Part shown: positions 1 through 64,000 of the stretch, one piece after another
Layout of the letters: every line of letters begins with the position of its first letter
Position numbering within the stretch: the stretch's first letter is position 1
Assembly (NCBI RefSeq): GCF_051014685.1
Contig: NC_135061.1
Location: 1,488,001-1,552,000, forward strand
From: Ptiloglossa arizonensis
Taxonomy: Eukaryota; Arthropoda; Insecta; Hymenoptera; Colletidae
Length of the DNA stretch: 64,000 nt
Direction of reading: 5' to 3'
Translations under genes and position numbers: made by a program
Notes under the pieces: generated by a model
Database searches by the model: none
What the model was told of the DNA's origin: nothing
What the model saw: only the letters and a program-made list of their open reading frames with translations

Positions 1-2690
1 GTGTTTATCGAACGCAGAATACTACTCGAAAGCCATGTTTGTCCAAATAATTAGGACGATTCGTTCCAAAAATATTTAACTGGCTCGTGTAAGAAACAGT
101 TTGTCGTGAAATGTTATCTGGATTTGACACGGTGACCTTTGGTAAAAAGTCACGTGTAGAAGAATGATTAGGAGAATGCGTGGATAAAAGTTTGATCAAA
201 CAATTTAGGGGATTTCTGCAACTGCACGAAAATGTCGTATCGCGAAAGACACGAATTTTGAAAAGTCAGGCGTACGAAATTGGATTTTTCAGCGTGTCAC
301 TCCTCGTCGTGGCGAAAAACGTTACAGCGGATAGACACGTATATTCAAAAATAGACCAAGACTACATTTTTCGTGCATTCGAGTCGTACGATTCTAATTC
401 GCGTGAGTAAAAGAGTCTTGGACGAAACCCTTAACACCGTGTTATTTATACTTCGACCTTTTTCAAAAGTATTATCAAATGATTCGTCTACTTTCGTCGT
501 TGATTACGAATCAAGCGTGGATACAAATTAAATATATGAAATATGTATCCTAGAAGCAAACATCTGCTAACGCGAAACAATTTTACAATAGATGAGGCAC
601 GTATGTCGATGAACAACCAAACTTGTATAAAATATTAATTATTGGAGAATAAAATAGAATATACTTTACTACTTTCGAGAGTTTTCAGTATTTATATTTC
701 TCACTTCCCTAATATCCGTTTATCGTTTATTCGATACAATTGGTACCATCGATAAAATGATACTCCTCGTCGTACAATTCGAACGTAAATTCGTTACAAA
801 ATATTCGAAGGTAGCGTACGATTTTGAATCGCGATCGATCGAGCCTGGGATCGAAACCATTACGAATATCTAGAAACGTCACGTATCCGTGTCATTTTGT
901 AAATAACGCGCCGAGCAGCGTTTTAACGTTTGACGTTTACTGCATTTGCAACAATGCACGGGAAACGCAGTGCGTGCATCTTTCACCGCGGAGCGAGGCG
1001 ATCGAATATGACGAATTGCTGCTGGTCAACGATCGGGAGAATCGTCGATAGATGCGGTTCACTTTTACAATTCTCGGTGGGACGTATCTCAAAAACATAC
1101 CTCTGAAAGATTTTCTTGCATTCCGAGTCAAAGGTCACACACGCTCCGGTGCATGCGAAGGGAAAGAACACCGAAATCAGCAATGCCATATCAAACGCGC
1201 ATTCCGACCCAAGGTATGTAAAATCCTTTATCCACGACTACGGATCTTCTTCAGCCTGACAAAGTGGAAACCTTATGCGCAGAATTTTAATCGCATAAAA
1301 CTTTCGCAACGTTACGTAACATTATACAAATAAGCCAAGTTCAAGCGGATTCTCCATTTAAGTAGAATCTCGTTAATATTTCAACGAGTGCGAATCGACG
1401 ATGTTGATACGTTGTTTTGAATAAATATAGGATCGATGGACAATTTTGGGTCGATTTTGCAAAGTCCATTTACAAAAAATTATCATCCACTCGTCTTTCT
1501 CCCGTCGTTTCGAATTTTTACAACTTGTTTTTCATCTAAATCGAGAATTTCATCCGATTCTAAATTAGTTTTGAACCTTCGATTACTTTCTTCGTTGCTT
1601 ACGTTGAAACTTTGTGCTCTTATCGAGATTTGAAGCGGTCGAAGCGAAATTTTTGAAGCAGCATGCAAAATAGAGGGATCCACCATCGAGGGGGAGAATA
1701 TGTACGTTCGCAGTGAAGTTTCATAAAATTCATTAATTATGCAGAGTGTAACTAATACAAGGGGTCAAAATTCACGAATAAATTCTAGTCGCGAATACAG
1801 GTCGTGTGGACGTGGGTTTGAAAATTCTTTTTCTCGAAGGTGTAGATACGTTTTTCAACGTTCGTCAAGTTTAGAATTAGAAATACTGCTATTTGTTTCT
1901 GTCAGAAATGAACAGTAATAATACTTGGGATTATTAAATTACAGGTAACAGATTCTATTCCAAAGCAGCAAATTTTACCAAATGATTGAAAACATGTGTA
2001 AATTGCAGACTAGAATTTTTATGAGTGCATCTTATACGATTTACTACGTTCAGCAGAATATTTGTGGATAATTAATTATACAGTTTCATCGACCACACAT
2101 CAGTACAGGTAACTAGTATTGTCGACAAAAAGGGATAAATTTTCTCTAAATCTCCAATTACAATATCGGTCCACATAAGGCACATAATATTTATTTTCGG
2201 AAAAATCGTATTTCAATCTTGTATATCGTAAAAGAAAGACAAGTAGAACGATTATATCACCCATCGTACCAAATACAAAAATACAAAATACAAGAAAGCA
2301 AAATTTTCCCAAAACACCGCCACACTCGCCTCTTCCTTGCAACCGATACCACCGTTCCCGTGGTTGTCAAAACGGATCGAAAGTTTCGCTAGTTTCGTTT
2401 TAAGAGAGTCTCGCGCGTATCGGTGATTATTTAACACCACCGTGGCGTTTCTAATAACAAAGCCGTAGCGCAAAACCAAACGGTCGCGGGGCTTGGAAAA
2501 ACATCGTCGCCCAATAAATCCGCTCGCCCACGCTCCCGGCGTGGCGGTGTACATATTCCGCGTAGATAGGTACGATAAGATCGTAGCAGCTTCGCGAGAC
2601 GTTTCGAAAAATAAATGACGGGGAAAAATATTCCCGGCGATATAGGAACCGATCAAATTCCTTCAGGAAATTGCCTGTGATATTACGATG
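1..2690. other. Non-repetitive AT-leaning DNA, no gene seen
   Basis: No frame here looks coding. The longest open frame (about 134 codons, minus strand, 2252-2656) has no recognisable domain and overlaps other frames of similar length. I see no tRNA-like cloverleaf, no tandem array and no transposon end. Intergenic or intronic DNA is the simplest reading. Confidence 0.6.
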
Positions 2691-2700
2691 GTCCCGCACC

Positions 2701-2898
2701 GCTCTTCTCCCCCTCTCGTGCTTTCTCTCGTCGCTGGGACCCGCCCCACCGCTCCCTTGCCCTTTCTCTCTTTCGCTGTTCTGTTTCTCTACCTCTCCCT
2801 TCTCCCTTTTTCACCCTTTTTTCTCTCTTTTCTTTTTCCCTTTCTTCCTCTCTCTCTCCCGTTCCGTCTCTCCTCTCTCGCTTCTTCTTTTTATTCCG
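2701..2898. repeat. Polypyrimidine (C/T-rich) tract
   Basis: About 200 bases of almost uninterrupted C and T on the plus strand, densest from about 2752 to 2898, made of short CTTT, CTCC and CTCT runs. It ends about 130 bp before the minisatellite at 3025. It is low-complexity DNA; the overlapping open frames of 99 and 130 codons (Ser/Phe/Leu-rich) come from its composition and are not genes. Confidence 0.85.
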
Positions 2899-3024
2899 TC
2901 ATACTTGGCGAATTTCCTCGTCCTCGAGGGACTATCTCGTCGTTCCAGGGAGAATCCGTGGCGGTTCTAAGAGTTAGTTCCGTTTCTAAGAGCAGAAACG
3001 TTCGCAGTTCCTCGACTTCCGGGC

Positions 3025-4415
3025 AATGCGTGAAACGCGTTACAGTCGCGCGTTTCCTATGTTTATTTTTGTACTTGTGATCATCGTAGTTGCGCGATCG
3101 TCGTGAACCGCGTTACAGTCGCGTGGTTCATGTGTTCATTTTCGTTCTTGTAGTCACAGTAGTCGCCCGATCGTTGTGAACCGCGTTATAATTGTGATTT
3201 TCATGTGTTCATTTTCGTCCTCGTAGTTACAGCAGTCGCCCAATCGTTGTGAACCGCGTTATAATCGCGCGATCGTCGTGAACCGCTTTATAATCGTGCG
3301 ATCGTCGTGAACCGCGTTATAGTTGTATTTTTCATGTGTTCATTTTCATCTTCGTAGTCACAGTAGTCTCCCGATCGTTGTGAACCGCGTTACAGTCATG
3401 TTTTTCACGTGTGCATTTACGTCCTCGTAATAAAAGTAGTCGCCCGATCGTCTTGCACCGTGTTATAATCGTGCGATCGTCATAAACAACGTTATAATTG
3501 TGTTTTTCATGTGTTCATTTTCATCCTAAGTGACAGTAGTTTCCCGATCGTTGTGAATCGCGTTATAGTCGTGTTTTTCACGTGTTCATTTTCAACCTCG
3601 TAGTCACAGTAGTCTCCCGATGGTTGTGAACCGCGTTATAACCGTGCAATCGTCGTGAACCGCGTTGTAGTTGTGTATTTAATGTGTTCATTTTCATCCT
3701 CGTAGTCACAGTAATCTCCAGATGGTTGTGAACCGCGTTATAACCGTGCAATCGTCGTGAACCGCGTTATAGTAGTGTTTCTCATGTGTTCATTTTCATC
3801 CTCGTAGTCACAGTAATCTCCAGATGGTTGTGAACCGCGTTATAACCGTGCAATCGTCGTGAACCGCGTTATAATTGTGTTTTTAATGTGTTCATTTTCA
3901 TCCTCGAAGTCACAGTAGTCTTCCGATCGTTGTGAACCGCGTTATAGTCGTGTTTTTCACGTGTTCATTTTTGTCCTCGTAGTCTCAATAGTCGCCCGAT
4001 CGTTGTCAACTGCGTTATAATCGCGCGATCGTCGTGAACCGCGTTATAGTCGTGTGATCGTCGTGAACCGCGTTATAGTCGTGCTTTTCACGTGTTCATT
4101 TTCGTCCTCGTAGTCACAGTAGTCTTCAGATCGTTGTGAACCGCGTTACAGTCGTGTTTTTCACGCGTGCATTTTCGTCCTCGTAGTCACAGTAGTCTCC
4201 TAACGGTTGTGAACCGTGTTATAGTCGTGTTTTTCATGTGTTCATTTTCATTCTCGTAGTCACAGTAGTCGCCCGATCGTTGTGAACCGCGTTACACTTG
4301 CGTGATCATCGTGAACCGCGTTACAGTCGTGCTCTTCCCGTGTTCATTTTCGTCCTCGTAGTTGCAGCACTCGCGCGATCGTCGTGAACCGTGTAGTAGT
4401 CGCGCGATCCTCGTA
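3025..4415. repeat. Minisatellite with regular 30/72-bp spacing
   Basis: The core GTGAACCGCGTTATAGTCG and variants recur about 24 times on the plus strand. Counted core starts include 3105, 3178, 3251, 3280, 3309 and 3382, and later intervals repeat the same two values, about 29-31 bp and 71-73 bp. The longer interval carries an extra cassette of about 42 bp (TTTTTCATGTGTTCATTTTC followed by a CTCGTAGTCACAGTAGTC-like part). It is therefore a higher-order array of two module types with moderate divergence. No coding frame survives across it. It differs from every other array in the window. Confidence 0.9.
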
Positions 4416-4899
4416 GACGAGGCTCGTCGTGGACCTTCTCCGGGAATCGACGAGCTCGTCTAGCTGGAGCTTCCAGCCCACGGGGCTCTTGAACGTGGCC
4501 AGATGTTCGGTTGTTCGTCGACGCTTCCCGTTTGCACTAAAATCACACGCGACGCTCCCACGGAGCCCGTGACACGAATTCAGGCAGCGAGTATCGGCTT
4601 CGGGTGTATTCAGCCGGTGTTCGTACGTAGCACGCGACATCCAGCGACTATCTACCTATAGAGGGCCTCTCTCTCTCTAGAGCGTCGCCCGTCGGGAAAC
4701 TATCGTCCAATCGAACCTTTGACGTCCCGCGCCGCCCGCGCGACAACGCCGACGAAACTTATGCGCGACACGTGTTTCCCTCGGCATACATCTGCCATAA
4801 TATCAACATATCCGGCTAATTCCCCAATAAAAAGGAGCCCGTTTACGGTACTTCGACACAATGAGAACACCGAACGTCTCGCAGACCCTGCGCGTAATT
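4416..4899. other. GC-richer unique DNA after the minisatellite
   Basis: This stretch is visibly richer in G+C than its surroundings, with short CTCTCTCT runs near 4670. A minus-strand frame of 98 codons (4344-4640) begins inside the array and has no recognisable domain. No RNA gene or repeat is evident. It could be a regulatory fragment, but nothing proves this. Confidence 0.4.
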
Positions 4900-4901
4900 T
4901 A

Positions 4902-5110
4902 GAGCGTGTCCCAATCATCACCGGTCGGTTTACTTCTTCTCTCGAATCGTTAACGTTCGGGATCGCGATTTTTCGTTCTTTCATCGTGCACTTTTCCACG
5001 ATTAATTTTCCATCTCTCTAGATGATACATGTGAAGTTTCAGGTTAATCGGGTTAACGTTTTAAAAATAGCGCGAAATTCTAATCGGCCGGTTATGATTG
5101 GGACACCCTG
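4902..5110 (-). mobile_element. Short inverted-repeat transposon, CAGGGTGTCCC family, internally deleted
   Basis: The element is 209 bp with inverted ends: GAGCGTGTCCCAATCATCAC at the left and the complement of CAGGGTGTCCCAATCAT at the right. It is flanked by TA at 4900-4901 and 5111-5112, as expected for Tc1/mariner-type target duplication. Read on the minus strand it follows the 384-bp copies at 11044 and 54507 but lacks their middle part. It has no transposase frame, so it is a non-autonomous (MITE-like) deletion derivative. The superfamily is inferred from the TA flank only. Confidence 0.8.
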
Positions 5111-5112
5111 TA

Positions 5113-7639
5113 TGTACATTTTCGAATACGAAATTTCGTTGGTACAGTAGATAGAGCAACGGATTCATTCGTCACATTTATTCGATTGGTTTTATTTATC
5201 AAGAGAAATAAGTTTTAGGGAATATTTAATTTTGTAGTTTAAAATTTAATTCTAAGAGTTGCTCTGTATAAGGTGTTCGATAACCGATGGTACAACGAGG
5301 AATATAATCATTGTACTTTTTTTTAATTTAATTCTTTTATTCTACATTTGGTCTAGAGTCAGACAGTTAACGACCACAAAGGGAGTTACTGCGTGGCTAG
5401 CACGGACACAAAGTTTCATATAAATCAGTTAAGAAGGAAGTTGAGGTTACAGAGTCTCAAGAGTACCAAACTCTCCAAGTTATAAGTTCCGAAGTAAGTC
5501 TAACTTTACCTGATTCTGTAATTGTGAATAACCGTAGTAACTGTGAATAACCGAGCAACCGTAAGCGGCCAAAGTACCTGTAGGTGAGAATTGTGTCCCA
5601 AGAATTGTAAGTAACATGCGTATACATCTATTCAGTTGGAAAGTTCAAACCTATCCGAGACTGGAAATTCGTGTTTTTATTTCAATAACGTTACTCGAGG
5701 TTTAACAACGAAGATCGATTTATCAATTAGTAGCTAATATCTCGTTCTGGGGTCAAGGCAAAGGTGGTGCCCAATTTACAAAGATTGAACAAAGTTTATC
5801 CAAGAATTGGTAAATCTGTTAACGTCTCTAATTAAATACAATTTAATATTGATTTACACGATAGGTTTTCCTATTAAAAGTCCGATAGTATGTACGTTAA
5901 AAGTGATCTGAAATAGATATATTACGGTACTGCTATTTTCTAAAATAATTATCCAAATGAAAAGTAACAATCAAGTAACTAGTACAGAGTATACATTTTA
6001 AAAGCTAGACTATGTTCAGGGTGACTTGCAAAAGAGATAGAAGAATTTAAATGGTGTACGGTATTTTCAAAAAACGGGTAAAAATTCAGTTAACGCTTGC
6101 AAATTAACTTCGACGAAGGTAAAACGAAGTAAACCCGGATATTTGAAGCGAGAATTTCCTTACGGTATTTTATAAATATATTCGCCGCTTCTATCTCCTA
6201 TTTCAGCGCCGGATCGAGATCTTCGTGACATAGAATTAGAACAGTATTGACAAAATAAATAAATGCTGCAGGTCCAATCTGCACGACAAGACGAATCGTA
6301 GTCGGTAGATATGCAATTGGTTGCCCTAAATAAAATTAATTTGCTGCAACACCGTCTACACGAATTTAGAGATCTATATTTTCCAACAATTTTTGTCTAC
6401 TTTCGCGAGCACCGTTACATTTAAATTCGTCGTGTACGCAGATACATATAATAAATACATTATTCCAAATTCTTCGATCTTCTTTTCGGATCAATTTTAT
6501 ATTCAAACTATCAGCTCACGTGTAACGTATCGATGCTCTCTATACAATTAAATATACGTTTTTCGAAGTAACTGCTATTTTTACTCGACCGAAAAGCTTT
6601 CGATATCCGAGCCTTTCGTCATTTGGACTGTGTCACTCGTACTCGTAAACTACGTGTCATCCGTGCTGTGCGAAATCTCCATCATCCTAGCCCCCACGTC
6701 TATCACCGAAATCTTCCTAAACCTTGGCCCGTGCTATCGCTCGAACTCCTATTCCAAATCCTTTAAAGCCCAATGCAACATTGCAGCCTGGCCTTATTCG
6801 GTCCTATCTCAACCTCGGTGTCGGTCGAACACCTGTACAAGTTAATTCAAGTTCGGTTGCGGTAATATCGTACCAGCTACGCCGAATCTTGTCGAGTTTA
6901 ATAAACATTGTTACCGAACTCGTGATTCGTTTATTTTCTCGTGCCAATTGCACAGGAGCTCGGATGATTGAATTTTCCAATAACTCGTAACGTTTCAAAA
7001 ATCTTCATCTTCCGTGACGATTGGTGTGCAATATTTAGGCAAGAATCGAGATAATTATTCGTACTTGCAATTTAATTAATTATTATTGCACAGAACTTAC
7101 AATTTAGTGAAACTCGTTAAAAACGTTAAACAAATTTTATTTTAATTTTGGAATATTTTTACTACGGAATTTTCACTTTAGAAATTTTCTAATTTTTATT
7201 TTCCATTTTAAACTAATATTTTCCACGTGAAAAATGTTCAGAATTTGCGATTGGTATAATAGTAAGCACGTGAAACGGAGAAATAATAAGAATTCTAATA
7301 ATTTTGGTACTTTTAACTTTCTACCTCTTTCGCAAAAAGAATCATTACCTCACTAGCGATGTAATTTCAGCTAAACGACATTTTCCAATTTTAAAGTTTC
7401 AATTTGGTTACACTTTCTCCATCGTACCGATACGAATCGAAAGATTTCGAATTCTCGTTCAACTCGAAAAAAAATCCTAATAAACGTATCACTTGTATAA
7501 ATTTGATAACATTTATTCCTCGGTGAACCGAAATCGGCTCTCACAAGTCCGTTCGAGAAGACTCGTGTGTAACGTGCGTGTTAACGTTCGATCGAACGTG
7601 CAATTAAATAACCCGTCTCGACGTAGGTACGATGATAAC
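5113..7639. other. Non-repetitive AT-rich DNA, no gene seen
   Basis: No convincing open frame, tRNA or array. Around 5540-5570 a short phrase (GTGAATAACCG) occurs twice close together. The part 7060-7500 is strongly AT-rich. I see nothing else to annotate. Confidence 0.55.
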
Positions 7640-8260
7640 ACGGAGTGTGTGTCTCCGAATTAAGGAAACAAAGAGGATGGTAGCCCCGCGCGCGGTCATG
7701 TGCGGGCTAGCATTCGAAAGCCATAAAAAGCATAGAAGCCGAGTCACATCCGGCGCATAAATCTCGCGGGGGTTAGTTGGCGTCGGTGGTTCGTTCTCTA
7801 TGTGGGACCAAGGGAAGGCGAGCGTGACAGGACGGCACGCACCCAGAACGACACGACAAACGTGTGCCAGCGGGTAGGTGGAGCGGAGGACAACCAGTTA
7901 ATGGTCATTAGCGAGTCGCGCCAGTTTTAAATCTTCTGCCGCCTGGCAGAAGGGGCGTGCGCGACCCCTATCAACTCCCAAAAAGGCTTCTACCTAGTTG
8001 CACGTAGGTCGCCTCTGCAAATTACCCTGCTCCTCCCCTCTTTAACCGACTGGTTATTACGTAATGTGGTGTTGAATGTAAGGGAGCACCCTCCGAGCCT
8101 GCCAATTATTTGCGTACCACCCCCTGCACCAAAATTCCCCCTACCCGAATCCTTTCCGCACGAATCGTCCGCGTTCTCAATACGTTTTCTCCTGCACAAT
8201 ACCCGGCCATGATGAATTACACGTCCCGGTGACGTTACCGGTAACGGTCCGAGAGTTTTT
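7640..8260. promoter_or_regulatory. Candidate cis-regulatory module A
   Basis: A GC-richer island in AT-rich DNA. It contains ATAAATCTCG (7757-7766), an inverted pair of TAAT half-sites spaced by four bases (TAATGGTCATTA, within 7895-7913) followed by GCG, and TTAAATCT (7927-7934). A second island at 12050-12400 has the same motifs in the same order. TAAT-N4-ATTA is a known type of homeodomain dimer site; CATAAA-like sites suit Caudal/Abd-B-class proteins. Regulatory function is inference. The frames here do not look coding. A T-run lies at about 8257-8270. Confidence 0.35.
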
Positions 8261-8431
8261 TTTTTTTTTTCTACCCGGTTTCGATTCGGTGAGATTCGTC
8301 GTTAGGATTCTGATGAATTTTTTCGTCCCGCGGCTCGGACTCCAACGCGATTGGATACGTTTACCGCGCGATTTACGACGTTTTTAAATGTACACGCGTT
8401 TCGTTATTAGGTGCACGAACGGGAGATACGT

Positions 8432-10225
8432 TGACGTTTTGTGGAATATGGAGAGTGAGTTCTTTCAAGATTTTTACTAATTTGTATTCTATAATTAGAT
8501 GTATAAACGTTCTATAATTAGGTATATAAACGTTCTATAATTAGCTTATAAACGTTCTATAATCAAATATATATATTCAAATATATATAAATTAGTTGTG
8601 TAGACGTTTTGTGGAAAATTGAGAGTAAGAGTTCTTTAATGATTTTACAAACTTGTATTCTATAATTAGGTATATAAACGTTAAATGGGTAGACGTTTTG
8701 TGGAAAATTGAGAGTAAGAGTTCTTTAAAGATTTTACAAACTTGTATTCTATAATTAGATATATAAACGTTCTATAATTAGCTTATAAACGTTCTATAAT
8801 CAAATATATAAACGTTCTATAATTAGATATGTAAACGTTAGATGTGTAGACGTTTCGTGGAAAATTGAGAGTAAGAGTTCTTTAAAGATTTTACAAACTT
8901 GTATTCTATAATTAGATATATAAACGTTTTATAATCAAACATATAAACGTTCTGTAATTAGATATGTAAACGTTAGATGTGTAGACGTTTTGTGGAAAAT
9001 TGAGAGTAAGAGTTCTTTAAAGATTTTTACAAACTTGTATTCTATAATTAGATGTATAAACGTTCTGTAATTAGATATGTAAACGTTAGATGTGTAGACG
9101 TTTTGTGGAAAATTGAGAGTAAGAGTTCTTTAAAGATTTTCACAAATTTGTATCCTTTAATTAGATATATAAACGTTCTATAATCAAATATATAAACGTT
9201 CTATAATTAGATATATAAACGTTAGATATGTAAACGTTTTGTGGAAATTTGAGATTAAGAGTTCTTTAAAGATTTTTACAAATTTGTATTCTTTAATTAG
9301 ATATATAAACGTTTTATAATCAAACATATAAACGTTGTATAATTAGATATGTAAACATTAAATGTGTAGACGTTTTGTTGGAAAATTGAGAGTAAGAGTT
9401 CTTTAAAGATTTTTATAAACTTGTATTCTATAATTAGATGTATAAACGTTCTATAATTAGGTATTATATATAAACGTTAGATGTGTAGACGTTTTGTGGA
9501 AAATTGAGAGTAAGAGTTCTTTAAAGATTTTTACAAACTTGTATTCTATAATTAGATGTATAAACGTTCTGTAATTAGATATGTAAACGTTAGATGTGTA
9601 GACGTTTTGTGGAAAATTGAGAGTAAGAGTTCTTTAAAGATTTTCACAAATTTGTATTCTTTAATTAGATATATAAACGTTCTATAATCAAATATATAAA
9701 CGTTCTATAATTAGATATATAAACGTTAGATATGTAAACGTTTTGTGGAAAATTGAGATTAAGAGTTCTTTAAAGATTTTTACAAATTTGTATTCTTTAA
9801 TTAGATATATAAACGATTTATAATCAAACATATAAACGTTGTATAATTAGATATGTAAACATTAAATGTGTAGACGTTTTGTTGGAAAATTGAGAGTAAG
9901 AGTTCTTTAAAGATTTTTATAAACTTGTATTCTATAATTAGATGTATAAACGTTCTATAATTAGGTATTATATATAAACATTAGATGTGTAGACGTTTTG
10001 TGGAAAATTGGGAGTAAAAGTTCTTTAAAGATTTTTGCAAACTTGTATTCTATAATTAGGTTATAAACGTTCTATAATTAGCTTATAAACGTTCTATAAT
10101 TAGCTTATAAACATTCTATAATCAAACATATAAACGTTCTATAATTAGATATGTAAACGTTAGATATGTAGACATTTTGTGGAAAATGGAGAGTAAGAGT
10201 TCTTCAAAGATTTTACAAACTTGTA
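8432..10225. repeat. AT-rich complex satellite/minisatellite array
   Basis: About 1.8 kb built from two alternating parts: a short AT-rich motif (ATATAAACGTTCTATAATTAG and variants, about 20-25 bp) in runs of one to four, and a 60-70-bp phrase (GTAGACGTTTTGTGGAAAAT, then GAGAGTAAGAGTTCTTTAAAG and ACAAACTTGTATTC). Their order varies, giving irregular higher-order units of about 150-250 bp. AAACGTT occurs dozens of times. The array ends abruptly near 10225. No gene lies inside. Confidence 0.9.
9021..10028. repeat. 504-bp higher-order unit in two tandem copies
   Basis: Within the larger array, 9021-9524 and 9525-10028 align end to end with a constant shift of 504 bp. By eye only a handful of bases differ, for example near 9151/9655 and 9246/9750. 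That makes this the most recent duplication in the array, probably by unequal exchange or slippage. Confidence 0.85.
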
Positions 10226-10551
10226 TACGCAGATGAAAAAAAATAATAAAATTGTACCGATAAAAATCCTTTCGTTCGTTGCATCCATTCCGATTCGAAA
10301 TGAAATTTTTGCCGATTACGGAATCGAATGTTTTATTTCAAGCATTAGAATTTTTAAGAAGTTTGCGATTAAGAATCACCAATGTACAACAATTGATGTA
10401 ACTTGGGAACGGGGTCAGATCGAGCACATGTTCGTACGAACTTTTTTCATTGCTACGGGCCCTCGATCCTCTGCCAAAGTGGGTCCCACGTGTTCCGTGG
10501 GATACAGCCCGCACAGGCGGGAAGAATATTTAATTTTTCGGTTGGTGGTAC

Positions 10552-10653
10552 ATTAAGATTCTCATTGTATCGCGATACGTAGTATATTAACATTCTTATT
10601 CTATCGCGATACGTAGTATATTAAGATTCCTCTTGTATCGTGATACGAAACTT
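10552..10653. repeat. 34-bp tandem repeat, three copies, with a 12-bp palindrome
   Basis: Units start at 10552, 10586 and 10620. Each contains TATCGCGATA or a variant; GTATCGCGATAC in the first copy is a perfect 12-bp palindrome. The third copy is changed (TATCGTGATAC). It is a short local array between the large satellite and unique DNA. Confidence 0.8.
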
Positions 10654-10848
10654 TTACACGATACGGAAACTTCCATTTCAGAGTATTTACTGCGCAGCAA
10701 CGTGAATATTCTATTTGGACACGCTTATGCGATACATCTACACTGTATCACCGCTACAAGCTACTTCGCTTCCCTAATTGTAAGTTCACTCGTTGCTAAG
10801 CGACCATCCCTTCCACTTGTCAACATACGGCAACGCACAACCCCTCGT

Positions 10849-10907
10849 ACAATAATCAAGGTTACAACAATCGAAGTTGCAACAATCGAGGTGACAATAA
10901 TCGAAGA
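10849..10907. repeat. 15-bp tandem repeat, four copies
   Basis: The phrase ACAATCGAGGTT with variants repeats every 15 bp, four times. Because 15 is a multiple of three, a 101-codon frame (10633-10938) reads through it with a Thr-Ile-Glu-Val pattern. The frame has no other gene-like quality and I do not call it. Confidence 0.75.
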
Positions 10908-11043
10908 TCTACCGTATCCAGATACGTATAGACGTTAGCCCACGCATTCACCAACGTTCAATCTAGCATTAGATATTTCATTTCTTCTCAGATGTATATA
11001 CCAACGATCGATACACCATTAAATCTCCAACTGTTGGTCTATA

Positions 11044-11427
11044 CAGGGTGTCCCAATCGTCACCGGTCGATTTGAATTTCGCGCTATTTTTAAAACGTCC
11101 GACCGATTAACCTGAAACTTGACACGTGTCATCTAGATACATAGGAAATAAATCGTGGAAAAGTACACGGTGAAAGAACGTGTGAAAATTGTTTAAGCGC
11201 GTTACGAAGAATCGCGATCGTTAACGCTAACTTATGCTTAAACCAACAATTATTGGAAGAAATCGGTGGTCTGTAAAAAAAGCCCAGATAGCCATTTGGA
11301 AGATATCGCGTTCCATTATTAACTCCCAAGTTTCTACTTTCAACTAAAAGAAAAAATATCAAGATTACTCGAACCGTTTGAATTTCATTCAAAAAGTAAA
11401 TCGACCGATGACGATTGGAACACCCAC
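11044..11427 (+). mobile_element. Inverted-repeat transposon, CAGGGTGTCCC family, about 384 bp
   Basis: The left end is CAGGGTGTCCCAATCGTCAC, preceded by TA at 11042-11043. The right end is the inverted form of the same terminus, with changes (GGAACACCCAC); the right-hand TA is lost. The terminal similarity extends about 28 bp inward (CCGGTCGATTT). Length and interior match the copy at 54507-54889, so this is probably the full non-autonomous form. No transposase frame is present. Confidence 0.85.
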
Positions 11428-12049
11428 GACCAACACTAACGCCGTAAGTGTCCCGATACGGTGGAACCTCGATTTCGTATCTAACACCGTGCTCGAACAA
11501 AAGTAAAAATTTCTTCCCCGCGAAGCCACACGGTCCAGTAATGGTCTCGATTATGGAAAAAAATTACCACTGGGATCGTTCTCTCGAATTCTCCCCCGTT
11601 TCCAAGAACAGAGAGCCACGAAAACGAGATCCGACCGATCGAAATTCGCGGATCGTTGCATCGTTGTCCCGTTTATCGTCGTCCGGCAAAAAGGTTCCCC
11701 GGCTCGTGCCGCGTTTATTGATAAAAATCGACGTTCCCCGATTTTTCGAGTACCGCGAGCGGACACGAACACCATCGATCGACGAGTCGAGTCGGTGTAT
11801 CGAAATCGTGCCCCTAAAATAATCTCGCGTCGGTTCCACCGTATTACGGTAGCCGGGGCTACTGCGCCATTGAAACACGCGTCCACCGCAGAAATGACAG
11901 ATAGTTCCGTGCTCGAAACTTCTGGCCGCCAACTATCGCTTGGCGAACGTAATAACGCACGAACTCGACGAGTGGCTAATAACTGTTGGTCCGAGCGGCG
12001 ATACGCAGCGTTGTAATGCATCAACCGGCAGTAATTAAAAGCTGTTTCG
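11428..12049. other. Unique DNA with overlapping non-coding frames
   Basis: Overlapping open frames of 120-157 codons occur on both strands (for example 11551-12024 minus and 11448-11822 plus). This is typical of CpG-rich, stop-poor sequence. None shows a known domain, and several open in the same place, so I call none of them. Confidence 0.5.
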
Positions 12050-12400
12050 TAGTGTCGTAATGGCCGGGCCCGTTACGATCATCGCCGTGCCGGCTATAAA
12101 TCCCGTCGTGGGTGGAGACGGGTGGTTCTGGGTATCGTCGATGGTGTTTTTTTTTTTTTTTTTTTTTTTTTGTTGCTTCACGCGAGTTGTCGGGTGGGAG
12201 GTGTAGCAGAGCGAGCAGCGGTGTCCCCGCGCGGTCCACGCGCGCGTCATAAATAAAAGGGGAACGCGGATCGTTTGGTTAATGATCATTAGCGGTGGCA
12301 GAACGGCGCGATCTTAAATCTCGGAGGTGAATCGTTCGCGGTGCGGCTCGCGAGTACTCTTTTAACGCACGGTTCCGTGTCCATCGTTGTATCTCGTTGT
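12050..12400. promoter_or_regulatory. Candidate cis-regulatory module B (resembles module A)
   Basis: It contains ATAAATCCCG (12096-12105), CATAAATAAAAGG near 12248, a perfect palindrome TAATGATCATTA followed by GCG (within 12276-12294), and TTAAATCT (12314-12321). Order and wording parallel module A at 7640-8260. The palindrome holds two TAAT half-sites four bases apart. A run of 25 T lies at 12147-12171. Enhancer or promoter function is inferred from motif content only. Confidence 0.35.
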
Positions 12401-13013
12401 CTCTGTTCCGTCGTGGAAAACTTCTCCTTTCCTCGCTCATTTCCCAAGCCTGTTAAATGCCACGACGTCGTCTACGCGGACCGTCTACGTGAACGCGTTC
12501 AACGCGGCTAACACGTGCCCCGTTCCGACGATTAATCCTTTCATCGTGCAACACGGAGTAGTCGCTGCTGCGAACAGCCGGCTGCGCTTAATCCCTCGGA
12601 CTTTCGGGATCCCGGATTCCATGGGTCCTACGAGCTTCGGACGTCATCCTGGGAGTCAACCTCCTTCGAGTCGACGCTCAAGATTTCGGCCGATTCGGTC
12701 CGGCCTCGTGTCGGGTCATCGAGACGAAAAGACGCAACTCGGCGAGGGGTGATAAGATCTCCGTGGCAACGCGCAGGGAGAATGGAGATTTATTTTTTTA
12801 GAAGTAATTTCGCGGATACATTTTTCAAACGTGGTTATGGCTCGATTGAGTAACTTTCTTCGATCGTAAGACTTAAAAAATTATCGATGAGATGTAATTT
12901 GCGCAATTTTGGGGGTGAATTACATTGCAGAGAGACATTCTTTCGTTCTTTTTCGATGGTTTCGGTGCTTTAGGAAGTTTCTTTCGTACGATTCGACGAA
13001 GATGTAAGTTTCA
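12401..13013. other. Unique DNA, no gene supported
   Basis: A 121-codon plus-strand frame (12387-12752) follows module B and lies in GC-rich sequence. It is Ser/Arg/Pro-rich without a recognisable domain, and a possible splice donor near its end is not convincing. An untranslated first exon cannot be excluded. Nothing else is seen. Confidence 0.4.
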
Positions 13014-13375
13014 CCCTTTGGACTCGAGAGGAGATTCTTGGTCGTCACCTTATTTAATGTACTGTTTTCGATCAGGAAAAACTTGGTGGTTTGGAATTCA
13101 AATTGGACTTGAAATATTACGTTCTTGTAGAGTGTAAACGCATGTACGCGAAGTGTATAAAAATGTTCCATTGCAGATTAATTTTACGACTTAACCCTTT
13201 GAACTCGAGAGGAGATCCTCGGTCGTCACCTTATTCGGTGTAGTATTTTCGATCAGGGAAAACCTGGTGGTTTGGAATTCAAATTGGAATTTAAATATTA
13301 CGTTCTTCTAGAGTGTAAACGCATGTACGCGAAGTGTATAAAAATGTTCCACTCCAGATTAATTCTACGACTTAA
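13014..13375. repeat. 181-bp tandem duplication
   Basis: Two adjacent copies, 13014-13194 and 13195-13375, begin CCCTTTG(G/A)ACTCGAGAGG and end with the phrase CGACTTAA. They differ at scattered positions. No open frame is conserved between them. Confidence 0.9.
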
Positions 13376-14377
13376 AGAATCTTCTAAAGACGTCGGTTTC
13401 TGGTAGCAAAGAAGCCTCGAGTGCAAAGGATTAAATTGATTCGATATTGACACGTGATTATTATTATAATACACATCACTATTCCAAATGAAAACAGTTC
13501 AAATTTCTCGGAAGATTTCTCTCCTGATTAACTTCTTCGTGCCCTCGAAGCAACGAGCCCTGTCTCTCTCGCATTGATCGGTGTTCGAGTTGTCGCAACA
13601 CGGTACAGGATGGGTGTTTTTCTTCGTTAGTTTAAAAAACATCGCCTTGCCCCACTACGATAGTTTCCATAGTGTCCGTGGTCGGTTTCCACGGTACGAT
13701 TGCGATTCTAATCTCTGGCGCAAGTCCCGTCACCGTTTTAAATACCATTGCGGTTAGATCAAAGAACAGAGATACGCGGAACAGAAATGGCGGACTTTTT
13801 GAAACGGTCGCGGGAACCGGTACCGTTTCCACTTTCCTATTCATGTATTCGAACGTGTCCCGGTAAAGCGTCCGACGTTGAAAACTTTTCTCGAAACGCC
13901 CGCGTTTCGGTTTGTCGGCAATAACAGTAGATCTGACTAATGAGCCCCTAAATAAGGGAAAGTAATTTCATGTATTTATGCGCGAATTACCGTAGAGTCG
14001 AGGGTACCTCCGGAGGCAATTAACGCCGACTTTGTAAAACCGGCACCTCCACAGCCACCGTGAACATCCTGCTAGAAACGCATCCGCGATACAGGGAACG
14101 ATCCGCGCGTATGCATACACGTGCCCGAGCTATAGGTACGTGCAACCCTTCGCTGTCCCGGTGAAACGAACTAATTGCCGTGGCTCAAAATAAATATAGT
14201 CGCGCGCGGGAAGCTGAATCATGGTTTCGGATGTAGACCGGGTAATTCAGTAACCGCGGAGACGCTTCAACTGTGTAATTGCCTCGGTGCCAAGGTTTCG
14301 GTTACCGAGAAACACTCCTTACGAGATCCACCGTCTTAATGGTCGAGAAACGTTTTCTGCGGGAGGATTGAGAAGTA
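13376..14377. other. Unique DNA, possibly regulatory from about 13920
   Basis: The part 13920-14340 has mixed composition with several homeodomain-type sites (CTAATGAG, CAATTAAC, GTAATTG) and an ATTTATGCG motif, and no repeats. This resembles conserved non-coding DNA, but conservation cannot be judged from one sequence. No coding frame is seen. Confidence 0.35.
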
Positions 14378-15345
14378 TAGGGTGTACCGATCATCGCCGG
14401 TCGATTTGAATTTCCCGCTGTTTTTGAACCGTTAAACCGATTAATCCGAAAGTAGACGTATTTATTCGTTGGGAATAAAGAGAAAGTATAGGTAAAGAAA
14501 TATATGACGTATTTAACTCTTATTGATTGTGTATAGAAATAAAGTATTGCTCGTTCGCTATTCTCACTCTGGTTTACAGTCTACTAGAGAGTGTCCCGAT
14601 CATCGCCGGTCGATTTGAATTTCCCGCTGTTTTTGAACCGTTAAACCGATTAATCCGAAAGTAGACGTATTTATTCGTTGGAAATAAAGAGAAAGTGTAG
14701 GTAAAGAAATATATGACGCGGTTAAACTCTTATTGATTGTGTATAGAAATAAAGTATTGTTCGTTCGCGAGAAGAAGGCTGAGTGTTTATATTCTCACTC
14801 TGGTTTACAGTCTATTAAAGAGTGTCCCGATCATCGCCGGTCGATTTGAATTTCCCGCTGTTTCTGAACCGTTAAACCGATTGATATGAAAGCAAACGTA
14901 TTTATTCGTTGGAAATAAAGAGAAAGTATAGGTAAAGAAATATATGACGCGATTAAACTCTTATTGATTGTTTATAGAAATAATGTATTGTTCGTTCGCG
15001 AAAAGAAGGCAAACGAGAGTTTATATCCCCACTCTGGTTTACTGTATATTACAGAATGTCCCGATCATCGCCGGTCGATTTGAATTTCGCGCTATATTTA
15101 AACCGTCGAACCGATTAACCTGAAACTCGATATATTTGTTCGTTCGAAATAAAGAGAAAGTATACGTAAACGAAGATATAACGCGATCAAATTCTTATTG
15201 GTGATATACACGAATAAAATATTCCTCGTCCGCGAGAAGAAGGCTAACGAGTGTTTACATCCCCACTCTGGTTTACAGTCTATTACAGGATGTCCCAATC
15301 ATCACCGGTCGATTTGAAATTCCCACTGTTTCTAAAACGTCAAAC
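14378..15345. repeat. 234-bp tandem array headed by a transposon end (locus 1)
   Basis: Units start at 14378 (209 bp, shortened), 14587 (231 bp), 14818 (234 bp) and 15052 (234 bp), followed by a truncated unit from 15286. The first about 100 bp of each unit is the left end of the CAGGGTGTCCC transposon, and each junction has TA or a close variant just before it. The rest of the unit is not found in the 384-bp element. A 66-codon minus-strand frame in the fourth unit starts at TTG and is broken in other units. Confidence 0.9.
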
Positions 15346-18049
15346 CTATCGATAAAGTAATTAAAAATACAGAGAATATAAGGAAATATTGTAATTTTGA
15401 AACTTTAGTCGAACGATATTAACCGGAAACGAATCTTTCCTTTTCTGAGAGTAAATGTTTCCTGTTTTGTTGAAAAATATAATAAAATTTAAAAGCTCTA
15501 CATCAAAGTTACAGGAGAAACGCACGTGTTATTGTTATTTTTCCAAGTAGAGGATTGTATATCTTTTGAAACGACTGCCGAGGCTCCCACTGCTCTCCTA
15601 CAGAGTGACATTAAACACTTGAACATACAACACGAAGATCGGACAAGGGATGCTAGAGAAATAGTGCGTTGACGCGAGAACAGATGTTCCATTCTCCTAT
15701 TCCTAAATCGATTGTTTTTCTAACAAAATGCTCGGTTTCCGGACGAAGGATATTTTTCTGTTTAATTACGTTGACAACTGTATACGTACGAATATACCAT
15801 TTAACGACAACCATTGAAGCATCATTTCTTTTTTAAATTATTTATTCGATCATTGTTTCAACGATAGATTATCATACATAATTTCAATTATATTTTTAAA
15901 AATTTGAAATTACACAGATTTGTAACGTATTGATCGGTAAAACAACTCCCTGTATAATATGCGTTCAATAATAATTATAGAACGAAATTAAAATATTTCT
16001 TTGTTATCAAGTTGGACAAACTACTGCACAAATAGTTCCTTGAAATGATTCAAGTGTTCGAAAATATAATTAAAGTAAATGTAATTAGCAAATTAAGAAG
16101 TAACTTACCGACAATCCCGTTATAACTACGTTTAATATTATTAATTAATTATAATCTAACACAACTCGTATAACGATATTAAGTAATTAATCGTGAGCAA
16201 GTAATAAAATTTAATTATTAAACGAACACTCTGGCCTTTGTCACCGGCCAGTGTGACACGTAGGTAGATACGTATGTTCGTGCAGTTAACTGGCACTAAA
16301 CTTTGCTTACGTATGCTTACGAACCTATAGCAATTTTCGTTTATACGAAATTAGAGTACGAAATTCGAGTTGACTCGATCGTTAACGAATATTATCGTCC
16401 GAATGTAAAAAAAGAGGATACAAAGTTTCGATGCAGTGTATCGAATTGATAACACGATACATACCATGGACAGCAATAATAATTTTAATATCGAATAGGA
16501 TGTAGAAGCAAACAGTCGCTATCGACAGCGTAGAGAATCTAGAAATTAGATAAACAGACAAACAGGATTATCGTGGGTGTTCATACCCTGGATTGAACTC
16601 GGAAAAGCGGATTTGTTGAGACACTAATTCGACCCCTGTCCCACCTTACAAGACACGTTCAACTAATTAATAACGATAAGTACGAATGCGTCTACACCGC
16701 AGAGGATAAACTTGCGGCCCGGCAGATTACCATAGGGTAAGTACTAAGTACTTCGGTCGGATTTAGCTGGTAATGCGGAGATATGTGTTACACTTTGACT
16801 CATTCCCTTTTGTAAAACCCTTCCCTTAAAAGATTGCGGCCGCTGTCCACGGTAAATAAATTTCAGAAGATTTAAATGTTCCTTGTCAAATATTCGCATT
16901 TATTATATCTGCATACTTTCGCGACAAAGAACGATATTTACGAATATATATTTTGCATTGCGCAACATGAACAACATTGTTAAATTTGGTACGTATTTTA
17001 ATTCCGTTATTCAATATCGCTATCGTAAAGTGTTTCTTATTATAATTATCAGAATAATTACATACTCCACTCTCCTCGCATACACTTGACGCTTTATCGA
17101 GAGTCTACGCCAATGCACATTACCCACGAATTTGTTCTCACTCGTCATCACCCAGTCTTTGTCACCGTCTTCGACCAATAACGATTCTCGCTCGCGATCG
17201 TACGAGCAACAACGGATTGAGAAAATAAACACGCGATGCCTTCTTTCCGTGAGCGTGTAACGCACCAGTACGTTCTCCCGCCAAGTTGCATTCTACGATG
17301 CAACTCGACTCGTCTACCTCGGCCCACTCCATCGACTTGCAATTCGGCTAATCTTTGTAGCAACTCTAGCTCACCGTACTGTTATGCAGGAGGGAAGGGT
17401 TGAAGGAACACTTGTGTAGAATTCAACGATCCCTTGGCACTTTACCGAGGTTTTATTAAAATAGACCGATTGACAAGAATTTTGCGGACGTACTTAGCAC
17501 TTATTGATATCTTAGAGAAGAGTGGCCCTTGGGGTCTTCGACGGGTCTTTATACGGTTCGGTGACAAAGAAGGAGTTCGATCCCAGCCTGCGGTTCCCAC
17601 GGGGAGTCACGTAGGCTGGTCGAAGAAATGTTTCGGCTGACTTAGGTTATCTGACTTCTGTGAATTGGCTCGCATGGGAACAGAGATTAATCCTAAAGAT
17701 GCAACGCGGTAGGTATCGTATCGTGATTACGGTTTCGGTATAACGGTACGATCAACGCCGATATTTACCAACGTAGATCCGAGTACGTATTCGTGGAATC
17801 CCCGACCGCTCGTCGAAACAAACTACACGCGTGGAATCGAATCGTAATGCCTCGGCGGAATATCGCGAGACTCTTTTCCCTGTCGGGCCGGTCTACATTC
17901 ATCCGGTGAATGAATGGGAGAACTACGGTCGACACGGTGCGTCGAGTACACCGACAAGAGTTACAACCGGGCTCGAAACAATTCCAACGACTTTTGATGG
18001 TGTTGGATATTAAATTTCGTTTGCGTCTCCCAGTTTTATTGGATTACGG
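15346..18049. other. Non-repetitive DNA, no gene seen
   Basis: Mostly AT-rich. A short hairpin-forming site (CTGGCC...GGCCAG) lies near 16236-16256 and a 15-bp near-palindrome AAGTACTAAGTACTT at 16739-16753. The part 16560-16830 is unique, of balanced composition, and could be conserved non-coding DNA. The T-arm-like GTTCGATCCC at 17576 lacks tRNA pairing. No gene is supported. Confidence 0.5.
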
Positions 18050-18490
18050 GTAACCGGCCGGGACACAGTACGGCACTCGAGCGCGCGCTACCCACACACA
18101 CCCCCGAAGTCGGCCGTTCCCGCCCCACGCCCCTCTAAGTACTCTATGCGGCACGTCTGCATCGGCACGTACGCTCGGTTCGTCGAGTGGCGACGGGAGC
18201 CGGTGTACACGCTGGAAAGGGGCTGTTTGTACGAAAATTAAATTCATAACGATAAAATCCTTTGCGATCCGCGCGCGCCCGTGGCCGCGCCGCGGATACT
18301 ATACGCGCGACGAGTCCACCTCCGCCTACACCGCTCCGCCACCGCCGACTCCAACCCCTACCCCACGACCGACCGAACGACCGCCATCGGCATTCAGCAC
18401 GGACGCAATCAGCCAAACTCACGAAAAGCCTGCCCTGCCTCTCTGTTTGTACCGCGACTGCCAAAGTCAAGCACCGACTGAGTAGCCACT
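18050..18490. promoter_or_regulatory. GC- and CpG-rich island, candidate promoter region
   Basis: About 440 bp with the highest C+G density in this part of the window, including CGCGCG runs and C-rich CCACC/CCGCC phrases, inside AT-rich flanks. Overlapping frames of 66-108 codons on both strands reflect lack of stops. Such islands often mark promoters or first exons. No TATA/Inr pair at good spacing was found and no direction can be assigned. Confidence 0.3.
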
Positions 18491-18808
18491 AACTGCGCCA
18501 TTGAATTTCCACCTTTGCCTTGGCTGTGCATATGCGTATAATGCCGAGCACGACGGACGGCTGGGACGACAGGGGTATACTTTACAAACCTCGAAAGGAC
18601 CTCGTGTTTCTTGTTTAAATCTTCGCGAGAGCACTTCATTAATTACGTTGTTGTCTCGGGCGATACGGACGCGTCGATTTTAAGACTAGAAGATTCACCA
18701 ATCGAAACGACTGCTTCGACAAAGGAAGTTCATTTTAATTTTACAGTGTAATCGGAAACGAACTGTGTGTAGGTGATCTTCGGATAGTTAAGCGACGAGT
18801 GACATATA
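18491..18808. other. Short unique stretch
   Basis: It lies between the GC-rich island and a 234-bp repeat locus. No coding frame beyond 60-76 codons and no repeat or RNA signal is seen. Confidence 0.45.
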
Positions 18809-19165
18809 CAGGGTGTCCCAATTGTCACCGGTCGATTTGAATTTCGCGCTGTTCATAAATTGTCAAACTAATTAACTTGAAAGTAGACATATTTATTCGT
18901 TGGAAATAAAGAGAAAGTATACGTAAACGAATATATGACGCGATCATAGTCTTATTGGTCGTGTACACGAATAAAATATTGTTCGTCCGCGAGAAGAAGG
19001 CTAACGAGTGTTTACATCCCCACTTTGGTTTAGAGTTTACTAGAGGGTGTCCCACTCATCACCGGTCGATTTGAATTTCGCGCTATTTCCAAACCGTCGA
19101 ACCGACTAACCTGAAATTTGACGTATGTTATTTAGATAGATGGGAAATTAATCGTGGAAAATTAC
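18809..19165. repeat. 234-bp unit plus transposon left-end fragment (locus 2)
   Basis: One complete 234-bp unit (18809-19042), preceded by TA, is followed in the same orientation by a fragment from 19043. After the shared terminus this fragment continues like the 384-bp element (GGGAAATTAATCGTGG) and not like the 234-bp unit. The same order, 234-bp unit then 384-type fragment, occurs at 27389-27960. A minus-strand 76-codon frame here starts at GTG and is not called. Confidence 0.88.
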
Positions 19166-20738
19166 AACGAAACGGAACGACTGCCTTAGAAGATTCACTT
19201 GCTCCAAATTGCGAGGACTGAGTTGAGGGAGGACAATTCATAAGTTTTTCTTTATCCTCGATTATTTTCCTGAGACACGCACGAGGAACATCTTAACCCC
19301 TTGCCCTATGATTCAAGTTTAAATAATGTTACAATTAACAGCAAGGTCGGTCATAACTCTCACTACCATCATGAATGATAAATTTTCTTTTCGAAAACAA
19401 AATACAAGGGTTTCATTTCAATATTTTTAAGAAAATATGTTTCAACGACTGTGGACATGACTCATCCATGATCCTCATATTTGGCGACGAATATCACACG
19501 ATATTGTAAGCGAAGGGATTAATCTACCAAAATCTATCTGTAGTTCTAGTGTAAAAGGTGTCTGGTTTGCCATCGAATGTTTGCGTTTGTCTCGAAGAGG
19601 GAAATTGTGTCAAAAACAAGTACAAGTTAGTTAGGTATTTCTTTATTTGAACACGTGGATTGTTATTGAAATGTCTCGTTAATCTTCGAGCTGTCTTTCA
19701 TTTGGCCACGATCTTCAAGGGTATAAATTTCTCGAACGCACGGAACTCGAATTTCAAGCTTCGTAATGAGATTGGGCGAGTAAAGGGAATACCGGAGCAT
19801 TCGGTCGCGTCTATTATGATAACTGTGATTATAGAACAATATAGAGTAAATATTGAATAACCGCGAGAAACGATATACGATATAACTGCCTGTTGTTCAT
19901 CCCCACCGCTGAGGGGGATTCCCCTTGACACGTCGCTGAGCTCGATGTAACTCGATCCGAGCTCGAATATCGGTGAGACACACCGATGCAACAATGGAAC
20001 TTTTTTCCTTTTGGTTTTTTCCCAACGAAACTTACACCAACGTACTCGTAAGGTTTTTCTGGTTAAAACGAGACCAAACGCGACAGAAATTGGATCGTAT
20101 TAATTTATTCGATGAGCGATACGAAAAAGTTATTGTCACTCGTTAAACACGTAAATACGGTCCGTGGTGTAACGTGTCTGGACTCGTTTTAATCGGAAAA
20201 TGTGTACAAACACGTTGAGAAAAGTTTTACTTAAAAACCGAATTAAAAAAAATTGCATTACTCTGTCTGTGCGCCACCGATACGTTTCTTTTCGTCACAA
20301 CTCTCCACCATTTTTTAATTCTGGTCTCGGCTCGAATTCGTATCGAAAATAAAAAAAATATCGTACTTGGGCCCCGAATTTTTACAATTATCCAATATTC
20401 ACCGTATCGCAAAGACACGACGAATCGAGAAAGACCCGATCGTAGCAGGTCGAAGAGAAATCTTCGACTTCGTCGTGTCAGATGCACATACGAACCCAGC
20501 CAGTTGCCTGACCTGCACTCCATAAATCGTACGAAAATTATGTACCTTTTTCCTCGTTGGACGAATTCTATCCACGGTTACAGAAACATATCCGAATGGT
20601 TCTTTCGTTCCAAAGAGTAACGACACCGTAAACATTTCACAAACCGGAGAATTGTAATTTTTATCGTTCAATATCTCGTGAACTATCGAGTATTCGAGGG
20701 AAACGGTCGAATAGGGGTGAAATATATTAAAATGAATG
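19166..20738. other. Unique DNA, no gene seen
   Basis: AT-leaning, with frames up to 120 codons that have no domain. At 19898-19975 there are short inverted phrases around GAGCTCGA, but no RNA gene structure was recognised. Confidence 0.5.
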
Positions 20739-20740
20739 TA

Positions 20741-21480
20741 TCGGGTTGTTCGGGAAGTCATTTCGTTTCGAAGAAACTAATATTTGCGAAGGTATGGAGA
20801 ATTAATTTATTTAAAAATTTCTATCGCGAGTCTGACGGCATTTCTTGCGTTTCTTTAGTTCGTCCGTGTCTTATACCTTTTTGAGAATTTCTGTATTGTA
20901 ATTTTTCAGTCAGTTGATAGCATTTTCAATGATATTTTACCATGTGTCACTAACAGCGTTACCATGACATGTAAAATTACTATATACTATTAGTGCTATA
21001 AGTTTGGAAAGTAATTTCGTTTTCCAAAATGGAGAATATATAATTTAATAAAATGTTTATAGTTGTATTTACACACTCTAAAAAAATCGTGTTTCATTTT
21101 CATCGAACAAAAACACAAAATGACTTTCCGAAGAACCTAATAATATATTGCCAGACATATTGACATTGTAGGCTTCGAAGTGATTGAAAGTAATTTCGTT
21201 TTCCAAAATGGAGAATATATAATTTAATAAAATGTTTAGACACTAAAAAAATCGTGTTCCATTTACACAAAAAAAAAACACAAAATGACTTTCCGAAGAA
21301 CCTAATAATATATTGCCAGACATATTGACATTGTAGGCTTCGAAGTGATTGAAAGTAATTTCGTTTTCCAAAACGGAGAATATATAATTCAATAAAATGT
21401 TTATACACTCTAAAAAAATCGTGTATCCTTTTCACAAAAAAAAAAAAAGAAAAAACAAAATGACTTTCCGAACAACCCGA
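20741..21480. mobile_element. Composite mariner-like non-autonomous element
   Basis: Inverted ends TCGGGTTGTTCGG(G/A)AAGTCA lie at both termini, flanked by TA at 20739-20740 and 21481-21482. At 740 bp it is shorter than an intact mariner (about 1.3 kb) and has no transposase frame. The right half consists of repeated MITE-like blocks (see 21007-21480); the left part, about 20770-21000, is unique filler. The family is inferred from the TA flanks and TTRGGTTG-type ends. Confidence 0.8.
21007..21480. repeat. Tandem mini-mariner blocks inside the element
   Basis: Three blocks start at 21007, 21186 and 21351. Each begins GAAAGTAATTTCGTTTTCC and runs to an AAAATGACTTTCCGAA end. The first two are followed by the same linker (ATATTGCCAGACATATTGAC and on). 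Each block is itself a small inverted-repeat structure, so a MITE was tandemly multiplied within a larger element. Confidence 0.85.
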
Positions 21481-21482
21481 TA

Positions 21483-22220
21483 CTTTGAAACGTGTTGAAA
21501 TATTTGATGAACGAATTTAAAGATTCGTCACCCGTTTGCAAAGTCTCGAAGCGATCGCCGCGGTCCCAACGTGAACGTAACGTACACCGTTCGGGCATCG
21601 CGAAATTAATTTCGTAGTAAGTAAAGACACACGCGCGTCGCGTTCCAACGAAACGGGAGACCGTGGCCGCGGTTTATCCATCGGCGGTGCTCATGACGTT
21701 ATCGATCAGTGTAGCCAACGTTAATGCCGTAAAAGGACGTCGTTGGTAGTCCGGCGGCCACCGAACGAGATTTATCTCCCGTTGGATTTTTCGCGCAGCC
21801 GTGTGAATCGGTGACTCGGTAGATTGCGAAAACGTAGGGAGCGGGGCGGATGGGGGGCCGGTAGCAGGGGGAAGTACGGATTCCAATGATGAAGTAACAA
21901 GTAAATACAGGCGGGTTCGTTTATTGACGAGGGACTCGATTGCGCAGCTATTACACACTGGCGCGCTCCACGCACACGCTCGACGAACCGCGGAGCATAG
22001 AAAGACAGGTGAAACTGTGCACGCCCGGTGTACACACAAACGCGAACGATCGAATGATCTAGCGGTAGCGCCAGCGCGGGTCAAGTCGCGACGAACGAAT
22101 GGCAAACCCTTCTTATTCAAACGGCCGTCGGTGCGAAACTCGTCGCTCCCGTATCGATCTCTCAACCTATGTACAAACCGATATCGTTTCTTGCACCACC
22201 GAGTTTCGGTAGATGAAAAA
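21483..22220. other. GC-richer unique DNA with long but unsupported frames
   Basis: A 163-codon minus-strand frame (21674-22165) and a 180-codon plus-strand frame (21924-22466) overlap here. Both are Arg/Ser/Pro-rich and domainless, and the plus frame runs through the ribozyme-like structure at 22351. I treat them as chance frames in CpG-rich DNA, possibly in a promoter or untranslated region. Confidence 0.4.
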
Positions 22221-22253
22221 ATGTACAGGTTGTGGCGGCACTACCCACGCTTG

Positions 22254-22287
22254 CCACCAGAGGGAAACTCACCACCAACCGTTTCCC
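22254..22287 (+). promoter_or_regulatory. CTCF-like core next to a 7-bp hairpin
   Basis: CCACCAGAGGG at 22254-22264 fits the core of the CTCF consensus (CCASYAGRKGG). Overlapping it, GGGAAAC (22262-22268) pairs perfectly with GTTTCCC (22281-22287). Function is uncertain; a short motif match can be chance. Confidence 0.25.
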
Positions 22288-22350
22288 GCAAGTTCCCGTA
22301 CCTGCTCCAATCGCTATATATACAACCTCTTACCGATCTTCCAATGTCCC

Positions 22351-22419
22351 GGCGTATAAGGCAGGGCCTGCTAGGATGCCTTACTGACGAGTCCACTAGC
22401 AGGCCCGAGATGAAACGCT
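22351..22419 (+). ncRNA. Hammerhead ribozyme-like RNA (type III order)
   Basis: A hammerhead is a small self-cleaving RNA. The expected parts appear in type III order. Stem III 3' strand and U16.1 lie at 22351-22355, H17 is A22356 (GUA triplet, cleavage predicted after it), and stem I is 7 perfect pairs (22357-22363 with 22377-22383). The core CUGACGA is 22384-22390, stem II follows, GAAA is 22412-22415, and the stem III 5' strand (A22415-U22419) pairs back as A-U, C-G, G-C, C-G, U-G. Loop I bases 22364-22374 are perfectly complementary to 22396-22406 in the stem II region (11 bases), like the loop-loop contacts of natural hammerheads but longer. Weak points: stem II is only GUC with GAU, or GUCC with a 6-base bulge, and pair 10.1-11.1 is G-U instead of the usual G-C. 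The competing 11-bp hairpin could also be the main fold. Activity, transcription and host element are unknown. Confidence 0.5.
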
Positions 22420-22420
22420 T

Positions 22421-25400
22421 CTCCCTTTTCCTATTTCCGTTCTTTCCTTCCTCTCACATACTTTAATTTAGCGCCGCCAAAAGGTATCACCAAACAGACT
22501 CCTACCGGAATTTAGAAATCGTTGCTGGGTAAGTAAAAACCTTCGTTTCTGAAAATCGGAAGCAGATTTTCCCGCGACTCGTTAACCGTTTGATGCGCGA
22601 CGCTTAATCGTCCATAGTTTAAACATTGTACCTCTTTGTAGAAAATTGAATATTTTACTTTTGGAGAGGCTCTGGAAATATCCTCCGCGTCTCGATAGTT
22701 ATTGTGTTAATCGATCGCTAAGGGGATGCAAGTTGTACTAGGTTGATAAGTTCTGTCGTAAAGAAATACTAATACAAATAATACGAATTAATCGACAGAT
22801 CTACGTGAAACTTTGCACACGTTCATGGTACAATGGTACCATTTTTGTAAAAATAAAACGACGAAGCTGATAGTTCGATCGAATTATCAGATCGAAAACG
22901 AAACAATCTCGCCTCAAGCCGGATATTCTCGTTGCTCGGTACAAAGAATCTTTGAGAAAGAAAATACTAGATTCTTTGATAAGTTTTCTCGTTTTTCCAT
23001 TGTAAAAAAATACTATGAATTTCGAACGACTGTAAATATTCGAACGAGTTTCGATCTGCATGAAACTTCGCGCATGTTCATGTAACGGTAGTATCATCTT
23101 TAGAGAAATACAAACGACGAATCTAATAGCTCGATTTCTTAACGAACGACGAAACTTATCGAGTAGTTTATTATTTACGGGTTCCCTCGCTCCGTTGGGG
23201 AAAAAATACCGCGCGGTGGTATATACAAGGCACCGAGGGAAACTTTGATTCCGCTTTACACGGAATTACGGTTATCCTCGTGGCCGGTGCAGCGGATTGC
23301 ATTTCGCGAATTCATTCCGACATCAATACCGGGCGGTGCATCCTGAAAAAGCTTCGCGCCAGAAATTCCCCGGAGTCATATACTAGATGGGTTTCTGATC
23401 AATCCAACACGGACGGGTCAGGCCCGTGTTCGGTTTAAAGCGAAGTTTCCTTATTCAAGTTGCAACGTCGGTCGTACGGGGACGAGGCGTAATTCATAGG
23501 TCATCAAATTGAATCAGCCATCGACGGATTGCGCCTGTATGAAAATTTATCGATGCGGTCGCGGTGCACGGGACGGTTCGCAACTACGAATCACCGATAC
23601 GGCGTCGATTCGGGTACTCGGCGGCCCGGTGCAGCGTCGGGGCGCACGGTGCGCCGTGTTTCATCGGACCGGATCGTCAATAGAACGGAATCACGGTATG
23701 TTAAACAAAAAGAAAACCTCTGTAAAAAATTCAGCGCCTATGTAGTGGCTAAACACACGCGGCTCGGTTGAATACGGTGTTTCTGGTGCGTTTTTCAGGG
23801 ACAAAAAGCTCCCTTTCAAATGCCCACGAAAATATGCGAGTTTCGCGCGGAAAAGTTTTTTTGTTTACGCGAAACTGTTTGAATAATTTATTTCCGAATG
23901 GTCGTTCCCCCATTTGGAAGCGTTTACGATGCAGTTTTCACCGGATTTCATTTCCGCTCCTATTCATCTTCCCCGTATTGATAGATTTATACGTCTCTGA
24001 TTTACACGTCTCTATTCACGTTTCAGAATTACGTTTCAGAATTACGTTTCAGAATTTTAAACCCATGGAAAATTAGCCGGCCGTGCGATGCTCGCGAAAG
24101 AGAACGAAAGGCTGGACGTTTCAAAGAGATTCGATCTTTTAATTTGAAAATTTACGTACAGAGATAAATACCTACCGTACGCGGAATGCAGCGCGGGAAG
24201 CGTCGCGATTGAATATTTTCGAAAATATCGTCGATATCGAAACATACCACGGAACGAAGATAAAGGGATATCGTTTCTGGATTAATTTGATTTTCACGCA
24301 GGGGAAAACTCTCGAGAAGATATCGAGTACTTTTCTTTTAAATGAAATTTACATTTTGCAGTACGCGTCTAAATTGAAAAATATATAGTTTCGTTTCGAG
24401 AAATTCGGCTACTTTCAATTATTATTCTAAAATATAACGTGTAGGTTCACGTTCTTTAAATTGGTATCCATTTATCGTATCCTTCTTTCTTTTAGTAACT
24501 TTTGTTTTAAATTCGACTAAAGCTGTTGTTATCGTTATCAAAATGTAACGTGGTTTCAATAAACGCGAGATAGAAGCGCGTAAATTTGGAAAATATTTAA
24601 TACGTTGGTTATTTCCGGAACGGGATCGAAGTCGACGATAACAGCACCGAGTCGCGTTGCTATCGATAAATCGAGGGAAACGTATTAGAAAAGAACCGGT
24701 CGTAAATATCTACGAAACGCGTCTGACTTTTGAGACCGCGGGGATTCGCGAAAATCGTGGAGCAGTTGAAATTCGTATCGATGAAAAGCGATGATCCTGT
24801 CGATTGAAATGGCAAATATTTTTATCGTTCGTGCATTCGAGTCTCGTTCGCGTTGAAAATCCTATTTCAACGAGCAACCTGGGCAGACAACCAGTCCAAC
24901 TTCCGAGTTCGCGTTAATTTTCGATCGTTCTATTACAATATCGTTGTCACACTCAGAATTATCGAATGATCTTCCATTGTCACCGTAAGAGAATACGGTT
25001 CCACGTGTCGAAGAGAACGAACGCTTCGTGGAAATTCAATCCTCCCGTTTCGTCCGTTTTCGCTTTAAAGCGATATTTACAGTCAGAGATCGCAAACACG
25101 GAGACGAATCGATGTCATAACGAAACGAAACAATTCTCTTTGATATTATTATCGAATCATTTCCGGACACTCGACAGATTTCGACATTCTTTCTCGATAA
25201 CGACGGATTGTTGCGCGATGAGTGCTATTCGAGACGATGCTTAAAATACTAATTTAAAAGATAACGTTAGAGAAGGAAGACAATTCAAGGAAGTTTAGAA
25301 TGGAATCTAATAATCGAATTTTTCCTTTTTTCGAAAATTGAAACACGTTTTCCTAGAAACCATGTTCTTCGACACGGTGTACTCGATTAGGAATTAACGA

Positions 25401-25493
25401 TTTTCAATTTTTCACCTACTTGAGAAAAAAGATAAGATCGAAAAGCTGAATATTCCATAAAGTGTCAACGTTTGCTTACAATTATGCACATCG
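22421..25493. other. Unique DNA, no gene seen
   Basis: Frames of at most about 102 codons, none recognisable. A perfect hairpin palindrome, GGCGCACGGTGCGCC, lies at 23641-23655 in a GC-rich patch (23510-23700). Near 24025-24055 a CAGAATTACGTTT phrase repeats. The rest is AT-leaning DNA without arrays or RNA genes that I can see. Confidence 0.5.
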
Positions 25494-26034
25494 TTGAGTT
25501 TCAATCTAGAGAAACAACGAATCGCTTCGAGAAGATAACGTATCGCAAGATAATGCTAATTTTTATTTCGATAAAATTATTTCTTCGTCCAAGAAGAAAC
25601 GACTCCTCGATTTTCGGTTTGTAAATAGCAGACTACACTTTTAAATTCGTTTCTTTGTAAATCAGGTTCGCGTTGAGTTTCAATCTAGAAAAACAACAAC
25701 GAATAGCTTCGAGAAGATAACGTATCGCGAGGTAATGCTAATTTTTATTTCGATAAAATTATTTCTTCGTCCAAGAAGAAACGACTCCTCGATTTTCGGT
25801 TTGTAAATAGCAGACTACACTTTTAAATTCGTTTCTTTGTAAATCAGGTTCGCGTTGAGTTTCAATCTAGAAAAACAACAACGAATAGCTTCGAGAAGAT
25901 AACGTATCGCGAGGTAATGCTAATTTTTAATTCGATAAAATTATTTCTTCGTCCAAGAAGAAACTACTCCTCGATTTTCGGCTAGTAAATAGCAGACTAC
26001 ACTTTTAAATTCGTTTCTTTGTAAATCAGGTTCG
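25494..26034. repeat. About 180-bp tandem repeat, three copies
   Basis: Copies are 25494-25671 (178 bp), 25672-25853 (182 bp) and 25854-26034 (181 bp), each beginning GTTGAGTTTCAATCTAG and ending AAATCAGGTTCG. Copies two and three are nearly identical; copy one differs by a few bases and small gaps. Just after it, CGATCGTTCAACGATCG (26047-26063) is a near-perfect palindrome. Confidence 0.92.
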
Positions 26035-27388
26035 GTGAAGAAACATCGATCGTTCAACGATCGCGTCGAATGTTGAACGCAGTGACGAATCCAATATTAA
26101 GATTATTTTGTATCTCGTTTAACTAGCTCGCGATCTCCGTTTCCCTTCCACTCGGCCACATTTTCCGCAATTTCGCTCCGTTTCGTTAAATCGATCTTTC
26201 GTCTGTTTGTTCGGCCGGTCTGGTCAACAGGGGGATGATCGATGGCGTTGTTTCTTCGTTGCTTCATAAATCCGGTTCCCTCGTTATCGAAAGATAGGCA
26301 ACGAGCGGTGAACGGATTTCTACAATTTCGTTTCGAGTCCCCGGTTGGATATTATCGTGGTTGGTAACGAGCTCCGATTGAAAAAGTCCGCGAGCTTCTA
26401 ATTACCAGCCGCGGGATCGCGCGCGGAGTTTCTCTATCGTGTTTTTGGGATAGGAACGAAACGAGCGATTTCTTTCTCGCGAAGGAAATGGTACTCGAAC
26501 CGTAACCCGGCTGCGGAGAATTTTTTCGACGTCGTAACGAGTTCCCAGGGACACCGAGGCAACCTACCGATCGGTTCCCGTTTGCATCCATTCGTCCAAA
26601 GAACGTTAATTTATATTTCAAACGCGAGCACCTTTCGCGCGGATCTATCGAAAGCAAGGTTCGATCCGGGTCGATGCGCGGGAGGGCCGCAGCGAGCTAA
26701 ATAAACGAAGAAAAAAATATTTCGTCGGTGAAATAATGAATCGAATGAAAAATTGCTTGTCAATTTGTCAGCCTGGCACAATGGAAGTAATTAGCGGCGG
26801 GATACAATGGCATTAAATGAAACGGTAACAACGGCCACGCTCGATACGACGACGCCAACAATTTCGCTCGCCCCGGTGTTCGAACGACAGCGCGCGAATT
26901 TCGTACTCGTTGAACAATTTAATAGAATTCCCCGAGTAAGCGTATTTCTATGAACGGACGGTACACGCGAAAGGCTAAAACGGAAGGGCTAATGTTTTAA
27001 TTAAACAACGCGTGCGCGCTTCAATCTACAGCCGCGAGTACCTTATTCGTCAACGGAGCGTTTCGCTCCTCGGCCGTGCGCGTTATTAAACCCCGTATCA
27101 ACTTCATTTAGCCCCCGAAATTGTTGCAGTCACTTGGCTCTGTATACGACCGAAAGTTAGGTGACGTCATGGCCACGCGGGTGAACAGCCCCGCGGGAAA
27201 ACGAAACGACCGCCTTAAAATCTACGCTTGCACCGAATCGCAAGCACCACGGTAACACGCGTGTTTCTTCCGAATTGAGGTGAACAAAAGGGCTCTGGGA
27301 CCGTGAACTAGTTGTATTCGACACTTTGCGAGACGATCGCGGATTATTCGTTCTCAGTGAAGACGAAGAACGAACGTTGCAGTATTTA
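26035..27388. other. Unique DNA of balanced composition, possibly regulatory
   Basis: No repeat or gene. The part 26700-27170 has mixed composition with homeodomain-type sites (GTAATTAGCGG, TTTTAATTAAAC) and TGTCAGCCTGGCACAATGG, and ends near a perfect CRE palindrome. It has the look of conserved non-coding DNA; cross-species alignment would decide. Confidence 0.35.
27162..27169. promoter_or_regulatory. CRE palindrome TGACGTCA
   Basis: A perfect 8-bp CREB/ATF-type site in unique DNA about 220 bp before the 234-bp repeat locus. An 8-bp palindrome can occur by chance in 64 kb, so the call rests only on the exact match. Confidence 0.25.
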
Positions 27389-27960
27389 CGGAGTGTCCCG
27401 ATCATCACCGGTCGATTTGAATTTCGCGCTCTTCTTAAACTGTCAAACTAATTAACTTTTAACTCGACACATTTGTTCGTTCGAAATACAGAGAAAGTAT
27501 ACGTAAACGAACATATAACGCGATCAAATTCTTATTGGTGATGTACACGAATAAAATATTCCTCGTCCGCGAGAAGAAGGCTAACGAGTGTTTAAATCCC
27601 CACTCTGGTTTAGAGTTTACTAGAGGGTGTCCCAATCATCACCGGTCGATTTGAATTTCGCGCTATATTTAAACCGTCGAACCGATTAACCTGAAACTCG
27701 ATATATTTGTTCGTTCGAAATAAAGAGAAAGTATACGTAAACGAACATATAACGCGATCATAGTCTTATTGGTCGTGTACACGAATAAAATATTGTTCGT
27801 TCGCGAAAAGAAGGCTAACGAGTGTTTACATCCCCATTCTGGTTTAGAGTTTACTAGAGGGTGTCCCAATCATCACCGGTCGATTTGAATTTCGCGCTAT
27901 ATTTAAACCGTCGAACCGATTAACCTAAAACTCGACGTATGTCATCTGGAGGATGTACGA
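27389..27960. repeat. 234-bp tandem units plus transposon left-end fragment (locus 3)
   Basis: Two full units, 27389-27622 and 27623-27856 (234 bp each), follow TA or a TA-containing junction. A third start at 27857 continues as the 384-type element (GACGTATGTCATCTGGA) and fades out near 27960. Unit length is exactly that of loci 1 and 2. The 66-codon minus-strand frame at 27669-27869 starts at TTG and is not called. Confidence 0.9.
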
Positions 27961-27977
27961 TCGGCGGAAAATTACTC

Positions 27978-28160
27978 ACATTGGGCTTTAGGGTCCTTTC
28001 GCACAACTTTCAAAAGTAACAAATACATACGATCGCGTGGCAAAAAGTTGCCCACATTGGACTTTAGGGTTCTTTCGCGCAACTTGCAAAAGTAACACAT
28101 ACGTGGCGATAAGTCGCTCGTTTACATTGGGCCTTAGTCCTTTCCCATAACGTTACTTTC
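27978..28160. repeat. 70-75-bp tandem repeat, three copies
   Basis: Starts at 27978, 28053 and 28123. Each contains (A)CATTGG(G/A)CTTTAGGG then CTTTCGC(A/G)CAACTT. It directly follows the transposon fragment that ends locus 3. The third copy is the most changed. Confidence 0.75.
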
Positions 28161-30529
28161 AAATACAATGATCCCTAAAACCCGTATTCTATTTAAAGAT
28201 AACGTTGGATACAGATCGTACCATGCAATTTGTCGAGATCGTTCAAAGGACGTCTCTCACGAGATAAAGTATCGCGATACTAATTTTGGGTATCCTCGAT
28301 CGGTCTCGCTTCGTATCCTGTACAAGTGACGTCAACGTCAGGAATAATCGTCACGCTCCGAGCGTATCACACTCGCGAGTACACGAGGCGTGCAGGTGCA
28401 CGCGTCGAATTCGTCGCGAGCCGATCTCGCGGTAGGAGGGTTTATTCTTGGACCCACCGTTGGCTTAAACGCGATCATTTTACTACCCGTCATTTCCGTT
28501 TCGTTGTATTAAGTATTAACCCTTATGCGTTCGGCCTGGCTCGACTAATTTGCATACGACCCGTCTATTACGTTCTAGGCCAGCACCGAGGGACTTCTAT
28601 GCGGGGCTGGGTCCACACGGTTTCCAGAGTTCCACTTGCATAATGGACAGGACCATTCGGTATCCTTTGTACGCCCACCGTTCGACTAATTGATTAATAT
28701 GACATTCTACGAGCCGCGATGCACTTGAACGTTGTCTGAAACCGCGCGGAAGGGTGTTTCTATGAAAACAAATTGACCCGTGCATTACGAATGCGCGCTC
28801 GGTATTAAAGCGGACCGTATCGTCGCGAACTTCGTCGAAACGGAGCGTAGCGGTATCGGGAAACAATAATTCGTTCTTTGGATATCGAGAAACGAGCGCA
28901 TCGACCAAACAGTGAGAAAGAGTAACACCCGTGGATCGAATTTGAAATTTTTCAAAACCACGAGAGACCGTTTGCGCGCGAAACTGAAGAGATTTTGAAA
29001 CAATATTTCGGGTTTCGCCCAAAACTTCGACGTATCGTTGTTTTTAACGATATTTAAACGCACCAGGAAGAATTTTAAAAAATTTTTCAAAATGTCGAAT
29101 TCACGACTTTTCGAAGCACGGTATTGATACCTCTTTGGTAAATTATAATTATGATCAGTTCTCTTTAATCGTTTGTTTCTTAAGGGTAAATTGAAGAATT
29201 TGTATAAAGATGAGAATCCGTTTGTCCTCTTTACGGAGAAATTTCCGCAAACGCGGACACATTGAATTAACCGTATGAAAATTGATCGAAATTGACGCTG
29301 ATATCAGTGACTAATGACATTAGACAAGGGTTGTGTCTATCAGTGCAATATAGGGTGCGCCACCGTTGCAAGGTTTAATGCAGTCAATAGATATTGAGAA
29401 ACTCGCTTTGTCACTGGCACTTATCGTTGGGAACATTCAAATTGCCACCCCTGAATGAGAACCGTGTACGATTGGCTCAGCGAATCGATATACTACCGTG
29501 TCGCGAGCATCTAATCGAGCAAATAACCAATTACGCGATTAACCGGTTTACAATTTTTTATTATTTCGAACGCTCGACGGTGATAAATATTATTCAATGT
29601 TCCTGGAACTGCATCGCGAGCACCCAAAGACTCGTTGCATCCGTTAAATTGAACTCGCGTGATTGAGTTGTTAACGTAAGAAAAATCAACGGGAGAAAGT
29701 TTTTTCAATCGAGGAAACGTGCAGGCTGCGTGCTTTCGAAAGCTGTTTTCTTAAAGGAGGGAATAAAAACAAATTCCGTTCCACGGTCTCGATACGTTGC
29801 TCGAAGAAAAATCACCCTCTTTCGTTCGGTGCCACATATTTTGTCGGAGCCTGTACAGGACCGAGTTCGGAGCGAAACAGGAGTAGTTTCCGCTCTTTAT
29901 ACAAATTGCGTAATTTATATTCCGCCGCGGGGGTGCTACATCCGTCCACTATCCCCGCAAAATTTTTTTCATCACGTCGGAAGCGTACGTATCCGCGGGG
30001 CGAGAAAAAGAGAAAAATCGTCCGAAAAATTTCCACCATCGCGACAGCTCGCATCTTAATAATGCGCAACCCAGTTTCAACGTAATCGAAAGCAGTCTTG
30101 GACGGGAAAAATCGGAGTTTATCATCTGGAATAACATTCGTGCCATAAGAGAGGAGACGCTCGGATTTTTGAGCCCGGCGAGTGGAACGTTCGTTGTTGC
30201 CGCGTGTGTAAAATTATTCAAATGTAATCGAACGACTTAATTCCTTCAACGTACGGAACTTTTTTCAGATTGTCGCGCGCGAAACGATTCAACGTTCCAA
30301 GTATCAGAATTTCTTAATTCTTTGACCAGCATCGAAGCTGAACAACGTTAATAGCGGCGTTCTCGCGCGAATCGTTAACCCACTTTCAAATTTCTGTACT
30401 TGTAGCACGTTCCGTCGTTCCTTAAGTCACCCTCGACAATTTAGGGGTAGTTTTAACGAAGAAACAGAGTTCTACCGATATCGCGCTCAATTTTCGTCAT
30501 TTCTTTACTCTTGGGGCTTTCGTTAACCC
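28161..30529. other. Unique DNA, no gene seen
   Basis: Frames up to 141 codons on both strands overlap without any domain. No tandem repeat, transposon end or tRNA was found. Confidence 0.5.
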
Positions 30530-31275
30530 GAGAATCTTACAAATATTTTTCTACATTTCGTAACACGATGAATTACAATTTATTCTACCATTTACAACAT
30601 TTTCCATCATTCGATTCGCCCGAAAATTCACCAATCGGTGATCTTATTAATCTAAGAATCTTCTAAATATTTTTCTACTTTCCGTAACACGATGAATTAC
30701 AATTTATTTTACCATTTACATTTTCTATCACTCGATTCGCTCGAAAATTCACCAATCGGTGATACTATTAATCTAAGAATCTTCCAAATATTTTTCTAGT
30801 TTCCGTAACTCGATAAAGTACAATTTATTCTACAATTTAAAACATTTTCCATCATTCGATTAACTCGAAACTTCACTAATAGGTGTCCCTATCAACCTAA
30901 GAACCTTTCAAATATTTTCCAATTTTCCGTAATTCGACGAAGTACAATTTATTCTACCATTTGCAACATTTTCTATCATTTGATTAACTCGAAACTTCAC
31001 TAATCGGGGTCCCTATCAACCTAAGAACCTTTCAGAAATTTTTCAATTTTTCGTAATTCGACGAAGTATAATTTATTCTAAAATTTAAAACATTTTCTAT
31101 TACTTGATTAACTCAAAACTTCACTAATCGGTGTCCCTATCAACCTAACAACCTTCCAAATATTTTTCAATTTTCCATAATTCGACAAATTCCAAATTTA
31201 TTCCACCATTTACAAAATTCTCGTATCGTTCGATTCGTCGAACGGTTCGTCGATCGGTGTCTCGATCGTCCAACG
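30530..31275. repeat. About 124-bp tandem repeat, six copies
   Basis: The anchor CGTAA(C/T)(A/T)CGA occurs at 30559, 30683, 30804, 30928, 31052 and, as CATAATTCGA, 31176, giving intervals of 124, 121, 124, 124 and 124 bp. Other shared phrases are TACAATTTATTCTACCATTT and CACCAATCGGTG. Divergence between copies is visible, so the array is not recent. Confidence 0.9.
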
Positions 31276-31924
31276 TCGACGTACCGCGATGAAATGTATA
31301 CGACGCGGTTGTCACGCGTATCGTGAAAAAACGCTTAATTTATTTCGTCGTGCGGGTTTCCGTGAACAAAAAACAAAGAAGAGAAAAGGCGTAAACACGG
31401 TGCAGAGTATGGAGGGAACAGGAACCGTAGATCGCGACTATCCGCGCGAATAAAAATTCGGCCAGGAACGCACAATGGCATCGGTTATGGAAGCTAAAAG
31501 TTACGGTGAATCATCGAGGGTGGCGAGCATAGGGGCCTTTGCATAGCCGTGCTCGTAAAATAGATCCGATATTACCGTACTTCGGCGGCGCGCATATATT
31601 CTGGCTTTACCAGCGTTCAATGCCGCTTCCAAATTCAGAGGAAAAGGAACACGGTAGAACAGGATCGAGGAGGGTACGGAGAGGGTTGTACGCGCGCCAG
31701 CTCGATTCAATGTCGTCACATTTCAGTATCGCGTCGCGCGAGAATCAAGGCGCCCGCGGCGCGGTGTCGTAAAACGGAAACTTTTTGCAGATCTGGCTGT
31801 GCACGTCACCCGAAGCGATGCGCGTACTTACGCTTCCTGCCTCCTCGGTCTAGGGTCAAAATGTTTGCGGTGCTCTCTCCGCTACCCACCCTTATCGCCC
31901 CTCTCCTCCCCGCCCTATAACCTT
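31276..31924. other. Unique DNA between two arrays
   Basis: Mixed composition, with pyrimidine-rich sequence just before the next array. Frames up to 77 codons have no domain. GCACAATGGCATCGG near 31470 recalls CACAATGG in the candidate regulatory DNA near 26780, but the match is short. Confidence 0.4.
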
Positions 31925-33800
31925 TCTTATTCTACGCTCGAGTTGCCCAACTTTTCAACCGTATTAACGAGATTCTCGTCCTAGTCGTTGTCTATCGATG
32001 TGTACGCGCGAAAAAAGATACGTGGACGTTGACGATGAATTGGAATATTGGTTCACGTTTTGATCAATTTGGAGCCTAGTCTAGTGTTCTTGTCGTCGAT
32101 TTAGGAATTCGAAATTTAGGATTTTAACGGACCTCACCTGGAATTATTATTCTACTCTTGAGTTGTTCAAGTTTTGGACCGTATTGACGAGATTCTCGTC
32201 CTAGTCGTTGTCTATCGATGTGTACGCGCGAAGAAAGATACGTGGACGTTGACGATGAATTGGAATATTGGTTCACGTTTTGATCAATTTGGAGCCTAGT
32301 CTAGTGTCGTTGTCGTTGGTTTGGGAATTCAAAAATTAGGGTTTTAACGGACACCACCTGGAATTCTTATTCTACTCTTGAGTTGTTCAAGTTTTGGACC
32401 GTATTGACGAGATTCTCGTCCTAGTCGTTGTCTATCGATGTGTACGCGCGAAGAAAAGATACGTGGACGTTGACGATGAATTGGAATGTTGGTTCACGTT
32501 TTGATCAATTTGGAGCCTAGTCTAGTGTCGTTGTCGTTGGTTTGGGAATTCAAAAATTAGGGTTTTAACGGACACCACCTGGAATTCTTATTCTACTCTT
32601 GAGTTGTTCAAGTTTTGGACCGTATTGACGAGATTCTCGCCTTAGTCGTTGTCTATCGTTGTGTACGCGCCAAGAAAGGTACAAATTGGAATACTGGTTC
32701 ACGTTTTGATCAATCTGGAGCCTAGTCTGGTGTTCTTGTCGTCGATTTAGAAACTCAAAATTTAGGATTTCAACGGACCTCATCTGGAATTGTGTTATTC
32801 TACTCTTGAGTTGTTCAAGTTTTGGACTGTATTAACGAGATTCATGTCCTAGTTGTTGTCTATCGATGTGTACACACGAAGAAAGATACGAATTGGAATA
32901 CTGGTTCACGTTTTGATCAATTTGGAGCCTAGTCTAGTGTTCTTGTCGTTGGTTTAGAAATTCAAAATGTAGGATTTTAACGGACCCCACCTGGAATTGT
33001 CTTATTCTACTCTTGAATTGCCCAAGTTTCAAACCCTATTCACGAGATTCTCGTCCTAGTCGTTGTCTATCGATGTGTACGCGCGAAAAAAGATACGTGG
33101 ACCTTGACGATGAATTGGAATATTGGTTCACGTTTTGATTACTCAGGAGCCTAGTCTAGTGTCCTTGTCTACAGTTTAGAAACTCAAAATCTAGGGTTTT
33201 AACGGACCCCACCTGGAATTGTCTTATTCTACTCTTGAGTTGCCCAAGTTTCAAACCCTATTCACGAGATTCTCGTCCTAGTCGTTGTCTATCGTTGTCT
33301 ATGCCCGAAAAAAGGTACGTGGACGTTGACGATGAATTGAAATAATTGGAATATTGATTGACGTTTTGATCAATCAGAAGCCTACTCTAATGTTCTTGTC
33401 TACAGTTCAGAAACTCGAAATCTAGAATTTTATCAGACACCACCTGGAACTGTCTTATTCTACTCTCGAGTTGCTCAAGTTTTAAATCGTATTATCGTAA
33501 CGTTCATCTTCACTGTTATCTATAATGGTGTGTGCACAAATAAAGATACGCGGACATTGACGATAAATCGAACAATTAGCGGTCCAGTTTGAATTAGTTC
33601 GTTGTCGATAAAAATTTTAAAAGTTTAACACATCCAACATGCTATCTAGATTTATCGCCCTTCTCGGCCATAACTTTTCTTATTCTACGCTCGAGTTGGC
33701 CAAGTTTTGAACCGTATTGACGAGATTCTCATCCTCGCCGCAACCTACCGAGATCTACTCGCGAAGAAACGCACGGAAACGTTGACGACGAATCGACAAC
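31925..33800. repeat. About 220-bp tandem repeat, nine copies
   Basis: Starts marked by (C/T)TTATTCTAC occur near 31925, 32146, 32366, 32587, 32794, 33001, 33223, 33453 and 33679, at intervals of 207-230 bp; the last copy is partial. Common phrases are GAGATTCTCGTCCTAGTCG, TACGTGGACGTTGACGATGA and GGTTCACGTTTTGATCAA. The second to fourth copies are very alike. The first and last share ACGCTCGAGTTG and upstream TTATCGCCC(C/T)TCTC, which inner copies lack. Confidence 0.92.
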
Positions 33801-36800
33801 GAGGTACTGCCTTGAATATTTAAGAGATTCGTTGATTTTCGTCGATCTAAAATCATTGTCCATGGTCTGGCAATTTGTTCGATTTGCTCTCAAAATTTAA
33901 ACTGTTGTATAAAGTAAACGTTCTTCGAAAGTTTACCCTTATAATGCATTACAATGCATCAAGTAACGTGTACATTTTAACGTTGTCATTTCATTCAATT
34001 TTCAGAATAGTTAAGAAAATTACTATTTTCTGATCCCCGAACTGTTTCGACCGTAAGGGTTACATTACTTTATACAATTTTTTTTTCAAACATGGAATTC
34101 GCCGTTTTTTTTATCAGTACGGAAGAACGATAGAAATTCTTACTCACTTTTATTCGGCAAAAATGATCGACACACTATTGTCCATACGTACCTGCAACAG
34201 AAACGAAGAATGCAATTAAAAAAAGAAGAACGTTTAAAGTATCGACAAGACGAACGAATGAATCGTTCAGAACCGATATCGCTGTATCGAATCGTGCGTA
34301 AAAAACTTGAAAATTTATTTCAAAAACTCAGAGAAGAAGACACTTGAAGAATCGACGCTCATTTCGAAGTTAACTTTCGAATCGCGTCGTTCGCGACCAG
34401 ATCGGCTCGGTATCTCCGAAACTACTAAAAAATAACGAGTGGTCCACCGGTTCACCAGGTACTCAACGACTCCCGTTCCCCGTGAAACAGAAATTCTGTA
34501 ATTAAAATTACAACTAGCGAGCCTCGAGAACAATTGGCCACGCGGAAGACAGCCCTGTTTCATTTGCACTCTTTTAATAATTCCGGCTACTTACGGATTC
34601 TTTCTCCTACCCCTTGCACCTCGGCCGTGTTCTTTCCCCGTTCGCCCCGTCGCTTTGTCGTTTGTTGTCTTAAATTATTAATGAAAGCATTATTCCAGGG
34701 GAAAAGCATTATTCCAGCGCCGGGTCGCGCGAAACGCTCGGAGAGGACTCGGTACTCTTACCTCGGCCGTAATAATCCAATTTACGTCGCGCGGGCGCAG
34801 ATCGAGCGTAAGATAAGAAATTTATAGAAAAGGGTAGAATTTTTTAATTAGCGCGGTGCTTTATCACCGCGTGGAAATACGCGGGGCGTGTTCGCAGGCG
34901 TCACGTGACAACGCGGAACAGCGAAAACAAGGAATGTAATGCCGGTCAAAGGGAAAACCGGGAGTTCCTGTTTCAACGCCGGCGAGTCGTCGGCCTGGAA
35001 CGATGAACAAATTTTTTTCACCCCGCCGCGAATTTGAACGAAAAAGGCCGCCACTACGTCGGGCTCGAGCGTTACCAACGCACCGCTCGTGAATAAATGT
35101 CGTACGAGCTGGTACGAATTCAGCTGGTCTTTCTTGCTCGGTAGCTAGGCGAGATCTTTCGCGTCGTCGGCTTCCTCCTTCCGCGCGAGAGGAAAACCGG
35201 AATGTCAAAACGGAGGGAACGCGACATTGGATAATCGAGCCTACCGATGTGTCGTCCCCGCGACTATTTTTTCCCATCGTCGAGGGAAAAAACACTCACC
35301 AAGCGCCCCCGCGTTCTCCCACCGGTCGCATCGAGGGATAGCCGAGTTTAAAAAATCTGCATACATCGCTCCCGGGACGCCCATAGATTTTAGTTTATTT
35401 TTCTCCGCCCTTCTTCCTCTCCGTTTCTTTCTTTTTTTCCTTTTCTTATCTTTTTTCTCCTTCACTTTCGCCCCGAAACGATCGTCAGGTTTAACGACGT
35501 AGGGTGACCTGGACATCGGAGAACCGTTACGCACCGGTCCTCTCGTCAAGGAGGGCGAACAGGGAGGGACCGACGAAAATTCCTCCTTGATAGTCGCGCA
35601 AGAATCTCCACCCACCCGTTCGCATCTCCACCGGAGGCTACGGAGTCATAATGAACAATTAATATGCAAACAGCGATTACTTGATTCCAAGTTAGGCGGT
35701 AGATTTTAATGGGCTATTCGCGGCCATGCCTGGATCGAATTCGCGCGAGTTTCGGTACGCGTGCTGTCCCCTTTATATTTTTCCCGCCAACCGGAACCAC
35801 TCTCTTCTCTCCCGGATCGAAACCTTCCCAATTGGCGGGATTACAGTCGTCGTTAGAAGATTGTACCGCTACACCGACCGGGGGAATGAGAACGTCGTTC
35901 GAGTATCGTTTTGCAAATTTATTCCGTCGAATTGGAGGGACACCAAGCGCGGTGTTGCGGGAACAATTTCGTTGAATCGGGAATTTTTCCACGAAAATTC
36001 TCGCGACCTTTCAGGAGGAACATTTATCGAACCTGGGGAGGGAAACTTATCGAACGTACGAGACGTCGATCGACGATAAGTTCGAGGACGTTTTGAACAG
36101 GCTCGATCCGAAAGTGAACGATTCAAATACGAGGGAAACACGTTCATCGAGAAATTAGAGCAAGGAAACAGAATGACTGGATATCATTTTTTGTAAAAGT
36201 GTTCTATTCTTCTTTCGTGAGCGCTCGAATGTTTACCATTTTTCTTGAAAGTATTATTTACTTTTGACTGAAATATTATAGAAAGTTTCTACTCCTTTCG
36301 TCAATTTCTTTAAGTCCAATGCTCTGTTACTGCATTTGTCGCGATAACGAACGAACAGACTTTGGAATGTTATATTTGTTTGGAATACCACTTTGTAATA
36401 TTAAAATTAAGCCGTATCGGTTCGGTATTTTAGATACAAACTCTTTGGAATTTCATGGACCGTTGAGTACATTACTTAATCGAGTTTTTCCTCGTTCTGA
36501 GAATCAAGCTCCCTTTAATCTAGCAGATTCTCATAAATGAAAGTATATCCCCAATTTTAATACACGATCATCCGTTTAATACAAAGTGCAAGGAACTCTT
36601 CGCGCTGTACCCGGAGGCAGTCCGCAATATCTTTGAAAAAATGGCCAAACAGTTTATTAAAAGTTTGGCTTTTATTTCGGGCGAACGGTGCGGCACACTC
36701 GCATCCCTTCTTCCAAGTTTTTCCTTAATTAAATACTTTTTCATTACCAAGGTACGGGTGCGCCTCCGGAATCGATAAACCGATCGTCAACCGTTACATC

Positions 36801-38269
36801 GAAACGAGCAACTCGTTTCTCGTTACCTTAGAAATTAATAAAGGAGCGCGAGAATACAGATTCCTGGCGAACATAGTCTACGCTGACAATATTCCTCATT
36901 AAAGACCACGGGATCGGGGCTCGTTGCTCGAAGGGCATAGTGCTATTATTGTATTCATGAGAAGCCCCTTCTTATCACGGTGCTCCTCTCCAACGAATAT
37001 CCAACCTTGGTATAACCAGACTCTATTCTACAGTCCCTGTGTCCTCCAGGCCTAACAAAAATGCAATTAGATGTTCAACGAAGACGAGCACCGATTAAGT
37101 ATGCAAGGGTGACCGAGGAATTGAGCGTGAAATTGGCCCGATTGTTTTGAATTACGCGGGGAACGTCCATGAAACGCGAACCGATGGAGAACAATATCGA
37201 GGGCCCGCCTAATGAGAAACAGGACAGGAATAAATATTCTTACCGTCCAATTTCACTTCGTCTTCGATGCCCTAACCGAAACTTCTTTTTCCTTTAATTA
37301 CACTCCAACTTGGCAACCTTCGTCCCGATTCGTCCTAATTGTCAAAGAACGATTCGTTAACGACGACGGATAAATTCTCCAAGGATCGGAAGTTTCCAAG
37401 TTCCGTGTTTATAAGACGAGAGAAAGACACTTGTTGCTATTTCGCAATGTAACGCGATCTGTATTGTGTTTTCTAATCGTTTCTTTCATTGTCTTTTCTA
37501 CTTTCGATGGACCACTTTATACACTTTGCGTCGCGGTGTAAAATATTTACGGATACAAATGTCCGTAAAGTAAAACGTGGGAGGATAATGGTTCTAGGAG
37601 CGAAAATACGTTGGGTTTCCTTCGAGGAGGATTTCTAATCGCGAAGTCGACGAAATACGTTCGTAATATTAGGTTTTCGAAAACATTATCCTCCTACGTT
37701 TCGTCGAAATATATTCGAAACTGTCTTTCAAATTTTGAGCGACTCACAATGTTTAAAATAAACGAAACTGTTACGAATCGAGAATCTTGATTTTTGATGT
37801 CAAACTTATTAACATATTTTAGAGGAAGCTCACGTGTTCTTTCTAAGCATAATTTTACAATTTATACACGCACGTGTATACTCCTTCGTCTATTCACCAT
37901 TTTTGTACTAGCGACTTCATATCCATATTGTTAGAGTTATTTATACATTATCGGTTTATTAGTTGGATAAAAGGTATATATACAATTATTCGAGCACCGT
38001 CTGCAACACGTATTGCTACCTTAAACCTAGTTTTTTATTTATCTCTAGCTCGAAACAGTTAATAATAATATTCCCTAACAGTGATGTCCTTTTAATGCGA
38101 AACGGTACAATTTTCAACGAAAAAACATCCGCGTTTGAACAAGATTTATTCGCACGTAGGTCAAAAAGTGGCCCAAAATTTTGAACAACAGTGTACATAT
38201 TAAATTTCGACAACCAAAGTTACTTGTACGTAACAATTTATAAACTCGGTTTGCAAATTTTTAAATTTT
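33801..38269. other. Unique DNA, no gene seen
   Basis: A long gene-free stretch. An 18-bp tandem duplication containing AAAGCATTATTCCAG lies at about 34682-34718. The GC-rich part 34850-35640 carries overlapping frames up to 143 codons without domains and a C/T-rich tract at about 35400-35465. The part 36890-37240 is balanced, with ATTATTG, CTAATGAG and AACAAT sites, and could be regulatory. Confidence 0.5.
35653..35671 (+). promoter_or_regulatory. SOX/POU-like composite site
   Basis: GAACAATTAATATGCAAAC contains a SOX-type AACAAT and a POU-type ATGCAAA a few bases apart, in unique DNA. SOX-POU partner sites are well known in animals. A single occurrence is weak evidence; ATGCAAA also occurs near 39787. 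Confidence 0.2.
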
Positions 38270-39005
38270 CCTTTGCGACGAAACTAAAACTCTTGAATTA
38301 CATTCTTAAACGGTAAAATTCGATTTAATATTTATTTAAACGAATGTATAAACGATTATACAATTTGTTCGAACGAAAAATGAGAAAACAGAAAGAAATT
38401 TAGAAAATAGAAAGAATATTTCTTTCGCCGAAAAAAATCTTTTTCTTTTCCTTTTCGACGAAACTAAAACTCTAGAAATACATTCTTAAACGGTAAAATT
38501 CGATCAACTGTCGTTTGTTTGCCATCGTAAATATTTATTTAAACGAATGTATAAACGATTATACAATTTGTTCGAGTAAAAGATGAAAAATAGAAAGAAA
38601 TTTAGATAATAGAAAGAATATTTCTTTCGCTGAAAAAAATCTTTTTCTTTTCCTTTGCGATAAAACTAAAATTCTCGAAATACATTTTTAAACGGTAAAA
38701 TTCGATCAACTGTCGTTTTTTTGCCATCGTAAATATTTATTTAAACGAATGTATAAACGATTATACAATTTGTTCGAGTAAAAGATGAAAAATAGAAAGA
38801 AATTTAGATAATAGAAAGAATATTTCTTTCGCTGAAAAAAATCTTTTTCTTTTCCTTTGCGATAAAATTAAAATTCTCGAAATACATTTTTAAACGGTAA
38901 AATTCAATCAACTGTCGTTTGTTCGCCATCGTAAATATTTATTTAAACGAACGTATAAACGATTATACAATTTCTTCGAACGAAAGATGAGAAAATAGAA
39001 AAAGA
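38270..39005. repeat. 180-202-bp tandem repeat, four copies
   Basis: Starts at about 38271, 38451, 38653 and 38855 (intervals 180, 202 and 202 bp). Shared phrases are AAACGGTAAAATTCGAT, AAACGAATGTATAAACGATT and AATATTTCTTTCGC. A detached piece (GAATATTTCTTTCGCTGAAA) lies at about 39120. Confidence 0.9.
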
Positions 39006-42000
39006 TCACCTTCCTTACACGTGAACATCGAAACAAAATACAATATAATTTACAATATTGTACAAAATCGTACAATATTCGCGATTTTTGAAAGAAAAAT
39101 CTCGCCCAACTATTTGTGTTGAATATTTCTTTCGCTGAAAAAAACTCACTGGTTTCTCGATCCTCGAACGTATCGTCTTTGGAATGGAACGATCGATACG
39201 AGCTGGTTGCGTTGAATTTCGAGAGAAGGAAACATCCAGCAACATTTCGCCGGGGACTCCCTGCGCGATATAAACGATGTTATTTAACACGCCGGAGTAA
39301 CAGCGATATTAAGCCATCCATTCGCGAAGGAGGGATTGAAAACGAATTTTATCAACTATAAGCACCGGCGTGGCGGGCGTAATTCAGGAAAATTGGAAAC
39401 AACCCTTCTCGTCGGGAGTGAAGTTAGGGGATTTCGTAGGAGTGAACACGCTCTTGAGGTACTTCGTATGGAAGGTTTTAATAGCCAATCTGCGGGGCGC
39501 TGAAACGATCTTTTATAGCCCAACACACTCCCAGCGAGGCAACGTCGGTGTTCTGTGTGTGGTTTAATTCAAGGGTACTCGGGAGTTCGAACGTTTCTCA
39601 CCGTACTCCGTACAGGAATTACTTGGCACGCATACACACACGCGCGGGCAGAGTTCGTATTAATAACAAATCAACGTCGAAAATGCAACTATGCAACGAT
39701 GTTCGAAATCGTTCGGAAACTGGCGCAGGCCGCGATGTAGTTCGGCTGGCCTACAAACGGTTACCGGTACCATGAATTTTTCAATATGCAAACAACTTGA
39801 TGGTTATTATACCCGCGCACTCGTGAAAGTATGTTATGTAAATTTACAGAACGTTTGATACGACCACGCGATTTTTAGATTTCACAATACTCGACGTTGA
39901 CAAACACATCGACGGAAAGGGCTCGCGAGCAGTTTTAATATTCTCGTTGAAAGAGCCGTTCAGAAACAAGCACGACCGCGTTAATTACGAATGTTTGGAA
40001 TGACGCGAGCAATAACGCTCGCGATAAGTTGAATCGAATTTAATACGGTAATGTAGGGCCACGAAATCTAACTACGTATTATCGTCCTCGAATTACGCGG
40101 ATTTCTAGATACGCGGTTATGTACAATCTGTTTACTTTCTCGTAGATATTTTTTTCTTTCACGAAAAAGCTTCACGCAATTCTAACGAAATTATGTATCA
40201 AATGTGATCTGTGGAGAAAGAGTTTCGATCGTAATTGCGAGTGGTATCGGATCAGGTATCGCAGTGTCCGATCAAAAGTTACTCGATCTCGTTCTACTTG
40301 AACCAAGTATCGTATTTCTCCAACCGTACCATACGTCGTGTTTACATAATTCGGAAACGTTTAGAACAAATTAACCGCGTACGTTCTTCCACGAAAATAT
40401 AATTCATCCAGTTTAGCGAAAAATGTTCGAAAATTGCTATCAAGTACTTCGATCTTCGTATGAAATTTAACTTTCCAACGTCTCGTGTTCTTCCCACTCG
40501 AGAATGTTAATCGACGTCGTAGATACGTCTGAACGTGTTCGTGTCGAGAAATTCATCTGTCGGGAGAAGTGTACACGTCTGTGGGTCGAAGTGTCTATCG
40601 AGACGATAAGAAAAAGCTGTAACGAGGGAAAAACGCGGGAGCCGATTTGATCCCCTCAATTTCATCGAATCGCAGCCATCCCTAGGCAAGATTTTAGCCC
40701 GGAGGCGAGATATCTGAACGGGGGCGGGCGAAGCCACTCAGCCGGCTGATACAGGGCCACCTTCGAAATCGTTGCGTGAACTTAGCGATGCGTAAAATGG
40801 CGCGAAGGGTGACACAGAGCAAGAGAATTTCAAGGGCGGTAATTATTAGCCGTGCCGATTTCCACGGGGTACGGATCCCCGCGGATATTGCCTACGTGGC
40901 CTAGAGCGATCGTCGAAGGAAGAGTCACACGCTGGTCTCTCGCGCGACAACTCGAGATTTCCCTCCGACAGGAAGCGGAACAAGGACGACGAGATCGAAC
41001 ACGAGATTTCCACCACGATTCCAAGAGCGAATTCAGAACGGATTCTCGCGTACCTACCAGCTGATGGAATCATTATTTCCTACGCGTCTTTCCGTGGCGA
41101 GCCATTTGTTACACGGTTTACTTTATCCTCTTTTCCGTTCGCTACGGAGAAAACATTGTGAAATATTGTCAAACAGGGACTATCTACGGTAAGCTGTAGA
41201 TCAAGCGAGAGATTTACGATGCATTCTTGCCCCGCTTTTGAACGACGGGATCATTATTCCTTTCGTGTATTTTGAAATTATTGCCCGATACTGTGTTACG
41301 GTTCTCGGGGAACCCCGTGAAATATCGTCGAAACGAGATTTCTCGGAGTCACGGGACAACGAGACTCGGAATACACTCTCGATTCAACGTTACGATTTAT
41401 CTTCGGTTATTATTGGCTAGAATTTAGTTCAGTTTGTCTTGGAACGATACGAGATATTATATTTAAGGATGCTGCTTAGAGACACGATTCTATTGTCGGT
41501 TGTAAACCGGTCGGTTCGATTTTCGCGGATAGATGGCGCGTCGAACGTGCTTTGAGGTTAGGTTCGAGACCGATACTTTCTCGTCTGTATTGCTTGCCAC
41601 GTGGAAACACTCTCCACAGAAATATTTAATCTTTCTACTCATTTTTACATCCATTGAAACACGTTTTACAGTCCTCCACGAATCTCTACCGTTTGTTCTT
41701 GCCGTCACAGTATATTATACGAACGAAATTCATTGGAGTAATTATCGGAGTAAAGAGAGGAGAAATAATTCTGCAATTATTGCAAGAATTATTCAATTTA
41801 CTTGCAAGTTGCGGTTATTCCCGCCTTCGTGCATCACCGGGACCGTAGATTCATCTGTAAGCGGGGTTGGTAGCGATTTTGATCTCGAGGTTGCGCTTCG
41901 TCTGACAAGTAAACGAACGTAACACACTTTTCCTCGTTATGTCTTTATGAGAGTGTTATGGACACTCCAGTTAATGGAATTCGAATAGTTTTCTCGATTA

Positions 42001-43187
42001 AGAAATAATCCTACACTTTAATAGTCTCGTTTCACCCGTAACAAATAGTACACAATCCTAAGGAAATAATGTTTGTACTACTTTCCACAGTGGAGACCTC
42101 ACAAATTTCTCAAAAAATGATGAAATTTACGATTCGACGTACGATTCTGTAACTTTTCGCGCGTTTGGAATAATTTTTCCCACGAAAATATAAAAATTAG
42201 TATCTTTATCTTATCTCGCAATTAATACGCCTGCTCGCGCGTCTTATCCCTCTCAATTGGAAACATTGATCACTCGAGTGAATCCTCGTGCTCGATGAAC
42301 ATCCACGGAGACATTTCGACCAAAGTTCGACGTAAAGATTGTCTCTTGAAAGCGGGAATTACCACGTGTAGCGTTACCAACGATAAGAAACAACGATACC
42401 TCGTGAAAGTAATTTTATACTCGCGTAAGAAATACTTCGTAATACGGCGCGCGGGTACAGAGAATATTATGCGAATGTCAGTGAGGGGAGTTGGGAGAAA
42501 AAGTTAAAAAAATTGGAACACGATTGTAATACGATGCAATCGCTCGTGCCAATATCGGGGAAATGTATCGTTGCCGTTAGAAACTCGATATCGGAACTAG
42601 CCTTCCGGATCGAAGTATTTTCACTTCCGGGGTTCCACGAAGATTCATATTTCGAGGAGGTTGCGTAACGAGCGAACCCTTTCTTTTTCCTCTCTTTATT
42701 TTTTCTTCTACTTCTTCTTCTTCTTGTTCGATCGAGACTGCGCGGATGATGGGCGCCGTGGAACCCTCGTCTTTCCGTTCCTCGGGCCGTGGTCTAATCC
42801 GGTGGACTTAACCGCTCGACTTTACGTATCCGACGGAATTAGAGGATAAAGATTATTAAGTGACGGGTCGAAGGGGTCTTTCGAAACGACGGGACAGCCG
42901 GAAAATCCGGGCTGACGTTCCGTGAGATTCCCCCGTTCCTGGATCCACTTCGGTACGTGCTCCCGTTTCAAATAAAATTTTTGATTCGAGAAAAAGACAA
43001 TCGGTGAGCCGTCACTTTGAAATCGGGGTGGACGCCGGGAGGCCCATTTAAATGTTCCCGAGGGATCGGGAAGGAATATTCTTTCGTTCGCGACACGGAC
43101 CGCTTCCACCAGCGATATCAATTCGCAGAATATTTAAGCAGCTTCGCGGCCCGACACCGATTAACCGAGCGTTTTATTCCGATCGGA
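39006..43187. other. Unique DNA, no gene seen
   Basis: Frames up to 129 codons (41533-41922, plus) show no domain. A TTC/CTT microsatellite-like tract lies at 42679-42727. GC-richer patches near 40640-41060 and 42730-43170 have overlapping frames only. No RNA gene or transposon end was recognised. Confidence 0.5.
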
Positions 43188-44192
43188 ACCACGCGTTGCT
43201 CTTCGATCTTTATGGAACCTTTTCGGTCAGATAGAGAACGAACGAGTATTCGATCCGTGCGTTAAAAATTCTGGACGGTTGAACATTAATTTTGGAACAA
43301 CTTGGAATATTATAAAATTAGATTCCATGGTGGAAATCGTTTTCTTACGAACGCACGAACAATTTCTACAAAATTGAGCCTTTGATTTTGATCAAACTTC
43401 TTTGGTAAATAAAGAATTGGCGTTTAGGGAAAATATGAATTTTACGATTTATGCAACATCGAGGACAAGGGATGCGTGTTTCTTTTTAACATAAACCAAT
43501 TCTTTTATATTCGTCATCGTTGAGAGATTAATAAAGACAATGTGGAAAGAATAATGTCGAAACCACGCGTTGCTCTTGGATTTTTATGGAACCTTTTCGG
43601 TCAGATAGAGAACGAACGAGTATTCGATCCGTGCGTTAAAAATTCTGGACGGTTGAACATTAATTTTGGAACAACTTGGAATATTATAAAATTAGATTCC
43701 ATCCTGGAAATCGTTTTCTTACGAACCCACGAACAATTTGTATAGAAATTGAGCCTTTGATTTTGATCAAACTTCTTTGGTAAATACAGAATTGGCGTTT
43801 GGGGAAAATACGAATAATTTTTATCATTTATGCAACATCGAGGAGAAGGAATGCGTGTATTTTTTATATCGTCAGATAGAGAACGAACGAGTGTTAAAAA
43901 TTCTGAACGGTTGAACGCAATTTTGGAACAACTTGGAATATTATAAAATTAGATTCCATCCTGGAAATCGTTTTTTTACGAACGCACGAACAATTTCTAC
44001 AAATTGAGCCTTTGATTTTGATCAAACTTCTTTGGTAAATAAAGAATTGGCGTTTAGGGAAAATATGAATAATTTTTACGATTTATGCAACATCGAGGAC
44101 AAGGGATGCGTGTATTTTTTATATTATTGACCAATTCTTTTATATTTGTCATTGTTGAGAGATTAATAAAGACAACGTGGAAAGAATACTGT
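43188..44192. repeat. About 374-bp tandem repeat, three copies, the middle one shortened
   Basis: ACCACGCGTTGCTCT begins copies at about 43188 and 43562; GTCAGATAGAGAACGAACGA occurs at 43226, 43600 and 43871. The intervals, 374 then 271 bp, show that about 100 bp is missing between copies two and three. All share GGAATATTATAAAATTAGAT and TTTGATCAAACTTCTTTGG. Confidence 0.9.
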
Positions 44193-44399
44193 ATTGCTCT
44201 GTGTTTAGATGTTAATACAATTATTTCGCGATTGTTTGTTACACTGTGTTCCTATTTAGAAACTATATAATGTGTGTATTTGTGTAATGAGTTGCCACGA
44301 TGTACTAATTACTCACAAAGCATTGCGTTGGTGCTTCATTTTTCCAATAGTCGTTAATAATTCTATTGCATTACAATCTTGTTCTATTCGCCATTAGTA

Positions 44400-44545
44400 T
44401 TGGGTCGTTCGTAAAGTAATTTCGTTTTCCAAAATGGAGAATATACAATTTCATAAAATATTTATACATTCTAATAAAATCGTAATTCATTTTCACCAAA
44501 AAAAAAAAAGAAAAAAAAAACGAAATGACTTTCCGAATAACCTAG
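44400..44545. mobile_element. Mariner-like MITE, 146 bp
   Basis: Ends are TTGGGTCGTTCGTAAAG at the left and the complement of CTAGGTTATTCGGAAAG at the right, with TA at 44398-44399 and 44546-44547. The interior matches blocks in 21007-21480 (CCAAAATGGAGAATATA). A-rich runs lie near the right end. It is non-autonomous, with no coding frame. Confidence 0.82.
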
Positions 44546-45750
44546 TATTCTTGTCATACGTCTGTTCTTTCTAATTTGTCATCAATCATTTTAAGATGTT
44601 CGTTCCCGTCACGGAGGAAGAAAATCAGCTACTGTGATATTTCGAAGCAAATTCGAATCTGGTGGTTGTCGCGCAACTAGTACGTCGCGGTCGTTTCGGA
44701 TGGAAGTACATCCGTTATAGAAGCTGGTGTACTACAGGTGTCATAAACGACAAATTGTAACAACGTGTGGTCGTACAGTTGACAACTGGAAACATTCTGT
44801 GCACCTACTTACGATTCGAGTGTAGCGTCGGAAGGGTCGAAGCGTAAGTTATTCCTTAAGACCGAGTGTAACGTTGAAACGTGTCGACAGGTGGTTACGT
44901 TTGCGAGAAAATGACGTACGTCGGCTCGATGCGACTGTCATCGTCTTATTGTCGGCCGTGTCGACTCATCGCGCGATAAATTACCACGTCCGTGTTACAC
45001 ACTGCGATACACACAACACCGAACAATTCACAACCACCTGCTTCCCTATTTCTGAACTCCGTATTCCATTTTCTTACGTATTCTCCCGTCGTTACAACTC
45101 CCTCCTTTCCGAAATTCGCGATTCTCCAACTTACTCCGCTTTCAAACGCACCTACAGCTCTTTCGTCCACCCACACTTCGCACAACTATTCCAGTTTCGT
45201 CTATTTCCCATGGTTTGCTCAGCGCGCTTTATGCTCAATTGTTTGCGCAATACCATCGAGCTTGAGTTTAAAAGCAACCTCTGACCGAACCTCGCTATTA
45301 TGCAAAACCATCCTCTACACCGTGTCGTCTCTCTTACACCAGAATGATGAATATGAAAATATTTTAATAAAAATGTGTCTTTTCTTTAATATGTCTACCT
45401 GGTGCATGTGTTTCAATTATCCACTGAGAGTTTTCCGAATTAATTGCGCGTTAATGGTTTCTGCGTAAGGAGGACGCTACGTGCGCGATGTTTAACAATA
45501 TTATTATCATTGTACATACATATAATATTATTACATACACCTACGCGAGTTTTCGAGTATTTAGGCTTCGATCTACTCGTAAAAATCAACCAATAAGACC
45601 ATTTAACAATTGATAACGCGTTAGAGTTGTGCTGTTATTCAACATGGCCTCGTACGACAAGATGATGACCGATGACAAGAGATTACTATTCGATCAAATT
45701 AATTGAACAGTATAGTACTAAGTTACTCAATAAGTTATTGACCAGTACTC
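44546..45750. other. Unique DNA, possible retrotransposon debris
   Basis: Overlapping plus-strand frames of 136 and 158 codons (44874-45284, 44992-45468) occur, neither with a good ATG context. A motif in the first resembles the C-terminal tail of LINE proteins (see 45027-45170). Nothing else is recognised. Confidence 0.4.
45027..45170 (+). pseudogene. Possible LINE reverse-transcriptase C-terminal remnant
   Basis: The plus-strand frame reads FSRRYNSLLSEIRDSPTYSA then FKR at about 45081-45149. In many non-LTR retrotransposon proteins the end of ORF2 has a tail of the kind 'WNSLP..IR...S...FK'. The likeness is in pattern and order only. No catalytic YADD-type core or endonuclease domain is nearby, so at best it is a short decayed fragment. 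Chance similarity is a serious alternative. Confidence 0.22.
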
Positions 45751-45798
45751 TTAGGTTGTTCGACAAGTCATTTCGTTTTTTCTGGTGAAAACGAAACA

Positions 45799-45960
45799 CG
45801 ATTTTTCTATCGTGTATAAATATTTTATACATGATTTTTCTATCGTGTATAAATATTTTATACATGATTTTTCTATCGTGTATAAATATTTTATACATGA
45901 TTTTTCTATCGTGTATAAATATTTTATACATGATTTTTCTATCGTGTATAAATATTTTAT
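45799..45960. repeat. 33-bp tandem repeat, about five copies
   Basis: The unit contains GATTTTTCTATCGTGTATAA then ATATTTTATACAT. Copies are almost identical. As 33 is divisible by three, frames stay open on both strands; these are not genes. Confidence 0.92.
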
Positions 45961-45995
45961 TAAATTATATATTATATAATAATATATAATTTATT

Positions 45996-46259
45996 ACAGA
46001 AAAATTGTGGAATGTGATAACAGAAGAAAAATCTGAACGTGATGCGATAACAGGAGAGAACAATGAAGTGCTACAATTGAACTTTTACAACGATAACATA
46101 CAAGTGCAACTTGCTGATTAAAAGAACAAGTTTAGAATAGAAGAATTGAAAAAGGAAACTTATAATAATAACAAGGAATAAATTTCTTGTTATTCGAACA
46201 AAGTTCCATAGTTCTCGTCGTTCAGGAATATATGTTTAAACTCTTACGTTTAGACATGT
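45996..46259. repeat. Segment shared with 48665-48917, inside the MITE
   Basis: From ATTACAGAAAAATTGTG to TTTAGACATGT the sequence matches 48665-48917 closely, apart from scattered changes and an insertion of about 13-16 bp (TATAATAATAACAAGG). Beyond both edges the two loci differ. Here the edges run into MITE sequence. Confidence 0.88.
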
Positions 46260-46389
46260 AATTATATATTCTCCATTTGGGAAAACGAAACGACTCTCCG
46301 AACAACCCAATACGTTGAACGGTACTGTTCGATAAATTTTAACGATCGACAAAGCTTACAAAACAAACTATTACAGTTTCGGGGAAAAC

Positions 46390-46816
46390 TGTAACTCTCC
46401 GTTTATCTGGAGACCTTTACCTGTAATTGTAACCATACCAAAAACCGATAACATTCCTTTTCGCACACGTTCCCATAACAACGCACGAGACTCTTTCCGC
46501 TCCCATAACAACGCACGACACTCCATACGACTGACCGCTGATAACCGAAATTTCTTTTGCATACGTTCCTGTAACAACTCACGAGACTCTTTCCGTTCCC
46601 ATAATGACGCACTCCCTATATAACGCAGGACACTCGGGACAAGAACAGATATAAAAACCCGACACATAGGAGACAGATCAGTCTTGACCCGTGATTAGAT
46701 CCGCACGAATCTGTGACCAAAGGTACCGCAATTAAAGTGTGATACAGAAGAAAATAATAAAGAGTTCGATCTTCCGTTGGAGATCAACATTTTTTATCAA
46801 ATCCTTAATTATTACG
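46390..46816 (+). mobile_element. Solo-LTR-like fragment with core promoter and poly(A) signal
   Basis: Features fall in LTR order: a region with a repeated block (GTTCC..TAACAAC.CACGAGACTC at about 46468 and 46565), TATAAAAA at 46650-46657, an arthropod initiator TCAGTC at 46678-46683 (TATA starts 30 bases before its A), and AATAAA at 46756-46761. Edges are uncertain: TGTAAC at 46390 and ATTACG near 46816 are only candidates, and no target duplication was found. A cellular promoter is the alternative. Confidence 0.35.
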
Positions 46817-48215
46817 TGACGTAATCGTGACCTGCAGACGACGAGTGAATTTAATCTGCGCGTCTAATGGAAGCTTATCGGTGAAAGTATGCGGACGTAT
46901 CGTCCAAGTCGCAGAGGCTTCTCGCTTATCGATCCTGGTGAACGTTCGCGCGAATCGTCGCAGACGGAACCGTTACGTTGTCCCCAGTTGCGGGCTACGT
47001 TCTCTGGAAAGGAGCACGTTTTGAAAATTCGAAGGAATTAACCGCCACCGGCCCTCGAAGCAGAAAGCCAAACGTCACGGACCCGTGAAAATTGCTGCGC
47101 TGCGAATTAACCAGCCGTTAAACGGGGGAGCGGTCTTTCATTTGACGAAATCCGTAAACGCGTTAGGAACTTTCGGCGAATTACACGGTCCGGGAGAAAG
47201 TTCGCTGGTAACTCGCTTCCTATATCACCCTTGGGAAAGTTAGCTGCAGGACACGTAAGTCCTGCCATGTCACGTAATCGTAGAGTGATCATGTTAATCG
47301 GGTAACCGATAAACCAACTCTCCAACTTCGTTTACCTCGTTGAAGCTTGATCATCTGCTTCGGCTACTTTAACCTCGAACTTTCGCCGATGGTTCGTTCT
47401 TTCACGTTCCTTATATTTTCCAACGGAATACATTGCCACGGATACACGTGCACGCGTTGTTCCCTTACCTTTCTCCTCCTTCTTTTCTTCCTCGCCCTTT
47501 CTTCAGTTTCTTTGTTTTTGTTCCCTTCTTTTTTTCAACTTTTTGGGAACGCAATACCGTTAGTACTCCGCTGTACAACTTAGCTCTTAGCAACGAGGTG
47601 CAACGCTCCCGGAGAGGGTTGAAAGTGGTCCAACGTGCAGAACGTGGCGAGAGAAAAGGATGAACACAAGGCGAATCCGTGGATAGCCAGGGCCGAGAGA
47701 GACGGAACGGATACTGGCAAACTGGTAAACTTTCAAGGAGCATAACCGTTACCGTAAGGCTATGACGAAGTGGCACTCCAGGCTTCGTGTACAGGTAGAT
47801 TCATCTATCCGACCCGCTACCGTAACTATTTTCTATACGGAAAGTACTTCCCGGAAGTAATTACGGACACTTTTCGGACGGACTGCTTCCTAAAATTTGC
47901 GCTAGCCGGGGTAATTATTGCGCGGTGTAATTAATACGCAAGTTCGAAGAATAAACACGCATGAGATATCGAGTCAGTCGGGGAAACTTTCCTCGATCCG
48001 CTCGTAATAAACGACTCTAATCGGTTGGTTTATCGCGCGTTGTTTAAACTGTACCGTGATCGCTAGTAACGCGTACACTTGGGAATATTCTTCAAACTAT
48101 GATTTATTTTCATTCGGATCGCACAGACGTGTACGTTCGAACGTTCTCGATTGAACATTGATTCATCTTTGAGAAGAAAAGATTGAGATTCAGATCAAAA
48201 TACTATATGTATAAC
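46817..48215. other. Unique DNA, no gene seen
   Basis: A C/T-rich tract lies at about 47460-47540. Frames up to 103 codons arise from it. No RNA gene or repeat was recognised. Confidence 0.5.
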
Positions 48216-48482
48216 TGTTGGGATAAGTGTAACAACGACTTGGGTAGTGTCATACGTTGACGATGAACAGTCCATGTTGGGTTTGTATTCGTATTGCTGA
48301 AAAAGGGTCAACTGGTTGGTCGTTACTTTCCTTTCAGTTTTCTTCAGTCAGTCACAAGCAGAAAGTCGAGAAAAGCATACGACATTGTTCGTTATTCACA
48401 TTGGGTTAAATCATTGTGTTACTGGATACGAGAGATCCCTGTGTATTATAATAAATTAAATATTATAATCTGAACTTTTACA
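48216..48482 (+). mobile_element. LTR-like fragment (TG...CA), uncertain
   Basis: It begins TGTTGGGATAAG and could end TTTTACA; it contains CTTCAGTCAGTCAC, like an initiator in the R region of insect LTRs, and AATAAA near 48451. No primer-binding site was recognised after it, no second copy is in the window, and no target duplication is visible. It may instead be ordinary DNA. Confidence 0.25.
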
Positions 48483-48664
48483 AGGGTTAGTTTATAGTCT
48501 CTAAGGTGTTTTATAAAATTAGTGCAAATTTTTCTGTGTGGTATAAAGTGAATCGTGCTAAAGTGTCTAGTATAAGTAGTGTTTTTTCAATCTAGAATTT
48601 AAATAGTAAGAATTATTCAGTATGGAGTTGTGAACTGGAGTATGTAAATTGGAAGTGATGTTGA

Positions 48665-48917
48665 TTACAGAAAAATTGTGAAACGTGATAACAGAAAAGA
48701 AATCTGAACGTAATGCGATAACAGAAGAGAACAATGAAGTGGTACAATTGAACTTTTACAACGATAACATACAAGTGCAACTTGGTGATTAAAAGAACAA
48801 GTTTAGAATAGAAGAATTAAAAAAGGAAATTTGGAAATAAATTTCTTGTTATTCGAACAAAGTTCCATAGTTCTCGTCGTTCAGGAATATATGTTTAAAC
48901 TCTTATGTTTAAACATG
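48665..48917. repeat. Segment also present inside the MITE at 45751
   Basis: It matches 45996-46259 (see there). Its last part overlaps the first monomer of the array starting at 48838. The flanks here are unrelated to mariner ends, so this is the more likely source copy, although the direction of copying is inferred. Confidence 0.85.
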
Positions 48918-49500
48918 TTCGCGCTAGATGGTTTACAGAAGGATAAGAATATTAAAAAAAGAAGCTTGAAAATAAGTTTCTTGTTACTCGAACGAACGTT
49001 CCAAAAGTTCCATATATAGCTCTCGTCTTTCAGGGATGCACATATTTTATATTTAAACATGATTCGCAAGAGCAAGCACGGAGCCTAGAAATTAAAAAAA
49101 GGAACTCGAAAATAAATTTTTCGTTACTCGAACAAATGTTTTAAAGTTCCATACGTAGCCCTCGTCTTTCAGGAATGTACATTTCTTATGTTTAAACATG
49201 TTTGCGCTAGATGGCTTACAAAAGGATAAAAATATTAACAAAAGAAGCTTGAAAATAAGTTCCTTGTTACTCGAATAAACGTTCCAAAAGTTTTATACGT
49301 AGCCCTTGTCTTTCAGGGATACACATATTTTATATTTAAACACGATTCGCAAGAGCAAGCACGGAGCCTAGAAATTAAAAAAAGGAACTCGAAAATCAAT
49401 TTTTCGTTACTCGAACAAATGTTCCAAAGTTCCATACGTAGCCCTCGTCTTTCAGGGATATACATATTTCATGTTTGAACACGTTTACGATGGATGATAC
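48838..49500. repeat. About 140-bp tandem repeat in alternating A/B order
   Basis: GTTA(C/T)TCGAA anchors lie at 48848, 48983, 49123, 49266 and 49406. Monomers alternate: one kind carries TGTTTGCGCTAGATGG, the other GATTCGCAAGAGCAAGCACG. This gives a higher-order period of about 280 bp. CGTCTTTCAGGGATACACAT is shared by most. The last monomer fades near 49500. Confidence 0.9.
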
Positions 49501-50989
49501 GCGAGATATACGTACACCTAATCAGATATGTATTCCACCCTCGGTCGGGGTCTGAAAGTTTCGAGAACTCGTTTCAGCCATTCGATGGGAACGTTCGCCG
49601 ATAATAAAACACGCGTAAAATATTTCCGTAAGATCCACTCGGTACAAGAGTCGTGAAAATTGACGATTGTCACCCGTTACGGCGAACCCCTGGTAAGAAT
49701 CTTACGCGGCGCGAGCCAGAATGAAGTATCGATACGTTTATTCACCGATTTTAATATCCTATTCATGACGCAAACCACTCCACATCGAGCGGATAAATCT
49801 CTCTCGAGTTCTCCGTGTTGGACTAAAGGGACAGCTTCCCTGACATCGGAAAAGGGGTCCTTTTCAATTCTAGGGCTCTTTGAGCGACGGAAAGGCAAGG
49901 TGATCGACCGAATCTCATCGAATTGCCCGATAACGAGCTCCTCTCATGTCAGAACTCGAAATTCTCGCTTGTTCCCGAAGGTCGTCAAAGTTCCAACGGA
50001 TCTACCCCGGTGTCCGTGGAACAGGATCAGAAGAGTACGTGACCCCCTGACGCGACGACAAGGTACTGCCTTGGGAAAAGAAGACCACCATCCCGTCCCC
50101 TACCCCCGCACGAACCTAACCCACTGAAACTTCCGTTGACGGATAAATTTACAGATTACCCGGTAGCTGACTGCACACGTACCCGTCCCATCGTTCGAGG
50201 ATCCTCTGTTTTAGCAAAGTGAAGACCGATGGCGACCGTAATCCCAACATTGCTCCATTCTCCACGAATGCGAAATTAGCGTGTGCATCCGCGACGAGTA
50301 ATTCGCAGGGCGACTTGATAAAGTTTAAGTCGATACTTCCAATCGTCAACGAAATTTACCATTTTATTTTTCAGCTATATTGAATAATCCATATCGACGA
50401 ATAGTATTGTATTTTGGATGATTATTTCGTTCGGTTAATGGAAGTACGTTTTACCACTCGATTCTACTCGTTCTCTGCTCGATTTTCCAATTAATTTTCA
50501 TTTCGATTAAGGAATTGAATTTTTGAACGTTGTTGGTTCATCGAGTTATTTTGTTTGACGGTTGAAGAATGTAGAACGAAACGAGTTGATCTTGTTCTTT
50601 GGTAATGTTCTCTCTGCGGGGAAAAATGGTTCGAAGGAACGTTTAGGCGAGTACGCGAAGAATGTGGGAGACTGGGGAAGAAATTTTGCATAGTGTATAA
50701 AATGTCGAATGTCGGTGCATAAAGGCCGATAATTTCCGAGGACAGGGTCCAGCGTGCCAGGGTGAACAAGAACAAGACAAGTGACCCTATTACAAACCTG
50801 TCTGATAAATCGCTCTCGTGTAATCAATTTGTCTTTCAGGTAAACGCATATTCCGTGTATACCGCGATTAACTGCCATTACTAGTGTGTTCTACTTGAGC
50901 GTCCCGCGTTAAAATGTTGATTCGCGCGTTATTTATCGGCTCTGAATTTTAAACGTCACGAATTTTTAGCGTGCCTCGTGTTTCACGTT
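49501..50989. other. Unique DNA, no gene supported
   Basis: A 155-codon plus-strand frame (49660-50127) has no domain and is overlapped by other frames. A 40-bp phrase at 50782-50820 recurs at 52637-52676. No RNA gene was recognised. Confidence 0.45.
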
Positions 50990-51505
50990 CTCTCGCTCCA
51001 TGGCAGCCTTAAAATTAGTGTTAATAATATTTCTGAATGCATTGACTACTAATCAAGTTTACAATCTTAAGAAAAAATTTCCATTGTATGAAATTAAATA
51101 GAAATTAAATTGTATTATCTCTTGCTCAATGTCAGCTTTACAATTAGTGTTAATAATATTTCTGAATGCTTCGACTACTAATCAAGTTTCCAATTTTAAG
51201 AAAAAATTTCTATTGTATGAAATTTAATAGAAATTAAATTGTATTATCTCTTGCTCAATGTTAACTTTACAATTAGTGTTAATAATATTTCTGAATGCTT
51301 TAACTACTAATCAAGTTTCCAATCTCAAGAAAAAATTTCTATTGTATGAAATTTAATAGAAATTAAATTATATTATCTTTCGTTCAATGTTAGCCCTAAA
51401 ATTAGTGTTAATATTTCTGAATGCTGTGACTCCTAATCAAGTTTCCAATCTTAAGAAAAAATTTCCATTGTATGAAATTTAATAAAAAATTAAATTATAT
51501 TATCG
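50990..51505. repeat. 129-bp tandem repeat, four copies
   Basis: AATTAGTGTTAATAATATTT (or a short form) lies at 51013, 51142, 51271 and 51401, intervals 129, 129 and 130 bp. The start is more changed; the inner copies agree well (ACTACTAATCAAGTTTCCAA). Confidence 0.92.
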
Positions 51506-51889
51506 TACAATTGTATAATTTCATTATTATAATGCGTTATTATTTCTTATTTGTTACAACAATTGTGTTTCACAATGTTGAAAGTAACAAAACTATTTGT
51601 TCCGTGATAATGTTGCTCTGTCAACGACATTAACGTGAATCATAAATGCGAGAGAAATGGAATTAATTGCGGTTAATTCTGTCAGAGATTTAAAGCCGAA
51701 AGGGCGAAGTTCAGAATTTCAACTGCAAGAAATTGAGCCCTGGGATCTCGGTGGATCTCGAAATTAATAACAATGAAATTTATAACGTTATTAATAGTAT
51801 CTTGGTATACCGGTTGAATTACTCGAAATTGTCCAGGATGAGAAATACTGTTTGTCAACGTCGTAAGGTATTAAAGAAAGGAATGAGAC
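51506..51889. other. Short AT-rich spacer between arrays
   Basis: No repeat unit of either neighbour and no gene is seen; an 82-codon frame (51733-51981) runs into the next array and is not called. Confidence 0.45.
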
Positions 51890-52612
51890 AATATTTTCAA
51901 TTATTAATTTTCAATTATCCTTATTCAACAAATTTTTCATCCAAAAGTTGTCAACTCGAGTATTTTATTTCGGTAGATTAATCGAGTAATAAAATTCAAA
52001 GCAATAGTTCGAGAATAAATAATGCTCTTATACACATCCAATGCCATTCAATATTTTAACACGTTCAGCTAGTAGATAATAAATTATTTTAAAGAAAAAT
52101 ATCTTCGCTAGATTCCAGGTATAACAGCAAATTATTTTCAATTATTAATGTTCAATTATCCTTATTCAACAAATTTTTCATCCAAAAGTTGTCAACTCGA
52201 GTATTTTATTTCGGTAGATTAATCGAGTAATAAAATTCAAAGCAATAGTTCGAGAATAAATAATGCTCTTATACACATCCAATGCCATTCAATATTTTAA
52301 CACGTTCAGCTAGTAGATAATAAATTATTTTAAAGAAAAATATCTTCGCTAGATTCCAGGTATAACAGCAAATTATTTTCAATTATTAATGTTCAATTAT
52401 CCTTATTCAACAAATTTTTCATCCAAAAGTTGTCAACTCGAGTATTTTATTTCGGTAGATTAATCGAGTAATAAAATTCAAAGCAATAGTTCGAGAATAA
52501 ATAATGCTCTTATACACATCCAATGCCATTCAATATTTTAACACGTTCAGCTAGTAGATAATAAATTATTTTAAAGATAAATATCTTCGCTAGATTCCAG
52601 GTATAACAGCAT
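51890..52612. repeat. 241-bp tandem repeat, three near-identical copies
   Basis: TTATTCAACAAATTTTTCAT occurs at 51921, 52162 and 52403, exactly 241 bp apart. By eye the copies differ at only a few bases (for example ATTAATTTTC versus ATTAATGTTC, and AAAGAAAAAT versus AAAGATAAAT). It is the youngest-looking array in the window. Confidence 0.95.
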
Positions 52613-53198
52613 AGCGAATGCGAACGAGGAGATGACTGACCCTGTCACCGAGCCTCCTGATAAATCGTTCCTCGTGTCTGCTCTCGTCCGCCACACCCGC
52701 ACCAAACCCCTGGCATTGTCATTTTTAAAGAGATAACAAATGATGCTTATAATAAAGCACATTCAAAACGCATAACCCGTCTGCGCTACAATCGCTCAGA
52801 GCGTTGTCGTGGCTTTTTATTTGCGCGAAATAACCGCGTACAGGGAAAAAGAAGATCCACCGTCTTTGTTGTTCCTTTCATAGTCACCCTTTGCTAACAA
52901 AAATAACGAAACTCTTCCATCAACATAATTTATCAACGATTTTCTCTATATATTTATTTCACTGTTACTTATCGAATGAAATAGCGACTGGAATGATCGT
53001 TGCTCCAAGTAATCAACCACTGTACATTCCTATCGATAAAGAACGTGGTAAATTTTATACAAGGGATCACATTTAGTAAATTTCAACAAACAGAACATAT
53101 TTAGTAACCCTATCTATTCTTTAACTTATTTCGAGAGTAACCTCGCGGACGTGTAAACAATAAAAAAACTAAATTCTCCTCGCAATTCACCGAAACTA
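52613..53198. other. Unique DNA, no gene seen
   Basis: It begins with the 40-bp phrase also found at 50782 (here 52637-52676). Frames are 61-63 codons only. Confidence 0.45.
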
Positions 53199-53329
53199 TA
53201 GCTTGTTGCAAAGTGATTTCGTTTCTTTTGGTGAAAATGGAACTCGATTTCTTAAGAATGTACAAACATTTTTTATTCAATTATATATTCTCCATTTTGG
53301 AAAACGAGATCACTTCACGGACAAGCCAA
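53199..53329. mobile_element. Mariner-like MITE, about 131 bp
   Basis: The left end TAGCTTGTTGCAAAGTGA and the complement of the right end, TTGGCTTGTCCGTGAAGTGA, are related, with TA outside both. The interior (TTATATATTCTCCATTTTGG) matches the other MITEs of this group in simple form, so this copy shows the basic layout. The ends differ from the GGTTGTTCGG type (subfamily or mutation). Confidence 0.78.
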
Positions 53330-53331
53330 TA

Positions 53332-54504
53332 GTTTCTTACAACTAGGTGAACTCTTACGTAAAAAAATATTCACGTTAGGAAAACTTCCCGCTTTGAAGC
53401 AACAGAATCGACACCTTCGGTTCGCTTGAAAACGGGGTAGCAATTTTTTAACCGTGAATCAATGAGTATTGTTCTCCACGCTTACACGATTGGAGTATCG
53501 CGTGTAGAAATTGTCTCTTCGAAGCAGAAATGCACATCTATTGGCCACACGAGTCCGTCGTCATCGTCTTCGTCGTCGTGCGAAACAATTCAAGGGTTTA
53601 AGTACAGAGTCGCGCTTCATCTTTCGCCCAACAGACCCAGAATGCAGCTGTCTCGCGCACACCGCGCGAACCGTTATCCAGCTTGCTTACAATAAATCAC
53701 CATCTTAAAGAAGCATCGGTTGTACGTCCCTGTCATCTCGTTTCCTCGCTCGGCAGTACAGAAAATTTCTATCCTTCGTTTCCCCGGCCGTACTCCGCGG
53801 CCGCCTCTTCGCATTTTCTTCTCAGCACCTTCTGTCAGGGAGAAGATGTTGTGTCGTCGTTGGGTCTCAATTCAAATGGGCTCGGCGTATCGCTATCGCG
53901 CGTATCAGCTTCTGTTTCCACGACGTACGACTCCGTTTCCCATGAATAACGCATTTCCTTGGGAAATCGATATGCAGATTACCAAGTGTACCTACGTACG
54001 TTCTCCTCTCTATTTCTCTATTCCGCTCTTTTCTCGTTTCGACCCGTATCTGGCCGGCTACGTGGGTCAGGTGTTATTTGGGTCAGTGGAGACCCCGTGA
54101 AGACTCCTTTATTCCTCGTTATCGATACTAACGTAGCTCGGGAGAAAAAAATATGAGAATTCGAAATTCGGAGGAGAAGGAACCGCGTGTTTCGCGGACG
54201 TGAAATTGAATCGTCTTATCGTCGGTAAATAGGAAACAGAGGAGCTTACCGTGCCAACGAGATATGTATTTGGAGTTACCGCGTCTGAGCGCACCCGATC
54301 CGAATTTCTTGTTCTCACCGCAGTACCTGTACTCTCGTCCCGTGAGAGCACGGTCTTCGAAACGATCGAGAACCAGATTCGCGGATCACGATCTCGGTGT
54401 TCGTTACGAATTCTGTAAAACACGTTCCTACGTGGTCTTTCAGCCGCAAAATTTGAGAACATCTTGTTGCAAAAGTTCAGATTGTAAGGTCTGGTTTATT
54501 GTAA
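53332..54504. other. Unique DNA, no gene supported
   Basis: Plus-strand frames of 126 and 104 codons (53720-54100, 54264-54578) have no domain; the second runs into a transposon. A TCGTCGTCATCG-type microsatellite lies near 53557-53580. Confidence 0.45.
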
Positions 54505-54506
54505 CA

Positions 54507-54889
54507 CAGGGTGTCCCAAACGTCACCAGTCGATTTGAATTTCCCGCTATTTTTAAAACGTCGAACCGATTACCTTGAAATTTTACGTGTATTATCTAGA
54601 GAGATGGGAAATTAATCGTGGAAGAGTACACGGTGAAAAGAAAAGGTGCAAATTGTTCGGGCGTATTTCGAAAAATCGCGATTTTTAACGCTAATTTTTG
54701 CAGATCAAAAGTTTTGGGAAAAGATTGACGGTTTGTAAAAATAATCAAGGCTACCGTTTGGAAGATACGTTATTCCATTATTAACTCCCAAGTTTGTACT
54801 TTTAAACAAAAGGAAGAATATTAAGATTGCACGAACGGTTTAAGTTTTATTTAAGAAGTAAATCGACCGGTGATGATTGGGACATCCGG
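54507..54889 (+). mobile_element. Inverted-repeat transposon, CAGGGTGTCCC family, about 383 bp
   Basis: The left end CAGGGTGTCCCAAACGTCAC matches the complement of the right end, CCGGATGTCCCAATCATCAC. TA follows at 54890-54891; the left flank is CA, probably a changed TA. It aligns over its length with 11044-11427 (for example GGAAGATA.CG..TTCCATTAT and TTAACTCCCAAGTTT). Without a coding frame, it is non-autonomous. Confidence 0.87.
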
Positions 54890-54891
54890 TA

Positions 54892-57150
54892 ATCTATTGA
54901 TTTATCCTGATGTGATTTATCCTTTCCTAGACTCCCTGCTTGAAATTTATTAAATAACAATGTAGATAACGATCGAAACGTAACGGTTGAAACGTCGATG
55001 GTATATTTTGTATAGAAAAAAAAATGGTAAAAAACGATGGTAGTGTATTATCAACGTTATTACTATTCGGAAAAATGTCCTCATTTTGCTAATTCGCGCG
55101 AAAACCCTTATCTCGTTTAATTTATTACATTCCCACAAAATTAAACGGAATTCACATTTATCCTGCGTAGTATGTGCATACCCGTTATTGCACATATTTA
55201 ATCCCTCGTGCGGGAAGCGTTTTCAACAGGTTATTATACATGCATTTTGATATGCACGTTATATACACGTAGCACCCGAATTATCCGCGAAATTAGTTTT
55301 AGTATTTATTTCGTTCGTACACCGACTTCGTTTTACATGCGATACACGAGGAAAGTGGTTTGAAAAGGGACGAGAAGGGTGAAAATTGTAAGTAGTTTTT
55401 CAAGAACACGAACAAACAACGTTCTCGTGAAAAATACTCGTTACACCGGATTTACCTCGAGATGAAAATTTACCGTTTATAGAAAACCGTCTTTCGAAAC
55501 GAGTACGCATTCATCAATTTTAATAAAAAAATGGTTTTCGATTCGAACCGTGCCAAGTGCATCGAGTACGATAATGAGTACCAGGATTACAACGAGTACG
55601 TTAAATCGCGAGAAATAAAATACGTAAAATACGCATAATTAATTTGCATCGGTGCAACACGGGTCAAATGCCAATGCAACGGAAAATGATTCCGAATGGT
55701 TGCTCCACAATTGCTGTTAATGTTTAATTTCCAGTTATACACTGTTATCTTTAACGATTCATCCGCACGATATCATAAGCGCGCATCGTTGATACAAATA
55801 GCAACTATATTTAACGACGAACGAACAAAAACCGGTGATCGTGACAGTAATGTCGAACTTTGTTTATAGACACTACTTTGATAACGAATTATCGAAATAC
55901 AAGAGCGATGCAACGTCTAATATCTCCGTGAACATTTTCATATTAATTACGAATTTATATTTACAATTATTAAACATTCCACAGTAATTCCACTGCTCGT
56001 ATTATTCGCCTTGTTAATTTTTCTACACCACGGTCGAATAACTATTTGAAATTTCTCTATTTCGTACAAAATAATTCGTTCTCGACGACAAGTCCCTCGA
56101 TTGTCAACCTTCTCCCAAATAATCGTCCAACTTTTTAAATACGATTCAATATATTCTCAATCTTCTTAATCTTTTGGACACGTAAATTACATAAACGAAG
56201 AATATTATATTAATATAGTATAATGTATACCATTATCTAGATTCGGACGCAATGTAAAATTGCACAACGATCGTGAACAGTTTAGACTCATCGGTGACAA
56301 ATGATCCAACTGAAAACTCTACGTGTAGTATCGTCGATCGTAAAATTATATCGATTTCGTACGATCCCGTAACTAATACGAGATTGCTCCGTAAACATTT
56401 TCATATTAATCGTGAATTGGTCGCGCACGAGACAAATACCGGGCACGGTACGCTCCGTCCGATTCGTTCAATTAGTTTTTTCATGTGAAAGTCTTTATAA
56501 AACTGTCAATTTTGTTACTACGCTACACGAGCCCCACGGAAATGCAGGAGTATTCGGTGGCGTACGCTGTTACGGTCCTTTTTCAAATAACAGAGACGCG
56601 ACGGTCCAGGGACGTGTACAATGAAACGCGAGAAGTGGCCATTCGCTTTTCGCGTTTAAATCGCGAAAGACAAATCACGCTCGTTGGCCGCGTTCATCGT
56701 TTGTTATTTACTCGGTGATTTTCGAATCGAACCGTTCTAAATCAATCTCGAAAAGCATTACGTATTAGCCTGCACTGATAATGACACTTCGGTTTCGCTG
56801 CGTCAACTTCAGTTAATTGATTCGTGCTGGCTCGCTCGACTATTGTCACCGTGAACGAGTACGCACGTTCCACCCTTTATTACAAACCGGGTTGCGTTCA
56901 GTTGCCGATCGTACCATTTAATTACGATCATGGCACGCGACGCGTCGAAAATTTCCCGCTTCCCCGAAGCACCAGCTTCGCTGGCTTCCGCTCGAAGATC
57001 GCCACGCGCACGCGGATAACTACGATCGAAAACTGGGACTCGTTAATTGCTTTGCGCTCGGAACCAAGTAATCGGCTTTTACCGCTCGATACGGAATCCT
57101 TCTGCCCGTGAATCTCGACGCGGTGAAACAAATTAGTATCGCTCCGGCCA
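54892..57150. other. Unique AT-rich DNA, no gene seen
   Basis: Frames up to 95 codons. A GC-richer patch lies at 56800-57110 with overlapping frames on both strands. Homeodomain and POU-type words (AATTAATTTGCAT near 55637) are scattered. No array or RNA gene was recognised. Confidence 0.5.
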
Positions 57151-57193
57151 AAGATAATTCTCCATTTCGGAGAACACCAGGGAAATCAATATC

Positions 57194-58008
57194 GATAAAT
57201 AAACTCGTGCAATTGCAAGAATAGACTTCACGTGAGTTCAAGGTACAAGAATGACAAGGAAAACATTTGGAATAAAATTTGTAAGAATTCGAAGGGAACC
57301 TTCTTATTCTTGTTTCAAATACTGCAGCATGGAAACGATCGTTACATTTGTAAATAATTATTCAAGAAACGAGGTCCTCTTCTTCTGAACACCACCGCGG
57401 AGACTGCAATTTAAATTCAACTCTTACATCGATGTGCGTAAATTTCATTCTTCCCCTAATTCTCCGGTTAGCTCGTATAAACAATGGTAACGGTAATCTA
57501 TTAGGTTTACACCGATAAATAAAGTCGTGCAATTGCAAGAATAGATTTCACGTGAGTTCAAGGTACAAGAATGACAAGGATAATATTTGGAATTAAATTT
57601 GTAAGAATTCGAAGGGAACCTTCTTATTCTTGTTTCAAATACTGTAGCATGGAAACGATCGTTACATTTGTAAATAATTATTCAAGAAACGAGGTCCTCT
57701 TCTTCTGAACACCACCACCGAGACTGCAATTTAAGTTCAACTCTTACATCGATGTGCGTAAATTTGATTCATCCCCTAATTCTCCGGTTAGCTCGTATAA
57801 ACAATGGTAACGGTAATCTATTAAGTTTACACCGATAAATAAAGTCGTGCAATTGCAAGAATAGATTTCACGTGAGTTCAAGGTACAAGAATGACAAGGA
57901 TAATATTTGGAATTAAATTTGTAAGAATTCGAAGGGAACCTTCTTATTCTTGTTTCAAATACTGCAGCATGGAAACGATCGTTACATTTGTAAATAATTA
58001 TTCACGAG
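57194..58008. repeat. 320-bp tandem repeat, about two and a half copies
   Basis: GATAAATAAA(C/G)TCGTGCAATT lies at 57194, 57514 and 57834, and TTCAAGAAACGAGGTCCTC at 57361 and 57681; period 320 bp. Copies are nearly identical. The third breaks off at about 58003-58008, at the point where the copy at 63782 begins. Confidence 0.93.
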
Positions 58009-58439
58009 TAAATTTCTCAATGATACAAACAACCATCGTCGCAATATCGCTGGATGCCACGAGTCAATATAAATCAGAATTTTCGAGTAAATAACTCGAG
58101 TTTATTTTTCGAATAAACTCCCTCGACTCTTAATTTCCAATTGTGTCTCAAATTCTCGAATCCACGAATTCTGAACACCGTGCGTAGAAATCTGCGACAA
58201 CTGTGTTCGAAAATCAATTCGATGTCTTCCTCGAGGATCCTCGACTCCTTCCAAATAAATGAAACACACGATTAAGAAGATAAGAAAAGAATTTTAAACC
58301 AGCCAATTGTGGTTCGTTACTCGTCTCTTGAATTAATCTCTGAACTGGAACCGGAGCGACGGTAGTCGAACATCGGCCAACGAAACGAGAAACATTTTCC
58401 AGGATTAAATACATCAGGTTTGGGCGATCGTTTCTTATT

Positions 58440-59015
58440 CCTCCCGGTTACACCTGATTAATTCTCCATTTCAGAGAACACGAGGAAAATCAATATCGTT
58501 GATTTTTTCATGCGATCACCTTCGAATCGGTTGACGAACCTTTTCAAGAATAGATACGTAAGTTTCGAACGTTTTCGTGCGAGTAATTTTTTAACCGATC
58601 GATCGTTCATTCTTGAGTGTTTTCTATAAATTCATCGTACCCGGTGCAAAGATAACTTCAAAGTTACCTTGCTGTTCGTCGAATTGTAGCAAACACGGTA
58701 TGTTATTTACTCGGAATAAAAATACGGAATTAACTATAGAAGTTCATAAGTTTCAAGAACCAAAATTATAAATTTGGGTAACGAACAGAGGAAAAATCAA
58801 CACGTACAGTTTTTCGTGCGACTGGTTTTAGATTAGTACTATTAACGGAGAGGTCTCGTAACAAAAACGTACATTTCTTTTACCGAAGTAATTTTTTCCA
58901 TCTTGAATCGTTTATTTCGTGGACTCATCGAACTGAATAACTTCAAATATCACCGCTGATCTTTCGAAACGATTTGACTCTTCGCTCGACGAGGAACTGT
59001 AACAAACACAATCGT
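58440..59015. repeat. Degenerate repeats with about 315-bp spacing
   Basis: GAACACGAGGAAAATCAATA (58474) and GAACAGAGGAAAAATCAACA (58793) are 319 bp apart and resemble GAACACCAGGGAAATCAATA at 57174. TTGTAGCAAACAC (58684) and CTGTAACAAACAC (58997) are 313 bp apart. This suggests old, decayed relatives of the neighbouring array. Confidence 0.5.
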
Positions 59016-60359
59016 TGCATTAATTTTGTTCCTAATTAAACGTTACCATTCCCCAAGCACGAATGGAAAAGAAATATTCCGCGAGACGGTGCTCGAATCG
59101 AAACCGAAACCGTTCGAAAGGAAACATTTTGAATATAGAAAAGAATCTAGGCGTTTTATCGAGTTTGTCGAGATCGGTGTAAAATACGTAGCAGATGAAT
59201 GGTTAACGGAGAACCGTTTACCTTTGTGTCACAATTACAGAAACGAAGAGCGGATTGCTGATGGGATCTCCGAAGGAATTCTTTGATCGTTATCGTCGTT
59301 CGCACACCAGACGGTATTAACGTTCCAGATCCAACGAGATCTTTCGGATTACAACGCTCTTCACTTTCCTGATTTATAATAAGACTTATCCCATTGCTGG
59401 GGCTCGGAAATCTCTTAAAGTTTTAATTACTCTCGCGTGGGTGCTAACGTTCCTTTTTTCCATCAGCGTTTCGGAGCGACGATTCCGTGACTCGTGGCCA
59501 CTAAATCCATGAAAGTTGCCAACGCTCGGGAAGAGGACTGGGAAAATTCCTTTGAGTAATTAACGTATTCCTAAGTGGAGGAACATCGATGGAAATGGAG
59601 TCGGGTGGCAAATCCCTCGATTCCGTTTCCATCGTGCACGTGGGTGGATTTCTCGTTCGGTGTCGATACGAGTACGCGTACTGCAACCGTGCACCGTACG
59701 TGCATCGTTGTCTTACGCGTGCAACAACCTCTCGTTGCACCGGCCACGAAACTGGGTCAGAGTTTTAGCTTGCACCACCGTGGCGTGATCTCGCTACGTA
59801 CAGGTATATATTTAACATTCTTCGTTGACCCGATGTTAGTGGCCTGTAGCAAATAACACGGCACGAAACTCAGTCTCCCATCGAGGTGTATGCAACTCAC
59901 GTTCGAAGCCTAACCTTGTTGGTTCGCCAAGTGTTATCTTACACTTTCGCGCGTAGGCGGATTTGACATCAGATTCTTTCGTTTTTTGACGAAAAAGAAT
60001 AAACGAATCTAACGTGGAGGAACGTTAGGCGTAAGGTTAACCACCTCTTTTACGATAATAATAACGTGAAATTTATTCAAGCGCGAAACTCCCACTCCAC
60101 CCGTTTCGATTTTTCTGATCACGACCTGTTCGCACGTAACAAAACCCTTTCTACGACTGCCACGTTCGTCTTCTCTAACCTAAAAATTCCAGACTCGTTC
60201 ACAATGATCCGTGCACATTCTCGAAACCGATATTATACTGGAAACTATTTGTAAACATCCACTCGATGACAAACACAGTCGTTCACAACTCGTTCGTAAC
60301 GATATTTATCTCATATCTATATTACTCGCGAGGTAATGAAAGTATGAAAATAAAATGAA
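59016..60359. other. Unique DNA, no gene seen
   Basis: An 86-codon plus-strand frame (59026-59286) is rich in charged residues but has no recognisable domain. Frames at 59501-59856 overlap on both strands. No repeats or RNA genes were recognised. Confidence 0.45.
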
Positions 60360-60570
60360 AGTATGAAAAAATGAACTGTGATTCCCCGTGTTTCATTTGT
60401 TTCTCCCACAACTCCGAATTTCAGTTCGAGGTTAATTCTCACGACTCTTAACATTTCCATTTCGTTTCGAATCATCGTGAATAATTTTTGTCTCTGCTTA
60501 ATAAATTTTATACGACCTTAAGTGTAAATTATTGAAAATAATTTCGTTTCTCGTTTAATTTCTTTTCTTA
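60360..60570. repeat. Direct repeat, copy 1
   Basis: About 211 bp from AGTATGAAAA to TTTAATTTCTTTTCTTA, repeated at 61004-61225. Shared phrases are AGTTCGAGGTTAATT and ATACGACCTTAAGTGTAAAT. Copy 2 has about 15 extra bases near its start. The spacer is about 430 bp of unrelated DNA. Confidence 0.9.
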
Positions 60571-61003
60571 AATAAAAAAGAGAGCGTATTTTATTCCTCC
60601 AGAAGCGATTATCCGTTAAAGTTATCGGTTGCTATTTATCCCAGGACATTCAGAATCTTGATCCAGTGTTTTTATAATATTAAAATTTTTGTGAATCTTG
60701 GTGAATCATAGAATCACGCTCAAAATTCAAGTAACGAATTTAAACAAAATCTCGCGCTACTGAACGAATCTGTGTCAGATTGTAAATTTCCTCGCTTTTA
60801 TACAATGCCGTAGAAATCGTTCCTTTTTTTTGTTCAGTGTCGAATAAAACTTCGATGATAAATGAAGCAAACTGCAGCTGTCTGCATCGAATATTGAAAA
60901 ATGTTTCTCTCTCGTTGTCCCATATAACCTTCAATCGCTTTTCGTTAATTTTTTATCCCTATTTTAACTACTTTTCGAATTGATATTCTTAGCATAAAAT
61001 AAA

Positions 61004-61225
61004 AGTATGAAAAAGTAAAGTGTGATTCCCTGCGTTTCATTTATTTCTCCCACAGGATTACCAACTGTCCAAATTTCAGTTCGAGGTTAATTTTCACGAC
61101 TCTTAACATTTCCATTTTGTTTCGAATCATCGTGAATAATTTTTGCCTCTGCTTAATAAATTTCATACGACCTTAAGTGTAAATTATTGAAAATAATTTC
61201 GTTTCTCGTTTAATTTCTTTTCTTA
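61004..61225. repeat. Direct repeat, copy 2
   Basis: Same orientation as 60360-60570, with an extra phrase (GGATTACCAACTGTCC) near its start. Similarity is high (CTTAATAAATTT(T/C)ATACGACC). It may be the remains of an array or a segmental duplication; no transposon ends are visible. Confidence 0.9.
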
Positions 61226-62048
61226 CACTAAATAATAATAATAACCTCAGAAACTGAAAACGTATACAGTTGTCCTGGTTCTACGTCGAGCCACTGTACC
61301 TAACCCAGAAATAAAGTACAAAGTAAAACACAGTACGCTATAGTAACTTTTTTCAACGATTCGTAGCTCTCACTAGAGATCAGTCATCGAGAGGACACCC
61401 TGTATCTGGAAACCGTCTTTTGAATTAAAGTTCCCGCGTCACGTTTCGACGAACGTTACAATAGTCGAACAACAGAAAGCGGGCTCGGTATCGAACAATC
61501 GTGGACCGTGATTAACTTACATAATGCGAGCAGCGAGCGATTTTTTTTAAAGGCACATCGGAGTGTCTCGAAGTGGAAAGTCGAACGGGAAATCGACGAG
61601 CAGTTTCCTGCCCCTCGTCAACTTTTGTCGCGATCTTATTTGTCCGACAGCTCGTTTATTCTGAAGAACTCGAGAGCTCGGCCTCGAGTCCAATTAAAAA
61701 TCACGGGGTCATTTATTTACGCTTGGAATACAATCGAGCTTGAACAAGGCGGCGGCACGTAGGGTAGGAGGGCGAAGGGTTGTGGCGGGGGTAGGTGTAA
61801 ATAATGGTCAAGCGGCCAGGAAGGTTGAACACTCCGAAAGAGGGTGAACAGCAAAGAGAAATTAAGGCGAAAGCCGGTGGGAGGGTAATGAGTGAAAAAA
61901 AAAAGAGAAAGAATCTCTTCGCGCTAGCGTGAAGAGCGAACAGGGCGTGGGGACTTGTGTTCGACGTAAAAAAATTGCTGACAGACCGAACTGGTTCAAA
62001 CTTTGTCCAACACTCGAGAACGATGGAACTCTAACCCGTTCACCATCG
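61226..62048. other. Unique DNA with one isolated transposon-end phrase
   Basis: GGACACCCTGTA at 61393-61404 is the inverted CAGGGTGTCC end preceded by TA, without the rest of the element, so it may be a remnant or chance. An 84-codon frame (61508-61762) has no domain. From 61740 to 61900 the sequence is purine-rich. Confidence 0.45.
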
Positions 62049-62178
62049 ATTTTTTCATTCGTGGCGATTCAATTATCGATCATACCCATTTTTTCATTCG
62101 TGGCGATTCAATTATCGATCACCCCCGATTTTTTCATTCGTGGCGATTCAATAATCGATCATACCCATTTTTTCATCG
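62049..62178. repeat. 39-bp tandem repeat, about three and a third copies
   Basis: ATTTTTTCATTCGTGGCGAT begins at 62049, 62088 and 62128, and a partial copy at 62167. Because 39 is divisible by three, frames stay open through it (FIRGDSIIDH); they are not genes. Confidence 0.92.
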
Positions 62179-63781
62179 CCGTGGTTGTCTCGCACCGGTC
62201 ACGATTGTTTCTATTTCGATGGAAAATTACCGAACGATCCGAATAACGTATAATTTTCTAAGAATGGAATCTTTTTTTCTCTCCCGATTCCACTGTTCAT
62301 AGTCTGGGTTGGGTCTGGGTTAGCTCGGAACCGTGTGCATTAATTTAAGGACGTTAAAAACGCACGTGACGATGAGTAGGTAGAAAGGATGGCTTAGTCA
62401 CCTGCAGCGGGTGCAAGTGTGCACGACACGCGTTCGATAAGAGGTCCCGTAACGTGACTTGTCGAGCGGCGTTGCTGCAATTGCTGTCGCTGTTAGAACG
62501 GCTTGCCATTTAAATTTCATTACGAACCTAAACTGCGACCACCTTAACGGTGCATAACTCCCGAGACGGCGGCCAGATATAAAAAGTTCGCGCGGTGCAT
62601 TACCGTACCGATAAGGAAACTGCATTTCGACGCGGTGCAATGACTTAATAGAAATCCACCGAACTCGTAACTTCGTTCCACGAACGAGACAGTTCTTCAA
62701 ATTTTTACGAAACGTAATGCACGAAGTACCCGCGAATAATTGAAAATACAGGCTGGGTCGAGCGGCTGAAATTATTTCGACAATCGCGAGATTCGTTTTT
62801 AAAATAATGAGTTTACACGAGGATCGAGCGCTGGCGCTGTTAAATTTCTTTTTTTTTTTCGTCGTTTCGCGATTTTCATAATTTTTCAAGCCACGCTTCA
62901 CGTTTTTTCTATTTCTTTTGTACGATTGTTGCCTTTACCGCAATATTATCTGTAATTTTTTTTTATAGGAAAAGATTGAAAACTGAAGGTGATTCAATGT
63001 GTACAATGCGTGCATTTTAATCGTTCCTCCGCAAAGTTTAGCGATACACTCGCAATATAGTTAGAAATGAGTTTCGTTTATTTGAAAGACACTGTGGAAT
63101 TTTTTAGAGAATTATATTTCAGCTAAGAATTTTTTTATTTTAAATGTAGTGTCTACGAGTACGTTACCGAAGTTTAATATCGTATTTGAATAGACGCAAA
63201 CAGGAGAGAAGGGGAACGAATTTGAATACAATTGCTCTATCGTTTTTAATTTACCGAGTTCTCGAGTTGTTGATTTATAATGGAAAATGATCACCAACTG
63301 TAAACAGTTGGACACTAAGAAACCGTCTCGGTTCGTGACGAAATTATCGAGGCAAGATCAGACTGACACGCGTTTGTATCGCACGAATTCTTTTCTTACT
63401 CCCTTTGTACGGTGAATTTACGTAACGTTCACTCTTGTGTTCACTCGTGGACACGTCCTTTAAATTTTCATTCCTGAATGCGTACTCTGGTCGCAGCCGT
63501 TTTGAAAGATCACGTGGCTACCTTATAACCACCGATCCGGAGATGGGAAACTAAACTCTGAAAAGATAGTTAGGTGGGTTTCACGGTAAATTAAGGGTCG
63601 AGGCTGAGATACGTTTCTGGACATCCTCAATGACGGTAATAACACTAACTTCTCGTCAACCTTCGCGGAGAAACCTCCGCGAACACTTTTCTCTTCCAAC
63701 GCGCTGCTTCCACGAAGAACTATCTTCAATAGAGCTATCACGAAGAGAAATTTGTGAAACAAAAGGAAGAGCGATGAGGTG
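62179..63781. other. Unique DNA, no gene supported
   Basis: A 167-codon minus-strand frame (62398-62901) is the longest here but has no recognisable domain, and a T-run (A-run on its strand) lies inside it. I see no RNA gene. The end of this stretch meets the 320-bp repeat in phase with the copy that breaks off at 58003. Confidence 0.45.
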
Positions 63782-64000
63782 ATTCAAGAAACGAGGTCCT
63801 CTTCTTCTGAACACCACCACGGAGACTGCAATTTAAGTTCAACTCTTACATCGATGTGCGTAAATTTGATTCTTCCCCTAATTCTCCGGTTAGCTCGTAT
63901 AAACAATGCTAACGGTAATCTATTAGGTTTACACCGATAAATAAAGTCGTGCAATTGCAAGAATAGATTTCACGTGAGTTCAAGGTACAAGAATGACAAG
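63782..64000. repeat. 320-bp repeat again, running off the window
   Basis: It starts ATTCAAGAAACGAGGTCC, passes through GATAAATAAAGTCGTGCAATT and ends in AAGAATGACAAG at the window edge. It is nearly identical to the units at 57194-58008, 5.8 kb earlier and in the same orientation. More copies may follow beyond the window. Confidence 0.93.

Follow-up and report, generated by a model that had tools for sequence, protein, structure and literature searches.

Sequence architecture of the candidate hammerhead

The question raised by positions 22351-22419 (+ strand) of the 64,000-nucleotide stretch of DNA that was analysed (hereafter, the window) is whether this segment encodes a self-cleaving hammerhead ribozyme of type III, and what the long complementarity between its two loops would mean for such a ribozyme. 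By direct reading of the letters and by means of a grammar script, a complete type III hammerhead core was found there. The script scanned both strands of the window for type III arrangements with a stem I of at least 5 pairs and a stem III of at least 4 pairs, and this was the only site on either strand that matched. The features assigned to the candidate are the following:

22351..22355, + strand: 5' arm of stem III, ending in U16.1; pairs with 22415-22419, with a single G-U pair at the open end
22356..22356, + strand: H17, an A directly 5' of stem I; predicted cleavage 3' of it (GUA site)
22357..22363, + strand: 5' arm of stem I; seven Watson-Crick pairs with 22377-22383
22364..22374, + strand: loop I segment complementary to loop II; 11-nt perfect inverted repeat (repeat finder)
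22377..22383, + strand: 3' arm of stem I; pairs with 22357-22363
22384..22390, + strand: hammerhead core CUGACGA (C3-A9), from the letters, the grammar script and the Rfam alignment
22391..22393, + strand: 5' arm of stem II; three pairs with 22409-22411, the wobble pair first
22396..22406, + strand: loop II segment complementary to loop I (repeat finder and grammar script)
22409..22411, + strand: 3' arm of stem II; pairs with 22391-22393
22412..22415, + strand: GAAA (G12, A13, A14, A15.1), from the letters and the Rfam alignment
22415..22419, + strand: 3' arm of stem III; pairs with 22351-22355

The segment contains the features of the hammerhead class, namely the CUGANGA...GAAA core, the A15.1-U16.1 pair, a UH site and three stems (I, 7 pairs; II, 3 pairs; III, 5 pairs). 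Every element that the first-pass annotation had described was found at its position, and both the reading of the letters and the grammar script confirmed that all conserved core positions are filled, that the 7-bp stem I is perfect and that stem III comprises 5 pairs (G22351-U22419, G22352-C22418, C22353-G22417, G22354-C22416 and U22355-A22415). The weakness of stem II had also been pointed out correctly: its three pairs (G22391-U22411, U22392-A22410 and C22393-G22409) open with a G-U at 10.1-11.1. In hammerheads this pair is highly conserved as G-C, and the candidate is therefore off consensus at this position. The longest complementarity between loop I and loop II is 11 nucleotides and perfect (22364-22374 with 22396-22406), as had been claimed, and it also appears in the list of the repeat finder. 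Loop I is 13 nt long, and the unpaired linkers that flank its complementary segment are 0 and 2 nt.

Expectation by chance

Two null models were used to estimate how often such an arrangement arises by chance. In the first, a first-order Markov sequence modelled on the window (3.86e9 bases, both strands counted), there were 1304 matches to the grammar with a stem I of at least 5 and a stem III of at least 4 pairs, which corresponds to 0.043 per window. A stem I of at least 7 together with a stem III of at least 5 pairs occurred in 67 matches (0.0022 per window), and in 2 matches (6.6e-5 per window) when a stem II of at least 3 pairs was added; a loop complementarity of at least 8 was present in 4 of the 1304. 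The second model had the 52% GC composition of the surrounding 1.1 kb (3.90e9 bases) and produced 548 grammar matches, 31 of which had a stem I of at least 7 and a stem III of at least 5 pairs (0.0010 per window). None was left once a stem II of at least 3 pairs was added, and a complementarity of at least 8 was found in 2. When the two loops of the candidate were shuffled, a complementarity of at least 11 arose in 8 of 500,000 shuffles.

The product of the rate for core plus stems I and III and that for the loop match is about 2-4e-8 per window, or about 1e-4 for a genome assumed to consist of 4,000 windows. The real chance rate is higher than the computed 2-4e-8, because the grammar was written post hoc, with the candidate already seen. 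Altogether, it is very unlikely that the candidate at 22351-22419 is a product of chance. The filled core, the stems and the rates for core plus stems I and III uphold the earlier description of the locus as type III hammerhead-like, and together with the shuffling result they bear out the claim that the joint match is hard to obtain by chance.

Profile searches and viral-contig controls

An Rfam scan of the whole window returned no family at or above its gathering score. The sole match in the window at E≤3 was a sub-threshold hit of Chlorobi-1 RNA at 61911-61979 (21.9 bits versus 50), which is probably due to chance. The covariance-model search that the first-pass annotation had proposed as a check gave a match below threshold only: in the 401 bases around the site, RF00008 (Hammerhead_3) scored 19.0 bits against a gathering score of 48.5 (E 0.19 over all families). 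The alignment spans the whole model (positions 1-54), so that the candidate aligns end to end, yet with a 14-nt insertion in loop I and a longer loop II. The HH9, HH10, type I and type II hammerhead models were not among the matches listed for these 401 bases at E≤10. Because the gathering score was not reached, we left the candidate outside family RF00008, although its core and stem features are those of the class.

As controls, 316 viral-contig loci were used, which yielded 89 grammar matches, 87 of them unique and 70 with a stem II of at least 2 pairs; these are putative ribozymes, type III-like by grammar. The set is biased against forms like the candidate, because the search patterns demanded a stem II opened by G-C and a loop II of limited length. 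Among the 70 matches, found with patterns that favour short loops, the longest loop-loop match was 6, compared with 11 in the candidate, and this agrees with the earlier view that the length of the complementarity is unusual. When Rfam was run on 12 of the 316 loci, each with a type III-grammar match, the gathering score of RF00008 was reached on the site in 1 (L293), a Hammerhead_II match overlapped the site in 2 (L051 and L191), and there was no on-site hammerhead match in 9.

Two of these viral contigs deserve mention in their own right. The L051 stretch (6146 bases) carries a dense ribozyme cluster, with 8 Hammerhead_II matches above gathering within 6 kb on one strand. In L191, a type II hammerhead match (249-312) and a Twister-P5 match (1764-1819) lie within 1.6 kb of each other on the same strand.

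A competing hairpin and the geometry of loop docking

The minimum-energy structure predicted by RNAfold for 22345-22425 combines stem III with a nested 11-bp hairpin formed by the two complementary loop segments (-30.3 kcal/mol; z -2.27, with an equally or more stable fold in 3 of 200 shuffles). When folds were evaluated separately, stems I, II and III together gave -9.6 kcal/mol and the hairpin with stem III -29.1 kcal/mol, a difference of 19.5. For the helices alone, the 3'-terminal 7 bp of the loop I segment contributed -9.0 kcal/mol and all 11 bp -22.3 kcal/mol. In 5' prefixes ending at 22383-22398, an alternative fold was favoured over stem I. The long loop complementarity is thus predicted to make the nested hairpin the ground state, a point that was absent from the first-pass annotation, and in these models the preference for the hairpin represents real evidence against efficient cleavage.

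This finding has to be weighed against the behaviour of the controls. Stem I was kept in the minimum-energy fold of 63 of the 70 controls and was lost in the candidate. It was also lost in 3 of the 4 controls with a loop-loop complementarity of at least 4, with energy gaps of 0.1-7.7 kcal/mol. One of these three is L051, whose site overlaps an Rfam type II match and may be a type II motif; with L051 excluded, stem I was lost in 2 of 3. Since 3 of the 4 loop-matched controls lose stem I as well, its loss in the minimum-energy fold is not decisive. Pseudoknotted hammerheads tend to be penalised by energy models that ignore tertiary contacts, but the gap of the candidate to its minimum (20.7 kcal/mol) is far larger than the gaps among the controls listed (up to 7.7, leaving aside L284, whose energy gap is a meaningless artefact of a 2-nt loop). 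The closest architectural analogue in the control set was a type III-like hammerhead at 2353-2383 (-) of viral contig L225, which has a 6-bp loop I-loop II match, loses stem I in its minimum-energy fold and was not reported by Rfam at gathering.

The dominance of the nested hairpin in the predicted fold leads to the main rival explanation, according to which the stable 11-bp hairpin (22364-22406, 21-nt loop) is either the real feature or a neutral inverted repeat, the hammerhead elements are a chance occurrence or a decayed relic, and the RNA never cleaves. The window contains 9 perfect 11-mer inverted repeats with spacers of 3-60; only the one at 22364-22374/22396-22406 has at least 7 G+C. 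In addition, Perreault et al. 2011 (PMC3088659) state that chance matches to the hammerhead consensus are to be expected in large databases and that weak candidates were inactive. Such a co-occurrence of hairpin and hammerhead elements is, however, expected at the order of only 1e-8 for one window and about 1e-4 for the assumed genome of 4,000 windows, and in a relic that has been decaying for long one would not expect a core without losses or a 7-bp stem I that is still perfect. We regard this explanation as rather unlikely, albeit as the one to be taken most seriously among the rivals.

How much of the complementarity could be used for docking was modelled on ideal A-form RNA. The shorter cross-strand phosphate distance was 10.0 Å at 6 bp, 12.3 Å at 7 bp, 16.3 Å at 8 bp and 28.6 Å at 11 bp. 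With linkers of only 0 and 2 nt to bridge 28.6 Å, all 11 loop-loop pairs together are incompatible with a closed stem I. By the same model, 6-8 pairs can be compatible with stem I if the leftover bases serve as linkers. The match is therefore longer than what appears usable in docking, and its surplus pairs would favour the competing hairpin.

Comparison with known pseudoknotted hammerheads

According to Perreault et al. (PMC3088659), pseudoknots between stems I and II occur in all three hammerhead types and are likely in about 40% of the representatives. Such base pairing between the stem I and stem II regions is also predicted for the candidate, and stem II can be very weak in those hammerheads, often with two pairs and once with one pair. 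The one-pair case is of type II: a bimolecular construct from a metagenome, with a 6-bp pseudoknot and a cleavage rate above 1.2 per min. Shortening of a 6-bp pseudoknot to four pairs led to a loss of about 20-fold, and a U-U mismatch at 10.1-11.1 was reported to support cleavage. The same paper describes a hammerhead in an intron of human C10orf118, conserved across mammals except mouse and rat, that was inactive at 0.5 mM Mg2+ without its 5-bp pseudoknot and whose biological role was 'not clear'. The published pseudoknots (6 bp and 5 bp) are reported to matter for activity; they are shorter than the loop match of the candidate.

The type III order itself occurs in the hammerheads of PMC7936874, in which loops 1 and 2 form a pseudoknot and which are described from HDV-like RNAs of toad and termite and from termite and dipteran genomes. 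The claim that the type III order is unusual in an animal-like genome was therefore too strong. In termite genomes these hammerheads are isolated motifs, and the tested motifs of that study reach 50-60% cleavage completion. The candidate has in common with them the type III order, a Watson-Crick contact between loops I and II (predicted in the candidate) and its occurrence as an isolated genomic motif, as in termites. The toad and termite motifs (PMC7936874) combine a 5-bp first stem I with an internal loop and a capping hairpin (about 20 nt), and they have 6 bp in stem II and 4 nt in the loop contact (GCCR/YGGC), whereas the candidate has a simple 7-bp stem I, a 13-nt loop, a 3-pair stem II and 11 complementary bases. 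The candidate consequently lacks the 5-bp stem I, internal GCCR loop, capping hairpin and 6-bp stem II that define the toad and termite HDV-like type III subgroup. It also differs from the toad motifs, which have atypical cUH sites, by its usual GUA site with GAAAC. In that study, searches with the toad and termite architecture gave none in hymenopterans, and a plant viral satellite hammerhead is mentioned as a type III example whose loop 1-loop 2 pseudoknot is stable, a pairing that the loop match of the candidate resembles. Judged from its sequence, the candidate appears to be of the same sort as the type III motifs of PMC7936874, with a simpler build and a longer match.

Genomic surroundings

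The window has a GC content of about 0.405 and a CpG observed/expected ratio of 1.76, values that are typical of Hymenoptera. In the 250-bp bin that holds the motif (22251-22500), the CpG observed/expected ratio was 0.93, the lowest of the 24 bins between 20 and 26 kb; the other 23 ranged from 1.46 to 2.73. Two features close to the candidate could relate to transcription:

22315..22322, + strand: TATATATA, possible TATA box, ending 29 nt upstream of the start of stem III
22529..22534, + strand: GTAAGT, possible splice donor, ranking fifth among the listed + strand donors (tied with 5494) in a simple matrix

A TTTT at 22426-22429 begins 7 nt downstream of the motif. Together, TATATATA, the TTTT and the donor at 22529 would fit a transcript start just 5' of the motif; each of them is weak, TATATATA as a TATA box because the same 8-mer occurs 6 times in the window.

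With TATATATA and TTTT placed in this way, a transcript might contain hardly anything besides the candidate structure. It could then be a structured RNA other than a ribozyme, such as a 5'-UTR hairpin or a short RNA of the Pol III type. The placement of the two elements and the good splice donor at 22529 are consistent with this explanation, and hymenopteran small RNAs with type 3 promoters (PSE plus TATA), telomerase RNAs included, are described in PMC9841428. However, the explanation leaves the filled hammerhead core unaccounted for and leans on an 8-mer that recurs in the window, and we consider it improbable. Telomerase RNA was set aside, as no run resembling a telomere template was seen by eye in the candidate, and no literature combining a hammerhead ribozyme with a proximal sequence element was found.

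Within the window the candidate occurs once, in DNA where no coding sequence was recognised. A 219-aa open frame runs over the site, but neither this frame nor 19 other ORFs or exon candidates of the window had a Pfam match above cut-off (there was one sub-threshold match, tRNA_SAD, with 15.3 bits versus 24), and coding sequence over the site was rejected. Exon prediction gave nothing convincing for a host gene in the window, and a tRNA search of the window found none. A scan for bacterial promoters and terminators, which is of little relevance to insect DNA, likewise gave nothing. No second copy of 21501-23500 was found within the window, and a mobile-element copy was rejected on this basis.

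The lack of a second copy in the window and of Pfam families above cut-off among these 20 frames also speaks against the locus being what is left of an integrated hammerhead-bearing element (viroid-like, HDV-like or retrozyme). Precedents do exist, since type III hammerheads in which loops 1 and 2 form a pseudoknot are carried by HDV-like agents of termite and toad (PMC7936874) and plant retrozymes bear hammerheads in their LTRs (PMC9695139 and PMC12029980). We nevertheless consider such an origin highly improbable. No homologues were found in phage records, and one exact motif pattern had 0 matches in viral contigs. One motif pattern matched 5 bacterial or archaeal stretches among genome contigs, with no hammerhead in the flanking bases shown (one stretch ends just after the match); we read these matches as chance.

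The window also contains several tandem arrays. Those at 14565-15346 and 27393-27936, 12 kb apart, both have a period of 234 and consensus units that share recognisable stretches, and they probably represent one minisatellite family. The arrays at 51892-52611 (period 241, 99% matches) and 57193-58004 (period 320, 97%) are very homogeneous, suggesting recent expansion, and a 33-bp unit is repeated five times at 45796-45960 (99% matches).

Proposed mode of action and implications

We conclude that the most likely reading of the locus, and one that is probable on the whole, is a type III hammerhead, as defined by its core and stems, that docks via base-paired loops. In such a ribozyme, a 7-bp stem I, a 3-bp stem II and a 5-bp stem III would join the CUGACGA strand to the GAAA strand. 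Stem II is not strong enough to stabilise this arrangement on its own, and it would be the pairing of loop I with loop II that packs stem I parallel to stem II, probably by means of 6-8 of the 11 possible pairs, the other bases serving as linkers. Self-cleavage of the transcript would then take place 3' of A22356 and produce 2',3'-cyclic phosphate and 5'-OH termini. Since the RNA can also use the full 11-nt match for a nested hairpin, in which docking is precluded, the activity is probably partial or dependent on the folding conditions. Whereas the sequence and its complementarity are observed, we infer the docking, the cleavage and any biological role of the candidate. What isolated genomic hammerheads do in animals has, to our knowledge, yet to be settled.

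In the plant viral satellite hammerhead, the subject of work by Song et al., loop pairing reportedly attenuates cleavage. A more specific proposal, which we put forward only as a long shot, is that the locus places, at the 5' end of an insect transcript, a hammerhead that is bistable and attenuates itself, with a docked and active form held by 6-8 bp and an inactive form in which the 11-bp hairpin excludes stem I. Under this proposal, cleavage near the transcript start would remove a short capped leader, and the balance between the two folds would thereby set the output of the transcript.

In the literature searched, the candidate would have no precedent as a pseudoknotted type III hammerhead from a hymenopteran-like genome. 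If active, it would add both a lineage and a loop-loop match of roughly double the 5-6 bp found in the cases of PMC3088659. It thereby raises the question of whether strong pairing between loops I and II speeds a hammerhead or switches it off.
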